DNA of 50,673 nt from Candidatus Dadabacteria bacterium (GTDB taxonomy: Bacteria > Desulfobacterota_D > UBA1144 > Nemesobacterales > Nemesobacteraceae), in assembly GCA_009837205.1 (NCBI GenBank), contig VXTZ01000024.1:3978-54650 (forward strand), given 5' to 3'. How positions within the stretch are numbered: position 1 is the first letter of the stretch; each line of letters begins with the position of its first letter. Positions 1 to 50,673 of the stretch are shown piece after piece. The notes under the pieces are model-generated. The model searched no databases, was not told where the DNA came from, and worked only from the letters and a program-made list of their open reading frames with translations. The translations under genes and the position numbers were made by a program.

Positions 1-202
1 TTATCGAAGTCTTCTATTGCTCGGTCAAAGTCGCCTTTGCTATATAGTACGCGAGACCGCGGTTATAGTAGGCAAAAGCTTTATCATGGGGTGATTTCTC
101 TAGTTCAACTATTTCCGCGCATATAGGTATCAGTTCATCCCAATTTTTTTCGTCGAAAAACTGGTGTGCTTTTTGTTTCAGATTTTCTAGATTTTCCTTC
201 AT
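1..202 (-). pseudogene. TPR-repeat protein, frameshifted, cut by window edge
   Basis: The 5' part of a tetratricopeptide-repeat protein reads from ATG at 202. Residues such as AYYNRGLAYY are the typical start of a TPR helix pair. The open frame stops at 14, but the other frame at 1-38 reads KGDFDRAIEDFD, which is exactly the next TPR segment. A two-base AT duplication in the TATATA run at 41-46 would explain the break, so this is either a frameshifted gene or a sequencing error. The continuation lies outside the window. TPR proteins are protein-protein scaffolds; nothing here shows a partner. No clear Shine-Dalgarno site precedes the ATG. Confidence 0.7.
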
Positions 203-362
203 TGTCGTTTTAATTTCATGAAACAGATTTTATGCATACAGAAGCTACTCTCTGTCTTTTTTATGCGAAATTCAACAGTTAATAAAGGCTGCCCGGGTTA
301 TTGTGGTTACAAAAATGATCTGATCAAATGACAAAGATGGTTTTGGTTTGATTTCTTGGTCA

Positions 363-1499
363 TTAGTCACCAGATTCAGCAATCCCGAGAACTTTTAACT
401 TTGAACCAGCTTCCGCAAGTGGTTGTCTTAAAGCCTTTTCAAACAAAGTCATATTTGAGACAAGCCATTGAATCATCTCCGGCCAGTTATCTCTGTTATA
501 ACCGTCGAAAAGCTTGCGAAATTGGATTCTTGATGCTTTTCTGCCTTCTTTGTGGTTCCAGATAAGTTTCTTACCAAAACTTCCTTCAATTTCAGCTTGC
601 TGGTCTTTAAGTTCGCTAAAAAGAAAATCGTTTTCTTTAGCGTTGCTACGCATGAGAGAAAGTTCTACCCTCACCTCTTTTTTACCAAATATAAGAACGA
701 ATGGACAACTGGACACGCCTGAACCGGCACTCAACCAATGGTCCTCACCCGGACTGAGGTTGTTATAAAGCTTGCATTCAGAAATTCTGAAAGACTCTAG
801 TGCTTTTTTCCAAAATTCCAGCCTTATGACATGTCGATCTTTACGTAGCGCCTCAGTCGATTTCTCTTCTTCTTCTTTAGTTTTCATGATAATCATGAAC
901 TCTTTGGCTTCAGGCGTAGGTATGATCTGGTCTATACTAAGCAATAACTGTTCGCCAAAAACATATGGTTTTGCCCTGAAACACTGTATGGAAATTCCTT
1001 GCCCGAGTAGCCACAATGCGGTGTTTGTCACTTCCTTAGGAAAATTAGCCGCCACAAACATCAGTCGCTGGCTATTGCCTATGTTTATCTTTACTTCATC
1101 GATGTCAGATGCCTCCAGGAACTCACAAATCAAGTCCTCGGCATTGTCATCTTCTTTCAAGTATTGGCGGAAAATCTCAACAATCTGAAGTTTGGTTAAA
1201 TTGGCACAATATGATGCATATTTAAGTGCCTGCCAGACCACATCCTTGCCGCTGTCATCAAGCTTGTTCTCAATGACGACCAAATTCCCGTTTTTGTCTA
1301 AAGCCAACAGATCCAACCTTTCTCTAGTCTCGGCAAAACCATCGAACTCTTTTTGTATTATTAAGAGTTCTTCACCTAGTGCGTCAGGCCGATGAGCCAA
1401 CCACTCCTGAAGATTTTTCCTTTCCGTAAACCCAAGTTCGCCGAAGCCTTTAGCCTGTAAAGGGATAATCCGATTTGAAATTCTGTCAATTTGAAACAT
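363..1499 (-). CDS. DUF4268 domain protein with NucS-like PD-(D/E)XK nuclease fold
   Basis: A 378-residue protein. The N-terminal ~100 residues look like the endonuclease NucS/DUF91-type fold: D63 in ERLDLLALD, then E77-x-K79 in VIENKL, and a following glutamine (Q90), which is the PD-(D/E)XK layout. The C-terminal ~150 residues (from about 225, with FWKKALESF) resemble DUF4268, a domain often attached to such nucleases. No phage or restriction partner is directly adjacent; the upstream neighbour is a possible 33-residue ORF ending 11 bases before the ATG. Base composition is AT-richer than the genes after 1.8 kb, which suggests acquisition. The nuclease activity is inferred; substrate and role are unknown. 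Confidence 0.75.
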   Translation of the reverse strand: MFQIDRISNRIIPLQAKGFGELGFTERKNLQEWLAHRPDALGEELLIIQKEFDGFAETRERLDLLALDKNGNLVVIENKLDDSGKDVVWQALKYASYCANLTKLQIVEIFRQYLKEDDNAEDLICEFLEASDIDEVKINIGNSQRLMFVAANFPKEVTNTALWLLGQGISIQCFRAKPYVFGEQLLLSIDQIIPTPEAKEFMIIMKTKEEEEKSTEALRKDRHVIRLEFWKKALESFRISECKLYNNLSPGEDHWLSAGSGVSSCPFVLIFGKKEVRVELSLMRSNAKENDFLFSELKDQQAEIEGSFGKKLIWNHKEGRKASRIQFRKLFDGYNRDNWPEMIQWLVSNMTLFEKALRQPLAEAGSKLKVLGIAESGD

Positions 1500-1510
1500 G
1501 TCAGTAAGGT

Positions 1511-1612
1511 CTATATTTGAGCAAAGCCCTGCCTCACCTTGTCCTCACCCCTTCGCTTTACGTTCTCCTCAAGAAGCTTTCGCCTCTTCTGCTCTGCTTC
1601 GTGTGGTTTCAC
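1511..1612 (-). CDS. possible small charged protein, 33 aa
   Basis: A short ORF begins with GTG at 1610-1612 and ends with TAG at 1511-1513. An AAGGGGGA Shine-Dalgarno-like stretch lies just before the start, and an in-frame TAG directly precedes it. The product is strongly charged, reading KPHEAEQKRRKLLEENVKRR and onwards, and looks like one amphipathic helix. It ends 11 bases before the DUF4268 gene on the same strand, so the two could be translated together. I do not recognise a family. It could equally be the tail of a decayed larger gene. Confidence 0.3.
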   Translation of the reverse strand: MKPHEAEQKRRKLLEENVKRRGEDKVRQGFAQI

Positions 1613-1833
1613 CTATCCCCCTTTTCGTAGGTTTTCAGATTTATAAAGATTACTGAACTGGCCCGTTCGACTCAAGAAGTCAATTTCTTACAGGAAAGGT
1701 TCTTTCCAAGCATGTAGCGTTAAAATACTAAGTAATATCAGGAAACTATGAGCGCAGAAAGAGTGATGGAACCATTTTTGTCGTTTGATGAAACGAGCTC
1801 TCAAACTATAGAAGATCCAAGTCCACCCTGCCC
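1613..1833. other. intergenic, AT-rich, one short palindrome
   Basis: Together with the small ORF at 1511-1612 this fills the 334-base space between two minus-strand genes. It contains a perfect inverted repeat GGAAAG-GTT-CTTTCC at 1693-1707 that could be an operator or the base of a hairpin. A plus-strand ATG at 1748 opens a 51-codon frame running into the tam 3' end, but I see no convincing coding character. No RNA gene is recognisable. Confidence 0.4.
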
Positions 1834-2652
1834 TCAGACTAGCGCAATGATGAAAAGGCGGGGGAAGGGATACAGCGTACGGTTCCCAGAACCTATGGGA
1901 TAAGCATCTCGAAGCCGCCGCTTGTATACCTTTAAAAACCGGTTCCGCTCAGTATCGGGCAGACCATTTAGGATCGGGCGAAGACCGCTGCCCATAACCC
2001 ATTCAAAAACAGGATCTTCGCCTTCCAGCGCATGGAGATACCGCGTTTCCCAGATATCAAGGTGTCGCGTACAGGGAGAAAGGATATCGTAGTAGAACTC
2101 TGAATCCTCAACCCACTTGTTTGACAAGGCGTCAAGAAGTGAGACCTCGCCGACGGGCTTCCCGTCGGGACCACCATCTGCCAACGTATCCCGCATCAGG
2201 CGGTGAGACGGAAGGTCCCAGCTAAGCGGCATCTGGACCGCAAGGCAACCTCCCGGGTTAAGGTAGCTCACCAGGCGCGTAAACAGCTCAGAGTGGCCGT
2301 CAACCCAGTGCAAAGACGCATTGGAATATATAAGGTCCGGGCTCTCCTCCGGCACCCAGCTGCGGATATCGGCGTCCGCCCAGTGTATGGTTGACGGCTC
2401 CGCAGCCGCCTCGGCCAGCATCTGCGGTGAATTATCGATACCGTATACCTTGGATGAGGGCCAGCGCTTCGCCAGAAGACGGGTTATGTGGCCCGAACCG
2501 CAACCCAGATCATAGATCACACCTGGCGCCTCAAGGGGTATACGATCCAGCAACTCAAGGGCTGGTCGCAGACGCTCCTGGGAGAACTTCAGGTACTGAT
2601 CGGGGGTCCAGCGCGTTCCGGCAACTTCACCTTGGTGCACTCTTTGCGACAT
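1834..2652 (-). CDS. tam: trans-aconitate 2-methyltransferase
   Basis: A class I S-adenosylmethionine-dependent methyltransferase of 272 residues, close to the usual length of Tam, which methylates trans-aconitate to relieve inhibition of aconitase. Motif I is DLGCGSG at residues 48-54; the start region TRWTPDQYLKF and the motif SNASLHWVD are characteristic of Tam. I chose ATG at 2652 because GAGGAAA sits 5 bases before it; the GTG at 2670 adds six residues that overlap this ribosome site. The C-terminus ends in LYPFPRLFIIALV, as in family members. It is the last gene of a long minus-strand run and is cytoplasmic. Confidence 0.88.
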   Translation of the reverse strand: MSQRVHQGEVAGTRWTPDQYLKFSQERLRPALELLDRIPLEAPGVIYDLGCGSGHITRLLAKRWPSSKVYGIDNSPQMLAEAAAEPSTIHWADADIRSWVPEESPDLIYSNASLHWVDGHSELFTRLVSYLNPGGCLAVQMPLSWDLPSHRLMRDTLADGGPDGKPVGEVSLLDALSNKWVEDSEFYYDILSPCTRHLDIWETRYLHALEGEDPVFEWVMGSGLRPILNGLPDTERNRFLKVYKRRLRDAYPIGSGNRTLYPFPRLFIIALV

Positions 2653-2743
2653 GCGATTTCCTCGCTCCACCCCTCGGATATGTCCGCACGGTTTTTGTGC
2701 GGAGTGGTCAGCTACGTCGTCTTTTTAACTTCAGGAACTACGA

Positions 2744-3202
2744 TCAGTCGCCGCTCAGGTAACTTACCACGTCATCCTGAATGGACTCGTCCACGAGTTC
2801 CCTCCACTCCTCATTGCCGCTTGCTATCGACTCGCGTATTTTGGTAGCCGATATGAACCCTATGTTCTCAGGCGGGAAAAACTCGTTCATCTCGTAACCG
2901 ACTCCCCTGCCCCAGTTTACCGATTCAATGTCTGGAATCACCATCACGACTACGTCATCGCCCTTGCTCTCGTGATATTTTCTAATCATTCCGACGGTCT
3001 GTTCCGTGGTGAAGGGGTTTTTCGGGTCGGGAGGAATATCCCTTACCATTATCAGGCATGGAACTCCGTTGTCGAGTTTCTGCCTGACAAGGCTTATGTG
3101 CCCGGCGTGGTATGGCTGATACCTGCCGATGAATATCGCTCTTCTGGAAGGAGAAGGCTTTATGTCTGGATGACCGTGATTTTTACATTCCCAGTTGCTC
3201 AT
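2744..3202 (-). CDS. nicotinamide-nucleotide adenylyltransferase-like nucleotidyltransferase
   Basis: A 152-residue nucleotidyltransferase of the HIGH superfamily. The ATP-binding motif is GRYQPYHAGH at residues 26-35, close to the GRFQPxHxGH of archaeal-type NMN adenylyltransferase, and the second motif is ISATKIRES at 117-125. The family joins NMN to ATP to make NAD, but close relatives use other phosphate substrates, so the substrate is inferred. The first ~20 residues (with one Cys and one His) are an extension before the fold. A GAGG site lies 6 bases before the ATG. It sits between tam and a glutamine amidotransferase in the same direction, with ~90-120 base gaps. Confidence 0.75.
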   Translation of the reverse strand: MSNWECKNHGHPDIKPSPSRRAIFIGRYQPYHAGHISLVRQKLDNGVPCLIMVRDIPPDPKNPFTTEQTVGMIRKYHESKGDDVVVMVIPDIESVNWGRGVGYEMNEFFPPENIGFISATKIRESIASGNEEWRELVDESIQDDVVSYLSGD

Positions 3203-3321
3203 TATTTACCTCGTCGAGTGGATTAAAAGAAGATTTTTACTAACTGAAAGACGCACGGATTATACACACGCCCGGATTTTTTTCAACAGCGATTAATAAG
3301 GGGACTGCAGGCGCCAAAGCT

Positions 3322-4071
3322 TCAGACAGAAGGCATATGCGCCTTTTTCTCCGAAGTGCCCCCAAGCAGATCGATAAAACCACCGAAAGTCCGCCTGCTG
3401 AGATCGGAAAGGGCATCTATGTGTTTTGGAGTCTCGGACCTTATAACGTCGGGATTTATCTTGCCGCCGAGTTCTTCGATTTCCTTTTTGTTCACCGGAG
3501 TGACTAGCCAGCGCTCTATCATGGGCGCGTCTACCTCGAGGTGGAACTGAAACCCGTACACCTTGTCTCCGTATCGAAACGCCTGGTTCGCGCACGCGGG
3601 GGAAGTGGCCAAGTGCACGGCGCCCGGTGGAATCTCAAAAGTATCCCCGTGCCACTGAAAGACCTTCTCAACCGCGCCGAATGCGCCCATAAGACGGTCC
3701 TCTCCCCCCTCTTCGGTAGGGGAAACGTCGTACCAGCCGATCTCTTTTTCCGGGTTCTTGCGAATCCGGGCTCCGAGGGCCTTGGCAATCAGTTGCGAAC
3801 CGAGACATACGCCGAGCACCGGAGCGTCCATTTCGATAAACTCCCTTATGGACTCGGTCTCCGGTACGAGGTAAGGATACTCCTCGATCTCGTCCACGTT
3901 CATCGGCCCCCCCAGAACAACAAGACCATCGTAATTGCGGAGTCTGGGGATCTTGTAGTTTGAACGGCCGAAGTTTACGTAACGTATCCTGAAACCGGCA
4001 TCCCTTAGCATCGGGTCAAGAGTTCCCAGTATCTCGTGGGGGACATGCTGGAAGACAAGCAGTTTCGGCAT
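3322..4071 (-). CDS. class I glutamine amidotransferase (GMP synthase-like)
   Basis: A stand-alone class I GATase domain of 249 residues. The catalytic triad is visible: Cys89 in GVCLGSQ (87-93), His177 and Glu179 in GFQFHLEV. The oxyanion motif VLGGPM is at 52-57. The family removes ammonia from glutamine and passes it to a synthetase, but no synthetase is nearby; stand-alone members include gamma-glutamyl peptidase-like enzymes. The C-terminal ~60 residues after the triad form a helical tail. No strong Shine-Dalgarno site is visible before the ATG. The acceptor substrate is unknown. Confidence 0.82.
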   Translation of the reverse strand: MPKLLVFQHVPHEILGTLDPMLRDAGFRIRYVNFGRSNYKIPRLRNYDGLVVLGGPMNVDEIEEYPYLVPETESIREFIEMDAPVLGVCLGSQLIAKALGARIRKNPEKEIGWYDVSPTEEGGEDRLMGAFGAVEKVFQWHGDTFEIPPGAVHLATSPACANQAFRYGDKVYGFQFHLEVDAPMIERWLVTPVNKKEIEELGGKINPDVIRSETPKHIDALSDLSRRTFGGFIDLLGGTSEKKAHMPSV

Positions 4072-4128
4072 GAGGCAGGATTTTAACCACTTTTCCAGCC
4101 CCTGTCATTTCGCCGGACCGGGGACAGT

Positions 4129-4809
4129 TCAGATCTCCCACTTGCCACGCAGGGTCTTCTTCCCAAGAGAGGATTCAAGCGCGGACAGAAACTCCTTTCT
4201 TGAGATTTCTCTTCCTCCGAGAGTCCTCATATGATCCGTCGGAACCTGGGAATCTATGAAATCAAAACCGGATTCCCAGCATCTCTGCGCCAGATGGAAA
4301 AGGGCCACCTTGGAAGCGTCGGTTTCAAGGTGAAACATCGATTCTCCGAAAAACGCGCCACCGAGAGACACTCCGTAAAGACCGCCGACAAGCTCTCCCT
4401 CCCGGTAGGTCTCAAAAGAATGGGCATAACCCAGTTCATGCAGTTTCCCGTAAGCCGCCTTCATCTCCTCAGTTATCCAAGTCCCGCTCTGCCCTTTCCT
4501 CTGGACCTGCGCGCAGTTCTCAACGACCGCCACGAAATCCGTATCGGCCCTCACTGAGAATTTCCCGGAAGACACCGTCTTTAAGAGGGTTTTTGAGAAC
4601 CTGAAGTCCCCCGGGAGAAAGACCATCCTCGGATCGGGAGAGAACCATAAAATGGGGTCTTCCTCGGAATACCAAGGGAAAATGCCGTTTTCGTAGGCCA
4701 AAAGAAGCCTCTCGGGAGAAAGATCCCCTCCGACCGCCAGAAGCCCTCCCGGCTCCGCTTCGGATGGATCAGGAAATCTTATTCGGGAGTCGAGAAAGTA
4801 AACGGTCAT
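4129..4809 (-). CDS. aat: leucyl/phenylalanyl-tRNA-protein transferase
   Basis: Aat moves Leu or Phe from a charged tRNA to proteins with N-terminal Lys or Arg, marking them for ClpS/ClpAP degradation. The 226-residue product has the diagnostic motifs GIFPWY, FSPDPRMVF, TWITEEM, LVGGLYGV, GESMF and IDSQVPTDHM. Length is normal for the family. The family is typical of Gram-negative bacteria, which supports the lineage guess. The gene lies 67 bases downstream of msrA on the same strand, so both protein-quality genes could share a transcript. Confidence 0.95.
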   Translation of the reverse strand: MTVYFLDSRIRFPDPSEAEPGGLLAVGGDLSPERLLLAYENGIFPWYSEEDPILWFSPDPRMVFLPGDFRFSKTLLKTVSSGKFSVRADTDFVAVVENCAQVQRKGQSGTWITEEMKAAYGKLHELGYAHSFETYREGELVGGLYGVSLGGAFFGESMFHLETDASKVALFHLAQRCWESGFDFIDSQVPTDHMRTLGGREISRKEFLSALESSLGKKTLRGKWEI

Positions 4810-4876
4810 CGGTTCCGGATAAAATCTTTTTAGCGTGACGGCCGCTCACTCAGGAAAATCCCTCGGGTTTGCCAAT

Positions 4877-5533
4877 TCACTGAAGATCCTGCTTTCCCCA
4901 GGTCCTTTCGATAAAGCCAGCCCTCCCCGAACCTATTTTGTAATTGCCGTAGTGAATCGGGTTTTTCTCGTAGTAATTCTGGTGGTATTCCTCTGCCCTG
5001 TAGAAGGAAACGAGCTTCTCTACCGAGGTGACTATCGGCTTTTTGAACTTGCCCGACTCCTCGAGTTTCTTTTTCGAGAGAAGGGCTTTTTCCTTCTGCG
5101 AATCGTTATGGTAGAAGATAGCGGTTCTGTAGTGCTTTCCTCTGTCGGCGAACTGCCCGTCCACTTGGGTAGGATCAATATTTATCCAGAAAGTCTCAAG
5201 AAGGGTTTCGTAGTCTATCTTCGCGGGATCGTAAACAACCCTTATAGCTTCTGCGTGGCCCGTTCTACCCTGCCAGACCTGCTCGTACGTAGGGTTTTTC
5301 TCCTTTCCGCCCGAGTAGCCCACCACCGTCTCGACAACCCCGTCGAGGCTGTCAAAAGGAGGCTGCATGCACCAGAAGCATCCTCCGGCGAAAGTCGCTT
5401 CCATGTAACCGCTGTTTTTCCCGCTTTCCATGTCTTTAACCTCCCCTACACTTTCGTTGTACACGGGAAAAGCCGCACCCGCAAGCACAACAAGCATCGG
5501 AACAAAAACCCTGGACCAGAAATCACGTCTCAT
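4877..5533 (-). CDS. msrA: peptide-methionine (S)-S-oxide reductase, exported form
   Basis: MsrA reduces methionine-S-sulfoxide in oxidised proteins. The active site GCFWC is at residues 51-55 with nucleophile Cys52; further motifs include VGYSGG, HAEAIRV and YRTAIFYH. The first ~24 residues (RR near the start, then a hydrophobic run VFVPMLVVLAGAAF) look like an export signal or membrane anchor, so this copy probably acts in the envelope. A GAGGAAAA site lies directly before the ATG. No MsrB domain is fused or adjacent. The gene lies ~70 bases downstream of mqnE. Confidence 0.93.
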   Translation of the reverse strand: MRRDFWSRVFVPMLVVLAGAAFPVYNESVGEVKDMESGKNSGYMEATFAGGCFWCMQPPFDSLDGVVETVVGYSGGKEKNPTYEQVWQGRTGHAEAIRVVYDPAKIDYETLLETFWINIDPTQVDGQFADRGKHYRTAIFYHNDSQKEKALLSKKKLEESGKFKKPIVTSVEKLVSFYRAEEYHQNYYEKNPIHYGNYKIGSGRAGFIERTWGKQDLQ

Positions 5534-5604
5534 TTTTCCTCACACCAAGCAAAAACCGGGAAATTTCGACTCCGAGGACTCGTAGAGCCGCCCCCAGACA
5601 GGAA

Positions 5605-6711
5605 TCAGTTATACACCCTTATTTCGTTATAAAGCGCGTCTCTCTCAACGGGAACGTACCCCGAATCCCGGATCATCTTTATCATGAAATCCCTGCTGTG
5701 ACCCACTTCAGAAGGGGCGCCCGCGTCGTGTATGATCTTTTCCCTCATTATCGTTCCGTCCGCGTCGCTCGCGCCGTAATGCAGCGCCACCTGAGCCGCT
5801 TTTTCCCCGAGGGTGATCCAGTAGGACTTTATGTGAGGGAAATTGTCAAGATAGAGCCTCGCAAGCGCGTGAACCTTCATGTCGTATGAGGCTGGAAAAG
5901 GCTTTATGTCTTTAAGACCCGTGTTCTCCGGCTGGAAAAGAACGGGGATGAACGCAAAAAATCCGGGGGACTCGTCCTCTATTTTTCTAAGCCTCTCCAT
6001 GTGGTCAACTACGTGGAAGGGTTTTTCAAGATGACCGTAGAGTATGGTGGCGTTTGTAGGGATGCCAAGTGTGTGAGCCAAGCGGTGGATTTCCTCCCAT
6101 CTTGTCGCAACCGTCTTCGGGGCGCAGATCTTCTTTCTCACCTCTTCGTGCAGTATCTCCGCTCCCCCGCCCGTAAGTGCGTCAACGCCCACGTCTTGAA
6201 GGGCGAGAAGCACATCCCTCAGGGAAAGGCCGCTTATCTCAGAGAACCAGTCGATCTCAACCGCGGTGAAGGCCTTTACGTGAATATCCGGGAAATGGCG
6301 CTTTATCATCTTCACTATGTCCAGGTAATGATCGAACTCCCAGTCAGGGTGAAGGCCACCAACTATGTGAACCTCCCTCATCTCCTCGCTCAGCATGGAA
6401 AGCATCTGCTCGTCTGAGAGCTCGTAGGCGTTTGCGGACTTCTTCGTGGTCCCGAAAGCGCAGAACCGACATGATATGGCGCATATGTTGGAAGGGTTTA
6501 TGTGGCGGTTCACGACGAAATAGACCTTTTCCCCCGATTTCTTTCTCTTAACGTAATCCGCCATCATGCCGACGGTGTTAAGATCGGGGGAATCAAGTAT
6601 CGAAAGCCCGTCTTCAAAGGAAAGCCTGCGGCCCTCGGCGACCTTCTCCATTATGGGGAGCAGGTTCGGGTCGGTGCAGAAACTCTCGGTCAGCTCCAGT
6701 ACTCGCTCCAT
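5605..6711 (-). CDS. mqnE: aminofutalosine synthase (radical SAM)
   Basis: MqnE joins 3-[(1-carboxyvinyl)oxy]benzoate to the adenosyl radical in the futalosine route to menaquinone. The 368-residue protein has the radical SAM motif C77-x3-C81-x2-C84 in NICAISCRFCAFG, preceded by FVVNRHINPSN as in this family. It could be confused with MqnC, which has a related fold, but the VVNRHINPSN and CAFGTTK context fits MqnE better. Its ATG lies inside the end of the ubiD gene (22-base overlap), so it is translationally coupled to the three upstream prenylation/decarboxylation genes. mqnA, mqnC and mqnD are not in this window. Confidence 0.88.
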   Translation of the reverse strand: MERVLELTESFCTDPNLLPIMEKVAEGRRLSFEDGLSILDSPDLNTVGMMADYVKRKKSGEKVYFVVNRHINPSNICAISCRFCAFGTTKKSANAYELSDEQMLSMLSEEMREVHIVGGLHPDWEFDHYLDIVKMIKRHFPDIHVKAFTAVEIDWFSEISGLSLRDVLLALQDVGVDALTGGGAEILHEEVRKKICAPKTVATRWEEIHRLAHTLGIPTNATILYGHLEKPFHVVDHMERLRKIEDESPGFFAFIPVLFQPENTGLKDIKPFPASYDMKVHALARLYLDNFPHIKSYWITLGEKAAQVALHYGASDADGTIMREKIIHDAGAPSEVGHSRDFMIKMIRDSGYVPVERDALYNEIRVYN

Positions 6712-8465
6712 CTCGTCTCAACCTTGTCCTTTATATCCTCCGACATCTCTATTACCGGGGGATACCACTGCTTCACAGTGGCGTCGATTCCCATCCTGCC
6801 GTCGTAAACAACGGCTGAACCCCGAAGTTCCGTATGTTCGAACAGAACATCCAGATAAGGATCAAACCTAGTAAAGATACCCCAGATAAGCTCCATGTCA
6901 TCAGTTAAATCTATATCCGGGCTCACAAGAGCGATTATGCGCACCCCTTCAAGGCCCGGAGTCTCAAACAGCCTGCGTATCATCTCTTTGGGATCGGTCC
7001 GGGATTCATCTATCCGGACGGCGCAGAAACCTCCCGCAAGGAGCCTGAATCCCGTTATCTCCGGGTGTTTTTCCCTGGGATCGGGAACCTCCCTGGCGTA
7101 GGTTTTTCTCTCCGGGGTGTTTTTCCTTACTGCGTTTATTCCCATCTTGCTTCCCACGTTAAACTTGTTGCTCGTAAAATCAAGGGTATCCAAGGGAGCC
7201 CACTGTATCATGAGGAAATCCTCCCTGGGATCGAAATTCTCCCCTATTTCGTGAAGCACCGCGGAGAAATCCCTGGGGTTAACATCGCTTGAAACGCAGA
7301 TCATGCACTTTGTGAGAAGGAGCTGCCCTGTTCCCCAAAGCGCAAGCATGGCCTTTATCCCGCCCTTGGGATAGCGCTCGTCGACTGAAACCGCAAGCAG
7401 GTTATGAAATCCCGCCTCTGGGTAAGCCCACATGTCCTTTACCTCGGGCTGTATTATCTTTATAAGAGGGGAGAACATCTCGCCGGCTGCGATCCCAAGG
7501 TAGAGGTCTTCCTGCGGAGGCTTGCCGACCACGATGGAAGGGTACACGGGGTTTTTCCTGTGGGTTATCTCGCTCAGATTAAAAACGGGGAAATCTGCCT
7601 CCATCGAGTAGTGACCGAAATGATCGCCGAAGGGCCCTTCCTGCCTCAGCACGTCCCTCGGAACGGAACCCTCGAGTATGAATTCCGCCTCGGCCGGGAC
7701 GTGAAGTGAAATGCTCTTGCCCTTCACCATGGGCATCGGGCTTCCGCGAAGATAGCTCGCAAACGCGAGTTCGTCCATGCCGTCTGGGAGCGGAGCGACG
7801 GCGGAGAAGATCATCCTGGGGTCTCCTCCGAGGATCACCGCGGCTTCGAGGTCTCTTCCCAGTTTTTTCGCCTCGTGGTAGTGCGCGGCTCCTCCCTTGT
7901 GCGCGTGCCAGTGCATCCCAGTAGTCCTGTTGTCATATACCTGAAGCCTGTAAATCCCGAGGTTTCTTGAGCCCGTAGCGGGATCCCTCGTCAGCACAAG
8001 ACCAAACGTGACGAACTTTCCCCCGTCGCGCGGCCAGCATTTCATCACGGGAAGCTTCGAGAGATCGGGTTCGGTTTCAACCTGCTGAACGTCGCCGCGC
8101 CTTACCTTCTTAGTTCTCATGGAAAGAAGACCGGTGGCCTTTGGAAGCACGGAAAAAATCCCCCCTATCGAGGGAGGATTAACCTTGCGGAATATCTCGA
8201 CGAGTTCCTCGCCGACCGAGGCGGGTTTTCTGCCAAGCGCAAGCTCCACCCTCTGCTCCGTGCCGAAGAGGTTTATCACCAGGGGAAAATCTGATCCTTG
8301 GACGTTTTCAAACAGAAGGGCGGGGCCGCCTTCCCTTACAGTCCGCGACGCTATTTCCGTTATCTCAAGCTCAGGGGAGACCTCAGTTTTTATTCTCTTC
8401 AGGTCGCCTATGCTTTCAAGATGGCTTATAAAGTTTTCGAGATTCCTAAAACCTTTTGGGGGCAT
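6690..8465 (-). CDS. UbiD-family decarboxylase, menaquinone biosynthesis
   Basis: A 591-residue UbiD-type, prenylated-FMN-dependent decarboxylase. The start FRNLENFISHLESIGDLKRI and motifs such as NRTTGMHWH, GGDPRMIFSA and GPFGDHFGHYS are typical of the family. Because it is bound in one operon with ubiX, a ubiA-type prenyltransferase and mqnE, it most likely decarboxylates the prenylated naphthoate intermediate of the futalosine pathway (the role named MqnL). It overlaps mqnE by 22 bases and starts 9 bases after ubiX, so expression is tightly linked. The alternative of a general aromatic acid decarboxylase is less likely in this context. Confidence 0.88.
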   Translation of the reverse strand: MPPKGFRNLENFISHLESIGDLKRIKTEVSPELEITEIASRTVREGGPALLFENVQGSDFPLVINLFGTEQRVELALGRKPASVGEELVEIFRKVNPPSIGGIFSVLPKATGLLSMRTKKVRRGDVQQVETEPDLSKLPVMKCWPRDGGKFVTFGLVLTRDPATGSRNLGIYRLQVYDNRTTGMHWHAHKGGAAHYHEAKKLGRDLEAAVILGGDPRMIFSAVAPLPDGMDELAFASYLRGSPMPMVKGKSISLHVPAEAEFILEGSVPRDVLRQEGPFGDHFGHYSMEADFPVFNLSEITHRKNPVYPSIVVGKPPQEDLYLGIAAGEMFSPLIKIIQPEVKDMWAYPEAGFHNLLAVSVDERYPKGGIKAMLALWGTGQLLLTKCMICVSSDVNPRDFSAVLHEIGENFDPREDFLMIQWAPLDTLDFTSNKFNVGSKMGINAVRKNTPERKTYAREVPDPREKHPEITGFRLLAGGFCAVRIDESRTDPKEMIRRLFETPGLEGVRIIALVSPDIDLTDDMELIWGIFTRFDPYLDVLFEHTELRGSAVVYDGRMGIDATVKQWYPPVIEMSEDIKDKVETRWSEYWS

Positions 8466-8474
8466 GAGAAAAGA

Positions 8475-9026
8475 CTACTCCAGTTCGTCCCTCCTCCATC
8501 CCCTGCCGGTATCGACACCCACGAGGCCTAAAAGCTTGTCCACGTATCCGCTCACCACATCGGAGATCGATTCGGCACCCATGTAATCAGTCGGAGAGAT
8601 CGGCGCGATAACGACTCCCTCGCGGGAAAGCTTAAGGGCGTTCTCAAGGGCGATTGTGCCAAGCGGCGTCTCCCTGAGAGCGATTACGAGCCTTCTTTTC
8701 TCCTTTAGCGCCACGGCCGCTATTCTCGTTATGAGGGTATCGGCTATGCCGTTTGCGATCTTGGCAAGCGTTGATACAGAACACGGCACTATGACCATGG
8801 AATCGAAATGGTTGCTTCCCGATGAAAAAGGAGACGCGAGGTCAGAATCACTGTAAATATCAGTCACCCAAGGCCGCAGTTCCTCAATCTTTAGGCCGAG
8901 TTCCTCGTGAAGGACTCTTTTGCCCCACTTGCTCGCCACCAGATATTTCTCATCAGGGCATCTTCTAAGGAAATCAACCCCGTAAGCGACTCCGGAAGCT
9001 CCAGTAATTCCGACTATGGTTCTCAT
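8475..9026 (-). CDS. ubiX: flavin prenyltransferase UbiX
   Basis: UbiX makes prenylated FMN, the cofactor of UbiD enzymes. The 183-residue protein starts MRTIVGITGASGVAYG, the FMN-binding signature, and contains the PCSVSTLAKIANGIADTL segment typical of the family. Normal length is about 190 residues. It is placed 2 bases after the ubiA-type gene and 9 bases before the ubiD gene, so cofactor maker and user are produced together. In the futalosine pathway this partner has been called MqnM. Confidence 0.92.
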   Translation of the reverse strand: MRTIVGITGASGVAYGVDFLRRCPDEKYLVASKWGKRVLHEELGLKIEELRPWVTDIYSDSDLASPFSSGSNHFDSMVIVPCSVSTLAKIANGIADTLITRIAAVALKEKRRLVIALRETPLGTIALENALKLSREGVVIAPISPTDYMGAESISDVVSGYVDKLLGLVGVDTGRGWRRDELE

Positions 9027-9028
9027 GG

Positions 9029-9871
9029 TCAGGGTAAGTATATACCCGCGAGGGTGAAAAACAAAACCGCGAAACCTATCAGGATGTTGGTTCTGAAAAA
9101 AGCGGAATCCACCTGCCCGAAGCTTCTGTGCTCAAGGTAAAGGAGGTAGCCGCAGAGTAAAAGCGGCAAAAGCGCCAGGAAGCCGCGAAACGAAAGAAGG
9201 TAAAGAAAAACAAGCGAAACGAACGAAAGCAGATGGGAGATTCTGGAAACAGAAAGCGCTTTCTCTTTGCCGAAACGGGCGACAAGTGAGTAAATTCCGC
9301 GGCGGCGGTCAAACTCCTCGTCGGCCGTGGCGTATATGATGTCAAACCCCGAAATCCATAGGAAAGTGAAAACCGAGAGCATGATTGCCGGAAGCATCTC
9401 CTCAAAAGAGCACCTCACGGCAAGCCATCCGCCAAGCGGACCGAGCGCAAGGGAGAGTCCCACACCGAAATGACAGAGGCTAGTAAATCTTTTCATCAGC
9501 GGATAGACAGTAAATGCCACAAGCGGAATCGGGGAGAGAAGGAAGACAAGCGGACATATAAGATAGGCGCAGACAAAGTAAAGCAGGGCTCCCACAGCCG
9601 CCACGGCCACGGCCTCGCCCATGCTCATCTTGCCCGAGGGAAGCTCTCTTTTTTCGGTTCTCGGGTTCTCCCGGTCTATTTCCCGGTCAAAAATCCTGTT
9701 AAGCGCCAGAGCGGCGGTTCGCGCCCCTGTCCCCGCAAGGACAATCAGCACGAAAAGCCGGACACTGAATATCCCGCCGGCGGCCAAAAAAGCGCCCGCG
9801 AAGATAACCGGAAGGGAAAAAAACGTGTGCTCTATTCTAAGAAATCCCGAGAGATTTTTTAAAAACGTCAT
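9029..9871 (-). CDS. mqnP: UbiA-family prenyltransferase, menaquinone biosynthesis
   Basis: An integral membrane prenyltransferase of 280 residues with about eight hydrophobic helices. The two Asp-rich Mg-diphosphate motifs are visible: N58-x3-D62-x3-D66 (NRIFDREID) and D184-x3-D188 in YATADEEFDRR. It probably adds the polyprenyl chain to the naphthoate intermediate. It is the first gene of the minus-strand operon mqnP-ubiX-ubiD-mqnE, with its start facing recO across 176 bases. The MqnP name rests on the neighbours; the family also includes 4-hydroxybenzoate prenyltransferases, which the sequence alone does not exclude. Confidence 0.87.
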   Translation of the reverse strand: MTFLKNLSGFLRIEHTFFSLPVIFAGAFLAAGGIFSVRLFVLIVLAGTGARTAALALNRIFDREIDRENPRTEKRELPSGKMSMGEAVAVAAVGALLYFVCAYLICPLVFLLSPIPLVAFTVYPLMKRFTSLCHFGVGLSLALGPLGGWLAVRCSFEEMLPAIMLSVFTFLWISGFDIIYATADEEFDRRRGIYSLVARFGKEKALSVSRISHLLSFVSLVFLYLLSFRGFLALLPLLLCGYLLYLEHRSFGQVDSAFFRTNILIGFAVLFFTLAGIYLP

Positions 9872-10047
9872 TTTGTATACGGAATTCTACCGGATGTTTC
9901 ATCTGCACAAACGGTCTTTCGGGCGGATAGTCACCCGCAGAGAACGTGTCCGCAGCTTACTTTGCCTGTCATCTAAAATAACAGTAATCTTCTCAAACAC
10001 ATCGGAAATTTCAATGGAAATCAACATTTTGAGTCTGGAAACAAACC

Positions 10048-10734
10048 ATGGAAACATGTGAAGCGCTTGTTTTAAGAAAATCAGATTACGGGGAAGCCGA
10101 TCTAATTGTAACCCTTTTCTCAAGGGAACTCGGAAAATTCAGGGCGCTTGCCAAAAACGCGAAAAAGAGCCGAAAGCGCTTCGGTGGACGCCTCGATTTC
10201 TTTAACCGCCTAGCAATCGAAGTGACCCTGAACAAAGGAAGGTTCAATCTCATCGGGGACGTGACGCTTAAGGAAAGCTACAGGGAAATAACAGAGTCGG
10301 TTGACTCTTTCGTCGCGGCAAACCGAGTTTTGGAGCTGCTTGATTTCCTAACCCCCGAACAGGAACCCGCAGACAAGCTGTTCGACCTTGTGACAGACAC
10401 CCTGGGGTTTCTCTCGGAAAAACGGGAACCGCACTCCGTTTTTCTCATTTTTCTCCTCCGCGCGTTAACCCTTTGCGGCTACAGGCCCGATTTCCGCTTT
10501 GACAGGGAAAAAGAGATCGCGGGATTTGACGTAGAGAACGGAAAACTCAGCAGTCTTGAGAAAACACGGGGGAAAAGGAACATCTATCCCTTCCACATGG
10601 ACATAATGAGACACCCGGAAATCATGGACACAAACCTCGAAAAGGTAAAAAACAACATACGGATTCTAATGAGATACACCGAATACCGTACAGGAAGGCG
10701 TCTTGAGAAAACCGGGTTTGCTGACGAAACCTAA
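10048..10734 (+). CDS. recO: DNA repair protein RecO
   Basis: RecO helps load RecA onto SSB-coated single strands in the RecF pathway; recF is also in this window at about 30 kb. The 228-residue product has the OB-fold start ALVLRKSDYGEADLIVTLFS and the following basic KNAKKSRKRFGG segment. The four-cysteine zinc cluster found in many RecO proteins is not present; only two cysteines are seen overall. GGAAA lies 8 bases before the ATG. It is divergent from the menaquinone operon and convergent with argJ, 37 bases apart. Confidence 0.9.
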   Translation: METCEALVLRKSDYGEADLIVTLFSRELGKFRALAKNAKKSRKRFGGRLDFFNRLAIEVTLNKGRFNLIGDVTLKESYREITESVDSFVAANRVLELLDFLTPEQEPADKLFDLVTDTLGFLSEKREPHSVFLIFLLRALTLCGYRPDFRFDREKEIAGFDVENGKLSSLEKTRGKRNIYPFHMDIMRHPEIMDTNLEKVKNNIRILMRYTEYRTGRRLEKTGFADET

Positions 10735-10771
10735 GCATGAAGCGTAGAGTCTCCGACGGAGACCGCCCGGG

Positions 10772-11950
10772 TCAGGTCCTGTAATCGGAATTGATTGAGA
10801 CGTACTTGTGGCTTAGATCGCTTGTGAGAATCGAGTAGGCCGCCTTCCCCTCCCCGAGGCTCAGGGTTACCGTAAAGGACGGTTTTTTGAACACAGAGGC
10901 AAACCTTGATTCCGGCTTAGATCTTACCCCTTTTGAAAACACCTCTATTCCGCCAAAATAAAGCTTTATTTTTTCCGGATCGAATTTCACGCCGGCCCTT
11001 CCGGCGGCCGCCACTATCCTTCCCCAGTTCGCATCCTCCCCGTAAAACGCGGTCTTAACGAGCTGGGAAGTGGCTATCGTCCTCGCGATCTTCTCAGCGT
11101 CCTTCTTGTCCCTAGCTTCCGTAACATTGATCCTGACGACCTTCGTGGCCCCTTCGCCGTCGCTTACCATCATCTCGGCGATCTCTCCGCATAAAGACGA
11201 AAGCACGTCTACGAACCTGCCGTAATCCCCGCTTTTCTCCGTGATCTGCTTGTTTCCCAGAACCCCGTTTGCGAGGATAAAAACGGAGTCGTTGGGGGAA
11301 GTGTCCCCGTCAACCGTTATGGCGTTAAAAGAACCGCTTGCCGCTGCCACAAGAGCTTTTGAAAGAGCTTTCCGCTGAATATTAAGGTCGGTCATTATAA
11401 AACAGAGCATGGTCGCCATGTCAGGACATATCATCCCCGCCCCCTTGCCAATAGCCGAGACGGTGGCGGTCTTCTCTCCCACGGCAAGCTGTCTTGATGC
11501 GTACTTGGGAAAGGAGTCGGTCGTCATGATGGCTTCGGCCGCCTCGCGGACATTGTCTTCTCCAAGACCCTTTATGAGCTTGGGAATGGACTTTTTGATC
11601 TTCCCGACGCGAAGCCGCTCCCCCGTAACCCCGGTTGACGAAGGAATCACGAGCGATTCATCTATTCCAAGCCGCCCGGAGAGCGTGTTTGCAATTTCAA
11701 GTGAGTCTTCGTAGCCCCTTTGGCCCGTGAAGGCGTTAGCATTTACGCTGTTTATTATTAGCGCCTGGCAGAGCCCGCCTGCGATTCTCTCCTGCCCAAC
11801 AAGCACAGGAGCACCTTTTATCAGGTTTTTCGTGAATATGGCGGACGCGCGGGCCGGAACCGTTGAGAATATAAGCGCCAGATCCCTCTTTTTGTCTTTC
11901 TTAAGCCCAGCGGATACACCGCTTAGCAGAAATCCCGGTACGTTTTTCAT
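10772..11950 (-). CDS. argJ: glutamate N-acetyltransferase / ornithine acetyltransferase
   Basis: ArgJ recycles the acetyl group from N-acetylornithine to glutamate in arginine synthesis, and in bifunctional forms also uses acetyl-CoA. The 392-residue precursor has the autoprocessing site KGAGMICPDMATML with Thr180 as the nucleophile at the new N-terminus of the beta chain. The motifs SSTGVTGE, TVDGDTSPNDS and GEDANWGRI are typical. Length is normal. Whether it is mono- or bifunctional cannot be read from the sequence. It stands alone: no other arg gene is in the window, and ychF and pyrD nearby are separated by a regulator. Confidence 0.94.
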   Translation of the reverse strand: MKNVPGFLLSGVSAGLKKDKKRDLALIFSTVPARASAIFTKNLIKGAPVLVGQERIAGGLCQALIINSVNANAFTGQRGYEDSLEIANTLSGRLGIDESLVIPSSTGVTGERLRVGKIKKSIPKLIKGLGEDNVREAAEAIMTTDSFPKYASRQLAVGEKTATVSAIGKGAGMICPDMATMLCFIMTDLNIQRKALSKALVAAASGSFNAITVDGDTSPNDSVFILANGVLGNKQITEKSGDYGRFVDVLSSLCGEIAEMMVSDGEGATKVVRINVTEARDKKDAEKIARTIATSQLVKTAFYGEDANWGRIVAAAGRAGVKFDPEKIKLYFGGIEVFSKGVRSKPESRFASVFKKPSFTVTLSLGEGKAAYSILTSDLSHKYVSINSDYRT

Positions 11951-12028
11951 ATCGCAGGTGCCCGCAACTCAGATTTCTCCGAGGCGAATTCAGTCTCGGT
12001 ATTCAGTATATCCAAAAACAACAGCACG

Positions 12029-12048
12029 CATGTTATTTACTTAACATG
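12029..12048. promoter_or_regulatory. inverted repeat, possible operator
   Basis: A perfect palindrome CATGTTA-N6-TAACATG lies in the 233-base space between the argJ start (11950) and the TetR stop (12184). Its size and symmetry fit a dimeric regulator of the TetR type, and it sits ~80 bases before the argJ ATG on the minus strand. The link to the adjacent TetR protein is inference. Confidence 0.4.
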
Positions 12049-12183
12049 GTCCCAACTATCAAATAATATCAGCAGTGATGGTTGCCTGATTCGGTACGGC
12101 CGCTCGCGAGGCATAAACTTCCGCCGGATACCTCCACGGCCTCACTTGGTATTTTAGATCAATGGCTATAATTAAGATTGCCG

Positions 12184-12852
12184 TCAGGGAGAAAGGAGCG
12201 GCTTCAGTTGGTCATGATACGAAAACGTACGAACAGGCAGCTCGTCATGCCTTGGAATCAAATGCCTCAATTCCTTTTTAAGCAGGAAGTCCCATGTCTT
12301 CTCGTAAGATCTCTCTAACGGGGAATAGGAGTTAAAGACTTTTGCCATAACCATAGCCCCTTTAAACTGATAAATCAGGAATTGGGGAATCAGCTTCGTA
12401 TCAACTCCATCTTGAACCATTCCCGCTTTCTCGCAGTCTTCTAAGCTTATCTCAACACCGTGGTTGGTTACCTGGAAAAACTCATCAATAACAGAACGGA
12501 ATTTCTGGTTTATGGAGCCTTGTTCCAAATCCATCCTTGCAATAAAACTGCCCGTCCGTAAAAAAAGGTCACGCTTAGCGTAAATTCCCTCTGTATAGAA
12601 CCTGATAAAGCGCTCAAGGGGATCGATATCGCGGTTAAGGAGAATTTCTGATACGATTTTTTTCTGATAATCAACGTGAATTCCGAGTATCTTGAGCCCC
12701 AACTCCTCCTTGCTTTCGAAATGGTAGTAAAAATTACTCTTGGAAACCCCCGCCGCCTTTATGAGCATGTCGATAGAAGTTCCATTGTATCCGTAAAAAC
12801 GAAAAGACTCGTAGGCAGCCTCAATAATTTTATCTTTGTTAGTAGGTCTCAT
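12184..12852 (-). CDS. TetR/AcrR-family transcriptional regulator
   Basis: A 222-residue one-domain repressor type. The N-terminal helix-turn-helix spans about residues 8-50 with the motif TSIDMLIKAAGVSKSNFYYHF, the strongest TetR signature. The C-terminal ligand domain has no close recognisable relative, so the ligand is unknown. I chose ATG at 12852 rather than the upstream TTG at 12894, because the upstream frame is occupied by a near-consensus promoter whose -10 box ends 13 bases before this ATG. The mRNA would then have almost no leader. The gene is downstream of pyrD, separated by 417 bases. Confidence 0.88.
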   Translation of the reverse strand: MRPTNKDKIIEAAYESFRFYGYNGTSIDMLIKAAGVSKSNFYYHFESKEELGLKILGIHVDYQKKIVSEILLNRDIDPLERFIRFYTEGIYAKRDLFLRTGSFIARMDLEQGSINQKFRSVIDEFFQVTNHGVEISLEDCEKAGMVQDGVDTKLIPQFLIYQFKGAMVMAKVFNSYSPLERSYEKTWDFLLKKELRHLIPRHDELPVRTFSYHDQLKPLLSP

Positions 12853-12865
12853 CCTTATATCAACT

Positions 12866-12894
12866 ATTAAACTCCGTAGAAAAGCCTCTGTCAA
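12866..12894 (-). promoter_or_regulatory. sigma70-like promoter of the TetR gene
   Basis: On the minus strand TTGACA (12889-12894) is separated by exactly 17 bases from TTTAAT (12866-12871), a 6/6 and a 5/6 match to consensus. The expected transcription start is within a few bases of the ATG at 12852, so the mRNA is leaderless or nearly so. Confidence 0.7.
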
Positions 12895-13269
12895 TGAATT
12901 CGGGGAGTGATTACAGCATGATACGGAACGGTTGGTCCTTAATTGACGACACTGAGAATCAAAGTGTCGCCAGTTCCGGAAAAACTAACACCGGCGGTCA
13001 TATCCTGCCCCAGCTCTCACGCAAGGGCAGAATCCCATTCGGGGTGATAAAAACACCCGCAGATACCCTTTCGGGCGAGTAAATCTTACAAGCAGGGAAA
13101 GCGCAGTCAGCGTCGAGAGCAACTCCTTTTTGAAGCGCACTCTCTACCCCGGCAAGTTATTTCCCCGCGATCAGGCGGGCCTAAGTCTTTCCACCATGTG
13201 CTTATTCAGAAAGAGGGAGGGGCGTTTTGAAAACTCTTAAGTCCAGTGTTATTTCTTTTGATCGTCCGT
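12895..13269. other. intergenic region between pyrD end and tetR promoter
   Basis: This 375-base stretch holds no gene I can support. A 62-codon plus-strand frame from 12894 lacks a ribosome site and family resemblance. A perfect inverted repeat CGACACT-N9-AGTGTCG at 12947-12969 could form a hairpin or bind a regulator; there is no following T-run, so it is not a standard terminator. The region may be decayed sequence. Confidence 0.4.
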
Positions 13270-14382
13270 TCAGCTTGCTTCGTGGCCTGAACCGACAATC
13301 TCGCTTATGTCACTGATCCCGCTTTTATCCATGAACTCTAAAAGCCCCCTGTTTATCGAGTTCGCAACCGAAAAACCCTCTCCGCGAAGACCCGTGACCA
13401 CCTGGAGGGCTTTTGCGCCCGCACAAAGCTTCTCAAGCGCAGAAGCCGTGTCGCAAACGCCCCCGACCCCGATTATCTCAAGCTCCCCGCCAGCGGCGCG
13501 GTAGATGTGGGAAATAATCGACGTTGAAAGCGACCTGTACTCAGGATCGTTTCCGCTTATTCCCCCGGGAAGACCTTCCCACTTCTCGCCGTACTTTGCC
13601 TTGAGGCCCCGGTTATCACTCGTATTGGTAGCGATTACGCCGGAAATCCCGGAATCGATCACGACCCTGAGGAGCTCATCGATCGCCTCCAGGGAAAGAT
13701 CCGGGGAGATTTTTACAAACAATGGTTTCCCCGCGCCCGAGGAATCCACAAGTGACTCCGTTACCGCACCTATTATCTCCCCAAGGCGCCCTCCGTCCTG
13801 AAGCTTCCTGAGCCCCGGGGTGTTGGGGGAACTCACGTTTATTGCGAAGTAGGCGGCGTCCGTGCGGAATTTCCGCGCGACGGCGGCATAGGCCCGCGGG
13901 GCGTCTTCATGGCTTGTGTCAGAGTTTATGCCCAGATTTATTCCCACGGGCATATCGAGGCGGCCGTACCACCTGAGGTTCTCTAAAACAATGTCCATCC
14001 CCGGGCTGTTAAGGCCAAGAGAATTAAGGCACACATCGGGGGTTACCATGAACTGCCTGGGCTTGGGATTTCCCCTCTGGGGCCTCTCGACGACCGAACC
14101 CACCTCGACCCCTGCAAACCCAAGCGAGCAGAGCGCCCGAAGCGCCTTCCCGGTCTTGTCCCATCCGGCGCCCACGATAAGCGGGTTCTCAAAAGGCACG
14201 CCGGCCACGCTAACTCCGAGCCTTTTGTCCCTGACCCTAGCCCCGCCGCTTGCGGCGAACTCAAGGAATCTCAGAGTAAGGCCCGAGAACTCGCAGAGGT
14301 GCATGAGTTCCTTTACGTTATGGTGCCACGTTTCTGAATCAAGACGGTCAAGAACCGGCCTTAGAAAAGTTTTATAGATCAT
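13270..14382 (-). CDS. pyrD: dihydroorotate dehydrogenase (quinone), class 2
   Basis: PyrD oxidises dihydroorotate to orotate in pyrimidine synthesis and passes electrons to membrane quinone. The N-terminal helical extension (FLRPVLDRLDSETWHH) marks class 2, and the catalytic serine is Ser185 in NVSSPNTPGLR. FMN-site motifs VGAGWDKTGKA and GVGGVCDTASA are present. The 370-residue length is slightly above E. coli. A menaquinone pathway is encoded nearby, which would supply the electron acceptor. The gene lies 71 bases downstream of ychF on the same strand. Confidence 0.95.
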   Translation of the reverse strand: MIYKTFLRPVLDRLDSETWHHNVKELMHLCEFSGLTLRFLEFAASGGARVRDKRLGVSVAGVPFENPLIVGAGWDKTGKALRALCSLGFAGVEVGSVVERPQRGNPKPRQFMVTPDVCLNSLGLNSPGMDIVLENLRWYGRLDMPVGINLGINSDTSHEDAPRAYAAVARKFRTDAAYFAINVSSPNTPGLRKLQDGGRLGEIIGAVTESLVDSSGAGKPLFVKISPDLSLEAIDELLRVVIDSGISGVIATNTSDNRGLKAKYGEKWEGLPGGISGNDPEYRSLSTSIISHIYRAAGGELEIIGVGGVCDTASALEKLCAGAKALQVVTGLRGEGFSVANSINRGLLEFMDKSGISDISEIVGSGHEAS

Positions 14383-14453
14383 GCCTTTTGGAGAATTCTA
14401 TCCGAACAAGGCGTCGGCAGGCAAAGCCGGCCTTCGGATGGAGCGCAGTTGGG

Positions 14454-15554
14454 TCAGACATTGAACCTGAAAAACATGACGTCCCCGTCGCAAACCTCGT
14501 AATCCTTTCCCTCAAGCCTCATTTTTCCGGCTTCCCTCACCATCTGCTCGGAACCTTCCCTCACGTAGTCCTCGTAGGATATGGTCTCGGCCCTTATGAA
14601 GCCCCTTTCGAAATCGCTGTGGATAATCCCGGCCGCCTGGGGCGCCTTGGTTCCCCTCTTGACGGTCCACGCCCTTACTTCTTTTGGCCCCGTGGTGAAA
14701 TAGGTAAGAAGCCCGAGATTTGAGTACGCGCAGTTAACAAGCCTGTCAAGACCGGAGTCGCAAAGCCCGAGTTCCTCCAGAAAAACTGCCTTCTCCTCGT
14801 CCCCAAGTTCGGATATTTCGGCCTCTATCTTGGCCGAAACAATGATAACGTCATCTCCCGAGCCGCTCGCGTGCCCTCTCACCTTCTCGACCTCCACATT
14901 TCCTTCGGTCCCCGAAACTTCGTCCTCCGATACGTTACATACATAGATAACGGGCTTTGAACTCAGAAGAAAAAGCTCCCGCATAGTATCAGCACATTCC
15001 TCTCCACCGGGAAAATCACGCGCACGTTTCCCCGTCTCGATAAATTCTCTAAGAGATCTTACCGTCTCAAGTTCCCTGATTATGTCCCTGTCCCCGCTTT
15101 TAGACTGATTTGCTAGTCTTTCCTCCCTTCTCTCGACCGTTTCCAGGTCCTTGAGGATAAGCTCGTCCTCGATCGTGCGGATATCGCGGATGGCGTCAAT
15201 TCCCTCCTCAACGTGAACAACGTTTTCATCCTCAAAACATCTGACTACGTGAAGTATCAGATCCACTTCCCTTATATGGGAGAGAAAGGCGTTTCCCCTG
15301 CCCTTTCCCTCGGAAGCTCCCTTGACAAGCCCCGCGATGTCAACGATCTCTATGCTTGCGGGGACGGTCTTCGGGGGTTTTACGATATTCGAGATGGCAT
15401 AAAGTCTGGGGTCCGGAACCCCGACCACTCCTATGTTAGGATCTATGGTGCAGAAAGGGAAGTTGGAAGCGTCCGCGTCCGCGTTTGTAAGCGCGTTAAA
15501 AAGAGTCGACTTCCCGACGTTCGGGAGTCCCACTATTCCGCATCGAAGTCCCAT
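14454..15554 (-). CDS. ychF: ribosome-binding ATPase YchF
   Basis: YchF is an Obg-related P-loop protein that prefers ATP and binds ribosomes; it is linked to stress responses. The 366-residue protein has the P-loop GLPNVGKS (9-16), the switch region VDIAGLVKGASEGKGRGN, a coiled-coil insertion near 140-200 and the C-terminal TGS domain from about 280 (TYFTTGPKEVRAW onwards). Length is typical. It follows tRNA-His on the same strand by 32 bases. Confidence 0.96.
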   Translation of the reverse strand: MGLRCGIVGLPNVGKSTLFNALTNADADASNFPFCTIDPNIGVVGVPDPRLYAISNIVKPPKTVPASIEIVDIAGLVKGASEGKGRGNAFLSHIREVDLILHVVRCFEDENVVHVEEGIDAIRDIRTIEDELILKDLETVERREERLANQSKSGDRDIIRELETVRSLREFIETGKRARDFPGGEECADTMRELFLLSSKPVIYVCNVSEDEVSGTEGNVEVEKVRGHASGSGDDVIIVSAKIEAEISELGDEEKAVFLEELGLCDSGLDRLVNCAYSNLGLLTYFTTGPKEVRAWTVKRGTKAPQAAGIIHSDFERGFIRAETISYEDYVREGSEQMVREAGKMRLEGKDYEVCDGDVMFFRFNV

Positions 15555-15586
15555 ATGTCTTTAATTTTCCGCGGCCTGTGAGGAAA

Positions 15587-15665
15587 TGGGGTGGATGACC
15601 GGATTTGAACCGGCGACCTCTTGGGCCACAACCAAGTGCTCTAACCGGGCTGAGCTACACCCACC
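15587..15665 (-). tRNA. tRNA-His (GTG)
   Basis: A complete cloverleaf on the minus strand. The acceptor arms GTGGGTG and CATCCAC pair with one G-T pair, the anticodon loop is TTGTGGC giving anticodon GTG, and the T loop is TTCAAAT. The extra G at position -1 (15665) opposite C73 is the identity mark of tRNA-His. The 3' CCA is encoded (15587-15589). Confidence 0.96.
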
Positions 15666-15809
15666 GCTGAAATTTTCATTGTCTACGAGGTAAAAACCGA
15701 ATCTGTTAATATACCGGCAACCTCGTTAACAGACAAAATCGCCGGGAGAAAGTCGCCAAAAACCCTGCGTCTGCTTTCGGCGCCTCTGATTGCGGTTTAA
15801 ACACATGAC

Positions 15810-15838
15810 TTCCAAAATCCGACTACATTTAGTATAGT
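15810..15838 (+). promoter_or_regulatory. promoter of the nucleobase transporter
   Basis: TTCCAA (15810-15815), a 17-base spacer and TATAGT (15833-15838). Only seven bases separate the -10 box from the ATG at 15846, and no Shine-Dalgarno site fits between, so a leaderless mRNA is likely. The -35 box is weak. Confidence 0.5.
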
Positions 15839-15845
15839 ACCGAAC

Positions 15846-17606
15846 ATGGCTACCGACACTTCCGCTTTGCGATCAGACGTCCGCTACGAACCTAACGACA
15901 AACCGCCAACGCTACTGATAGCCGGGCTGGGACTGCAACTTGCCATTATCACCATATCGGGGATCGTCCTCACGCCGTTAATCGTGATCAAGGCGGCCGG
16001 CGGATCTGAGGCTTACATGATGTGGGCGGTATTCGCATCAGTCGTGATCAGCGGGATAAGCACGATACTGCAGGCCGTCAGAGTTGGTCGAATCGGCGCA
16101 GGATACGTCCTCTTGATGGGCACCTCCGGCGCATTCATCGCAATCTGCATTACCGCGATCGCACAAGGCGGACCCGCCATGCTGGCGACGCTCGTCATTA
16201 TCTCGTCTTTGTTTCAATTTGCCTTGGCGAGACGTCTTTCTCTGTTTCGCCGGATACTCACCCCCACAGTCGCAGGTACGGTAATCATGCTGATTTCCGT
16301 CACCGTGATGCCAATAATTTTCGATCTCCTGGATAACGTTCAGGATGCCGCACATCCCCAGGCTGCTCCCTTCAGCGCGCTTGTAACCGTACTTGTCATC
16401 ACTGGCATCGCCCTCAAGGGCACCGGTGTATTTCGACTTTGGGCACCCGTAGCAGGCGTCATTGTAGGATCCATTGTTGGCGGTTTTTTCGGAATTTACG
16501 ACACGGCACGCATTTTCGAGGCCGCCTGGATCGGGTTTCCGCAAGGAGGCTGGCCCGGCCTTGATCTGAGTTTTGGACCGACGTTCTGGACGCTTCTGCC
16601 CGGGTTCATCTTTGTCACCCTGATTGGTGCAATCGAAACAGTTGGCGACTCCGTAGCAATTCAGCGCATTTCGTGGCGACGGCCACGGGCCGTAGACTTT
16701 CGTTCCGTTCAGGGAGCCGTGGCTGCCGATGGGGTGGGCAACCTGCTATCCGGGTGTGCCGGCACGATTCCAAATACGACGTACTCGACCAGCGTATCGG
16801 TAACGGAACTTACCGGAGTGGGAACCCGGACAGTCGGGGTTGCTGCGGGCATCGTCTTTCTCATCTTGGCGTGCTTCCCCAAGGCGCTCGCCGCAATTCT
16901 TGCAATTCCGAGTCCGGTGGCCGCAGGGTACCTAGCCATCCTGGTAGCCATGCTGTTTGTGGTTGGAATGAAGGTCGTCGTCCAGGACGGAATTGACTAC
17001 CGCAAAGGCATGATTGCAGGAGTTTCATTCTGGGTAGGTGTCGGCTTTCAGAACGGCGTGATCTTCCCTGAGTATTTTGCGGCCTTTGCCGGTGGATTAT
17101 TGCAGAACGGCATGACGGCAGGTGGTCTCACCGCTCTGCTCTTGACACTTTTTGTGGAAGTCACTGAACCTCGGCGCAGACGCATAGAGCTTCCGTTCCA
17201 CATCACGACATTGCCGAAAATCCGGGAGTTTCTCCAATCGTTTGCTTCCCACAGCGGTTGGGGGGAGGCGATGGCTGACCGACTTGACGCCGCCAGTGAA
17301 GAAACCCTGCTCACACTGCTTGAGCAGAAGACGACATCAGATGAGGAAGAACCCTTGCGGCGACTGCACATTATTGCGCACAAAGAAGGCGACGAGGCTG
17401 TGCTTGAATTCATTGCATCAGCCACTGAAGAAAATCTCGAAGACCGGATCGCGCTGCTAGGCGAGCGAGCTACGGAAGCCCCAACTGAACAAGATGTGTC
17501 TCTGCGACTGTTGCAGCACATCGCCTCGTCGGTACAACATCAACAGTATTACGACACGGACATCGTCAAGATCCGCGTGAAGGCACCAGCTCCTTCATCC
17601 AATTGA
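15846..17606 (+). CDS. NCS2-family nucleobase (xanthine/uracil) transporter with C-terminal ATPase-like domain
   Basis: The first ~440 residues are a polytopic NCS2 (xanthine/uracil permease) transporter with about 12-14 hydrophobic segments and the family motifs GAIETVGDSVAIQ and GAVAADGVGNLLSG followed by CAGTIPNTTYS. The last ~130 residues, from about LPKIREFLQSF, are soluble and resemble a degenerate anti-sigma/histidine-kinase-type ATPase fold (RLDAASEETLLTLLEQ, later VSLRLLQHIASSV and DIVKIRV). The key N-box and G-box residues of active kinases are not obvious, so a regulatory rather than catalytic role is likely. Substrate is not certain (xanthine, urate or uracil). The gene stands alone between tRNA-His and the glyoxylate genes. 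Confidence 0.85.
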   Translation: MATDTSALRSDVRYEPNDKPPTLLIAGLGLQLAIITISGIVLTPLIVIKAAGGSEAYMMWAVFASVVISGISTILQAVRVGRIGAGYVLLMGTSGAFIAICITAIAQGGPAMLATLVIISSLFQFALARRLSLFRRILTPTVAGTVIMLISVTVMPIIFDLLDNVQDAAHPQAAPFSALVTVLVITGIALKGTGVFRLWAPVAGVIVGSIVGGFFGIYDTARIFEAAWIGFPQGGWPGLDLSFGPTFWTLLPGFIFVTLIGAIETVGDSVAIQRISWRRPRAVDFRSVQGAVAADGVGNLLSGCAGTIPNTTYSTSVSVTELTGVGTRTVGVAAGIVFLILACFPKALAAILAIPSPVAAGYLAILVAMLFVVGMKVVVQDGIDYRKGMIAGVSFWVGVGFQNGVIFPEYFAAFAGGLLQNGMTAGGLTALLLTLFVEVTEPRRRRIELPFHITTLPKIREFLQSFASHSGWGEAMADRLDAASEETLLTLLEQKTTSDEEEPLRRLHIIAHKEGDEAVLEFIASATEENLEDRIALLGERATEAPTEQDVSLRLLQHIASSVQHQQYYDTDIVKIRVKAPAPSSN

Positions 17607-17877
17607 GTGGTCAAAAGAGGAGAGGCGCAAGGTTTTAGCTGTGTAAGCCGGGAAATACCGGCGCTCCTGCCGTCCGTCTTCCCCTGCGAAGTCCTCGCGT
17701 ACCGGCAGCTTAAAAGCCCCTTCTATGCTCGCCTGTACGATCCCTCTCAAAGCTAAAAAACCGCCGTTTTCCCCGACGCCCAACGGGTTCCGGCTGGATA
17801 TTTGATTTAATCGAGAACTTGTTTATACTAGGCTGTCTTTATTCAATCATAACAGGCATCCGAGGAGTGAAGAACCA
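17607..17877. other. intergenic with malate synthase promoter
   Basis: 271 bases between the transporter and malate synthase. A short hairpin GCCGG-GAAATA-CCGGC lies at 17647-17662 without a T-run. A 62-codon minus-strand frame (17595-17783) has no ribosome site and is not supported. The malate synthase promoter is annotated separately. Confidence 0.45.
17802..17829 (+). promoter_or_regulatory. promoter of the glyoxylate shunt operon
   Basis: TTGATT (17802-17807), a 16-base spacer and TATACT (17824-17829) give a good sigma70-like promoter. The start would be near 17836, leaving a leader of about 40 bases that contains the GAGGAG ribosome site before the ATG at 17878. Confidence 0.6.
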
Positions 17878-19761
17878 ATGGGCACCACACTGCACATAAG
17901 AGACAACATCGAGCAATCCTATGGGGACGTGTACACGCCGGAAGCACTGGAGGCCCTTGAATTCATGGCCCGCTTCAACGGCGAGCAGAAGGCCCTCATG
18001 GAAAAAAGGACCCAGAGAAGAAAAAGGCGCTATGAATCCAAGGAAAGAATAACTTTTCTTGATCCAGATTCTCTTATCCCGCGCACCAATCTCAAGGTTC
18101 AGGACGCAAGGGACGGAAAATTCGAAGGACCGGAGATTCCCCACGACCTCAAAACACAGTGGATACAGGGAACGGGCCCAGCGGCAAAACCGAACTCCCC
18201 GGTTGAAAAAAGCATAAGAAACGTCGCCTACGCCCTTCTCTCGGGCGCGGACGGGTGGATGTTCGACGGCGAGGATGCCCTAGGGCAGATATCAACGATG
18301 TCCCTTGACAATCAGCGCAATCTGAAGCTCGCAATTGCGAGGGACGAAGTGTTCATGAAAACCGCCGAAGGCGTGGCCGGGCAGATGAACAGCTGGGGAC
18401 GGGATTTTTTCGGACACGACATAATCGAGGACTGGGAAAAGCAGCTTGACTTCACCACCGTTATTTTCAGGGCGAGGGGACTTCACCTGGACGACCGCCA
18501 CATACGCGACGCTGACGGCGTAGCGCTTTCGGCTTCCGTGGTCGACATGACGCTTTTTGTCGTTAACAACTACAGGGAACTCGCCAAGAGAAACTCATCC
18601 ATAGTCCTTTACCTGCCCAAGATCCAGACCGCCGAGGAAGCCGCGCTATGGAACGAGATGCTAAGCGCCCTTGAGGGCCACATCGGGCTTCCCGAAGGCA
18701 CTATAAAGGTATACGTGCTTATAGAGCAGCTCGAGGAAACGTTCCAACTGATGGAGATAAGGGCAGTTTTGGGCAAGCACTTCGCCGGGTTTAACACCGG
18801 CAGGTGGGATTACATAAACAGCGTCTCTGACGCCATGGCGTGGGATGAGGATTTCGTTAACCCGAACATAGAGTCGATCACCATGACCTACGGATACATG
18901 AGAAACTACGAGGACCGCGTTAGAAGGGCCGTTAATACCCCGGACGTAAACGGGAACTTCGCGCTCTGGCAGGGAGGCATGGAGCCCAACATACCGGTGG
19001 GATCGAAAGAAGGGGTCGAGAGCAGCATGGAGAAGGCCTACGCGGGGGCCGTAAGGGAGCAGCAGGAAGGGGCGAGCGGCAAATGGGTCGCCCACTGGAA
19101 GATGGTCCACATAATAAGGCCCGTCTGGGATAAGGTCGGCGAGGAGAACCAGCTCGGAAGGGAATTCCCTCTCCTTACCTACACCCAGGAGGACGCAGAC
19201 GGCCTCATACTTCTTGAGCCCGCCCCGAGAACGATAAGGGGGGCACGCAACCTGCTTAGCGTCGGACTTCAGTACGGAAACGCATTCGGCCAGGGATTCC
19301 AGGCCGCGGCGCTCAAGCCCGCCGACTTCTTCGGAAACGACGACATTCTCTACCTGATGGAGGACGCCGCTACCGGAGAGATAAGGCTCAGCATACTCTG
19401 GGAGTGGATCCACAAGGGAGCGGAGCTCACCGAGGACGACCCCGAGACCGGGCTTAAGGCCGGGGACACGTTCACCGTCGAGGTCTTCGAGAGGCTTCTT
19501 GAGGAAGAGTACGCAAAGCTCCAGGCGGCAAGCGACAGGGATGTCCACGACATCTCCAAGCCCACTACCCTTCCGATAGCGAAGCAGATAGTGAGAGCCT
19601 ACGTGCTTGACGACGTAAAGGTGCCGTGGTACATAGACCTGCTCAACATAAACCTAAACAACCATGACCACGAGGTGGCCTCGCAGAGAATCGAACTCTA
19701 CATGACGGAGTTCGCGGGCAATGACACGAGAATCACCGAGAACCTCGATTTCGTAATCTAG
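17878..19761 (+). CDS. aceB: malate synthase
   Basis: Malate synthase condenses glyoxylate with acetyl-CoA, the second step of the glyoxylate shunt. Motifs of the family are clear: [12 protein letters not shown] (near 118-129), [11 protein letters not shown] with the catalytic arginine, [33 protein letters not shown] and [10 protein letters not shown] with the acidic active-site pair. At 627 residues it is longer than typical malate synthase A (~530), and several motifs deviate ([10 protein letters not shown] instead of the common VPFMRAY type), so it belongs to a divergent branch. GAGGAG precedes the ATG by 10 bases. It is followed after 44 bases by isocitrate lyase. Confidence 0.9.
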
Positions 19762-19805
19762 GTTCCCGAAGAAACAACCATTTTTATTTTCAGGAGAGCA
19801 TATCG

Positions 19806-22079
19806 ATGAGCCAGTTAGAAGCTGAGATAAAGAAGACGAAAAGGTATTTCTCAAGCGCGCGCTTTAAGGGAATAACTCGTCTTTACTCGCCCCGCCAAGT
19901 GGTGGAGCAGAGAGGAACCATAAGAAGGGACTACTCAATCGCGAAAAACGCCGCGGGGGCGTTCTACAAAAGACTCCGCGAGCTTTTCGCCGAGCGAAAG
20001 CAGATAACGTCCTTCGGCCCCTATTCGCCCGGCCAGGCAGTCATGATGAAAAGAAAGGGAATAGAGGGCATATATCTCGGCGGATGGGCCACGTCGGCAA
20101 AGGGATCGATCGGCGAGGACCAGGGAGCGGATCTCGCTAGCTATCCGCTTAGCCAGGTGCCGGACGAGGCGGCCCCGATAGTGAGGGCGCTTCTCGCCGC
20201 GGACAAAAACCAGAGATACAACCGGGCCAGGATGACCGATAAAGAAAGGGAGCAGACACCCGAGATTGACTACAGCCCATTCATAATCGCCGACGCGGAC
20301 ACTGGGCACGGCGGCGATGCCCACGTTAGAAACCTTATCAGAAGGTTCGTCGAGGCGGGCGTTACAGGCTATCACATAGAAGACCAGAAGCCCGGAACCA
20401 AGAAATGCGGTCACCAAGGCGGAAAAGTTCTCGTTCCTTCCGACGAGCAGATAAAGAGACTTAACGCCGCCCGGTTCCAGCTCGATATCATGGAAGTGCC
20501 CGGAATAATAGTTTCAAGGACCGACGCCGAAGCCGCCACCCTTCTTGACGGAAACGGAGACGAGCGCGACCAGCCGTTTGTCCTGGGAGCAACCAAGCTC
20601 AACATCCCAAGCTACAAAAACGCCTACCTGACGATCCTTAAAAGAATCCACGAAAAAGGCGTAAAGGAGATAAATGGCCACAAGCTCTACAAGATAAGCA
20701 AAGAGGTCTATGCGGAAACGGACAAGTGGCTTGAGCAAACCGGCATAGCGTCGGTTATTGACGAGACTATAGAAGCAATGAAGGGGGACACCCAGGAACT
20801 TGAAACCGCTTTGGATTCCGTAGTCACCAAGTTCGTTGAGATATGGGAAGAGGAATCCGGCCTGAGCACCTTCGGCGAAACAATAGAGACGCTAATGGAG
20901 TTTAACATGGAGCAGGGCATTGAATTCGACATGACCATCGAGCAGTGGAGAGAGTTTGCCAAGACCGCCTCCACTAAAGACGCCATGGAGAAGGCCGATT
21001 CCCTGGGAATCGACTACATATGGGACCCCGAGATTTCAAGAACGCCCGAGGGATACTCCCAGGTAAAAGGCGGAATTGAATACGCGATCGCAAAGTCGCT
21101 TGCCGTGGCGCCCTTCGCCGACCTGCTCTGGATGGAAACCAAGACGGCAGACCTTGAGGACGCAAGGCAGTTCGCGGACGCCATTCACGAGGTCTTTCCG
21201 GACAAGATGCTTGCCTACAACCTCTCTCCTTCCTTTAACTGGGACACGACGGGAATGACCGACGAGGAAATGAAGAAATTCCCCGAGGAGATAGGAAAGC
21301 TCGGCTTCGTGTTCGATTTCATAACCTACGGAGGCCACCAGATCGACGGCATGGCCGCCGAAGAGTTCGCAACCGCGCTCATGGAAGACGGCATGCTCGC
21401 CCTGGCGCGCGTGCAGAGAAGGCTGAGGCTCATAGATTCGCCTTACAAGACTCCGCAGACCCATGTCGGAGGACCCCGCATGGACGGAGCACTTGTTGCA
21501 AGTTCCGGAAGAACCGCGACCACGAAGGCTATGGGCAAGGGTTCGACGCAATTCCAGCACCTGGTTCAGACGGAAGTCTCTATCAAGCTTCTCGAAGAGT
21601 GGCTCGAGGCCTGGACAAGACACTACAAGATCAAAGACAGCTTCACTGTTGAACTCAAGCCTCACACCGTGGGAACTTTCGTGCTTGAGTTGAACATCAT
21701 AAACGGCAACGGCGATAAGGTAGGGGACGTCATATTCGAAATACTGCAGGACAGAAAAGGAGAGAAAATACTGACGGTGAGGGACGAGAACAATTTTGAT
21801 CCCGCACTTCGCCAGAAACGTCTCGCGACACTGCTTCACCTGTTCCTGATTCACCGTTACAGAACCGATTTCGTGCATTACGTAAGCCCCACGGAAGACA
21901 ATCTCATGCAGACCAAGGGGATGATGAGGCTCGGAATCTACGAATCGGTCAACACAGAAGTCGGTCACATAATAGTGACCAAGGTGAACGTCGAATACGT
22001 TAAGGAGCTGCTTAGCCCCGACCGCAGGGAACTCAAGAAGCTCATCGCAAAAAAAACCGGTAGACGCAAAAAGAAGTAA
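19806..22079 (+). CDS. aceA: isocitrate lyase, large form (AceA2-like)
   Basis: Isocitrate lyase splits isocitrate into glyoxylate and succinate. The catalytic loop is [10 protein letters not shown] with Cys201, and the Mg-site motif is DADTGHG (163-169). The 757-residue length matches the large ICL2 type known from mycobacteria and eukaryotic-like branches, not the ~430-residue ICL1; the extra sequence includes an insertion after about 235 and a C-terminal domain from about 600. AGGAGA lies 8 bases before ATG. With the malate synthase upstream it forms a complete glyoxylate shunt unit that ends in a strong terminator. The related 2-methylisocitrate lyase activity cannot be excluded. Confidence 0.93.
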
Positions 22080-22114
22080 CAGAATGCCGGATTGAAAAGA
22101 TTCTGTTTTTGTGC

Positions 22115-22161
22115 GTGCCTAAGGTGAAAAGTGTTCCTTTTCACCTTAGGCACAGCTTTTT
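22115..22161 (+). terminator. intrinsic terminator of the glyoxylate shunt operon
   Basis: A perfect 17-bp stem (22115-22131 with 22137-22153) around the loop TGTTC, followed by CTTTTTG. It starts 36 bases after the isocitrate lyase stop. The A/T-rich inner stem may let it work in both directions, but only the plus strand has a gene ending here. Confidence 0.88.
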
Positions 22162-22220
22162 GTCCGCTCCTTCCGCGAGATATCGCTCACTGATTAAATC
22201 TCACTTCCCGATGACCAGTC

Positions 22221-22260
22221 CCCCATAGGAGTTATGCGCGGCCATAACAACAAAGTGGGG
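22221..22260 (+). promoter_or_regulatory. nested hairpin in the mgtE upstream region
   Basis: CCCCA (22221-22225) pairs with TGGGG (22256-22260) around an inner perfect stem GTTATG-CGCGGC-CATAAC (22231-22248). It lies in the 250-base space between the terminator and mgtE. It could be an operator or part of a structured mgtE leader; I do not recognise a known Mg riboswitch class. Confidence 0.35.
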
Positions 22261-22411
22261 CAATGGATGGCTTCCCGCCGCTACAGCTTCAAAGAAAAAA
22301 GGCGCAGAGTATATTTTTTGTAGTAATCGAGACCGAAAACTGTATTCTAATCTGTTCAGAAAAGGGGCAGTGTCTCAATACGCCTCCTAAAAATACGGCG
22401 AGGGTAACACG

Positions 22412-23785
22412 ATGCCGGTTAACGTCAAAAAAACGGTAAGGAAAATAGACAGGGCCGTAAGGAAAGGGAACTGGGATGCCGTGAGGGGCATAACCCAGTC
22501 CATGCATCCATCCGAGATAGCGTCCCTTATACAGGCTTCCTCCCAGAAAGAGAAGCATCTCATACTCGAGGCTCTAGACGTGGAAGTAGCATCCGAGGTC
22601 TATTTCCAGCTTAACCCCGAGGAACGTGTAAGCATACTCAAGCTCATGGGGGAAACTTCCCTCATCGCGATGGCCGAAGAAATGGAATCGGACGATGCCG
22701 CCGACTTCCTGGGAGAACTCGCGGAGGATGTGGCAAAGAAAGTTCTCGAAGCCATGGATCCGGAAGAACGCGAGGAGGTGACGCCGCTTCTAAAGTATCC
22801 CCAAGATTCCGCGGGCGGAATCATGCAGACCGAGGTTCTTAAAAGTCCGCATGACGCCACCTCGAGAGAAACCATTGAACTCATAAGACAAATCGAGGAA
22901 GAAGACGAAGACGACGTAGAGGACCTGCACATGGTGTACGTGGTGAACGAAACAGGGAGACTCGTCGGAAGAGTGTTCCCGCTTAAGCTCTCAACAGCGG
23001 CACCTGATTCTCCCCTCTGGACCATAATGGACCCGGTCGAGATCACAGTCATTCCGGAAATGGACCAGGAGGAAGTAGCCAGGATCTTCAGGAAATACGA
23101 CGAAGTATCGCTTCCCGTGGTAGACAATGCTGGAGTGCTGCTCGGCAGGATAACCGCCGACGACATACTTGACGTCATATCCGAAGAGGCTGGAGAAGAC
23201 ATATACAAACTCGGCGGTATAACCGGCGAGGGACTACATCCTGTACACACATCCATATACGACAACGTGAGGCTGAGAGCTCCCTGGATAATGCTGGCCC
23301 TCGCGGGAGAACTTGTCCTGGCAATTATAATAATGCAAAAATTCCAGACCACTCTTGAGAATTTCATCGTACTCGCAGCCCTGCTTCCCCTGGTCATGGC
23401 TACGGGTGGAAACGTGGGGGTTCAGACAAACACCATCACCGTCAGAACAATAGCCGCCGGCGATTTCTTTAAAAGCCAGATAAAAGATCTTCTTCTGGGG
23501 GAACTCAAGGTGGGATTGGTTCTCGGGATTATAAGCGGCATTTTGGGTTCCCTGATCGGACTTCTGCTAAATACCGCGGAGGCTGATGTTACAAGATTGT
23601 TTCTGGTAATATTCGCGGGAATCGTAGGAGCCACACTTACAACTTCGTTCCTTGGAGTCGCAGGCCCGCTGGTTCTTAACAGACTAAAGATGGACCCGGC
23701 GGTATCATCGGGACCGTTTCTCGTCACGTTCAACGATATATTTGGTAGCGCCTTCTACCTTTTCCTAGGCGCTGCCCTACTCTGA
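22412..23785 (+). CDS. mgtE: magnesium transporter MgtE
   Basis: MgtE is a Mg2+ channel gated by its own cytosolic domains. The 457-residue protein shows the order expected: an N-terminal helical superfamily domain (about 1-135, with MESDDAADFLGEL), paired CBS domains (about 140-260, with AGGIMQTE and LPVVDNAGVLLGRITADDI) and five membrane helices (from about 285, with ATGGNVGVQTNTI, the pore motif). Length is normal. GAGGG lies 8 bases before the ATG. The acidic N and CBS domains would sense internal Mg2+. It stands alone between the glyoxylate operon and the DUF2130/ATPase module. Confidence 0.95.
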   Translation: MPVNVKKTVRKIDRAVRKGNWDAVRGITQSMHPSEIASLIQASSQKEKHLILEALDVEVASEVYFQLNPEERVSILKLMGETSLIAMAEEMESDDAADFLGELAEDVAKKVLEAMDPEEREEVTPLLKYPQDSAGGIMQTEVLKSPHDATSRETIELIRQIEEEDEDDVEDLHMVYVVNETGRLVGRVFPLKLSTAAPDSPLWTIMDPVEITVIPEMDQEEVARIFRKYDEVSLPVVDNAGVLLGRITADDILDVISEEAGEDIYKLGGITGEGLHPVHTSIYDNVRLRAPWIMLALAGELVLAIIIMQKFQTTLENFIVLAALLPLVMATGGNVGVQTNTITVRTIAAGDFFKSQIKDLLLGELKVGLVLGIISGILGSLIGLLLNTAEADVTRLFLVIFAGIVGATLTTSFLGVAGPLVLNRLKMDPAVSSGPFLVTFNDIFGSAFYLFLGAALL

Positions 23786-23970
23786 AATAGTTGGCCGGTA
23801 TCTTTAGAAAATTTAACCCGGTATTTCTTTCCATTATGTGTTTCTTATAGGAAATACGTCCGAGAAAAAACTCTGTTGCAGTATTATAATGTACACCTAA
23901 GAAGAGAGACTCAAACTCGCAGTCGATCCACGAGAACTAGGTCCAACTATGCTGGATGTACCCTTTATTA

Positions 23971-26238
23971 TTAGATCGCTTCAACAGAAGCCTTGAGTGA
24001 CGCGTAATGAATTGGCGAAACAGTCTCTATCATTTCAAGTAGGTATTTCACATTATTTTGTGTTTCTGGGACCAAGGCTGGATCAAAACCTTTGCCTGGA
24101 GAATGGGATAGATCATTCGCGAATTTAAGTAGAGCTGTTTTCTTGTTTTCGTCGAAATTAACACGCTCAAGTTTGTGATACATGCTTTGACTTCCCGGAT
24201 AATAGAATTCTAGAAAAGCCTCAAGCACCTTTCTGGCAACATTAGGAATGTGGTACGATCCGGCTATCGTTCCGTCGGACTTAAAGAAATAAAGCAATTT
24301 AAATAGATAAGAATACTCACTCTCGTTTTGTAATAGTTCCTTATCAAGGGGTTTGATCGTCGCCTGTCTTGATCCATCAGATTTGAGGTCGCAAAGTAGC
24401 ATGTAATATTTTCTTCGGATAGAATTTGGCCGAATATTCTTGCACCAATTTAATAAAAGCCTCAAAAAGTCAAAATTATGTGTCAGCAAGAACGCTTGCT
24501 TGGCGTTCTTAATCGCATTTTTCAGGAACGAAAATGCCTGGTAAACAGAATTTGAATCCAAGCTCGATACGGGATCATCTATAACGACGATCCCGTTCTG
24601 TAAATCAAAATCCTGATCTTCAAGTTGAACAATAAAGTAGATAAATGTGATGGCAGTTTTTTCGCCTTCGCTCAAGCGCTTCGCCGCCTCACCATTTCTA
24701 AGGATGCGATACCCTTCTCCTTCAGGTTCGAATTGCAATTCATTTCTGCCAAGAAAGGTCTGTAATAGGTCTGTGAGTCTTGCCGCAGCCTGGGTGGTGT
24801 TTGATACTTTTTGGCGGTTTTTGTAAATTCTCTTTTTTAGCGCACCCGTCCCAAGCTCGCCTGTCGCCGAATCACCTTCTTTTATCGCTTCCAATCGCTG
24901 ATCAATTTCCTTGATCTCCGCATCATAGGCTAGCACATCCTCACGGATCGAGGTGAGATGGTGTGTTTCTATCGCATTAGTGGCTGCGCGCACATGTTTT
25001 TCAAAGGATTCAGTCTTGCCATTATGCAAAGCAATTAAATCATTTAGGGCTTCCAGCTTCTTATAAAAAGTAGAAGGATTAATTTCCTTTAAAGTGAATG
25101 GAACCTGCTCCGTTCGGCGCTGCAGTTTGTCTTTTAGACAATCATGAAAATTCCCGAGATCATCTAACAAAGTCGTTTTAGCATCTTCAAAGGCCTCAAG
25201 ATGAGACTGATAATCGCATTGCAACTCATCATACAGTTGCGACTTTATTGGAGTTATAACCGCTTTTACAGTGCTCATAATAAGCTTAGCATCCTGAATT
25301 AAACTCTCGATGCGTTGCTTCAATAGTTTGTCAGATTGATTAAAGTGCCTGCCAAGCGCTTCCATGCGCTCGGCAGTGATATCTTGGCCACAATACTCGC
25401 ACTTCTCAGACGAGTGTTTCTCATGCAGAATTAGGCCTTGCTCAATCCACCCTCCAATATCTGGATTGTCGCGCAGGCGCTGGATCGCTAGCGAGTCCGA
25501 TGTTTGCAATAGAATTGCTTGTGTTGAACTTTCGAGCGCGGAGATAGCTTGTACTAAGTTTAAGCTCACTGGTCGCTCTTCTGACAACAAATTAACTGTG
25601 TCCAGATATATCGCGTCGATTTTTTCCAGAGATTTTTGGCGCAAGGTGGAGCAGTTTTTTGTTAGCTCGGCTTCACTCAGGGAATTCTCTTCTTCCATAG
25701 CTGCGAAAGCCGCCTCAGCATTCGGTTTACGATAAGTTCGTGTCACCTGACCACTTGTTTCCGATGCAATAATCCTCGCTATGTCGGTGAATTTCTTTCC
25801 ACGGAGTACTTCCAATCTTTTTCTTTCATCAGTTTTCGTACGTACTTCTTCTTCAAAAGCACTCAGTGTCTGTTCATCAGTTTGAATTTGTCCAACAAGC
25901 GATTTGTTTTCTTTTCCTATAATAAAGATTGGATTTAATTGGCCCTCAATCTCACCAAGGTTTGAATCTATATAGTCAGAATTGAAAACTCGAATCATGC
26001 AAGGGTAGTATTGACCCTCTTTGAATTGTCCTTCATCGCTCGTGATCTTGTATTTGAGAGAAGGATAATCATCTGAGTTTCCCACATTAAAGCTTGCAAA
26101 CATTCTTGAAAGGGTCGTTTTGCCTGACCCGTTCATGCCATAAAGAATATTAAATCGACCAAAATCCTCCAAGTCAGCCGCTTTTTTGTAGTCATAAAAT
26201 ATACCAAGACCATCTATGCGTTCTATGTTTGTCAACAT
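23971..26238 (-). CDS. zinc-hook ABC-type ATPase, RloC/PrrC-like (AAA_13)
   Basis: A 755-residue ATPase split by a long coiled coil as in SMC/Rad50 proteins. The P-loop GMNGSGKT is at 34-41, the hook C280-EY-C283 sits in the coiled coil, the signature RLSEGEK is at 521-527, Walker B VVIDDPVSSLD at 551-561 and the H-loop LLTHNFD with His587. This fits the AAA_13 group, which includes the tRNA anticodon nucleases RloC and PrrC. The C-terminus has Arg669-x3-Glu673 and His712, the order of the PrrC/RloC nuclease triad, although the E-H distance is 39 rather than ~32. Nuclease activity is therefore an inference. It begins 6 bases after the DUF2130 gene, so both are one operon; base composition is AT-richer than the core. 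Confidence 0.8.
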   Translation of the reverse strand: MLTNIERIDGLGIFYDYKKAADLEDFGRFNILYGMNGSGKTTLSRMFASFNVGNSDDYPSLKYKITSDEGQFKEGQYYPCMIRVFNSDYIDSNLGEIEGQLNPIFIIGKENKSLVGQIQTDEQTLSAFEEEVRTKTDERKRLEVLRGKKFTDIARIIASETSGQVTRTYRKPNAEAAFAAMEEENSLSEAELTKNCSTLRQKSLEKIDAIYLDTVNLLSEERPVSLNLVQAISALESSTQAILLQTSDSLAIQRLRDNPDIGGWIEQGLILHEKHSSEKCEYCGQDITAERMEALGRHFNQSDKLLKQRIESLIQDAKLIMSTVKAVITPIKSQLYDELQCDYQSHLEAFEDAKTTLLDDLGNFHDCLKDKLQRRTEQVPFTLKEINPSTFYKKLEALNDLIALHNGKTESFEKHVRAATNAIETHHLTSIREDVLAYDAEIKEIDQRLEAIKEGDSATGELGTGALKKRIYKNRQKVSNTTQAAARLTDLLQTFLGRNELQFEPEGEGYRILRNGEAAKRLSEGEKTAITFIYFIVQLEDQDFDLQNGIVVIDDPVSSLDSNSVYQAFSFLKNAIKNAKQAFLLTHNFDFLRLLLNWCKNIRPNSIRRKYYMLLCDLKSDGSRQATIKPLDKELLQNESEYSYLFKLLYFFKSDGTIAGSYHIPNVARKVLEAFLEFYYPGSQSMYHKLERVNFDENKKTALLKFANDLSHSPGKGFDPALVPETQNNVKYLLEMIETVSPIHYASLKASVEAI

Positions 26239-26244
26239 AGCGGA

Positions 26245-27516
26245 TCATTCCTCAATTTCTTTATCTTCAAGAAGCGGTAGTTCTAATCCTTCAATTTCCT
26301 GTATCGCTTGTCCCGCAATCCCTTGCAGATCACCATACATGCCAACCGCGCTTTCGATGACACCTTGGATTTGAGCCTCACGCTTGGCCCAAAGACGTGT
26401 CATTGATTTACGTTCGCGATCGAGATCGGCCTGCATGTCGGAAAACTTTTCCACGATAGCTTCCACACGGTGTCGGAACCGTGGGCCAGTCAGATATTGG
26501 TATACAAGCTCCATCTTGGTCCGCTGTCCTTCAGATGCTGTCTTGGAATTGTAAATTTCGATCAGCGATTGGCGCAGTGCGATTGCCAAAGGCACATAAA
26601 ACTGAACCCCTGTCACCCAAACGCCATCAACTAGGCCAAATGTGGTTATGTCTTTAGGGAGAGCTTGAGAGATAATAATTGCGATGTCAGCTTTCGCCAC
26701 ACGCTGATCATCTCGTAACTTCGTAAGCCAGCGGCCCGACCAGTTCTTTGTTCGCTTACTTTCCCAAAGTATTGAGCCGCAGGCATTTCCAGTAGCCGAA
26801 ATGACGCTTTGGATGACATCACCGCCAAACTCCCCTTTCGGAACGGGTTCGATTCTGTCGAGAGGGAATTTAGCTCGGAGCGTCTCTTCAAGGGCAAGTT
26901 CCATGACCTCACCTTGAAGCTGTTGCGAGCCTTGCTCAGCCTTGCGCCTTAGGTCTTCTATCTGCTTTTGCATCGAAGCAATCTGTTGTTCTTTTTCGCT
27001 CACTTTCAGCGATAGCGCTTCTTCAGCTTCCGCTTTGGCCTTTTTGTGGACGGCAGCAATTGATTCCTGAACACGTTTTTCGACCGTGAGATCAAGCTCA
27101 CGCTTGGCATCATCCAGTTCACGCTGTTTTTTCAGCAAATTGGCTTGCTCCTTCTGTGCTTCTTTAAGTTTTTCGTTGCGCTCACTGACAAGACCCTGAA
27201 GTTCCGCGATCTCCTTTATCTTCCCCTCAATCTCATCAGCCACTGCGGTGCGGGCTTTCTTTTTTTCTTCTTCAGAGATCGCAATGCGTTCGGCCTTTAG
27301 CCTTTCAGCAACCTTATCCTCAATCTGCTGCTTGTCTCGCTCAATGTGTTCTTGCTGTTGTCGAATGTCCGCTTCGCGTTTCGCAACTGTGTCTTCTTGT
27401 TCCTTGAGCTTGCGCTCATATTCATCCTTGGTTGCTTCAATGAGTGGAGCCGCCAAGCTCTCGGTGAGTTTGATCTCAGTGGAACAGTTAGGACATATTA
27501 TTGTTGGTTCGATCAT
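26245..27516 (-). CDS. DUF2130 protein with PD-(D/E)XK nuclease motif
   Basis: A 423-residue DUF2130 (COG4487) protein. It starts with a zinc-ribbon-like CPNC (C8, C11), continues with a very long coiled coil (about 30-200, rich in E, K, Q) and then a nuclease-like domain: E210, D233 in GGDVIQS and E252-x-K254 in WESKRTKNW, the PD-(D/E)XK layout. The C-terminal ~100 residues are helical. The ATG lies 49 bases downstream of the tRNA-Arg 3' end in the same direction and the gene is followed after 6 bases by the RloC-like ATPase, suggesting a functional pair. The function of DUF2130 is not established; a role in defence is inferred from fold, partner and location. Confidence 0.82.
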   Translation of the reverse strand: MIEPTIICPNCSTEIKLTESLAAPLIEATKDEYERKLKEQEDTVAKREADIRQQQEHIERDKQQIEDKVAERLKAERIAISEEEKKKARTAVADEIEGKIKEIAELQGLVSERNEKLKEAQKEQANLLKKQRELDDAKRELDLTVEKRVQESIAAVHKKAKAEAEEALSLKVSEKEQQIASMQKQIEDLRRKAEQGSQQLQGEVMELALEETLRAKFPLDRIEPVPKGEFGGDVIQSVISATGNACGSILWESKRTKNWSGRWLTKLRDDQRVAKADIAIIISQALPKDITTFGLVDGVWVTGVQFYVPLAIALRQSLIEIYNSKTASEGQRTKMELVYQYLTGPRFRHRVEAIVEKFSDMQADLDRERKSMTRLWAKREAQIQGVIESAVGMYGDLQGIAGQAIQEIEGLELPLLEDKEIEE

Positions 27517-27565
27517 GCAACGGGAACCCCCCTTCCAAAATTACGGTCTGCACTTATTGGCAACT

Positions 27566-27643
<78 letters not shown>

Positions 27644-27679
27644 GAAAAAGACTAAATCACGCACTAAATCACGAAGAAA

Positions 27680-27755
27680 TGGTCGGGGTGAGAGGGCTCG
27701 AACCTCCGACCTCAGCATCCCAAATGCTGCGCGCTCCCAGCTGCGCCACACCCCG
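27680..27755 (-). tRNA. tRNA-Pro (TGG)
   Basis: A full cloverleaf with acceptor CGGGGTG/CACCCCG, anticodon loop TTTGGGA (anticodon TGG), T loop TTCGAGC, discriminator A and encoded CCA (27680-27682). It is the first gene of a tRNA-Pro/tRNA-Arg unit. Confidence 0.96.
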
Positions 27756-27770
27756 ATTCAAAAATGAGTA

Positions 27771-27799
27771 ATTATAACGACAGGAACCGAAGAAAACAA
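27771..27799 (-). promoter_or_regulatory. promoter of the tRNA-Pro/tRNA-Arg unit
   Basis: On the minus strand TTGTTT (27794-27799), a 17-base spacer and a perfect TATAAT (27771-27776), 15 bases before the mature tRNA-Pro 5' end. The -35 box lies in the T-run of the preceding terminator, so one unit ends where the next begins. Confidence 0.6.
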
Positions 27800-27815
27800 A
27801 ACCGCCGTTCCGGCG
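27791..27815 (-). terminator. intrinsic terminator after the MBL-fold gene
   Basis: On the minus strand CGCCG-GAA-CGGCG (27803-27815) is followed by GTTTTGTTTTC. It starts 7 bases after the stop of the MBL gene and separates it from the tRNA unit. Confidence 0.7.
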
Positions 27816-27822
27816 AAAAGAC

Positions 27823-28716
27823 TCAGGAATCAGAAAGCTTGTGTCTCCTCCAGTACCTAATAAGGCCGCCGGCGTTCATGTGGTAGGGAGCCATGAGATT
27901 GTACTTGCGGTAAACATCCTCGCTTGTGCCCTCACGCTCGAATATCTCGTTGAAGTAGGCGCCGAACTCCTCGGTTATCTCCTCATCACTCTTGCCGGCT
28001 GATACTCTCTCGCCAATCCATTCAGACCACTCTTCGAGTTTTTCTGAGGCGGCGTCAAGCATGGGACCCACATCCGTGTATCCGCCGAAATGGGTGAGAT
28101 AAAGAATGTCTGGGGATATTTCCCTCATCTTCTCAATAGAAGCGTTCCACTTCTCAAGGTGTATCTCGGGAGGAGGAGTTGCGGGAATCATGGGCCCGCC
28201 CGCCATCAGGCACCCCGCAGTATCCCCGGTAAAAAGTGCGTTCTCAATCAGGTAGCAGTGATGATGTCCGGCATGTCCGGCTGTCTCAACAACCCTTATT
28301 TCTACGTCTCCTATGTTGATGACTTGGCCGTCCTCAATGGCAATCACGCTGCTTTGATCCATTCCCCTTACCTCGCCCCAGAGTTCATCCATTTTGTCCC
28401 CGTATATCCTTGTGGCGGACCTCATGAGTTTCTCGGGATCAACAAGGTGCGGAGCTCCCACCGGGTGAACGTATATGGTGGATCCCGCCTCGGCGAAATG
28501 CCAGGCGGCACCCGAGTGGTCAAGATGAATGTGGGTTACGAACACGTGCTTTACGTCAGAGGGCGCGTAGCCGAGGTCCGAAAGACCGCTTTTAAGATTC
28601 TCAAACGACGTGTCGGGACCGGTTTCTATCAGCACCGGCCCCTCTCCGGTCTCTATGAGATAAGACGCTACCGCCTCCGTTGTAAAGAAATTAACGTCAA
28701 TTATCTTCAGGTCCAT
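27823..28716 (-). CDS. MBL-fold metallo-hydrolase
   Basis: A 297-residue metallo-beta-lactamase-fold hydrolase. The zinc motif H62-x-H64-x-D66-H67 (THIHLDHSG) is intact, with further ligands in AGHAGHHHCYL and FTGDTAG. The fold hydrolyses thioesters, lactones, phosphodiesters or similar bonds; the glyoxalase II-like HAGHHHC segment hints at a thioester, but the substrate is not determined. The last ~100 residues are a helical tail (ASEKLEEWSEWI onwards) seen in stand-alone family members. AGGAGG lies ~11 bases before ATG. It follows the small envelope protein gene by 31 bases and ends in a terminator. Confidence 0.88.
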   Translation of the reverse strand: MDLKIIDVNFFTTEAVASYLIETGEGPVLIETGPDTSFENLKSGLSDLGYAPSDVKHVFVTHIHLDHSGAAWHFAEAGSTIYVHPVGAPHLVDPEKLMRSATRIYGDKMDELWGEVRGMDQSSVIAIEDGQVINIGDVEIRVVETAGHAGHHHCYLIENALFTGDTAGCLMAGGPMIPATPPPEIHLEKWNASIEKMREISPDILYLTHFGGYTDVGPMLDAASEKLEEWSEWIGERVSAGKSDEEITEEFGAYFNEIFEREGTSEDVYRKYNLMAPYHMNAGGLIRYWRRHKLSDS

Positions 28717-28747
28717 TTAGTTATATCCTCCTGCGTTTGTTCCATTC

Positions 28748-29209
28748 TTAGAATCCGAAACGTAAACCCGCGTGAAAAGTAGTATTGTCGATTGACAACG
28801 AGTCTATTAGGTCGCTGCTCCTGGCGATCCCCAGTTTCAGCCTCGCGCTCTCGCCCAAGTTAACAAAACCCGCCACGGCCAACGCGGTATTACCTACACA
28901 CGGATCTCCATCTTTTACCGGGTAAGAGGTCCCGTTCGTATAGTGACTAAGTCCCATACCCAGTTTTACCCCCGCTACCTTGAAGCCCGCTCCCCCCGTA
29001 AACACGCTGATATTATCAATCTCAGAGTACTTTTCATCAAACGGGGTATGCGACGCCGCTACGTCAAACGTGACTTTCTGGTGAACGAGTTCCGGCACCG
29101 CGTGAATCGCGAGATTGTTGTTTTCAACCGTGCTGCAATCGCTCGCGGACGCCAGCGTCGGCATAATAGCTATTAAGCCCGCTATCAGGACCAGCTTGAT
29201 TTTATACAC
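28748..29209 (-). CDS. small exported protein, probable outer-membrane beta-barrel
   Basis: A 153-residue product with an N-terminal signal sequence (KLVLIAGLIAIMPTLASAS) and a mature part made of alternating polar/non-polar strands (VFTGGAGFKVAGVKLGMGL, FHAGLRFGF). It ends in Phe, as outer-membrane barrel proteins do. Two cysteines near both ends of the mature protein could form a disulfide. I chose GTG at 29209 because AAAGGAGG lies 6-7 bases before it; the ATG at 29227 lies upstream of that site. I do not recognise a family; a small porin-like barrel is the best guess. It precedes the MBL hydrolase by 31 bases. Confidence 0.65.
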   Translation of the reverse strand: MYKIKLVLIAGLIAIMPTLASASDCSTVENNNLAIHAVPELVHQKVTFDVAASHTPFDEKYSEIDNISVFTGGAGFKVAGVKLGMGLSHYTNGTSYPVKDGDPCVGNTALAVAGFVNLGESARLKLGIARSSDLIDSLSIDNTTFHAGLRFGF

Positions 29210-29309
29210 TTCATTGCCTCCTTTCAACTAAATACACCTTTTGGTTAACTTTTTATGATAACTTCTCTGACCTCTGTTTAAAACCGTTGCCCGCAGAGAG
29301 TAGAGTCTC

Positions 29310-30401
29310 CTAAGCGCCGGCTTTCACCCGGCCCGAGTCAACGAGAAACGAGTGGAATTCCCCCCGACGGGGTATCTCGTTCTTATCGGTCGAGGTGACG
29401 AACACCTGCCCGGTGAATTCCGAGAGAGTTTTGAAAAGAAAGCTTCTGCGCTTTATGTCAAGCTCACTCGTTATGTCGTCGAGAAGAAGTATGGGATTGG
29501 TTCCCGTGTGTTCCTTAAAAAGCCTTATCTCTGAGGCCTTAAGCGCCAGAACCAGGTTTTTCGACTGTCCTTGCGAGGCAAAGCGTGAAGCGTCCTGCCC
29601 GTTAAGAAGAAAACCGACCCGGTCCCTGTGGGGACCAACAGTCGTATGACCCCTTTTTCTATCAGAAGGAAAATTCTTGGAGAGCGCTTCCCTTATTGCC
29701 TCTGCAATATCCGACCCGCGCTCAAACGAAAACCCGTAGCTAACGCGCGCCGACGTGTCCGATTCCCCGTGCTCCCCGTAAACCTCGGCGAGCTTGCGGT
29801 TAAAGCTTTTTATCATCTCGATGCGCCTGCCCACAATGTCGGCTCCGATTCTGGCTATCTGCTCGTCCCAGAGTTCCACGGAAAGCGGGGACACTTTCTC
29901 CTTTAATCCGAGCATGTGGTTTCTCTGGCTTACAGCCCTCTGGTAGTCGCGAAGCTGCTTTATGTGGGCTGGGTGGACGGCGCTTACGACGGAATCGAGG
30001 TAATTTCTTCTTGCCTGAAGACCGCCCTTAACTATCTCTATGTCCGAGGGAAGGAACAAAACGACCTTGAAGCGGCCGAAATGCTGACTTATGCTCCGCA
30101 CGGTCTTTGAATTAAGCCGCGTGTGGCGGCCCTCTTTTTTCACGGTTATGTGCACTTCATTGAGACCGTTTGCCGAAAGAATCTCCCCCTTAACGAGCGA
30201 AGCTTCGCAGCCGAAGCGCACAAGCTCAGAGTTTTTTGCGCCCGAAAAAGGCCGCATCCCGCATACAAGGTAGATGGACTCCAGGAGGTTGGTTTTCCCT
30301 TGGGCGTTTCGTCCGTGGATTACGTTCAGTCCCGTATAGAACGGAAGGGAGAGATTTTCGTAGTTTCTGTAGTTCCTAAGGCTCAGATGTTTAAGCTGCA
30401 C
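29310..30401 (-). CDS. recF: DNA replication and repair protein RecF
   Basis: RecF is an SMC-like ATPase that directs RecOR to gap edges. The P-loop is GRNAQGKT, the signature ASQGQSKNLVLALK and Walker B ILLLDDITSELD. The motif TTVGPHRDR is typical. The frame is open upstream to 30560, but the family starts at the (V)QLKHLSLRNYRNY strand, so the GTG at 30401 (363 residues) or the TTG at 30413 is the likely start; the longer form would overlap cdc48 on the other strand. recF is usually beside dnaA/dnaN; here it is head-to-head with cdc48 instead. Confidence 0.92.
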   Translation of the reverse strand: MQLKHLSLRNYRNYENLSLPFYTGLNVIHGRNAQGKTNLLESIYLVCGMRPFSGAKNSELVRFGCEASLVKGEILSANGLNEVHITVKKEGRHTRLNSKTVRSISQHFGRFKVVLFLPSDIEIVKGGLQARRNYLDSVVSAVHPAHIKQLRDYQRAVSQRNHMLGLKEKVSPLSVELWDEQIARIGADIVGRRIEMIKSFNRKLAEVYGEHGESDTSARVSYGFSFERGSDIAEAIREALSKNFPSDRKRGHTTVGPHRDRVGFLLNGQDASRFASQGQSKNLVLALKASEIRLFKEHTGTNPILLLDDITSELDIKRRSFLFKTLSEFTGQVFVTSTDKNEIPRRGEFHSFLVDSGRVKAGA

Positions 30402-30513
30402 TTGACTCGCCAACTGTTTTTTCCCGGGGAAAAGCCGCTTTCCCCCTTCCCGCAGGCGCTTTCTTGACCATAAAATTTTAAGCGTTAATATCTTTTTTGA
30501 AAGGTACTGACTT

Positions 30514-32613
30514 ATGATATCGCTTAAAATATCGGAAATCCACTCGAGGGACTCGGGCAAGGGTTACGCCAGGATAAGCCCCATAGACATGCAGGAGCTG
30601 GGACTTACGTCCTGGGACCTAGTGCAGATAGACGGAAGGAGGAAAACCGTCGTGAGAGCTCTACCGCTTGACGCCGAAGAGCGGGAAATGGGGTCCGTAA
30701 TCGAAATAGATACTGTAACGAGAGAGAACGCGGGAGTTGAGCTTGACGACATAGTAATAGTGACGAAAGCTGACCTTGAGAAGGCAAGCAGGATAACCCT
30801 GTGTCCCAGAAACAAGGCGTTTCTCTACGACCCCGCCAAAAGCAAGCACCTCTGCAACAGACTCGAAGGGCTCGCCGTAACGGTCGGAGACAGGGTGTCG
30901 GTCAGGGTGTCCTCCGCCAAAACCGAAGACTTCGACGTGCTTACCACGATGCCTGAGCACTCGGTTGTCATAAGCCAGAAAACCCGCATGGACGTGATAC
31001 AGAGACCGAGAACCAAGGTGGACGCGGAAAGGGTTTCGTATACGGACATAGGGGGACTTTCAAGCCAGATAAAAAGAATAAAGGAGATTCTCGAGCTTCC
31101 GATACGCTTCCCCTCGCTTTTTGAAAAGCTCGGGGTTCAGCCGCCCAGGGGAATCCTTCTGACAGGCCCCCCGGGAAGCGGAAAAACCCTGCTCGCAAAA
31201 GCCATAGCGTTTGAAACGGATTCAAATTTCCAGGTAATAAACGGCCCCGAGGTAATTCACAGGTTCTACGGGGAGAGCGAAGCCAAGCTGCGCCAGATAT
31301 TTGAGAACGCTACCAAGAACCAGCCGTCCATAATATTCCTAGATGAACTGGACGCGATAGCTCCCCGCCGAGACAAGGTTACGGGAGATGTTGAAAAAAG
31401 GGTGGTGGCCCAGCTTCTATCCCTCATGGACGGTCTCACGCACAGAGGAAACGTCACCGTTATCGGAGCGACCAACCTTCCGGACATAATCGACCCCGCG
31501 CTTCGCCGCCCGGGCAGGTTTGACAGGGAAATCCACCTTCCGGTTCCCGATACCAAGGCCCGTCTAGAGATATTCCAGATTCATTCAAGAAGCATGCCGC
31601 TTTCAAACGACGTGGATCTTCAGAGACTCTCCGAGCTCTCAAGCGGCTACGTGGGGGCCGACATAGAGAATCTCTGCAGGGAGGCGGCCATAAATTCTCT
31701 TACCAACATTCTGCCGGACATGGAACAGGATTTCGTCTCCAACGTCGCACACAGCTTTCTTGTCGAAGTCGGCATGGAAGACTTCCTTGAGGCGCTTCGA
31801 AATATCCATCCTTCCGCAATAAGGGAGATAGTGGCTGAGATACCGAAGACCTCTTGGGATGACGTCGGAGGTCTTGAGAACGTAAAAGACGACCTGATTG
31901 AATCCGTCATATGGCCCATGAAGCACAGGAACTTCTACGAGGCCTTGGACGTAAAGTCACCCAAGGGAATATTGCTTCATGGCCCTCCGGGAACGGGGAA
32001 AACCCTCCTCGCAAAAGCGCTTGCCAACAGAACGGATGTTAACTTCATTTCCATAAAGGGAGCGGAGCTTCTCTCCAAGTATGTCGGAGAATCGGAGCGC
32101 GCCGTAAGGGAAGTTTTCAAAAAGGCAAAGCAGGTTTCTCCCTGCATAGTGTTTTTCGACGAACTAGACGCCCTTTGCCCGAGACGCTCCGAATCTAACT
32201 CGACCCGAGTGAGCGAAAGGGTGGTAAGCCAGCTGCTCGCCGAGATTGACGGGGTTGAAGAACTCCCGGATGTGCTGGTGCTTGCCGCGACAAACAGGAT
32301 CGACATGATCGAACCGGCGCTTCTGAGACCGGGAAGATTCGATCTGGTGGTTGAGATTCCGACTCCGTCAAAACAGGAAATTCTCGAGATCCTCAAAATC
32401 CACACCCAGAAAAAGCCTCTCGGAACGGACGTGAAACTCACCGCACTTGCGGAACAGCTTGAAGGCAGAACTGGAGCGGACATAAAGCTCGTATGCAACA
32501 GGGCATCTTTGCATGCGATAAAAGAACATCTGGGGAAAAACAGGAAAGTCATCAAGCTCTGCAGAAGACATTTTGACCTGGCGCTTTCGGAACTGCAGAA
32601 AAGAAACGCTTAA
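30514..32613 (+). CDS. CDC48/VAT-type AAA+ ATPase
   Basis: A 699-residue protein with the full CDC48/p97 architecture: N-domain (about 1-180, starting [18 protein letters not shown]), D1 (P-loop GPPGSGKT 218-225, [29 protein letters not shown]) and D2 (P-loop GPPGTGKT 490-497, [29 protein letters not shown]). Both domains keep Walker A, Walker B and arginine fingers, so both should hydrolyse ATP. The family unfolds proteins as a hexamer and is universal in archaea and eukaryotes but patchy in bacteria. AAAGG lies 9 bases before ATG. Downstream after 29 bases is pilD. Bacterial substrates are unknown. Confidence 0.93.
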
Positions 32614-32642
32614 CGAAAGCCGCTATTGGGACAGGAGTCGCC

Positions 32643-33509
32643 TTGGAAAGCTCTTTTCTTTTTCTTCATAGCATCGTTCCCGAAATATGGTTTTTCATTC
32701 TGGGAGCGGCACTTGGAAGCTTCGCAAACGTCTGTGTAAGGAGAATTCCAGCCGGAGTCTCGATAGTCTCTCCGCGTTCCCGCTGCGCAAGCTGCGAAAC
32801 CCCCATAAGGGCCCTTCACAACATTCCGATCCTGAGCTGGCTATTGCTAGGAGGCAAGTGCGCCTACTGCGAAGAGCGGATATCGGCCGAGTACCCGCTT
32901 GTAGAAATTCTCTGTGCGGTGCTGGCGGTTTTCCTCTACAGGGAGTTCGGAGTGTCGCTCGAAGTGTTTTTCTACCTGGCGCTCTGCACGGGACTTGTGG
33001 CCATAACACTGATAGACATAAGACACCTGATCATTCCCGACATGGTAACGCTTCCCGGGATAGCGGCCGGGGTTTTGCTAAACGCGATCAGAACCGACTG
33101 GGCAGCCGCGGCCGAAGCGGTTTTTTTCTCCGGCCTTGCGGACTTTCTGCCCGCGACGGCCAGTATCGCCATTTTTAATTCCATAGGGGGGACGCTGCTC
33201 GGAGGAGGCGCTTTCTTGCTGATCGCCATGGCATATAGAAACTTGAGAAAAAAAGAAGGAATGGGAATGGGCGACGTAAAGCTCGTAGCGATGCTGGGAG
33301 CTTTTTTCGGAATGTGGGGGGTGCTGGTCATAATATTTCTGAGTTCCATCCTGGGAACCCTTATCGGACTCTCGGTTATAATACTGCGCAAGAAAGATCC
33401 GGGACATGCCATAGCCTACGGCCCCTTTCTTTCCCTCTCGGCCTTGCTTTACCTGCTCGGAGACGATCTTTTTCTCCTTGCCGGAATAAACATCGGGTCG
33501 CCTGGGTAG
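32643..33509 (+). CDS. pilD: prepilin peptidase (A24 family)
   Basis: This membrane aspartic peptidase cuts and N-methylates type IV prepilins and type II secretion pseudopilins. The 288-residue protein has the N-terminal GSFANVCVRRIP motif, the four zinc cysteines C48, C51, C73 and C76 of the methylase domain, and both catalytic aspartates, D125 (LIDIRHLIIPD) and D211 (GMGMGDVKL). About eight membrane segments are visible. The start is TTG at 32643 with AGGAG 5-6 bases before it. No pilin or secretion genes are in the window. It is probably co-transcribed with cdc48. Confidence 0.94.
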   Translation: MESSFLFLHSIVPEIWFFILGAALGSFANVCVRRIPAGVSIVSPRSRCASCETPIRALHNIPILSWLLLGGKCAYCEERISAEYPLVEILCAVLAVFLYREFGVSLEVFFYLALCTGLVAITLIDIRHLIIPDMVTLPGIAAGVLLNAIRTDWAAAAEAVFFSGLADFLPATASIAIFNSIGGTLLGGGAFLLIAMAYRNLRKKEGMGMGDVKLVAMLGAFFGMWGVLVIIFLSSILGTLIGLSVIILRKKDPGHAIAYGPFLSLSALLYLLGDDLFLLAGINIGSPG

Positions 33510-33513
33510 AGCC

Positions 33514-34329
33514 ATGAAAAGAATAATCAAAAATCTCTTTCTTCTGATCGTCATAGTTGTCGCGGCCAAGTTCCTGTTCACGGTCTTCGGAAAAGACTTC
33601 TCGACCGTACACTCAGAAAAGGTGATTCTTGGGGACTGGACGCAGCAGGAAATAGAAACCCTGATGGAACAGGCAGCCTTAAAGGACGGTTCCGCCGCCA
33701 AAATAGAATTTCTCTCGGAGAAATTTCTCGGAACTCCCTACGCGGGAAACACCCTTGGTGGAGCGAGCGGCGAGACGGAGCAGCTTACACTGGATCTCTC
33801 AGGGGTTGACTGCTTTACCTATATCGACTACGTGGAGTCGCTCAGGCTTTCGCAAAGCTTCGAGGAATTCAAGGAAAAACTCGTGAAAACGAGATATAAA
33901 GACGGCGCCGTGCGGTGGGAGAACAGGAAACATTTTTTCTCCGACTGGGTAAACGGAGACCATAAAAACGCCCGTGATGTAACCCGTGAAGTCGGGGGCG
34001 ACGCAACGGCAGCCGTGACCAAAGAGCTAAACAGAAAAACAGACGGCTCTTCCTGGCTTCCGGGACTTGCAACAGCAAAAAGGGACGTAAGCTATGTCCC
34101 CTCTGAGAAGTTAAGCCCGCCAGTTCTCCAAGAGATAAAAACGGGGGACTACCTCGGGATCTACTCCGATAAAGACGGCCTTGACGTCTCTCACACGGGA
34201 ATAGCCGTTAAAAAGGACGGCGTAGTTTACCTGCGTCACGCTTCCACGGTACACGAAAAAGTGCTTGACGAGGAGCTTGCCGCCTACATGAAAAACAAGC
34301 CCGGACTTTTGGTATACAGGGTAAAGTAA
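33514..34329 (+). CDS. DUF1460 protein, NlpC/P60-like amidase
   Basis: A 271-residue exported or membrane-anchored protein (hydrophobic LFLLIVIVVAAKFLF at 8-22) with a DUF1460 domain, related to cysteine amidases of the NlpC/P60 clan. The nucleophile is Cys100 in GVDCFTYIDYV, preceded by LGTPYAGNTLGG; the histidine motif is DVSHTGIAV and a last motif is LRHAS. Relatives cleave peptidoglycan peptides or act as N-acetylmuramoyl-L-alanine amidases, so a cell-wall role in the envelope is likely. The ATG lies 4 bases after the pilD stop, so it is part of that operon. Confidence 0.8.
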   Translation: MKRIIKNLFLLIVIVVAAKFLFTVFGKDFSTVHSEKVILGDWTQQEIETLMEQAALKDGSAAKIEFLSEKFLGTPYAGNTLGGASGETEQLTLDLSGVDCFTYIDYVESLRLSQSFEEFKEKLVKTRYKDGAVRWENRKHFFSDWVNGDHKNARDVTREVGGDATAAVTKELNRKTDGSSWLPGLATAKRDVSYVPSEKLSPPVLQEIKTGDYLGIYSDKDGLDVSHTGIAVKKDGVVYLRHASTVHEKVLDEELAAYMKNKPGLLVYRVK

Positions 34330-34395
34330 TGGGTTATGTGGTAGAATCAGAACTGTTCCCGGACGGGGCATGATTGCAATCAAGGAGGCGGTTTA

Positions 34396-34818
34396 ATGTC
34401 TTTACCTATAAACGTAAAGGAACTCACAGGATGTCTCAAGGAAGTGAAGAAGGCGCAAGACTCTCTTGACAATCTTCTTGACTTCGTGGACCTCATGAAA
34501 AACGTAAAGGAATCTTTTCCGGGAGATGTCGCAACCCCGGCTGAGAAAATCAAGGAGATTTCAAGGGCCGCCGCTCCCTACATAAAAGAGATAAAGGCCA
34601 TTTTTGACGGGGAGCTCAACAAGCTTCCGATAAACGACGAAGAGGTTGCCGACGCCGCGAAGAAACTGGTGCTATATCACGGAGACCACATGCAGGTTCT
34701 CATCTGGGCCGAGCAGCAGAAGGCGAACCATGAACCGGATTCCTACTGGTGGAGATACTGGGACGGTATAACGGGAAACGTAAAAAAGGACATAGCGGAA
34801 CATCAAAAACAGCTCTAG
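34396..34818 (+). CDS. conserved-looking hypothetical protein, 140 aa
   Basis: A soluble, charged, mostly helical protein with no signal sequence. The N-terminal half has amphipathic helices (LTGCLKEVKKAQDSLDNLL); the C-terminal half is rich in aromatic residues (SYWWRYWDGI). AAGGAGG lies about 8 bases before the ATG, so expression is well supported. It sits 66 bases after the DUF1460 gene and 92 bases before obgE. I recognise no family. Confidence 0.65.
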   Translation: MSLPINVKELTGCLKEVKKAQDSLDNLLDFVDLMKNVKESFPGDVATPAEKIKEISRAAAPYIKEIKAIFDGELNKLPINDEEVADAAKKLVLYHGDHMQVLIWAEQQKANHEPDSYWWRYWDGITGNVKKDIAEHQKQL

Positions 34819-34889
34819 GGCTTCGCCCCGGAGGGGGTCGTCCGAAAAATCTCCAGACCATCCGCAAGACCGAAGCCCCGGCGAGATGA

Positions 34890-36330
<1,441 letters not shown>

Positions 36331-36342
36331 GAGAAACAAACC

Positions 36343-37479
36343 TCAGTTTCGCGGGGAACCGATAGCATGGTGAATTTCTTCCAGCACTTCCCCGTCGGTT
36401 TCGGTCTCAAGCAGACACTCAAGCTCGCCTTGGCAATCCTCTCCCCCAAGCATCCAGAACGCCCAGACCGCGTGAGCCCTTACGATCGGCTCATCATCTC
36501 CGAGAAGGCTCCTTGCGTATTCTATATACTCCTTATTTCCCGAATTTCCAACAGCCACGAGCACATTTCTCATGAAACCCCTGCGCTTGGCCCTCTTGAC
36601 CGGACTCTTTCTGAAAATCTCCCGGAAACCATCCCCGTCAAGCTCGAGAAGCCATTTGAAATCGGGGCTGAGCAGTTTTTCCCGCGGCCTGAAGTTTTCC
36701 TTGAGAGTAAAAAGAGCGTCGTGGTTCCACGGACACACGTCCTGACACACGTCGCACCCGAAAACATTGTTTTCCACCCCTTCCCTGAGTTCAAGCGGCA
36801 TTTTCCCCTTAAGTTCTATCGTAAGGTAGGAAATGCATTTCCTGGCGTCAAGCACGTAAGGCTCCACTATGGCATCGGTGGGACAGGCGTCTATGCACCT
36901 GGTGCAGGTACCGCAGCGATCCTCAGCTGCCGAGTCGTAGTCAAGTTCGATATCGGTTATCACCTCTCCCAAAAAAAGCCAGGAACCGACCTCCTGGTTT
37001 ATGAGACAGGTGTTTTTACCCACCCAACCCACTCCCGAGCGACTCGCGTGCACTTTCTCAAGAACCGGCCCCGTATCCACGTAAGCCCTGACGCCTGTTT
37101 CTTCGGGGAAAAGACCCGTTATGTAGTCCGCAAGCCCGTCGAGCATCTCTCCCATTACGTCGTGGTAATCGTCTCCCCAGGCGTACCTCGATATCCAGCC
37201 CCCACCCGAAGCTTCCGTCGAGCGTGGATTCTCCGTATTGTAGTTAACGGCGCAGGAAACGACCGATCTGGCGCCGGGGAGAACCCTTTCCACTTCCTTC
37301 CTCTTAAGGAGCCCTCTCTCAAGATAGTTCATCTCCCCCGCATAACCCCGCCCGAGCCACCGCTCGAAAAAGTCCGCTTCCGCGTAATGACCCTCCGCCG
37401 GGCTTATCCCCACAAGGTCAAAGCCCAGGGCAAGCGCGTGATTCTTTATAAGCATTGAGAGTCGCTTAGTTTCCTTCAT
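36343..37479 (-). CDS. queG: epoxyqueuosine reductase
   Basis: QueG reduces epoxyqueuosine to queuosine at the wobble base of tRNAs with GUN anticodons, including tRNA-His (GTG), which is encoded at 15.6 kb. The 378-residue protein has the cobalamin/Fe-S core: CGTCTRCIDACPTDAI and CDVCQDVCPWN give eight cysteines for two 4Fe-4S clusters. The C-terminal ~80 residues are HEAT-like repeats (RAHAVWAFWMLGG). Length is normal. It is followed by the SnoaL-like gene and preceded 6 bases upstream by an unknown gene in the same operon. Confidence 0.94.
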   Translation of the reverse strand: MKETKRLSMLIKNHALALGFDLVGISPAEGHYAEADFFERWLGRGYAGEMNYLERGLLKRKEVERVLPGARSVVSCAVNYNTENPRSTEASGGGWISRYAWGDDYHDVMGEMLDGLADYITGLFPEETGVRAYVDTGPVLEKVHASRSGVGWVGKNTCLINQEVGSWLFLGEVITDIELDYDSAAEDRCGTCTRCIDACPTDAIVEPYVLDARKCISYLTIELKGKMPLELREGVENNVFGCDVCQDVCPWNHDALFTLKENFRPREKLLSPDFKWLLELDGDGFREIFRKSPVKRAKRRGFMRNVLVAVGNSGNKEYIEYARSLLGDDEPIVRAHAVWAFWMLGGEDCQGELECLLETETDGEVLEEIHHAIGSPRN

Positions 37480-37485
37480 GAAAAA

Positions 37486-37944
37486 CTATTCCCGGTCTTC
37501 CCTTTTCGAGTTAACGATCAGGTTTCCAAGCTCCGTGAAAACCGCTTCTCCATCGAAGTTCGATACGTAGCTCGAAACCGCCTTGAGGTCAAGCGGAGCG
37601 GAGCTTGGCGATACGGAGAAAATCCCGGAGAGAAAAAAATCAATGTCGGAGAGCTCAGAACCCAGCAGCACGCTGTCCTTTCTTCCCACGCTGTCGAGAA
37701 CATAAGCGCGGTCGGCGGTTATTAGGTGACCGTTCTCTTCGACCAGGCCCCCGAACCCGTTTGTTGAGACGAAGTGCCTGGCACCGGGACCGTAAAAGAC
37801 AATTTCCACTTCAAGGGAACGAAGCTCCTGAAGAAGCTCGGGTGCAGACAAGTTCTCAGGAATCCCTAGGTCGCCGCTTGAGGCGGAGTCAAACACCGCG
37901 ACGTTTACCAGGAGGCAGGTAACCTCGTGGAACTTCTTTTCCAT
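37486..37944 (-). CDS. hypothetical protein, 152 aa, queG operon
   Basis: A soluble protein of mixed strands and helices, with a Rossmann-like start (VTCLLVNVAVFDS) and a segment LLQELRSLEVEIVFYGPGA that is reminiscent of HAD-like or vWA-like proteins, but no catalytic motif is complete. I chose ATG at 37944 because AAGGACGGAT lies just before it; a TTG at 37989 would add 15 residues and reach into the rhomboid promoter area. It ends 6 bases before queG, so the two are co-translated. Function unknown. Confidence 0.65.
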   Translation of the reverse strand: MEKKFHEVTCLLVNVAVFDSASSGDLGIPENLSAPELLQELRSLEVEIVFYGPGARHFVSTNGFGGLVEENGHLITADRAYVLDSVGRKDSVLLGSELSDIDFFLSGIFSVSPSSAPLDLKAVSSYVSNFDGEAVFTELGNLIVNSKREDRE

Positions 37945-38017
37945 ATCCGTCCTTATCCTTGTCAGAACATCCGTGCGGCGTTTTCGCAATTTACCCTACT
38001 CCCGGAACTGCCTTAAG

Positions 38018-38023
38018 TATAAT
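38018..38023 (+). promoter_or_regulatory. -10 box of the rhomboid gene
   Basis: A perfect TATAAT lies 10 bases before the ATG at 38034 and no Shine-Dalgarno site is present, so the mRNA probably starts only a few bases before the gene. No good -35 box is seen at 17 bases. Confidence 0.45.
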
Positions 38024-38033
38024 TGTTACGATA

Positions 38034-38750
38034 ATGATACCGATTAGAAGCACAATAAAAACCGAGATCGTCCCCTTTGTGAATTACGCGCTTCTCGCCG
38101 TAAACGTACTGGTTTTCGCGTATACCCTTCTTCTGACAGGGGAGGCACTTGAGATGTTCTACCATACGCACGGTATTGTGCCCAGCAAGATAACCACCCT
38201 CGAGGCCTACGGATTCCTTGACAGAACGGCAAAATATTTCAGTTCCATGTTCATCCATGAAAACTGGATACACCTAGCCGGAAATCTAATTTTCCTCTAC
38301 ATATTCGGAAACGCGATTGAAGATCTGCTGGGCCACGCAAGATACCTGCTTTTCTATCTCGTGTGCGGGCTGCTAGCCGTATTCATCCAGGTGGCTTTAA
38401 ACTCCCACTCCGCAGTTCCGGTAATAGGAGCAAGCGGGGCGATTTCCGGAGTCCTGGGCGCATACATGCTCTTTTTCCCAAGATCAAAAATTCTTACGCT
38501 TTTCATAGTCCTGGTATTTGTCTACTTCGTGCGCATAAGGGCTTACCTTTTCATAATTTTCTGGTTTGCCGTTCAGTTTCTGACCGGAATCGGCTATATT
38601 GGTGACGCGGGAACCGAGGGCCTGTGGGTGCATATGTCAGGATTTGCCTGCGGAGCCATAGCCGGAGGGAGTTTTCTTTACACGCGGGGATACCGAAGTA
38701 AGAAATACAAAGCCGGTTACGGAACGGGGTGGTACGGACAAGATGACTAG
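38034..38750 (+). CDS. rhomboid-family intramembrane serine protease
   Basis: A 238-residue membrane protease with six or more hydrophobic segments. The catalytic dyad is Ser134 in GASGAISG and His200 in HMSGFACG, and the HxxxN motif HENWIHLAGNL lies in the second helix. Bacterial rhomboids cut single-pass membrane proteins; the substrate is unknown. I chose ATG at 38034 since the hydrophobic start begins there and the -10 box leaves no room for the ATG-like start at 37959. The stop overlaps the phosphofructokinase start by 8 bases, so both are translated together. Confidence 0.9.
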   Translation: MIPIRSTIKTEIVPFVNYALLAVNVLVFAYTLLLTGEALEMFYHTHGIVPSKITTLEAYGFLDRTAKYFSSMFIHENWIHLAGNLIFLYIFGNAIEDLLGHARYLLFYLVCGLLAVFIQVALNSHSAVPVIGASGAISGVLGAYMLFFPRSKILTLFIVLVFVYFVRIRAYLFIIFWFAVQFLTGIGYIGDAGTEGLWVHMSGFACGAIAGGSFLYTRGYRSKKYKAGYGTGWYGQDD

Positions 38751-39990
38751 CAAGAAAATGGACAATCTGGGAATAATAGCGGCCGGAGGACCCGCCCCCG
38801 GGATAAACGGCGTGATAAGCTCGGCCACTATCGAGGCCAGAAACAGGGGGAAGAAAGTAATTGGAATTCTCGACGGGTTTAAGTGGATCTCCATGGGAGA
38901 CACCTCGAAAGTTCTAGATCTTGATATCCAGAACACCTCGAGGATTCACACAACCGGCGGCTCGATTATCGGAATATCCAGACAAAATCCCCTTGCGACT
39001 GAGCAAACCTTTAAAAACACGGTTTCCTCGATTGAAAAACTCGGCATAGGCAACCTGATAACCATAGGCGGCGACGGAACAATGTTTCTCGCAAAGACGC
39101 TTCACGAGCACTTCGGGGGAAGATTAAAGATAGCGCACCTGCCCAAAACAATAGACAACAATATCGCCCTTCCCGACTACATATCAACCTTCGGATTCGA
39201 GACCGCAAGGGATGTGGGAGCGAAGATAATGAACAACATAATGGAAGAGGCGAGAACTACGGGCAGGTGGTTTCTGGTTATAACCATGGGGAGAAGAACC
39301 GGCCACCTGGCTCTTGGAATCGGGCAGTCATCAGGAGCCACCATAACGATAATCCCAGAGGATTTCGAAGAGGAAAAAGTGCCTCTTGAGAAGGTCGTAG
39401 CCATTCTCGAGGGTTCCATAATAAAAAGAATGAGCATGGGGAGGGAGTACGGAGTGGCGATACTCGCCGAAGGAATGCTTGACAAGATAGATCCCGTTGA
39501 CTTGGGACTTATGGACAAAGACGGCATGGGAAGAATAAGGTACGTTGACGTTAACTTCGGTCAGCTTCTCAAAAGCACTCTTGGCGAAAAACTCTCCGAA
39601 AAAGGAGTCGAAGTGGAACTGGTGCACAAGAGACTGGGCTATGAAATGCGCTCGGCCAATCCGATTCCGTTTGACGTGGATTATACGCGAAAGCTCGGCT
39701 ACTGCGCCGTCAAGTACCTGCTTGACGGAGAGGAAGACGGGGCTCTTGTATATGTAAGAACGGGGAAAATACAAGCGATCCCGTTTCAAGAACTAATAGA
39801 TGAAAAAACAAACAGCATCAAAGTGAGATATATGGACAAGAACACAGAAGCCTACGAGGTTTCGCAAAAATACATGATCAAGTTAAATCGCGACGATATT
39901 GAAACACCCGTGGCCCTTAAAAAGCTCTCTGAACAGACCAGCCTTAACGGCGGCGAATTCAGGGAGTACTTCTCAAAAATCTTCCGCTGA
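38743..39990 (+). CDS. 6-phosphofructokinase (ATP or pyrophosphate dependent)
   Basis: A 415-residue phosphofructokinase. The donor-site motif is GGDGT (109-113), usual for ATP enzymes, while PKTIDNN (134-140) has the lysine usual for pyrophosphate enzymes; Asp138 is the catalytic base. The start IAAGGPAPGIN and the substrate motif MGRRTGHLA are typical. The mixed signature leaves the phosphoryl donor open. It is coupled to the rhomboid gene by an 8-base overlap. No other glycolytic gene is close by. Confidence 0.88.
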   Translation: MTSKKMDNLGIIAAGGPAPGINGVISSATIEARNRGKKVIGILDGFKWISMGDTSKVLDLDIQNTSRIHTTGGSIIGISRQNPLATEQTFKNTVSSIEKLGIGNLITIGGDGTMFLAKTLHEHFGGRLKIAHLPKTIDNNIALPDYISTFGFETARDVGAKIMNNIMEEARTTGRWFLVITMGRRTGHLALGIGQSSGATITIIPEDFEEEKVPLEKVVAILEGSIIKRMSMGREYGVAILAEGMLDKIDPVDLGLMDKDGMGRIRYVDVNFGQLLKSTLGEKLSEKGVEVELVHKRLGYEMRSANPIPFDVDYTRKLGYCAVKYLLDGEEDGALVYVRTGKIQAIPFQELIDEKTNSIKVRYMDKNTEAYEVSQKYMIKLNRDDIETPVALKKLSEQTSLNGGEFREYFSKIFR

Positions 39991-40074
39991 CGCCGCACGC
40001 TACGCTCCTTTCTAGCCCAAGCGGTCTCTCCACGAAACTGGCGGGACGCAAGTCGGAAGAAAAGCTAACTAAAA

Positions 40075-41769
40075 TCAGTCCTTTATGTGATGTTTTTCGT
40101 CAACCGGTTTTATCAGGAGATTGCTTATCAAAGCGATTATTAATAGCGCCGCCATCACATACATCGTCGAGTTGTACAAGGAAGCCGTGGGATCTACTGT
40201 CCCCTCAGGCGCGATATCCATGAGTTTCGCAAGCGTTACGGTTTTATTTTGTACGAGTATCTCGAGGTCGTTAACTCCGGCTCCGAAAGTCTTGACGAAT
40301 TCATCCGGCGATACCATTTCTGCGAGGCGATTGATTTCGGCCATAAGCGAACGATCTCTAAGCGAGGTGACCGCCAAGGGGCCGAGCACTCCGGCGACGC
40401 TCCAAGCGGTCAGCAAACGTCCGTAGATGCCGCCGACGTAGCGAGTACCAAACAGGTCGGCAAGATATGCCGGAACGGTGGCGAAGACTCCCCCGTAGAA
40501 AGTAAAAATTATCATCGTCGCCGCGTAAAACATTAACAGCCAGAAAATCGAAGGATTAAGATTCACCTGGAGGGCAGCCACGGGAATGGACAAATACAAG
40601 AAAAAACCGACCGCGCAAAATATCGAACACGTATTGCGCCGCCCTAGTTTATCGGAGGCACTTGCCCATATAATCCGCCCTAGCATGTTGAACATGCCGA
40701 TCATCAAGACATAAGTGGCGGCAAAGGTAACATCAACAATATCCGGAAGCGCGCTGCTGAATATCTCGGTCATCATCGTCTTGGCGACAGAGATAATCCC
40801 GATGCCGGCTGTAACGTTGAGGCACAGTACGACCCACACTTGGTAGAACTGAGATGTTTTTAACGCCTGATCCATATGCACATCTTTCTGACTGATCATT
40901 CGCTTGCTGGAATCCTTATCGGCCGGCGGCTCCCATCCCTTCGGTCTATACCCCGGAACCGGAACACGATATAAAAACGCCGAGATCATTATCACAAGAA
41001 AATAAACCACTCCGAAGAGAAGGAAGGTCTGGGCGACTCCCGCAGAACCGGTGCCAACCACATACACCCCGGCCACTTCGGTTCCGGGCGCCAGCACATG
41101 TGCCGCCTCGGTGGCCCCCGCGACGACAACCTCTTTTAGCTGACCGCCTACTTCAACAAAGCGTCGGCCCGAATGAGTGATCATATCGACAGCGTCGGCC
41201 GTCCCCAGATATTGAGGCGCCTTGTAAAAGTACTTGAGGAAAAATTCCTTAAGCGGCACCGCAACCATCGCCCCGCCACCGAAGCCCATGATCGCCATTC
41301 CGGCAGCCAAGCCGCGTCGGTCCGGAAACCAGCGAATTAAATTGCTGACCGGTGAAACATAACCTAAACCCAGACCGATACCGCCGATTACGCCGTAACC
41401 CAGATAAATCAGCCACAGTTGATGCAAGGTAACACCGAGACTGCTGAGCATGTAGCCGCCACCCCAAAAACACGCTGCCGCCACACAGACCATGCGTGGT
41501 CCCACCTTCTCAACCCATTTGCCGGCAAACGCCGCCGTAAGCCCAGTGAACGCGATCGCAACGCTGAATATCCACACTACCTGACGCAGGGTCCAATCGT
41601 CCCCCGCACTAGTGGCAACGCCAAGCACTTCAACTAACGCCGGATTATATATGCTCCAGGCGTAAACGGAACCAATGCACAGGTGAACCGCAATAGACGG
41701 AGGTACAGCCAGCCAGCGGTTGAATTCCGGACCTCTAACGATACGTTCTTTTGATAAAAGACTCGTCAT
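40075..41769 (-). CDS. MFS transporter, oxalate/formate antiporter (OFA) type
   Basis: A 564-residue major facilitator protein with about 12 membrane helices. The start FNRWLAVPPSIAVHLCIGSVYAWSIYNPAL and GGIGLGLGYVSPVSNLIRWFPDRRG are characteristic of the OFA family, which moves oxalate, formate, lactate or similar small acids. A long soluble loop (about residues 215-280) separates helices 6 and 7, as in large members of the family. The frame is open to 41853, but the extra 28 residues would be read from tRNA-Thr, so ATG at 41769 is used. It lies 48 bases downstream of tRNA-Thr; the substrate is not determined. Confidence 0.85.
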   Translation of the reverse strand: MTSLLSKERIVRGPEFNRWLAVPPSIAVHLCIGSVYAWSIYNPALVEVLGVATSAGDDWTLRQVVWIFSVAIAFTGLTAAFAGKWVEKVGPRMVCVAAACFWGGGYMLSSLGVTLHQLWLIYLGYGVIGGIGLGLGYVSPVSNLIRWFPDRRGLAAGMAIMGFGGGAMVAVPLKEFFLKYFYKAPQYLGTADAVDMITHSGRRFVEVGGQLKEVVVAGATEAAHVLAPGTEVAGVYVVGTGSAGVAQTFLLFGVVYFLVIMISAFLYRVPVPGYRPKGWEPPADKDSSKRMISQKDVHMDQALKTSQFYQVWVVLCLNVTAGIGIISVAKTMMTEIFSSALPDIVDVTFAATYVLMIGMFNMLGRIIWASASDKLGRRNTCSIFCAVGFFLYLSIPVAALQVNLNPSIFWLLMFYAATMIIFTFYGGVFATVPAYLADLFGTRYVGGIYGRLLTAWSVAGVLGPLAVTSLRDRSLMAEINRLAEMVSPDEFVKTFGAGVNDLEILVQNKTVTLAKLMDIAPEGTVDPTASLYNSTMYVMAALLIIALISNLLIKPVDEKHHIKD

Positions 41770-41817
41770 TGGCTGTATCACGTAGTTAGTCGACGAGGTA
41801 GAGCTGAAGCGACATAC

Positions 41818-41889
41818 AGCCGACGAGGGGATTCGAACCCCTGACCTGCTCATTACGAGTGAGCTGCTCTACCACTGAGCTACATCGGC
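41818..41889 (-). tRNA. tRNA-Thr (CGT)
   Basis: A full cloverleaf with acceptor GCCGATG/CGTCGGC, anticodon loop CTCGTAA (anticodon CGT), T loop TTCGAAT. Unlike the other three tRNAs in this window its CCA is not encoded (the 3' neighbour is TGT). The gene marks the border between core genes and the accessory block that follows. Confidence 0.94.
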
Positions 41890-42016
41890 AGTAATTGTCT
41901 GGTTAATTATGACACAGGAAAAAATTTTGTGAATATGATGTTAATAGCACGCCATCTGTCCGGTTTTGCTGAAGAAGGATTGTCTGGATTTATCTTCTCC
42001 ACAGGAGGAGGTATCC

Positions 42017-42280
42017 ATGGACCAGACAAGGTTTCTGCAGAGAGTCAGGATGAACCAGTTCGAGAGGGTATACAGGAGATGGAAGGAGAAGAAGGTGACA
42101 CAGGCAGAGGCGGCAGAGCAGTTCGGTATAGGGAAGAGGACGTTTCGTCGTTACACAGTCCGATACAGCAACGAAGGGATGCGTGGGCTTTTGGACCGCC
42201 GGCTGGGAGCACTCTCCCACAACCGGGCCCCGCAGGAGGAGAGCTCGGAGGTGATGGAGTTATACAAGACTCTTTATAAC
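42017..42280 (+). pseudogene. truncated transposase, N-terminal part only
   Basis: The frame starts at ATG 42017 behind a strong GGAGGAGG site and reads the N-terminal helix-turn-helix of an ISNCY/IS1202-like transposase: MNQFERVYRRWKEKKVTQAE, then EQFGIGKRTFRRY, and LLDRRLGALSHNRAP. Resemblance stops at ELYKTLYN near 42280, after ~88 residues; a complete enzyme would have about 400 and a DDE core. The following codons up to 42373 are not transposase-like and overlap the next gene. It is therefore a broken insertion sequence; I could not define its ends. Confidence 0.75.
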
Positions 42281-42287
42281 TACCTCC

Positions 42288-42593
42288 TTAAAATTTGCAT
42301 TTATCTATACAGACCACCCACATTCCTCCCCTGTCCACTATCTCGTATGTATATCTATAATTGTTACACTTGATCTTGACGTTCCCTTTCCACCCCACGA
42401 AAAGACTGCTCACACTATTGCATGTATACCCATATAAACGGATTATCTGGACACCTTGTTCTACCGCTCCTCTGCTAAAATTCGAGTCAATCAAAGCATC
42501 CGGTTCTATGCGTACTTGAGGATAAGCAGAGAGGGGAATAAATAAAAAGAACAGCACGGCCAATAAAGCTAAAATCCTTCTCATAACAAACAT
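42288..42593 (-). CDS. small secreted protein, 101 aa
   Basis: An N-terminal signal sequence (RRILALLAVLFFLFIPLSAYP) is followed by a ~75-residue mature part with four cysteines (in YTCNS, IKCNN and CIDKC), probably forming two disulfides in the periplasm. ATG at 42593 has GAGG only a few bases before it, while ATG at 42584 has a better distance; the exact start is open. I know no function. It lies convergent with the truncated transposase and is apparently intact. Confidence 0.6.
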   Translation of the reverse strand: MFVMRRILALLAVLFFLFIPLSAYPQVRIEPDALIDSNFSRGAVEQGVQIIRLYGYTCNSVSSLFVGWKGNVKIKCNNYRYTYEIVDRGGMWVVCIDKCKF

Positions 42594-42629
42594 TTTCCTC
42601 GGCCCTGAATATAGTGGTACCGAGCCTTA

Positions 42630-42727
42630 CTTGTTAGTCAAAACGAGCTTGGACGTACCGTTTATTTCTCTGGACGGGTGTTATATTCACGGAGACCCGA
42701 CAGAGCGGGTTCGTTTCAACTAACAAG
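42630..42727. repeat. 98-bp palindromic element, MITE-like or structured RNA
   Basis: The ends CTTGTTAGT (42630-42638) and ACTAACAAG (42719-42727) are perfect inverted repeats; extended inward they pair at 15 of 17 positions (to AAACGA/TCGTTT). Inside, CTCTG pairs with CAGAG and CGGGT with ACCCG, giving a second hairpin. Such a nested form fits a miniature inverted-repeat element or a structured RNA. I see no clear target-site duplication. Confidence 0.6.
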
Positions 42728-42801
42728 CGATTAAAAATATAATGGAAGGAATAAATAAGTAAAAAACAGAAACAAATATGGTTTCTATTTCCCTCTAACT
42801 A

Positions 42802-42829
42802 TTGACTTTTTCCTATTATCAGGTATATT
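42802..42829 (+). promoter_or_regulatory. orphan plus-strand promoter
   Basis: TTGACT (42802-42807), 16 bases, TATATT (42824-42829): one mismatch in each box. Transcription would start near 42836 and run antisense into the 3' end of the metallopeptidase gene. No plus-strand ORF follows. Confidence 0.4.
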
Positions 42830-42891
42830 TATTACCACGACAAACGAGAAGTCGAATCACACATCATAAGGAACACGCTTACTATCTTACT

Positions 42892-43620
42892 TCATTCGTT
42901 TAGTAGCATTTCGGCCATACTATCGAGCTTTGTTTTTACAAATCGCCATTCGGGCATTACCTTGTCCAGCAACCGGTAAAATCGCGGACTATGGTTATGC
43001 TCCTGAAGATGACAGAGTTCGTGCAGGATTACATAATCCACGCATTCACGAGGCGCTTTTACTAAGTGTGGATTGAGTAAGATTTTTCCCCGCGGAGAAC
43101 AACTTCCCCACTGCTTTTTCATCTTCAGCAATTGCAAGCTAGGGATTGATTCGAGCCATGTAACTGTATCAAAAAGTGCCTCTATACGGCATTGAAATGT
43201 TTTCCTAGCCCGCTCGCGATACCATTTATCAATTTTCTTCTTAATCACAGCCGGGTCTTTGTTCAACCCCTCAACGCAGAGATATCCTCGAAATAATTTG
43301 ACCGAATCCTCTTTCTTAGCACCACAATCAACCTTAAGTTGGTAACGCCGTCCCAAGTAAAAGAAGCTCTCTCCGCTAACATAACTTCTCGGCAGTACAT
43401 TCTGTCGCAATTTGCGCACTTCGGAAAGATGCCGCTTAATCCAGTTCGCACGTTTAAGAACGGCAGCATGAATTTCATCCATTGATCGGTTTTCTGGAGC
43501 GTTGACCCGAACGCTTCCATCGGGACGGATACGAATCGCTACTTCCTTGAGACGTCTCGACGTGAAGCAAATGTCATACTCAAACTTCTCATCTCCATAG
43601 ACAAAACTCTTTTTAATCAT
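42892..43620 (-). CDS. M48/DUF45 (YgjP-like) metallopeptidase
   Basis: A 242-residue zinc-peptidase-like protein. The active-site motif is HELCH with H200, E201 and H204 (LHELCHLQEHNHSPRFYRLL), and the preceding KKQWGSCSPRGKILLNPHLV is the second DUF45 signature. The family is often found at the 3' end of type I restriction operons. Here the ATG directly follows the hsdR stop with no gap, so the two are translated as a unit. Its role in restriction is not established; regulating or trimming HsdR is one possibility. Confidence 0.85.
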   Translation of the reverse strand: MIKKSFVYGDEKFEYDICFTSRRLKEVAIRIRPDGSVRVNAPENRSMDEIHAAVLKRANWIKRHLSEVRKLRQNVLPRSYVSGESFFYLGRRYQLKVDCGAKKEDSVKLFRGYLCVEGLNKDPAVIKKKIDKWYRERARKTFQCRIEALFDTVTWLESIPSLQLLKMKKQWGSCSPRGKILLNPHLVKAPRECVDYVILHELCHLQEHNHSPRFYRLLDKVMPEWRFVKTKLDSMAEMLLNE

Positions 43621-46600
43621 CTAAAGTGCCCCTTTGCCGACTCCAACTCGAGTAATATGGATTACCCGCTCAATGATTTTCTTTGCATTATCGAGCCCGA
43701 CAATTTCAAATAAAAGCTTCAACAGCGTCTTGCGTATTTCCGCCTCCATGTTCTGAGAACTTATGGAATATGTAGCAACTGCACTTCTAACGACTTTGTC
43801 AATATTAAAAACCAGCTCTGCAATCCTGTCATGTTCTTTTTTGTCTAACCTCTCAAAATATTCTTCTCCAAGTACAAGACGGAAAACACCATAATATGCC
43901 TTGGCATACCGGTTATCATTAAAGACATTCGGAACTGTATCCACCTCGCGGTTACTGATTTTCTCTTCAAGGTCCCTGAGTAGGACATATTGCTTGTACG
44001 GATAATCAAACATTGCATCCGCTTCCTCAATCGCTCGCCTTAAAAGCTCCGAAAACATTTGTTGCGCATAAGGATCATCACCCAGATCCTGCTCTATGAT
44101 TCGCTCGATACGACTTTTTATTACATCAGTCTCATTTCTCGTTTTCTCTTTTGTCCAGTTCTCTGGGTCTTTATTTTGCCCAAGCTCATCCACTAGAATT
44201 GTGCCCTCGGGTTCCCGAACCCCAGTGCCAACAATATGCTTATCAACCAAGCTACTAATCTGTCTTTCGTAAGTACTGTAATCGACGGCTTCATGGGCAT
44301 CCTGTCTAACGATTTTCCTAAGACTGGTAAAAAAACTCAGGTCTTTCTTATAGGTTTGAATCAGTGATTCCGAGAAAAAAGAGTCTTCAAAAAAAGACCG
44401 GGAGGAAAGCGCTGTTTTAAGACACATTCCATACTCTGTTAGTGCTACGTAAAAATCTTCCCGGGTTTTTTGACGCACATCATAATTTCTTCCCTCTGCG
44501 TCTTTTTCGTATTGAGGTATCAAGATGCTACGGTATTGTTCAAGGTCTTTTCTGTTTTCGACCACAACAAAGATTTTCCATAAACGATCATGCAGGACAG
44601 GCAATCTTTTGTATTCGGCACTTACCTGTCGATACAAACCGTTTAAGTCGTCAATGTCATAACCTTGCTGAGTACGATCTGCGAGATCCTGATACTTCTT
44701 AATCGCCGTGTCAAGCTCTTTGAGAATGCCTCGATAATCTATTAGCAAGCCATAATCCTTGGCATCATGCAACCGGTTTACGCGTGCAACGGCCTGAATA
44801 AGATTGTGCTGTTTAAGCGGTTTGTCGATATAAAGCACTGCGTTTCTAGGTTCGTCAAACCCAGTCAAAAGCTTGTCGACAACTATCAGTAAGTCCGGCG
44901 GGTCATCTGTTCCGAACCGTTCAACAACATCCCGTTCATATTCGTGCTGGTTTCCCTGAATATTCTCTCTCCACCACTGCTGAACTTCTGGTACGTCTCT
45001 TTCGTCAATGCTGTAATGTTCCTTGCGAGTATCAGGCGGAGAAATTACCACCGCACTCGACACAAGACCGGTTTTGTCCAAATATTTTTTGTACCGGATG
45101 GCAGAAAGCCTGCTATCGGTAGCAACCTCGCCCTTTAGACCCTGTCCGAGTTTTTTGAAGTTCTCGTTGAAATGAACTGCAATGTCCCAGGCAATCAGCT
45201 CAATGCGATTAGCCGAACCGTATAAAGGCCCCTTATTCCCCCACTTCTTTTTTAGATCGTTTCTCTGCCTGTCGGAGAGACTCGCGGTTATTTTTTCAAA
45301 CCAATTATCAATAGCCTCCTCAGTTACGTTGAGTTCGGATCTACGCTCTTCATAGAGCAACGGGGTCACAGTGTGGTCCTCCACGGCTCTGCGCATTGTG
45401 TAGGTGTGTATAATCGGACCAAATTTCTCGGTAGTCTTCTCTCCTTTGAGAAGCGGCGTACCAGTAAACGCGATGTATGACGCGTTGGGAATGGCATGTT
45501 TCATACGTTCGTGGGTTTCACCGCCATGACTGCGGTGTCCTTCATCCACGATAACAATTATGTCCTCGCTATCGTTTCGGCACTCTGGCAGCTTAGAAGC
45601 CGTATTAAACTTGTCGATAATCGTAAAGATAATCCGTTCATTGCCCTTGCCAATGCGGTTCGCAAGATCCTTTCCTGAAGAGACTTTGGCTTTCTCACCC
45701 TTTTTCACTCCAGCAATTTCTGAACCGAATGCTCCACTCGTCAAGAATGTCCTAGCAAGCTGCTTTTCAAGATCAATGCGGTCGGTTACAACAACAATCC
45801 TACAGTTCTTGAGATCAGGATGTAACAAAAGCGCCTTACAAAGAAAAACCATTGTGAAGGACTTGCCCGAACCGGTCGTGTGCCAGATAACGCCGTCCTC
45901 GCGTCCTCCCTCGGGCTTTTTTTCTTTAATTCTTTTGACAAGAGATTTGACACCGAATGCCTGTTGATAACGGGCGGCGACCTTGCCAACTCTCTGATCA
46001 AATAATAGGTAGAAGCGGATGAACTCAAGAAACTGTTTTGGCGATAGCAGACTGATTATCAGCCTGTCTTGGTCTGTAGTCATCTGTTTCTCGGACCATA
46101 GGCTCTCAAAATACTCTCTAACCTCTAGAGGCCGGTTCGCAAAAATCGTGGCCTTTGCAGGATATGAAAGTGGCGTATTCTTGATTTTCGAAAAATGATC
46201 CTCTTCAAACTCTTCTTCCCGCCACTTGGCCCAGAATTTCTTCGGCGTTGCAGTAGTTCCGTAGCGTCCGTCCGTGCCACTTATGCTTAACAGAAGCTGG
46301 CTATAGATAAACAAATGGGGAATTTCGTCTCTCTTTTGGTTGCGGATATTCTGACTGATACCCTCATCAACAATAGATTTATTGAGACTTCCAGAATCTG
46401 GCCTCTTGGCCTCAATTATAGCCAAAGGAATGCCGTTTACGTAACATACTATGTCCGGTTTCCTAGTATGTGTGCCATCTGATGAAAGAACTTCTAACTC
46501 TTCGGTAACGATAAAGCTATTAGTTGATAGATTTTCCCAGTCAATGATCGAGATAGTTGGCGAATGCTTTTTGCCATCTATAAACTCAGTAACAGTGGTC

Positions 46601-46908
46601 CCTAGGCACAATTTATTGTAAAAGCGCTCGTTTGACGAGAGTAATCCCTCGTGAAGCGAAGAGACCGACAGTTCACGAACAATCTGCTCGATCGCATTAG
46701 AAGAAAGCTGATATTTATTGCCCTTATACTCAAAGCGGCGCTTGCTAAGTTCCTCTATAAGCACATTGGGCATAAGCACTTCTTGCATACTACCCCTAGC
46801 GGAAAGACACTTCTCAGTAGACATAAAACTCCATCCCATCGCTACAAGGGTTTGCAAGGCAGGAATGTGCGAACTGTATTGTTCTGTGGTCTCTGGAGTT
46901 CCGTTCAT
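43621..46908 (-). CDS. hsdR: type I restriction enzyme, R (motor/nuclease) subunit
   Basis: HsdR translocates DNA and cuts it at a distance from the recognition site. In the 1095-residue form the N-terminal nuclease domain has the PD-(D/E)XK order (KPDIVCYVNG, then IIEAKRP), followed by the SF2 motor: P-loop WHTTGSGKSF (about 345), DEGHRSH (DEAD-like box) and FTGTPLL. The helical C-terminal part binds the methylase. The frame is open up to 46986, but ATG at 46908 fits the family start better; a GGAGG site lies unusually far (about 24 bases) upstream of it. Its promoter is probably that of the whole operon at 50.6 kb. Confidence 0.93.
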   Translation of the reverse strand: MNGTPETTEQYSSHIPALQTLVAMGWSFMSTEKCLSARGSMQEVLMPNVLIEELSKRRFEYKGNKYQLSSNAIEQIVRELSVSSLHEGLLSSNERFYNKLCLGTTVTEFIDGKKHSPTISIIDWENLSTNSFIVTEELEVLSSDGTHTRKPDIVCYVNGIPLAIIEAKRPDSGSLNKSIVDEGISQNIRNQKRDEIPHLFIYSQLLLSISGTDGRYGTTATPKKFWAKWREEEFEEDHFSKIKNTPLSYPAKATIFANRPLEVREYFESLWSEKQMTTDQDRLIISLLSPKQFLEFIRFYLLFDQRVGKVAARYQQAFGVKSLVKRIKEKKPEGGREDGVIWHTTGSGKSFTMVFLCKALLLHPDLKNCRIVVVTDRIDLEKQLARTFLTSGAFGSEIAGVKKGEKAKVSSGKDLANRIGKGNERIIFTIIDKFNTASKLPECRNDSEDIIVIVDEGHRSHGGETHERMKHAIPNASYIAFTGTPLLKGEKTTEKFGPIIHTYTMRRAVEDHTVTPLLYEERRSELNVTEEAIDNWFEKITASLSDRQRNDLKKKWGNKGPLYGSANRIELIAWDIAVHFNENFKKLGQGLKGEVATDSRLSAIRYKKYLDKTGLVSSAVVISPPDTRKEHYSIDERDVPEVQQWWRENIQGNQHEYERDVVERFGTDDPPDLLIVVDKLLTGFDEPRNAVLYIDKPLKQHNLIQAVARVNRLHDAKDYGLLIDYRGILKELDTAIKKYQDLADRTQQGYDIDDLNGLYRQVSAEYKRLPVLHDRLWKIFVVVENRKDLEQYRSILIPQYEKDAEGRNYDVRQKTREDFYVALTEYGMCLKTALSSRSFFEDSFFSESLIQTYKKDLSFFTSLRKIVRQDAHEAVDYSTYERQISSLVDKHIVGTGVREPEGTILVDELGQNKDPENWTKEKTRNETDVIKSRIERIIEQDLGDDPYAQQMFSELLRRAIEEADAMFDYPYKQYVLLRDLEEKISNREVDTVPNVFNDNRYAKAYYGVFRLVLGEEYFERLDKKEHDRIAELVFNIDKVVRSAVATYSISSQNMEAEIRKTLLKLLFEIVGLDNAKKIIERVIHITRVGVGKGAL

Positions 46909-47011
46909 ACTATTCTTTACTTTATCTATGCCTCCTTTGTCGAAACTTTCTAGGCAAATCCGCAATGAGTCCCTAAGAGGCCACAACTCCCTTTATTCTT
47001 ATGCATTCCAT

Positions 47012-47199
47012 TTAGATGCCAAAGTAGTCTATCCACCAAGGTATCCGCGGTTTGTTGTTTAAGATATAATTGACGATGTATCATCGGGCAGGTTTTTGGC
47101 TTCTTTTTCTTCATTCAACTCGTGATCATCCTCAAGAACATTTAAAGCGTTAAAATCCTGCTTTAAGAGATAAACAGAAAACGAATGGCTCTTACTCAT
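47012..47199 (-). pseudogene. DUF6119/TIGR04141-like protein, frameshifted N-terminal remnant
   Basis: An ATG at 47199 overlaps the hsdS stop (ATGA), which indicates a coupled gene. It reads MSKSHSFSVYLLKQDFNALN and onward for 46 codons to TAA at 47058-47060. A -1 shift in TCAATTATATC continues as YILNNKPRIPWWIDYFGI up to TAA at 47012-47014. Both parts together match the first ~60 residues of the sporadic DUF6119/TIGR04141 family (normally ~500 residues or more) as I recall it. The remainder is absent; hsdR follows. So a gene between hsdS and hsdR was lost or is broken. Family assignment is from memory of the pattern. Confidence 0.55.
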
Positions 47200-48413
47200 T
47201 TAGTGCTTTCCATTTTTACACGCCGGTTACCAGTTAAAAGTTGTTGCATTAGAGCTTTTTTCTCTTGATGCAATACAGTGGCAATAGCTTTGAATTTAGC
47301 TATTTCTTCATCCATTGTCCTTAATATGATCCCTATAGTTCGTTGTGTCTGGATTGAAGGAACATGCACTGTCATTTGGCGAAAATATCGCTGGGAGAGC
47401 ACATAGCGTTGTCCGCTCCCTTCACACAACTGATATGCCTGTCTAAAAAAATGAGGGGATTTGAATGCGTAAGCACTGAAGTTTAAATCCCACAACTCAT
47501 GAAGACGAAGCCTGACAACATGATAACTGTATACCGATCCACAGATATTCTCGGTAGCAACTGCGGAATGTGCAATATCACTTCGTGTTTCAGAAGATGG
47601 GGTAAAAAAAATATCTCCTTTTTGGATATCGCAACTTGCAATTTGACGATCTGGGGCAGTAACCCAGTGATCTAAATCCTTGTCAAAAATATAATCCTTG
47701 TTTAAAACATCAAGATAATTCAGGAGCCTAACAGATTTCTCATCAGCCTTCGTTTTCTTATCCACACCAGCACCAGAGATTTCTCCAAGCTCACCAATAG
47801 ATACTTCTGACCAACTTTCCCCAAAAACCCTTTCCTCACCAAAAAACAACTGCTGCATCAGTGCTTTTTTTTGAGCTTGACTGTTGGAAATAAGCTCTTC
47901 CACAACTTCAATAGCTTGATCCCAAGTAGAAAGGATTTTAGCTATTTTGCGTTGCTCAAACAGCGGTGGCGCTACTATACGTAGTTTTTTTACATCATTG
48001 GAGTTAATTGCGGGATAATTCGAACCAACTACAAGCGCATGAAACTGTGCTCGTAACTGGTGAGTGAAAAGAAGATGAAATATGTATGATTCTTCAAAAG
48101 ATTTGTTTAATTTGACCACTGCAAACCCTGTAGAAGCAATACATTTTCGGTGATCGGAACCCACCCTAGCGAAACCCAGAAGATTGGGTCTTACCGTTGA
48201 AATCAGGATATCTCCTTCTCCAACAATACGCCGAGCCCGCGATGGAGCATCTGCAAACTTACACTTCTCTAGTGGCCCAACAATTCTTCCAGGTTCTACA
48301 TTGGACAATGAGATATATTCAAACTCGAAGTCAGGTTTGGTTTTCGATCCAAGGTTTTGCAGATCAATCTCGGCAATATCCCCCAAGAGCACCTCACGCC
48401 ATCCATCAATCAT
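47196..48413 (-). CDS. hsdS: type I restriction-modification specificity subunit, full length
   Basis: HsdS recognises the DNA target through two variable domains (TRDs). The 405-residue protein has TRD1 (about 1-150), a first conserved helix region with EQRKIAKILSTWDQAIE and KKALMQQLFFGE, TRD2 (about 200-355) and a second with TQRTIGIILRTMDEEI and KKALMQQLLTGN. The repeated KKALMQQL blocks show the expected internal duplication. The gene follows hsdM after 44 bases and ends in an ATGA overlap with the broken DUF6119-like gene. A second, half-size S gene lies upstream of hsdM. Confidence 0.92.
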   Translation of the reverse strand: MIDGWREVLLGDIAEIDLQNLGSKTKPDFEFEYISLSNVEPGRIVGPLEKCKFADAPSRARRIVGEGDILISTVRPNLLGFARVGSDHRKCIASTGFAVVKLNKSFEESYIFHLLFTHQLRAQFHALVVGSNYPAINSNDVKKLRIVAPPLFEQRKIAKILSTWDQAIEVVEELISNSQAQKKALMQQLFFGEERVFGESWSEVSIGELGEISGAGVDKKTKADEKSVRLLNYLDVLNKDYIFDKDLDHWVTAPDRQIASCDIQKGDIFFTPSSETRSDIAHSAVATENICGSVYSYHVVRLRLHELWDLNFSAYAFKSPHFFRQAYQLCEGSGQRYVLSQRYFRQMTVHVPSIQTQRTIGIILRTMDEEIAKFKAIATVLHQEKKALMQQLLTGNRRVKMESTK

Positions 48414-48457
48414 ACCAGACCTCTTTTTGGGGTTTAGTTATCTTGGTCAACTGATTT

Positions 48458-49972
48458 TTACTCATAGCCTAATTCTTTTAAGTATCCCTCCATTTCTATT
48501 TCCAGCTTAGCCAACTGGGCTTTTAGTTTTTCCCGTTCTTTCTTAACGGTCATTAGATCAATTTCCTCTTCCTCCTCAAAGGTATTGACATAGCGAGGAA
48601 TGTTGAGGTTATAATCGTTTCCCCTGATTTCATCGACTGTTGCCAGATACGCATATTTATCGAGATGCTCTCGATTATGGCAAGTAACAACTATCTTTTT
48701 GATATTTTCCTCTGTTAGCTGATTCTGGTTCTTACCGTCCTTGTACTCACGGCTGGCTTCCACAAAAAGTACATCCGTGTTCGGCTTGTTACACCTGAAC
48801 ACTAATATCGCAGCGGGAATCCCAGTGCCGTAAAACAGTTTTTCCGGCAGACCAATAACGATATCCAACAGATTTTCTTCAATGAGTCGCTTTCTGATTT
48901 TACCTTCGGACGCACCGCGGAATAATACACCGTGTGGCACAACAATACCCATACGTCCGGTTCTGGGTTTGAGAGTTTCGATCATGTGTAGAACAAAGGC
49001 GTAATCTCCTCTGGTCTTTGGTGGCAAACCACGCCGAAAACGACCGAACCTATCCTCCTCCGCCTTTTCTCGACCCCATTTGTCAAGACTGAACGGAGGA
49101 TTAGCAACAACAACATCAAAAAGCTTCAGTCCATTCTCATCGCCAAGAAGTTTAGGATTGCGTATAGTATCACCCCATTCTATACGGTGATTGTCTTCAC
49201 CATGAAGGAACATATTCATCTTAGCAAGCGCCCAAGTGCTACCAATGGCCTCTTGGCCGTAAAGTGAGTAATGTTTGTGAGAAATATCGCTTGTTTTTTG
49301 AACCTGAAGGCCACATTTTATTAGTAATGAACCGGAACCGCAGGCCGGATCGCAGATCTCATCTCCTTCTTTGGGCGCAATAAGTTCGGCAATCAGTTCT
49401 GAAACCTCAGGCGGAGTGTAAAACTCTCCTGCTTTCTTGCCGCCCGTAGCTGCAAAATTTCTGATGAGAAACTCATAGGCGTTTCCGATCACGTCAAGAT
49501 TACCGATTCGGCTTGGGCTCAAATCCAGCTCGGGCCGTTCGAAATCTTCCAGAACATGGCGGAGAATATCGTTCTTCTGTGCCTCATCACCAAGCCGTGT
49601 ACTGTTAAAACTTATATCCTGAAACACATCCCGAAGCTTGTGAATGTTGGCCTCCTCAATTGCATGGAGTGCTTTGTCAATGCGCTCGCCATTTCCAGGC
49701 TCGTAGCGGTGTTCGTAAAGAGCGTAGAAGCTGGCATCCTCGGGAAGAACAAAGCGTTCGTTCTTCATGAGTTCTTCAATAAATTCTGGATGTTCCCCAT
49801 GCTCTTCTTTATACTTAGTATAGTGATCTTTCCATACGTCTGATATGTACTTCACAAACAACATGGTCAGAATGTAATCCTTGTAAATACTTGGATCAAC
49901 GATTCCCCGAAAACTGTCGCAGGCCCCCCAGACAACCTGATTGATTTCTTCCTGATCAATAAAATCTTCCAT
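48458..49972 (-). CDS. hsdM: type I restriction-modification methyltransferase subunit
   Basis: HsdM methylates adenine in the target as M2S and forms the core of the restriction complex. The 504-residue protein has the helical N-terminal domain, the SAM motif DPACGSG (208-214) and the catalytic NPPF (291-294), the gamma-class N6-adenine layout. FYTPPEVSELIAEL before motif I is typical. Length is normal. It starts 4 bases after the half-size S gene and precedes the full-size hsdS, so all are in one operon. Confidence 0.95.
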   Translation of the reverse strand: MEDFIDQEEINQVVWGACDSFRGIVDPSIYKDYILTMLFVKYISDVWKDHYTKYKEEHGEHPEFIEELMKNERFVLPEDASFYALYEHRYEPGNGERIDKALHAIEEANIHKLRDVFQDISFNSTRLGDEAQKNDILRHVLEDFERPELDLSPSRIGNLDVIGNAYEFLIRNFAATGGKKAGEFYTPPEVSELIAELIAPKEGDEICDPACGSGSLLIKCGLQVQKTSDISHKHYSLYGQEAIGSTWALAKMNMFLHGEDNHRIEWGDTIRNPKLLGDENGLKLFDVVVANPPFSLDKWGREKAEEDRFGRFRRGLPPKTRGDYAFVLHMIETLKPRTGRMGIVVPHGVLFRGASEGKIRKRLIEENLLDIVIGLPEKLFYGTGIPAAILVFRCNKPNTDVLFVEASREYKDGKNQNQLTEENIKKIVVTCHNREHLDKYAYLATVDEIRGNDYNLNIPRYVNTFEEEEEIDLMTVKKEREKLKAQLAKLEIEMEGYLKELGYE

Positions 49973-49976
49973 TTCT

Positions 49977-50582
49977 CTAATCTCCCTTCTGTTTTGCTAA
50001 AGCCATAACTGCTAAGGCACGCATCTGGCGGTTTCTGTTTCCAATCATATCGAGAAGTAGTTGTTTTTCCCGAACCGCTGCCTCGTGAAAAACAACTATG
50101 GCTTCTTGCGTACTAATGTTCGGCACCGAAATAGGTAAATTCTCCAATACCTGCCGCCTAATGCTAGTGATGTATGAACCTGTTGCCAAAGTAGACAAAT
50201 ATTGCTGTGCCGAAACTTGATTGATTTGCCACGCGATGAATGCCGGCAATACTGGGATTTCATCCCTCAGGCGGATCAGGAACAGATGGGGGGAACAAAC
50301 AGCTTTCAAATTGACTTCATTTAAACAGGCCGCAACGTTTCGATTGCCATGCGCAGTAAAAAGTATGTCCCCCCTCTTCAACCACTCAGGCTTGCGGCGA
50401 CTAGTTAAACGGGTGCGTACAAGATTTTCCCAGTTCAACCCAGTTTCGGTGTTAATGTCTTTGATCTGAACAACAGCGACCTCGCTATTAGGATCCTCTT
50501 TAATCTTACCGCGAAACGGGTAACCGGAGATAATGGTTGACAAATTGCCAAGCTTCGTTAGTTTTATTTCCTCATATGTCAT
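49977..50582 (-). CDS. half-length type I specificity-like subunit
   Basis: A 201-residue protein with one TRD-like domain (TKLGNLSTIISGYPFRGKI, then RGDILFTAHGNRNVAACLN, PAFIAWQIN) and one helical conserved region (TQEAIVVFHEAAVREKQLLL). This is half of a normal HsdS. Single-TRD S proteins are known to dimerise in some type I systems, but here a full HsdS is also present in the same operon. The gene is first in the operon and its stop is 4 bases before the hsdM ATG. Either an alternative specificity or a regulator of assembly is possible. The ATG lies downstream of an AT-rich promoter region. Confidence 0.8.
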   Translation of the reverse strand: MTYEEIKLTKLGNLSTIISGYPFRGKIKEDPNSEVAVVQIKDINTETGLNWENLVRTRLTSRRKPEWLKRGDILFTAHGNRNVAACLNEVNLKAVCSPHLFLIRLRDEIPVLPAFIAWQINQVSAQQYLSTLATGSYITSIRRQVLENLPISVPNISTQEAIVVFHEAAVREKQLLLDMIGNRNRQMRALAVMALAKQKGD

Positions 50583-50673
50583 GATGCATAATAAAAAATA
50601 TATTTTAAAAAATAAAAAATCAAAAAAATTTTTACCCCATAAGAAATGGGGCTTGATTTATTGGGATAAGATG
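50583..50673 (-). terminator. terminator of an upstream gene and AT-rich start region of the hsd operon
   Basis: On the minus strand GCCCCAT-TTCTT-ATGGGG (50635-50651) is followed by AAAAATTTTTTTG, an intrinsic terminator for a gene that lies beyond the window edge. The very AT-rich stretch 50583-50633 that follows probably holds the promoter of the restriction operon; no single pair of boxes stands out. Confidence 0.6.

What the first reader, a model, noticed from the sequence alone, without database searches (positions are those of the whole stretch)
23971..27516. Two-gene module: DUF2130 nuclease-like protein plus zinc-hook RloC-like ATPase
The sequence shows two AT-rich genes 6 bases apart: a coiled-coil protein with PD-(D/E)XK residues (D233, E252-x-K254) and an ABC-type ATPase with a CEYC hook. 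Both are placed at the 3' end of tRNA-Arg. RloC and PrrC are known tRNA anticodon nucleases in phage defence. Pairing an RloC-like ATPase with a DUF2130 nuclease is not a system I know. This is the best candidate for an undescribed defence module.
Basis: partly seen in the sequence, partly recalled or inferred. Interest (0 to 1): 0.62.

Follow-up and report, generated by a model that had tools for sequence, protein, structure and literature searches.

The report
Nuclease–RloC defence cassette at tRNA-Arg
A 3.8-kb insert beside an arginine tRNA gene carries only two genes, a standard RloC-type tRNA-cutting suicide enzyme and an uncharacterised DNA-cutting-type protein (DUF2130) that elsewhere sits directly in front of many different, already known anti-phage systems.

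Summary
Two AT-rich genes 6 bp apart lie on the minus strand. They fill a 3.78-kb insert (23791-27567) at the 3' end of tRNA-Arg. Ten sister genomes lack this insert at the same site. Gene 2 is not merely RloC-like: it meets every sequence criterion published for RloC (ABC ATPase, CX2C zinc hook, Arg-X3-Glu-X38-His with Ser before His). Gene 1 is a DUF2130 protein with a predicted PD-(D/E)XK core and invariant D233, E252 and K254.

The pairing is not a fluke, but it is not a dedicated two-gene system. In 55 genomes with DUF2130, six have a full RloC, and in five of the six it lies within 6 kb of DUF2130 (four of five without the window; 0.03 expected at random). The RloC partners belong to unrelated subfamilies. 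None of 14 genomes carrying relatives of this RloC encodes DUF2130.

Other DUF2130 genes lead complete defence systems: IetAS, GmrSD, SIR2, Gabija (GajA) and OLD-like ATPases. Two are joined to type I HsdR. DUF2130 therefore looks like a recurrent companion nuclease in front of swappable defence genes.

Proposed mechanism (inferred): DUF2130 cuts invading DNA, and RloC, known to be switched on by linear DNA, then disables tRNA.

The parts
26245..27516 (-). DUF2130 protein (423 aa): N-terminal CxxC (C8/C11), long coiled coil, predicted PD-(D/E)XK nuclease domain
   Evidence: PF09903 274 bits; C8, C11, D233, E252, K254 invariant in 22 sequences; AlphaFold core pLDDT 90-96 with helix-strand-strand-strand-helix-strand order; best fold matches are restriction-type nucleases, E about 0.01
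26611..26919 (-). Predicted PD-(D/E)XK core (residues 200-302) with D233 and E252-S-K254
23971..26238 (-). RloC-type anticodon nuclease (755 aa): ABC ATPase with zinc hook and C-terminal ACNase (HEPN-type) domain
   Evidence: PF13166 439 bits; PADLOC PDC-S06 841 bits; motifs; Rad50/SMC-like fold matches
25390..25401 (-). Zinc hook C280-E-Y-C283
   Evidence: Both Cys invariant in 14 sequences and kept in the other DUF2130-linked RloCs
24103..24234 (-). Putative ACNase triad R669-x3-E673-x38-H712 (S711 before H712)
   Evidence: matches the Arg-X3-Glu-X36-52-His rule of PMC2610378
23791..27567 (.). Whole insert (3777 bp, GC 0.438) absent from ten sister loci, bounded by the mgtE-like gene and the 3' end of tRNA-Arg; no integrase and no direct repeat found
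27566..27643 (-). tRNA-Arg(TCT), insertion site; with tRNA-Pro it lies directly upstream of the cassette on the same strand

Best explanation
This is a horizontally acquired two-gene defence cassette inserted at the 3' end of tRNA-Arg. The second gene is an RloC anticodon nuclease: a Rad50-like, zinc-hook ATPase that responds to linear DNA and cuts tRNA, shutting translation and aborting infection. The first gene, DUF2130, is a PD-(D/E)XK DNase-type protein on a long coiled coil. It is a recurrent companion placed in front of interchangeable defence genes. The most likely joint mechanism is that DUF2130 cuts invading DNA, and the linear ends then switch on RloC as a second-line killer. Shown by computation: gene content, insert borders, motifs, the non-random and facultative adjacency, and other defence systems in the same position. 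Known for other RloCs from papers: ACNase activity, activation by linear DNA, zinc-hook control. Inferred: DNase activity of DUF2130, its target, and the functional hand-off to RloC.
For: The insert holds exactly these two genes and ten sister loci lack it. They are 6 bp apart, with an SD-like GAGGA over the DUF2130 stop. RloC definition met. DUF2130 nuclease residues are invariant and the predicted core fits PD-(D/E)XK. RloC lies within 6 kb of DUF2130 in 5 of the 6 DUF2130 genomes that have a full RloC; without the window 4 of 5, expected 0.03, P about 8e-9 under random placement. DUF2130 leads RloC, IetAS, GmrSD, SIR2, GajA and OLD-like genes at gaps of about 60 bp or less, and overlaps hsdR twice. 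GkaRloC needs linear DNA, and a DNA-break inducer activates RloC in vivo (PMC3874168).
Against: RloC of this subfamily occurs without DUF2130 in every relative checked, so DUF2130 is not required. The random-placement null ignores clustering of defence genes in islands. The two genes differ in GC (0.415 and 0.484), so they may have come together recently. DUF2130 is also frequent in phage replication modules and on conjugative plasmids without a defence partner, so its role may be broader. No activity is reported for any DUF2130 protein in the papers found.
Confidence: 0.42

Rival explanations
1. Bystander model: RloC is a complete stand-alone defence gene, and DUF2130 is an independent defence or mobile-element nuclease. 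They are neighbours because both accumulate in defence islands and at the same tRNA hotspot. They share transcription but no mechanism.
For: None of 14 RloC genomes has DUF2130. DUF2130 neighbours vary widely: type I R-M, Gabija, IetAS, GmrSD, SIR2 and toxin-antitoxin genes. RloC has its own switch and nuclease (PMC2610378, PMC3874168). The tRNA-Arg site holds unrelated inserts in two sister genomes.
Against: The insert contains only these two genes, tightly spaced. Adjacency is found with several RloC subfamilies that share only about 20% identity. The closest DUF2130 relatives of the window's (up to 69% identity) are also RloC-linked.
Confidence: 0.38
2. DUF2130 is a regulator or safety partner of the toxic neighbour (it silences or licenses it), as type I R-M silences PrrC, rather than an effector. 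Its first position before many different effectors would reflect a common gating role.
For: DUF2130 precedes many unrelated effectors. It overlaps hsdR near RloC in G418 and G425. An R-M protein silences PrrC (PMC3874168).
Against: The predicted active-site residues D233/E252/K254 are invariant, which points to catalysis. RloCs of this type lack DUF2130 elsewhere. RloC is reported to be kept in check by its own ATPase (PMC3710099).
Confidence: 0.12
3. DUF2130 is a phage- or plasmid-derived DNA-processing or anti-competitor nuclease carried along by chance, with no role in cellular defence.
For: 26 DUF2130 genes in viral contigs, several next to DNA polymerase A, SNF2 helicase or Prim-Pol genes, and many on conjugative plasmids.
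Against: Many of the non-phage DUF2130 genes of the window type are followed directly by a defence gene; the phage copies in the tree fall outside the cellular clades.
Confidence: 0.08

Closest known systems
RloC anticodon nuclease (Davidov and Kaufmann 2008, PMC2610378)
   Same: ABC ATPase motifs, CX2C zinc hook, Arg-X3-Glu-X36-52-(Ser)His triad, 658-897 aa
   Different: A DUF2130 gene lies 6 bp upstream; RloC is described as a single gene, rarely linked to R-M
PADLOC PDC-S06 (phage defence candidate, single gene)
   Same: 841 bits over the full length, model PDLC04894
   Different: Appears to be catalogued as a single gene (name PDC-S); no DUF2130 partner model in the library matched
PrrC-type I R-M (EcoprrI)
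   Same: ABC ATPase plus Arg-Glu-His ACNase; a type I R-M locus lies about 16 kb away in this window
   Different: Twice the size, has a zinc hook, not embedded in the hsd operon here
RloC linked to type I R-M with RhuM/Fic-type genes (PMC3710099)
   Same: G425 and G418 show RloC in or beside hsd genes, with RhuM/Fic in G425
   Different: In both, DUF2130 follows hsdR directly; that paper does not mention DUF2130
Rad50-Mre11 / SbcCD and Lamassu LmuA-LmuB (coiled-coil ATPase plus nuclease)
   Same: Same general logic: zinc-hook or SMC-like ATPase paired with a nuclease; RloC fold matches include Rad50 and Lamassu complexes
   Different: The partner is a PD-(D/E)XK-type DUF2130 protein, not an Mre11 phosphoesterase or LmuA, and RloC already carries its own RNase

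Membership tests
RloC | ABC ATPase motifs (Walker A, signature, Walker B/D-loop) | tested here: met
   YGMNGSGKTT, LSEGEKT, VVIDDPVSSLD in the window and equivalents in 13 relatives
RloC | CX2C zinc hook inside a helical insert splitting the ATPase | tested here: met
   C280-E-Y-C283, both Cys invariant, flanked by long predicted helices
RloC | Arg-X3-Glu-X36-52-His, often Ser before His | tested here: met
   R669-x3-E673-x38-H712 with S711; rule in PMC2610378
RloC | Length 658-897 aa | tested here: met
   755 aa
RloC | Anticodon nuclease activity switched on by linear DNA and ATP | not testable with these tools
   Needs expression and a tRNA assay; shown for GkaRloC in PMC3874168
PrrC | About 341-416 aa, no zinc hook, inside a type I hsd operon | tested here: not met
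   755 aa with hook; own insert, hsd genes about 16 kb away
DUF2130 (PF09903) | Score above the curated cut-off over most of the model | tested here: met
   274 bits against 26.7, positions 3-253 of 255
PD-(D/E)XK nuclease superfamily | Conserved D...ExK motif on the common core | tested here: met
   D233, E252, K254 invariant in 22 sequences; core order fits at pLDDT 90-96
PD-(D/E)XK nuclease superfamily | Significant match to a solved PD-(D/E)XK structure | tested here: inconclusive
   Best hits BstEII, MspJI, SPARDA nuclease, McrC, with probability up to 0.98 but E 0.009 to 0.1 and low whole-chain TM-scores
Dedicated DUF2130-RloC two-gene system | The two genes obligately co-occur | tested here: not met
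   0 of 14 RloC genomes have DUF2130; 49 of 55 DUF2130 genomes have no full RloC
Dedicated DUF2130-RloC two-gene system | Adjacency exceeds chance | tested here: met
   4 of 5 genomes besides the window, 0.03 expected; the null ignores island clustering
Lamassu (LmuA/LmuB) | LmuB SMC-like ATPase plus LmuA nuclease | tested here: not met
   Only a coiled-coil level match of DUF2130 to LmuB, E 5e-5; no LmuA match listed

The most novel reading that the evidence does not exclude
DUF2130 is a general leading component of swappable defence cassettes: one coiled-coil PD-(D/E)XK nuclease, tipped by its own invariant N-terminal CxxC, primes or licenses whichever effector sits behind it (RloC, IetAS, GmrSD, SIR2, Gabija, OLD-like). 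In the RloC version, the two CxxC tips could even join in a mixed zinc hook so that DNA cutting and tRNA cutting happen in one complex.
Probability: 0.25. Interest if true: 0.75.

Novelty: new variant of a known kind. Interest (0 to 1): 0.5.

Why it matters
RloC has been an orphan ACNase whose natural trigger in infection is unclear; the published trigger is linear DNA or DNA breaks. A physically linked DNase-type gene would supply that trigger and makes the question directly testable. More broadly, DUF2130 (no activity reported in the papers found) recurs directly in front of several unrelated known defence systems, so assigning its function would bear on many loci that present tools annotate only by the downstream gene.

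Tried and rejected
(1) Pairing as pure coincidence: the first checks (plasmid hits; 23 RloC loci; 14 RloC genomes) gave no pairs and pointed that way. The survey from the DUF2130 side overturned it. (2) Obligate two-gene system: rejected. (3) Lamassu or Mre11-Rad50 membership: rejected (for Lamassu; DUF2130 is not an Mre11-type phosphoesterase by Pfam). (4) Solved relatives by sequence: none useful. (5) Integrase or att repeat of the insert: none found. (6) Promoter and terminator scan of the insert: nothing above shuffles. (7) Phage and viral collections for the pair: 26 viral DUF2130 genes, none next to this ATPase; the viral ATPase hits are distant. (8) My DUF2130 HMM with HMMER's bias filter missed one DUF2130 clade; rerun without the filter.

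Full report
What is there. On the minus strand, DUF2130 (26245-27516, 423 aa) is followed after 6 bp by an ATPase gene (23971-26238, 755 aa). An SD-like GAGGA overlaps the DUF2130 stop codon. DUF2130 starts about 50 bp after tRNA-Arg on the same strand, and the sequence shows a TATAAT box just before tRNA-Pro, so read-through from the tRNA-Pro/tRNA-Arg unit is likely (inference). The promoter scan found no site on this strand.

A clean insertion. In ten genomes of the same genus the tRNA-Pro/tRNA-Arg pair and the mgtE-like gene flank the same spot. In eight of them only a short spacer separates tRNA-Arg from mgtE; in two, unrelated inserts lie there. The window's insert is therefore 23791-27567, 3777 bp, GC 0.438 against 0.527 for the flanks. 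It contains only these two genes. No integrase and no direct repeat was found. Among the 58 genomes held for the class (and phylum) no other has both genes: G021 has an ATPase of a related type without DUF2130, and G014 has DUF2130 without the ATPase.

The ATPase is an RloC. It matches AAA_13 at 439 bits and PADLOC's candidate PDC-S06 at 841 bits. The published RloC definition (PMC2610378) asks for ABC ATPase motifs, a CX2C zinc hook in a helical insert, Arg-X3-Glu-X36-52-His with a frequent preceding Ser, and 658-897 aa. The window protein has all of these: C280-E-Y-C283, R669-x3-E673-x38-H712, S711, 755 aa. In 14 sequences both Cys, R669 and S711-H712 are invariant, and position 673 is Glu or Asp. 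The predicted model matches Rad50/SMC heads and Lamassu complexes. [quoted passage not shown] its nuclease domain is a HEPN domain (PMC3710099).

DUF2130. Residues C8, C11, D233, E252 and K254 are invariant in 22 sequences. AlphaFold gives a long coiled coil and a confident core (pLDDT 90-96 over most of residues 200-320) whose order of elements fits PD-(D/E)XK. The best fold matches are restriction-type nucleases (BstEII, MspJI, SPARDA nuclease, McrC, BamHI) at probability up to 0.98 but E about 0.01 or weaker, so the assignment rests mainly on motif plus topology. No paper found describes a DUF2130 activity.

Is the pairing real? From the RloC side, no: 23 loci with relatives have no DUF2130 in the held flanks, and 14 whole genomes carrying such RloCs have none anywhere (the same family search does ring in other genomes). 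From the DUF2130 side, yes: of 55 genomes with DUF2130 only six have a full RloC-like AAA_13 (E below 1e-20), and in five of the six it lies within 6 kb of DUF2130. Without the window this is four of five, where random placement expects 0.03 (P about 8e-9). That null ignores the clustering of defence genes, so it overstates the significance. The arrangements are DUF2130-RloC (window; G092, gap 52), hsdS-RloC-hsdR-DUF2130-nSTAND3 (G418), RloC-RhuM/Fic-hsdR-DUF2130 (G425), and RloC upstream of a DUF2130 of another clade, with one small ORF between (G299). All partner RloCs keep hook and triad but share only 18-27% identity, except the G418/G425 pair at 83%. The window's DUF2130 is closest (up to 69% identity) to those of G418 and G425, while the RloC of the window is not, so the partners were exchanged or joined more than once.

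The larger pattern. DUF2130 is followed on the same strand by other known systems: IetA-IetS (G240, G345), GmrSD/HEC-06 (G349), SIR2 (G333), GajA plus a UvrD helicase (Aliarcobacter plasmid), an OLD/AriA-like ATPase-TOPRIM protein (G298), nSTAND3/PDC-S73 (G418), and type I hsdM/hsdS on two Chryseobacterium plasmids. In the tree the closely related DUF2130s of G092, G349, G240 and G345 precede RloC, GmrSD, IetAS and IetAS respectively (G345 by sequence identity of its two downstream genes' ends and lengths to G240's). DUF2130 is also common alone or with other neighbours on rhizobial conjugative plasmids and in phage replication modules.

Interpretation. The best account is a mobile two-gene defence cassette: a standard RloC behind a companion PD-(D/E)XK nuclease that recurs in front of interchangeable defence genes. 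A plausible division of labour is that DUF2130 cuts foreign DNA and the linear ends switch on RloC; this step is inferred. The simplest rival, two independent defence genes sharing a hotspot, is nearly as likely. A type I R-M locus (hsdR, hsdS, hsdM, second hsdS fragment) lies in the same window at 43621-50582. An RloC-R-M interaction in trans has been discussed, although the tested RloC did not need R-M for DNA-break activation (PMC3874168).

Verdict. Observation confirmed; interpretation partly supported; new variant of a known kind. The more interesting lead is DUF2130 as a shared front gene of many defence cassettes, which no paper found here describes.

Noticed in passing
window 42892-50582 (-): Type I R-M locus: HsdR (43621-46986), HsdS (47196-48413), HsdM (48458-49972), a second HsdS fragment (49977-50582) and a YgjP-like metallopeptidase (42892-43620), in an AT-rich stretch next to tRNA-Thr.
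   Followed up: partly
L230 6926-7739 and L233 1149-2920 (genomes G015, G019): The same tRNA-Arg/mgtE site carries other, unrelated inserts in two sister genomes, so it is an insertion hotspot.
   Followed up: partly
window 27560-27575: The window's tRNA-Arg gene ends in an encoded CCA next to the insert, whereas the sister genes without the insert do not; the element may have supplied the tRNA 3' end.
   Followed up: no
L105-L109, L191-L213: DUF2130 is a recurrent gene of viral contigs, several times beside DNA polymerase A, SNF2 helicase, Prim-Pol or PD-(D/E)XK genes; the DUF2130 proteins tried match no PHROGs family.
   Followed up: partly
L121 2589-7377, L169 5490-10148: Closely related DUF2130 genes directly precede an IetA-IetS pair in two genomes; in G349 (L168) the same DUF2130 type precedes GmrSD and in G092 (L119) RloC.
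   Followed up: partly
window 27484-27495 (codons 8-11 of DUF2130): Invariant CxxC at the very N terminus, just before the long coiled coil: a possible second zinc hook or zinc knuckle at the tip of DUF2130.
   Followed up: no
L035 3275-4843, L185 4262-5860, L241 4280-5842: In three Bradyrhizobium plasmids an AAA-family ATPase of about 525 aa lies directly upstream of DUF2130, another recurrent neighbour.
   Followed up: no
L032 5001-7429, L044 5977-9096: RloC relatives broken into several frames or interrupted in Neorhizobium galegae and Brevundimonas abyssalis, perhaps decay of a costly defence gene or sequencing error.
   Followed up: no
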